From an uncultured Eubacteriales bacterium (lineage in GTDB: Bacteria; Bacillota_A; Clostridia; Oscillospirales; CAG-272), in contig USTB01000076.1 of NCBI GenBank assembly GCA_900557635.1, forward strand, positions 1-5,253: a stretch of 5,253 nucleotides of DNA, read 5' to 3'. How positions within the stretch are numbered: position 1 is the stretch's first letter; each line of letters starts with the position of its first letter. The notes beneath the pieces are model-generated. The model saw nothing but the letters and a program-made list of their open reading frames with translations, was not told where the DNA came from and did not search any database. The position numbers were made by a program, and so were the translations under genes. Below are positions 1-5,253 of this stretch, in pieces.

Positions 1-183
1 CAGGGGGGCGTTGATCACCACAATGTCGAATCGGCTCTCCGTGACCGTGCGGCGTGCGCTTGCAATGTCCTTGACCTCGGTGACCGGCTGATAGCATTCG
101 GGAAGCAGGGAAAGCAGGGAAGCGTTGAACTTTTCGGAAGAGGATACTAAGAGCACGCTGTAGTATCGTTCTGTCAGGCTCAT
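1..183 (-). CDS. Response regulator with degenerate receiver, probable ANTAR antiterminator (N-terminal 61 residues, cut by window edge)
   Basis: The minus-strand frame from ATG at 183 stays open to the window edge and reads MSLTERYYSVLLVSSSEKFN at its start, ending INAPL. A first strand (YYSVLLVSSS), a helix (EKFNASLLSLLP) and a later strand (FDIVVINAPL) follow a CheY-like receiver. The acidic pair normally after the first strand is replaced by serines, and the usual phospho-acceptor aspartate position is occupied by the N of VIN, so this looks like a pseudo-receiver. The sequence resembles the family in clostridia that ends in an RNA-binding ANTAR domain; that domain would lie outside the window, so the ANTAR assignment is from family resemblance and context. 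An AGAGAGGA ribosome binding site lies about 6 bases before the ATG. It starts 43 bases after the GS-like gene stop, without a visible terminator between, so it is probably the last or a late gene of the operon. It may act on the leader terminators at 4881-4939 and 5067-5109. Confidence 0.8.
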   Translation of the reverse strand, partial: MSLTERYYSVLLVSSSEKFNASLLSLLPECYQPVTEVKDIASARRTVTESRFDIVVINAPL

Positions 184-226
184 GCGGTATCCTCTCTTTC
201 TGCGGGTTTCGTTTGATGCTTTTGCG

Positions 227-1435
227 TCAGTCGGTGTAGCTTTCGATCACGGCGGCGGGCAGATTCTGTGTGATCAGCTCGCTGTGCCGTGCGGCTTCCT
301 TGGCGCGCGCCAGATCCTCGGGAAGCCTTTGCAGGCGGGTGCGAAGCTCTGCGGTGTCTGCATTTACGTTTTCGTCCTGAGACGGCGGCAGCTCCATACG
401 CCGACGGACGCCGTCCGTTCCCGCGTGGATCAGAAGTGCAAAGGCAAGATACGGATTGCACAGCGGATCGGGGGAGCGCAGCTCGGCGCGTCGATACTCG
501 CCGGTGGCGGCGGGGACGCGGATGAGCTGGGAGCGATTACTGTTCGACCATGAAATATAGCGGGGCGCCTTTTTGGTACCGAAGCGCGCATAGGAATCCT
601 CGGTGGTATTGAGAAATGCCGTCATGCCGGAAATATGGTGCAGGATGCCTGCAATGACGTGGGGCATGACGTTGACGCCCGCAGTGCTTTTTGCGGAAAA
701 ATTGATATGCATGCCGTTTCCCGCCTCTGCCGGCAGGGGCTTGGGGGAAAAGTCGGCGTACAGTCCGTTTCGTGCGGCGATGGTATTGACCACGGAACGG
801 AAGGTGACGGCGTTATCCGCCGCCGTGAGCGGGTCGGAATAACGGAAGTCGATCTCGTTTTGCCCGGGTCCCTCCTCATGGTGGGAGCGCTCGGGGCGGA
901 TGCCCATTTGCTCCAGGGTCAGACAGATCTCCCGCCGCACGTTCTCGCCCTTATCCTCGGGCGCAATATCCATATAGCCCGCGCGGTCGTAGGGGGTCTT
1001 GGTGGGGGCACCGTCCGCGTCACGGCAGAAGAGATAGAATTCCATCTCGGTGCCGAATGCAAAGGTAAGTCCCTCCTTTGCCGCCTCCTCCGCTGCGCGG
1101 CGGAGAATACTGCGGGTATCCGACGCGAAGGGTCTGCCGTCCGGATTGGTGACGGTGCAGTACATGCGCACCACCCGTCCGTGCTCGGGTCGCCACGGCA
1201 GAAGAGATATGGTGGACGGAACCGGATGCAGAAGCAGATCGGATTCCACCTCTCCGCCGAAGCCCGCCACGGCAGATGCGTCAATGGCGATCCCCTCGGA
1301 AAAAGCGCGCTCCAGCTCCTGCGGCATGACAGAGACATTCTTCTGCCTGCCGTAGACATCGCAAAACGCCAGACGGATGAACTTGACATCCTCCTCCGTG
1401 ATATACTGCATGACTTCGTCCTTTGAGTATTCCAT
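227..1435 (-). CDS. glnA: Short type I glutamine synthetase-like protein (402 aa)
   Basis: GSI-family protein that would ligate ammonium to glutamate with ATP. It has a beta-grasp N-terminal domain (about 1-100) and a catalytic domain (about 105-402). Conserved motifs: IDAS (D52, ammonium-site aspartate), NPDGRPF (97-103), GTEMEF (E130, E132), HHEEGPGQNEIDF (E187, E194), AGNGMH (H243), NRSQLIR (301-306) and RRAELRSPDP (E318), so the metal and ATP site is largely intact. Three things are odd. The flap motif, normally ending EAP, reads TKKAP (K289 where the catalytic Glu is expected; codon AAG at 571-569). The arginine that mediates feedback inhibition in GSI-alpha enzymes is G61. The protein is about 40 residues shorter than B. 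subtilis-type GlnA, with losses before PHVIAGIL (258-265) and at the C-terminus. There is no adenylylation loop. The start is supported by AAAGG/AGGAG just upstream, 14 bases after the gltB3 stop. It may be a weak GS, a related ligase, or a regulatory GS homologue. Confidence 0.9.
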   Translation of the reverse strand: MEYSKDEVMQYITEEDVKFIRLAFCDVYGRQKNVSVMPQELERAFSEGIAIDASAVAGFGGEVESDLLLHPVPSTISLLPWRPEHGRVVRMYCTVTNPDGRPFASDTRSILRRAAEEAAKEGLTFAFGTEMEFYLFCRDADGAPTKTPYDRAGYMDIAPEDKGENVRREICLTLEQMGIRPERSHHEEGPGQNEIDFRYSDPLTAADNAVTFRSVVNTIAARNGLYADFSPKPLPAEAGNGMHINFSAKSTAGVNVMPHVIAGILHHISGMTAFLNTTEDSYARFGTKKAPRYISWSNSNRSQLIRVPAATGEYRRAELRSPDPLCNPYLAFALLIHAGTDGVRRRMELPPSQDENVNADTAELRTRLQRLPEDLARAKEAARHSELITQNLPAAVIESYTD

Positions 1436-1449
1436 AGCTCCTGCCTTTC

Positions 1450-2169
1450 TCAGTTTGCAACATACATCTGCCGATACGGATTCTTGCTGTCGGGTGTGAC
1501 AACGGTGTAGGTATCGCGCAGGATCCGGTCGGCATCCTGCCCGAACAGCTCACAGTACCGAATGAGCAGAGGACGGATTTCCTCCATGTCCTCGGCATGT
1601 GCCTCCCGTGAGGTGGTCTGCCCCGGGAAGCGGATGCGGGACACGTCCCCGCGCAAAATCAGCTTGCCGCCGTGCATACCGGTGCAGGGGAAGTTGCCCA
1701 CGATGGGCTTTCCGTCCCTGTGCAGTCCCAGAACGAGGATCAGACCGCCTGCCTGATACTCGCCGAGAAAACTGCCCGCTCTGCCGCCGATGACGATGGT
1801 GGGCTTCTTTCCGCCGTATTCCTTGACGTGGATGCCCGCCCGATAGCCTGCGTTGCCCCGCACAAAGATGGTGCCGCCGCGCATTGCATAGCCTGCGGCG
1901 TCTCCGATGTTGCCGTGGATGACGATAGAACCGTCGTTCATGGTATCGCCCACAGCGTCCTGTGCGTTGCCGTATACCGTGATCTGTGCGCCGTCAAGAT
2001 AAGCGCCGAGCGCATTGCCGGGGATGCCGTGGATCTCGATGCGGCGGTCGCTCATGCCTGCGGCAATGAAGCGCTGACCGAGGCATCCGAGAATGCGGCA
2101 GTCGCCCTCGGCGTGCCGTATGGCATCATTGAGCGCCGCATAGCCCAGTTCCTTGGCTTCGATGTCCAT
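1450..2169 (-). CDS. gltB3: Glutamate synthase GXGXG-domain subunit (GltB3 type, 239 aa)
   Basis: This is the stand-alone form of the C-terminal domain of bacterial glutamate synthase alpha subunit. In the fused enzyme the domain is a right-handed beta-helix that scaffolds the amidotransferase and synthase domains. Residues about 47-149 carry repeated units of roughly 20 residues built on G-N-x(2)-[GD]-x(2)-G: HGIPGNALG, YGNAQDAVG, HGNIGDAAG, RGNAGYRAG and GGRAGSFLG, each followed by a short strand such as ITVYG or IVIHG. The C-terminal part (about 190-239) is mostly helical and ends in YRQMYVAN. There is no catalytic residue to point to, as expected. It lies between GltB2 (67-base gap) and the GS-like gene (14-base gap). 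The likely Shine-Dalgarno, AAAGG, lies in the loop of a perfect 6-bp inverted repeat just upstream (2175-2192), which could modulate translation. Length is normal for the split family, and the assignment is confident. Confidence 0.93.
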   Translation of the reverse strand: MDIEAKELGYAALNDAIRHAEGDCRILGCLGQRFIAAGMSDRRIEIHGIPGNALGAYLDGAQITVYGNAQDAVGDTMNDGSIVIHGNIGDAAGYAMRGGTIFVRGNAGYRAGIHVKEYGGKKPTIVIGGRAGSFLGEYQAGGLILVLGLHRDGKPIVGNFPCTGMHGGKLILRGDVSRIRFPGQTTSREAHAEDMEEIRPLLIRYCELFGQDADRILRDTYTVVTPDSKNPYRQMYVAN

Positions 2170-2174
2170 ATTAT

Positions 2175-2192
2175 ATCACACCTTTCTGTGAT
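2175..2192 (-). promoter_or_regulatory. Ribosome-binding-site hairpin before gltB3
   Basis: On the minus strand ATCACA-GAAAGG-TGTGAT forms a perfect 6-bp stem with a six-base loop. The loop contains the AAAGG that is the best Shine-Dalgarno for the gltB3 ATG at 2169-2167. The repeat ends 5 bases before that ATG. An A/T-rich stem of six pairs is only moderately stable, and a loop position leaves the Shine-Dalgarno accessible, so this could present the site or provide a protein-binding element. The inverted repeat is seen directly; any function is inference. Confidence 0.45.
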
Positions 2193-2236
2193 TTTCTACG
2201 TTTTTTGCGAAAAAATCGGGAACTTTTGCTGTCTTT

Positions 2237-3742
2237 TTACTCGCCTGCATGGGCGATGCCGAGGATGGAAAGCTCCTTTTCGGTCATGCCGATGCCGCGA
2301 AGCATCAGGCGGTTTCCGCGCAGTGTCTCGATGGAGTTGATGCCCATGCCGCCCATCAGCTCCTTGATCTCGTGCTTCCATGCGGTCATGAGGCGGCAGA
2401 GACGCTCGGCGCCCTCGTTCGGATCGAGCCGACGGACCAATTCCGGACGCTGTGTAGCAATACCCCAGTTGCACTTGCCGCTCCGGCAGGTGCGGCACAG
2501 GTGACAGCCCATGGCAAGGAGCGCCGCCGTTGCGATGTAGCACGCATCGGCACCCAGTGCGATCGCTTTGACCACGTCCGAAGCCGAGCGGATACTGCCG
2601 CCCACCACTAAGGAAACGCGGTTGCGGATTCCCTCGTCGCGCAGACGCTGATCCACTGCCGCCAGTGCAAGCTCAATGGGAATGCCCACGTTGTCGCGGA
2701 TGCGTGTGGGTGCGGCACCGGTGCCGCCGCGCATGCCGTCGATGGCGATGATGTCCGCGCCGCTCCGTGCAATGCCGCTGGCAATGGCGGCAATGTTATG
2801 GACGGCGGCAACCTTAACGATGACCGGCTTTTTATAGTGGGTGGCTTCCTTGAGGGAGTAGACCAACTGGCGCAGATCCTCAATGGAATAGATATCGTGG
2901 TGAGGGGCGGGGGAGATGGCGTCCGAGCCTTCGGGGATCATACGGGTGCGGGAAACGTCGCCCACGATCTTGGCGCCGGGCAAATGTCCGCCGATGCCGG
3001 GTTTCGCGCCCTGACCCATCTTGATCTCGATGGCGGCGCCTGCGTTGAGGTAGTCGCGGTGGACGCCGAACCGTCCCGATGCCACCTGCACCACGGTATT
3101 GTCTCCGTAGCAGTAGAAGTCTTCATGCAGACCGCCCTCGCCCGTGTTGTAATAGATACCGAGCTTCTGTGCCGCGCGGGCAAGACTCTCATGTGCGTTG
3201 TAGCTGATGGAGCCGTAGCTCATGGCTGAGAACATCATGGGCATGGAAAGCTCAAGCTGGGGGGCTAACTCGGTGGCGAGGGTGCCGTCGGGCTTCCGAT
3301 GCACGGCGGACGGCTTACTGCCCAGAAAAACGCGGGTCTCCATCGGCTCGCGCAGGGGGTCGATGGGCGGGTTTGTCACCTGAGAAGCGTTGATCAGAAT
3401 CCGATCCCAGTAAACGGGGAGCGGATTGGGGTTACCCATGGAGGAAAGGAGAACGCCGCCGCTTTCGGCTTGCTTGTAGATCTCCTTGATGGCATCGCTC
3501 TTCCAGTTTGCGTTTTCGCGGAAGGTGCACGTGTTCTTCACGATCTTCAGGGCGTGGGTGGGGCACATGCAGACACAGCGCTGGCAGTCCACGCATTTGG
3601 ATTCGTCGCTCAGCATGACGCGGAGCTTTTCATCAAAGCGATGCACCTCGTTGGCACATTCCTTTTCGCAGATGCGGCAGTTGACACAGCGGTTCACGTT
3701 CCGCTCAATTTCAAAATCGGGAAATATGTAGTTGACAGGCAT
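2237..3742 (-). CDS. gltB2: Ferredoxin-domain glutamate synthase, FMN/Fe-S synthase subunit (GltB2 type, 501 aa)
   Basis: Synthase subunit of the archaeal-type split GOGAT: it adds ammonia, released from glutamine by GltB1, to 2-oxoglutarate and reduces the imine on FMN. The N-terminus (about 10-66) is a bacterial ferredoxin module with two CxxCxxCxxxC motifs, C19-C22-C25-C29 and C50-C53-C56-C60, the second followed by proline; these would feed electrons to the core. Residues about 95-470 form the FMN-binding TIM barrel: FSAMSYGSIS (171-180), GEGG (201-204), KMGQGAKPGIGGHLPG (241-256), IDGMRGGTGAAP (334-345) and the phosphate-binding VVGGSIRSASD (379-389). C413-x5-C419-x4-C424 is the 3Fe-4S motif, with an extra cysteine (C416) inside it. 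The start ATG overlaps the gltB1 stop as TGATG, which implies translational coupling; the preceding AAGAGGGTG is a moderate ribosome binding site. No NADPH-oxidoreductase subunit (GltD) is present in the window, so the donor may be ferredoxin or an unlinked partner. Confidence 0.95.
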   Translation of the reverse strand: MPVNYIFPDFEIERNVNRCVNCRICEKECANEVHRFDEKLRVMLSDESKCVDCQRCVCMCPTHALKIVKNTCTFRENANWKSDAIKEIYKQAESGGVLLSSMGNPNPLPVYWDRILINASQVTNPPIDPLREPMETRVFLGSKPSAVHRKPDGTLATELAPQLELSMPMMFSAMSYGSISYNAHESLARAAQKLGIYYNTGEGGLHEDFYCYGDNTVVQVASGRFGVHRDYLNAGAAIEIKMGQGAKPGIGGHLPGAKIVGDVSRTRMIPEGSDAISPAPHHDIYSIEDLRQLVYSLKEATHYKKPVIVKVAAVHNIAAIASGIARSGADIIAIDGMRGGTGAAPTRIRDNVGIPIELALAAVDQRLRDEGIRNRVSLVVGGSIRSASDVVKAIALGADACYIATAALLAMGCHLCRTCRSGKCNWGIATQRPELVRRLDPNEGAERLCRLMTAWKHEIKELMGGMGINSIETLRGNRLMLRGIGMTEKELSILGIAHAGE

Positions 3743-4833
3743 CAGAAGGCACCCTCTTTCACTTGCACGATCACAGGCTCGCCGCCGTCCGGCGCGTAGA
3801 TATTTCTTGCATCCGGCTCCATTTTGCGGATCGCGGCTTCTTCACTGGCAATCAGCACCAGATCGTCCTTTTCTCCCACGACCATGGAACGGAGCTTGAG
3901 GCGGTCGTTGAGCGCCATCAGCCCGCCGTTGTAGCCCAAAACGATGGAGAACGGTCCCGTGATCAGCAGACCGGAATACACCTTGCGCAGATAAGCAAGC
4001 TGTTCCCGCTCCTTCGGCGGCTTGGCTTCTATGGTGCTCCAGAACGGCGCGGCGATGACAGAAGCCATTTCCCGCAGGGTCAGTCCCTGACGGCGGAGCA
4101 GATAGTCCGCGATGTAGGTGATGACCTCGGTATCGGTTTGCAGGGTGCATTTGTAGCCGAACATCTCAATGTAGCGGCGGTTGGCATCGTAGGACGAGAT
4201 CTCTCCGTTGTGCACGATGGTGTAGTCGAGCAGTCCGAAGGGATGCGCGCCGCCCCACCAGCCGGGGGTGTTTGTGGGATATCTGCCGTGCGCCGTCCAC
4301 GAATAAGCTTCATATTCGTCCAATCGGTAGAAGCGTCCCACGTCCTCGGGGAAGCCCACCGCCTTAAAGGCTCCCATGTTTTTGCCGCTGGAAAACACAT
4401 AAGCGCCGTCCAAGTGCGTGTTGATGTACATGACCGTGCGCGCGATGTATTCCTTTTCGTCTAACTGCAAATGGGAGAGCACGGAGGCAAGGGGCGCAAC
4501 GAAATAGCGCCAGATCAGGGGCACGTCCGTGATCTCGGGAATCTTCCGCACAGGGATGGTCTCCGCCTTGACGATCTCGAACCGATCCTTTAACAGTCGC
4601 TCGCATTCCTCGCGGACGGAATTATTATTGTAGAAAATATGAAACGCATAGCAGTCGCGGTACTCCGGATAAATGCCGTAGCCCGCAAAGCCGCCGCCCA
4701 GTCCGTTTGAGCGGTCGTGCATGGGGATCATACTGCTGATGATCTTTTCCCCCGTCATCAATCTTCCGTCCCGTGAGATCATGGCGGAAATGGCGCATCC
4801 GGACGGGATACGAACCTGACCTTCCACTTTCAT
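3742..4833 (-). CDS. gltB1: Class II glutamine amidotransferase subunit of split glutamate synthase (GltB1 type, 363 aa)
   Basis: N-terminal nucleophile amidotransferase that hydrolyses glutamine to glutamate and passes ammonia to the synthase subunit. Motifs in order: RIPSGC (8-13) with the presumed nucleophile C13; MHDRSNGLGGGFAGYGIYP (38-56); HGRYPTNTPGWWGGAHPF (182-199), the family's glutamine-site arginine and glycine-rich segment; HNGEISSY (208-215) with the oxyanion-hole N209 and G210; and TDTE (233-236). C13 is not next to the initiator Met, so a 12-residue propeptide (MKVEGQVRIPSG) would have to be removed for the cysteine to act as the N-terminal nucleophile. The frame is open 31 codons further upstream, but that extension lies over the leader terminator and is low-complexity. 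The ATG at 4833 has an AGAAAGGAC ribosome binding site at good spacing and gives the family-like start. It is the first gene of the operon and its stop overlaps the gltB2 start (TGATG). Confidence 0.94.
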   Translation of the reverse strand: MKVEGQVRIPSGCAISAMISRDGRLMTGEKIISSMIPMHDRSNGLGGGFAGYGIYPEYRDCYAFHIFYNNNSVREECERLLKDRFEIVKAETIPVRKIPEITDVPLIWRYFVAPLASVLSHLQLDEKEYIARTVMYINTHLDGAYVFSSGKNMGAFKAVGFPEDVGRFYRLDEYEAYSWTAHGRYPTNTPGWWGGAHPFGLLDYTIVHNGEISSYDANRRYIEMFGYKCTLQTDTEVITYIADYLLRRQGLTLREMASVIAAPFWSTIEAKPPKEREQLAYLRKVYSGLLITGPFSIVLGYNGGLMALNDRLKLRSMVVGEKDDLVLIASEEAAIRKMEPDARNIYAPDGGEPVIVQVKEGAF

Positions 4834-4880
4834 GGTGTTTTGTCCTTTCTCGGAATTTGCAATGAGAAAACTTAATAGAA

Positions 4881-4939
4881 GAAAAAAGAAAAGGCGACCA
4901 CTGCGCAGGAGAGTTTTTCTCCTCACAATGAACGCCTTT
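4881..4939 (-). terminator. Leader intrinsic terminator (attenuator) before gltB1
   Basis: On the minus strand AAAGGCG (4939-4933) pairs with CGCCTTT (4896-4890). Inside, a longer stem continues with several G-U pairs, one T-T mismatch and one bulged G, up to AGGAG/CTCCT closing an A-rich loop. The stem is followed directly by a T-rich run with single C interruptions (4892-4881). It lies between the promoter at 4983-4955 and the gltB1 start, beginning only about 8-10 bases into the transcript and ending about 48 bases before the ATG. A terminator placed there should abort transcription unless antitermination occurs. Structure was read by eye, not by energy calculation. Confidence 0.8.
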
Positions 4940-4941
4940 GC
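4932..4941 (-). promoter_or_regulatory. Shared leader box GCAAAGGCGT of the glt operon
   Basis: GCAAAGGCGT on the minus strand begins exactly 13 bases after the -10 hexamer. The divergent glnN leader has GCAATGGCGT at exactly the same distance from its own TATAAT. The GGCG part forms the base of the terminator hairpin, while GCAA lies single-stranded just before it, near the RNA 5' end. It could be a protein recognition element, an initially transcribed sequence signal or part of the attenuator family consensus. Confidence 0.55.
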
Positions 4942-4954
4942 TCATTACCGGACA

Positions 4955-4983
4955 ATTATAGCACTGCGTGCCTCATTTGTCAA
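4955..4983 (-). promoter_or_regulatory. Sigma-A promoter of the gltB1-gltB2-gltB3-GS-regulator operon
   Basis: Read on the minus strand, TTGACA (4983-4978) and TATAAT (4960-4955) are both perfect consensus hexamers with the optimal 17-base spacer. Transcription should start near 4949-4946, about 115 bases before the gltB1 ATG. With so strong a promoter, regulation most plausibly occurs at the terminator immediately downstream rather than by activation. Confidence 0.9.
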
Positions 4984-4985
4984 TG

Positions 4986-5017
4986 CTTTTCGAAAAATTA
5001 ATTTTTTTCAAAAAAGG
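4986..5017. repeat. A/T-rich imperfect inverted repeat between the divergent promoters
   Basis: The core AAAAATTAATTTTT (4993-5006) is a perfect palindrome centred between the two -35 hexamers (4983-4978 minus and 5020-5025 plus). Imperfect symmetry extends outward as CTTTT-CGAAAAATT against AATTTTTTTC-AAAAAAG. Its A and T tracts lie directly upstream of both promoters, so it can serve as an UP element for each. It does not match the TGTNA-N7-TNACA site of GlnR/TnrA. A binding protein is possible but not shown. Confidence 0.45.
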
Positions 5018-5019
5018 AC

Positions 5020-5048
5020 TTGACAAACGGCGGCAAAGTGATTATAAT
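5020..5048 (+). promoter_or_regulatory. Sigma-A promoter of glnN
   Basis: TTGACA (5020-5025) and TATAAT (5043-5048) are perfect consensus hexamers with a 17-base spacer, preceded by A/T tracts. Transcription should start near 5054-5056, giving a leader of about 130 bases before the glnN ATG. It is back-to-back with the operon promoter, the two -35 boxes being 36 bases apart. Confidence 0.9.
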
Positions 5049-5061
5049 GGCACACATGAAG

Positions 5062-5071
5062 GCAATGGCGT
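5062..5071 (+). promoter_or_regulatory. Shared leader box GCAATGGCGT of glnN
   Basis: Counterpart of the box at 4941-4932: GCAANGGCGT begins 13 bases after TATAAT in both leaders. Its GGCGT forms the base of the 5' arm of the terminator hairpin that follows. The identical placement in two otherwise different leaders is the main evidence that this is a conserved element. Confidence 0.55.
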
Positions 5072-5109
5072 CTTAGAGCAATATAGCTCTGAGGCGCCCT
5101 TTTTCTTTT
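5067..5109 (+). terminator. Leader intrinsic terminator (attenuator) before glnN
   Basis: The 13-base arms GGCGTCTTAGAGC (5067-5079) and GCTCTGAGGCGCC (5086-5098) pair fully, with two G-U wobbles, around the hexaloop AATATA (5080-5085). A T-rich tract with one C follows (5100-5109). The hairpin starts about 12 bases after the predicted transcription start and ends about 75 bases before the glnN ATG, so by default it should release a short RNA of about 50 bases. A six-base loop starting with A is reminiscent of ANTAR targets, but the G expected at loop position 4 is A and no upstream partner hairpin fits, so this is not a canonical ANTAR dual hexaloop. Confidence 0.87.
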
Positions 5110-5113
5110 CCCA

Positions 5114-5166
5114 CGACCCGCAAAACGGGACGCGTAACAATTTCCTGTTACCGATTCGCGTAACAG
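5114..5166 (+). promoter_or_regulatory. Distal glnN leader with alternative hairpins before the ribosome binding site
   Basis: CCCG-CAAAA-CGGG (5117-5129) forms a small hairpin, extendable by two pairs across an A-A mismatch to 5114-5132. Next, GTAACA (5134-5139) can pair with TGTTAC (5146-5151) around a six-base loop. The same middle segment, CTGTTAC (5145-5151), can instead pair with GTAACAG (5160-5166). The two outer segments are direct repeats CGCGTAACA (5131-5139 and 5157-5165). The hairpins are mutually exclusive, and the second ends 3 bases before the AAGGAGGA ribosome binding site (5170-5177). This could affect translation or RNA stability; function is inferred. Confidence 0.45.
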
Positions 5167-5184
5167 ATCAAGGAGGATTTGACA

Positions 5185-5253
5185 ATGAGCACCGTATCGG
5201 ATTATTTCGGAAGCCTTGTATTTGATGATCGGGTGATGAAGACAAATTTGCCC
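5185..5253 (+). CDS. glnN: Type III glutamine synthetase, N-terminal 23 residues (cut by window edge)
   Basis: The frame from ATG at 5185 reads MSTVSDYFGSLVFDD and continues as RVMKTNLP to the edge. This matches from memory the N-terminus typical of clostridial and Bacteroides GSIII enzymes (x-x-FGSLVFND-x-VM-x-x-LPK). GSIII enzymes are large (about 700 residues) ATP-dependent glutamine synthetases and the main ammonium-assimilating enzyme in several gut anaerobes. The start has a strong AAGGAGGA ribosome binding site (5170-5177) 7 bases upstream. It is divergent from the GOGAT operon and has its own promoter and leader terminator. Only 23 residues are visible, so catalytic motifs cannot be checked. 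Confidence 0.82.
   Translation, partial: MSTVSDYFGSLVFDDRVMKTNLP

Follow-up and report, generated by a model that had tools for sequence, protein, structure and literature searches.

The intergenic region between a split glutamate synthase (GOGAT) operon and a type III glutamine synthetase (GSIII) gene in an uncultured Eubacteriales bacterium poses a question: what allows transcription to proceed from two divergent promoters when each is followed directly by a terminator? The stretch of DNA analyzed here in full (hereafter the window) is 5,253 nucleotides long (GenBank assembly GCA_900557635.1, contig USTB01000076.1). On the minus strand, an operon begins with the class II glutamine amidotransferase subunit of split GOGAT (3742..4833; Pfam GATase_2), followed by a glutamate synthase FMN domain with a ferredoxin-like N-terminus (2237..3742; Glu_synthase), the GXGXG subunit of split GOGAT (1450..2169; GXGXG) and a type I glutamine synthetase (GSI; 227..1435; Gln-synt_C and Gln-synt_N). 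The last gene is represented by the first 61 residues of a response regulator (1..183, minus strand), an assignment made from its sequence and its relatives, in which the protein bears an ANTAR domain; a Pfam search with the 61-residue fragment gave no match. On the plus strand lies the start of GSIII (glnN, 5185..5253), cut by the window end and recognized by 21 of 23 residues matching an L001 protein with a GSIII_N domain (L001 and L002 being the two GSIII-like proteins checked against Pfam).

The sequence-only reading of this region had described two perfect divergent promoters, a box locked at 13 bases after TATAAT and a terminator in each leader. These descriptions hold in the window. The promoter of the GOGAT operon (4955..4983, minus strand; TTGACA at 4983-4978, TATAAT at 4960-4955) and that of GSIII (5020..5048, plus strand; TTGACA at 5020-5025, TATAAT at 5043-5048) both agree with the consensus at 12 of 12 bases and have 17-base spacers, and the two such promoters compare with a mean of 0.6 in shuffles. 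The exact box GCAANGGCGT occurs twice, at 5062-5071 on the plus strand and 4932-4941 on the minus strand, each time 13 bases after TATAAT; with one mismatch allowed, the window holds seven sites (shuffle mean 1.86). The GSIII terminator (5067..5110, plus strand) consists of a hairpin at 5067-5098 and a T-rich tract, and the GOGAT terminator (4881..4939, minus strand) of a hairpin at about 4939-4890, again with a T-rich tract. A simple terminator scan of the window returned the GSIII terminator only; folding supports both, with energies of -26.2 and -31.0 kcal/mol (z -5.55 and -5.85), as does covariation in relatives.

Two features lie beyond that earlier account: the box forms a hexaloop hairpin that competes with the terminator, and an ANTAR gene stands at the end of the operon in relatives. 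In both window leaders, the box supplies the loop and neck of another hairpin, alternative to the terminator and predicted from folding and from covariation in relatives. The GSIII antiterminator hairpin, AAGGC[AATGGC]GTCTT (5059..5074, plus strand), contains the box at 5062-5071; its GOGAT counterpart, GTAATGAGC[AAAGGC]GTTCATTGT (4925..4948, minus strand), contains the box at 4932-4941 and sits at the expected RNA 5' end. Each loop is six bases long, carries A at position 1 and G at position 4 (A1/G4), and is closed by a C-G pair. The two structures are mutually exclusive because one stretch serves both as 3' half of the hexaloop hairpin and as 5' arm of the terminator. Stepwise folds of the growing RNA, with the start taken 7 bases after the -10 hexamer, gave the hexaloop hairpin as the best fold at 20-36 nt for GSIII and 20-44 nt for GOGAT, with the terminator winning from about 40 and 52 nt, respectively. 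The finished terminators are far more stable than the structures that keep the hexaloop (-26.2 versus -11.4 and -31.0 versus -15.4 kcal/mol); thus, the hexaloop would need a holder to win.

The rules published for ANTAR targets call for A1 and G4 in a hexaloop, for an important closing pair and for a site that overlaps a terminator (PMC3369931). The 3' side of an A1/G4 hexaloop also competes with an intrinsic terminator in the targets of EutV (eut), NasR (nasF) and AmiR (amiE); like the leaders here, the dual-hexaloop targets are linked to nitrogen genes and an ANTAR protein, and glutamate and glutamine synthases are among them (PMC3369931). The eutP hairpin also has a short stem with conserved closing pairs A-U and C-G (PMC3369931). 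We therefore read the two leaders as a natural single-hexaloop variant of ANTAR antitermination, that is, a transcription switch run by a protein, and on the sequence evidence put the probability of this reading at roughly three in four. The first structure to emerge from RNA polymerase, right at the 5' end of the RNA, would be the small hexaloop hairpin. Left unheld, the hexaloop would lose its 3' half to the downstream arm, the terminator would form and transcription would stop after about 55-70 nt. An active ANTAR regulator, encoded by the last gene of the GOGAT operon, would bind the A1/G4 hexaloop and shield its 3' half from the terminator, so that GSIII and the GOGAT-GSI-ANTAR operon would be transcribed. 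Since the regulator is encoded in that operon, we propose that it also controls its own synthesis. Binding of the ANTAR protein to the hairpin, with antitermination as its outcome, is thus a predicted step, and the signal may be nitrogen or glutamine status.

Several other elements of the window were considered. The five matches returned by an Rfam search (E up to 5) fell far short of gathering scores, and no bacterial leader family was among them; covariance models of the glnA RNA, the T-box and other Rfam cis-regulatory families had no match in the window. Leader-peptide attenuation was rejected: an ORF starts from an ATG within the GOGAT hairpin, but no ribosome-binding site was seen ahead of it, and it has no counterpart in the GSIII leader. 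A further A1/G4 hexaloop hairpin of 6 bp, CAGATC[AAGGAG]GATTTG, surrounds the GSIII ribosome-binding site (5165-5182). As a functional hexaloop it was discarded; a hairpin of at least 4 bp occurs there in just 3 of 61 GSIII leaders (best 80 loci plus the window), so the one in the window is probably due to chance. Between the terminator and this ribosome-binding site (5134-5165) are the half-sites GTAACA, TGTTAC and GTAACA, from which two alternative hairpins, or a site for a protein, could arise; the complete set was found in none of the 60 other GSIII leaders at the best 80 loci, L001 included.

Relatives were gathered by an amidotransferase scan, from which the best 80 loci were retained, most of them bearing titles of clostridial metagenome assemblies; a facing GSIII-like gene was usable at 60 of these, giving leader sets of 81 (GOGAT) and 61 (GSIII) with the window included. 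A hexaloop of the form C[AANGRY]G on a stem of at least 4 bp was present in 77 of the 81 GOGAT leaders and 57 of the 61 GSIII leaders, and the exact box in 58 and 44, respectively (best 80 loci plus the window). Two of the four GOGAT leaders lacking this form have a loop beginning with G: GAAC[GATGAT]GTTC and GAAC[GACGGT]GTTC, found ahead of the amidotransferase gene in L038 and L073, whose genomes are titled Pseudoflavonifractor and Oscillibacter; each of these loci carries an A1/G4 element after its regulator gene. Across the 81 sequences (878,277 bases; best 80 loci plus the window), 149 A1/G4 hexaloops overlap a terminator, versus 3 in one dinucleotide shuffle. They account for 149 of the 195 terminator-overlapping, C-G-closed hexaloop hairpins in these sequences; 14 other loop classes total 46, with a maximum of 8.

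To guard against circular reasoning, only loop and terminator were used to pick 216 sites, and the 5' arm was left out of account. The 5' arm nevertheless pairs over at least 4 bp at 166 of them (fewer at the other 50), with pairing frequencies at positions 3-7 of 0.88, 0.86, 0.85, 0.71 and 0.62, compared with 0.69, 0.61, 0.46, 0.58 and 0.43 for shuffled arms. The C-G closing pair, likewise no part of the choice, is present at 181 of the 216 sites, and the second pair is G-U at 172 and A-U at 29. Covariation was measured on a 64-element alignment, hand-picked from 139 plus the GOGAT leader of the window; most of its members had been selected for having stems of 4 bp or more. Pairing in this alignment reaches 92.9% for the antiterminator helix, which has 113 two-sided changes, and 95.0% for the terminator helix, which has 129. 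The antiterminator helix scores 0.616 for covariation and the terminator helix 0.629; sliding the helices gives no more than 0.203 and 0.206, respectively. One of five covariation measures for the antiterminator, pairs changed on both sides, was not above shuffles (5 versus 4.8). Since a large share of the variation lies between GOGAT-type and GSIII-type arms, independent events are fewer than cells. By the measure of these alignments, both mutually exclusive helices covary. With this recurrence, the proposal that very short leader attenuators form a family co-regulating GSIII and split GOGAT is supported; the family is real, and it is wider than had been supposed.

Among 166 elements in relatives, 134 have a promoter scoring at least 9/12 and 32 lack a recognizable promoter. 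The box begins 11-15 bases after the -10 hexamer in 115 of the 134 promoter-bearing elements and at 6 to 62 bases in the other 19. The claim of a position-locked box thus stands for the window, but in relatives the preference is strong without being strict. At 11-15 bases, the hairpin lies a few bases from the expected RNA 5' end.

In the number of hexaloops, the leaders depart from published ANTAR targets. In PMC3369931, the ANTAR motif comprises two hexaloops (separated by a linker of 5-12 nt in eut leaders), and induction was lost when the first was deleted; the leaders here have just the terminator-overlapping hexaloop, near the expected RNA 5' end. Antitermination required both hexaloops in PMC3369931 and in PMC8934654, a crystal study in which the ANTAR dimer contacts a single hexaloop as the minimal binding motif and the first hexaloop is kept as a recruitment hairpin for antitermination. 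With one hexaloop where published targets have two, the window leaders resemble ANTAR antiterminators while failing one defining feature of the dual-hexaloop motif. According to PMC8934654, single-hexaloop sites may exist and deserve further work, and they are named for settings in which transcription imposes no time limit; in contrast, the single hexaloops described here seem to work at terminators, during transcription itself.

A second A1/G4 hexaloop upstream was found in 1 of the 134 promoter-bearing elements and in neither leader of the window, and dual hexaloops in 2 of 44 typed leaders in other genomes. Both of the latter (L199, ahead of an ammonium transporter gene, and L189) look classical, and the ANTAR protein sampled from each genome keeps the receiver Asp and is aromatic where EutV has Tyr164. 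The apical hairpin of the terminator, which in the GSIII leader reads AGAGC[AATATA]GCTCT, was considered as the missing second hexaloop and rejected: 26 six-base apical loops occurred among 163 single-hairpin folds, and none had A1 and G4. A different arrangement was seen in 19 leaders of the gene facing GOGAT (L020, L021, L033, L037, L064 and others, on the minus strand), where two complete hexaloop-terminator modules stand in series, 61-122 nt apart. The gene behind them is usually GSIII, and GDH in L036. Unlike the published dual hexaloop, each serial module has its own terminator (by the definition of the search); the window has one module per leader.

A response-regulator gene follows GSI at 50 of the best 80 loci, many others ending too early; in the relatives tested, 8 of 8, the protein encoded last in the operon has an ANTAR domain. 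EutV-type regulators have a phospho-acceptor Asp, whereas the corresponding residue is Asn in 27 of 27 aligned GOGAT-linked relatives; the fragment in the window also has Asn there (residue 58). At the site of Tyr164, the EutV residue that stacks on G4 (PMC8934654), the same 27 of 27 have His, with residues matched by eye from alignments. In a broader sample of 56 element-bearing genomes, the phospho position of the best regulator is occupied by Asn in 39, by Asp in 9 and by another residue in 8; loss of the phospho-site is thus common but not universal. Five regulators show G there, in low-scoring alignments that may be misaligned. None of 37 leaders is dual where the Tyr164 position is His, against 2 of 7 with other residues (p 0.022). 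A tie between single-hexaloop leaders and regulator type was rejected, as the cases are too few and are linked by ancestry. The single form also occurs in six leaders whose regulator is of the Asp type and is therefore not bound to an Asn receiver.

A covariance model built from the elements (R1), which scores the two window leaders at 48.1 and 46.2 bits, was used to search genomes. It matched in 20 of the 20 genomes of the loci at E 0.1, several of which had supplied the model. Among 100 genomes of one family, 38 had the element (E 0.01), 69 an ANTAR gene and 35 both; ANTAR was thus present in 35 of 38 element-bearing versus 34 of 62 element-free genomes (Fisher p 5.7e-5, ancestry ignored). 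Among 196 genomes of the class, 29 had the element (E 0.003), 100 an ANTAR gene and 27 both, that is, 27 of 29 versus 73 of 167 (p 3.1e-7, ancestry ignored). Genomes that had supplied the model occurred in these draws (G001, G002 and G020, and, to judge by their contigs, G055 with L056 and G247 with L010); removing G001, G002, G020 and G247 leaves 23 of 25 at the class level. No ANTAR gene was seen in 5 of 67 element-bearing genome draws (G055, G072, G099, G159 and G162), and ANTAR occurred without the element at the thresholds used in 107 draws; with at most 150, 51 or 26 first-look candidates scored per genome, absences are weak. The co-occurrence of element and ANTAR gene is confounded by shared ancestry.

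The search also located the box before nitrogen genes other than the two in the window: besides GSIII and GOGAT, matches precede GDH, amt, gltB and several glutamine-using genes. Targets were classified for 57 of 81 match rows, the 24 omitted being 16 opposite-strand mirrors and 8 at GOGAT, GDH or GSIII by position. At more than 100 bits, 38 of the 57 were GSIII (17), GOGAT amidotransferase (9), CTP synthase (5), GDH (3), Amt or Amt-PII (3) and GSI (1); eight of the other 19 were gltB (3), carA (2), purC (2) and an aminotransferase (1), by Pfam or reading. The remaining 11 stand before unrelated or unidentified genes (PucR on both strands, isochorismatase, glycosyl hydrolase, ATP-grasp, sugar transferase, PPDK and others), and no A1/G4 hexaloop was seen in the matches L113, L147, L148 and L178. 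At the class level, 15 of 25 loci were GSIII (5), Amt (4), GOGAT amidotransferase (2), purC (2), gltB (1) and GSI (1), with asparagine synthase, adenylosuccinate lyase, citrate synthase and a radical SAM protein as extra targets by Pfam. Elements stand before pyrG (L122, L129, L145 and L151), carA (L182), purC (L115, L140, L188 and L193) and asnB (L187). These targets in nucleotide and asparagine synthesis, most of them glutamine-consuming, suggest a glutamine-centered regulon; pyrG, carA, purC and asnB do not fit a switch for nitrogen limitation alone.

Who holds the hexaloop is the point on which the strongest rival turns. The hairpin may be a real antiterminator that is stabilized by a metabolite, another RNA-binding protein or a small RNA, a reading that draws on the missing classical first hexaloop and on the few element-bearing genomes without an ANTAR gene. 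We consider it unlikely given the strong preference for A1/G4 six-base loops with C-G closing, the lack of an Rfam match and the ANTAR gene within the same operon; the hairpin is also probably too small for a metabolite aptamer. Somewhat less probable still are ordinary promoter-proximal terminators or 5' stabilizing hairpins with a fixed, low and unregulated readthrough. Strong terminators right behind strong promoters favor this reading, but it explains neither the kept pairing of the upstream arm with the 5' arm of the terminator nor the loop bias. The tight -10 spacing (115 of 134 elements at 11-15 bases) could also reflect a DNA operator just past the start site, read by a DNA-binding protein, but this is very improbable, since 19 of the 134 elements depart from the strict lock an operator would show, 16 of the 19 downstream serial modules lack a recognizable promoter, and the arms exchange base pairs as RNA helices do.

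In NitR/glnA-type ANTAR regulation of solventogenic Clostridium, the regulator gene adjoins the glutamine synthetase gene, a likeness to the present locus. The glnA RNA, a cyanobacterial glutamine riboswitch candidate, can be tandem and precedes genes for glutamine synthetase, GOGAT, PII and ammonium transporters (PMC2864571); no Rfam family of that kind has a match in the window. In the literature searched, no report described clostridial ANTAR terminator leaders with a single hexaloop upstream of GSIII or GOGAT; the hit tables of PMC3369931 may include some related ones.

Single-hexaloop ANTAR antitermination may also be placed in a broader and distinctly more tentative scheme, one that we regard as somewhat short of an even chance. 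In a clostridial clade, antitermination would be self-sufficient with one hexaloop, the position at the RNA 5' end replacing the recruitment hairpin. The GOGAT-linked regulator would be a pseudo-receiver, unable to accept phosphate at the usual residue, and would thus sense nitrogen or glutamine status by direct binding of a metabolite or protein; the Asp kept by 9 of 56 regulators of element-bearing genomes counts against this form of sensing. The switch would govern ammonia assimilation together with pyrG, carA, purC and asnB, with two serial switches in many leaders facing GOGAT.

PMC8934654 leaves open why two hexaloops are needed when the dimer contacts one. A large natural set of leaders without the recruitment hairpin makes this question directly testable, and the covariance model locates the targets of the switch. 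For regulators without the Asp, sensing must differ from classical two-component signaling. The leaders also offer a candidate mechanism of nitrogen control for many uncultured clostridia, whose titles name rumen, fecal and other samples.
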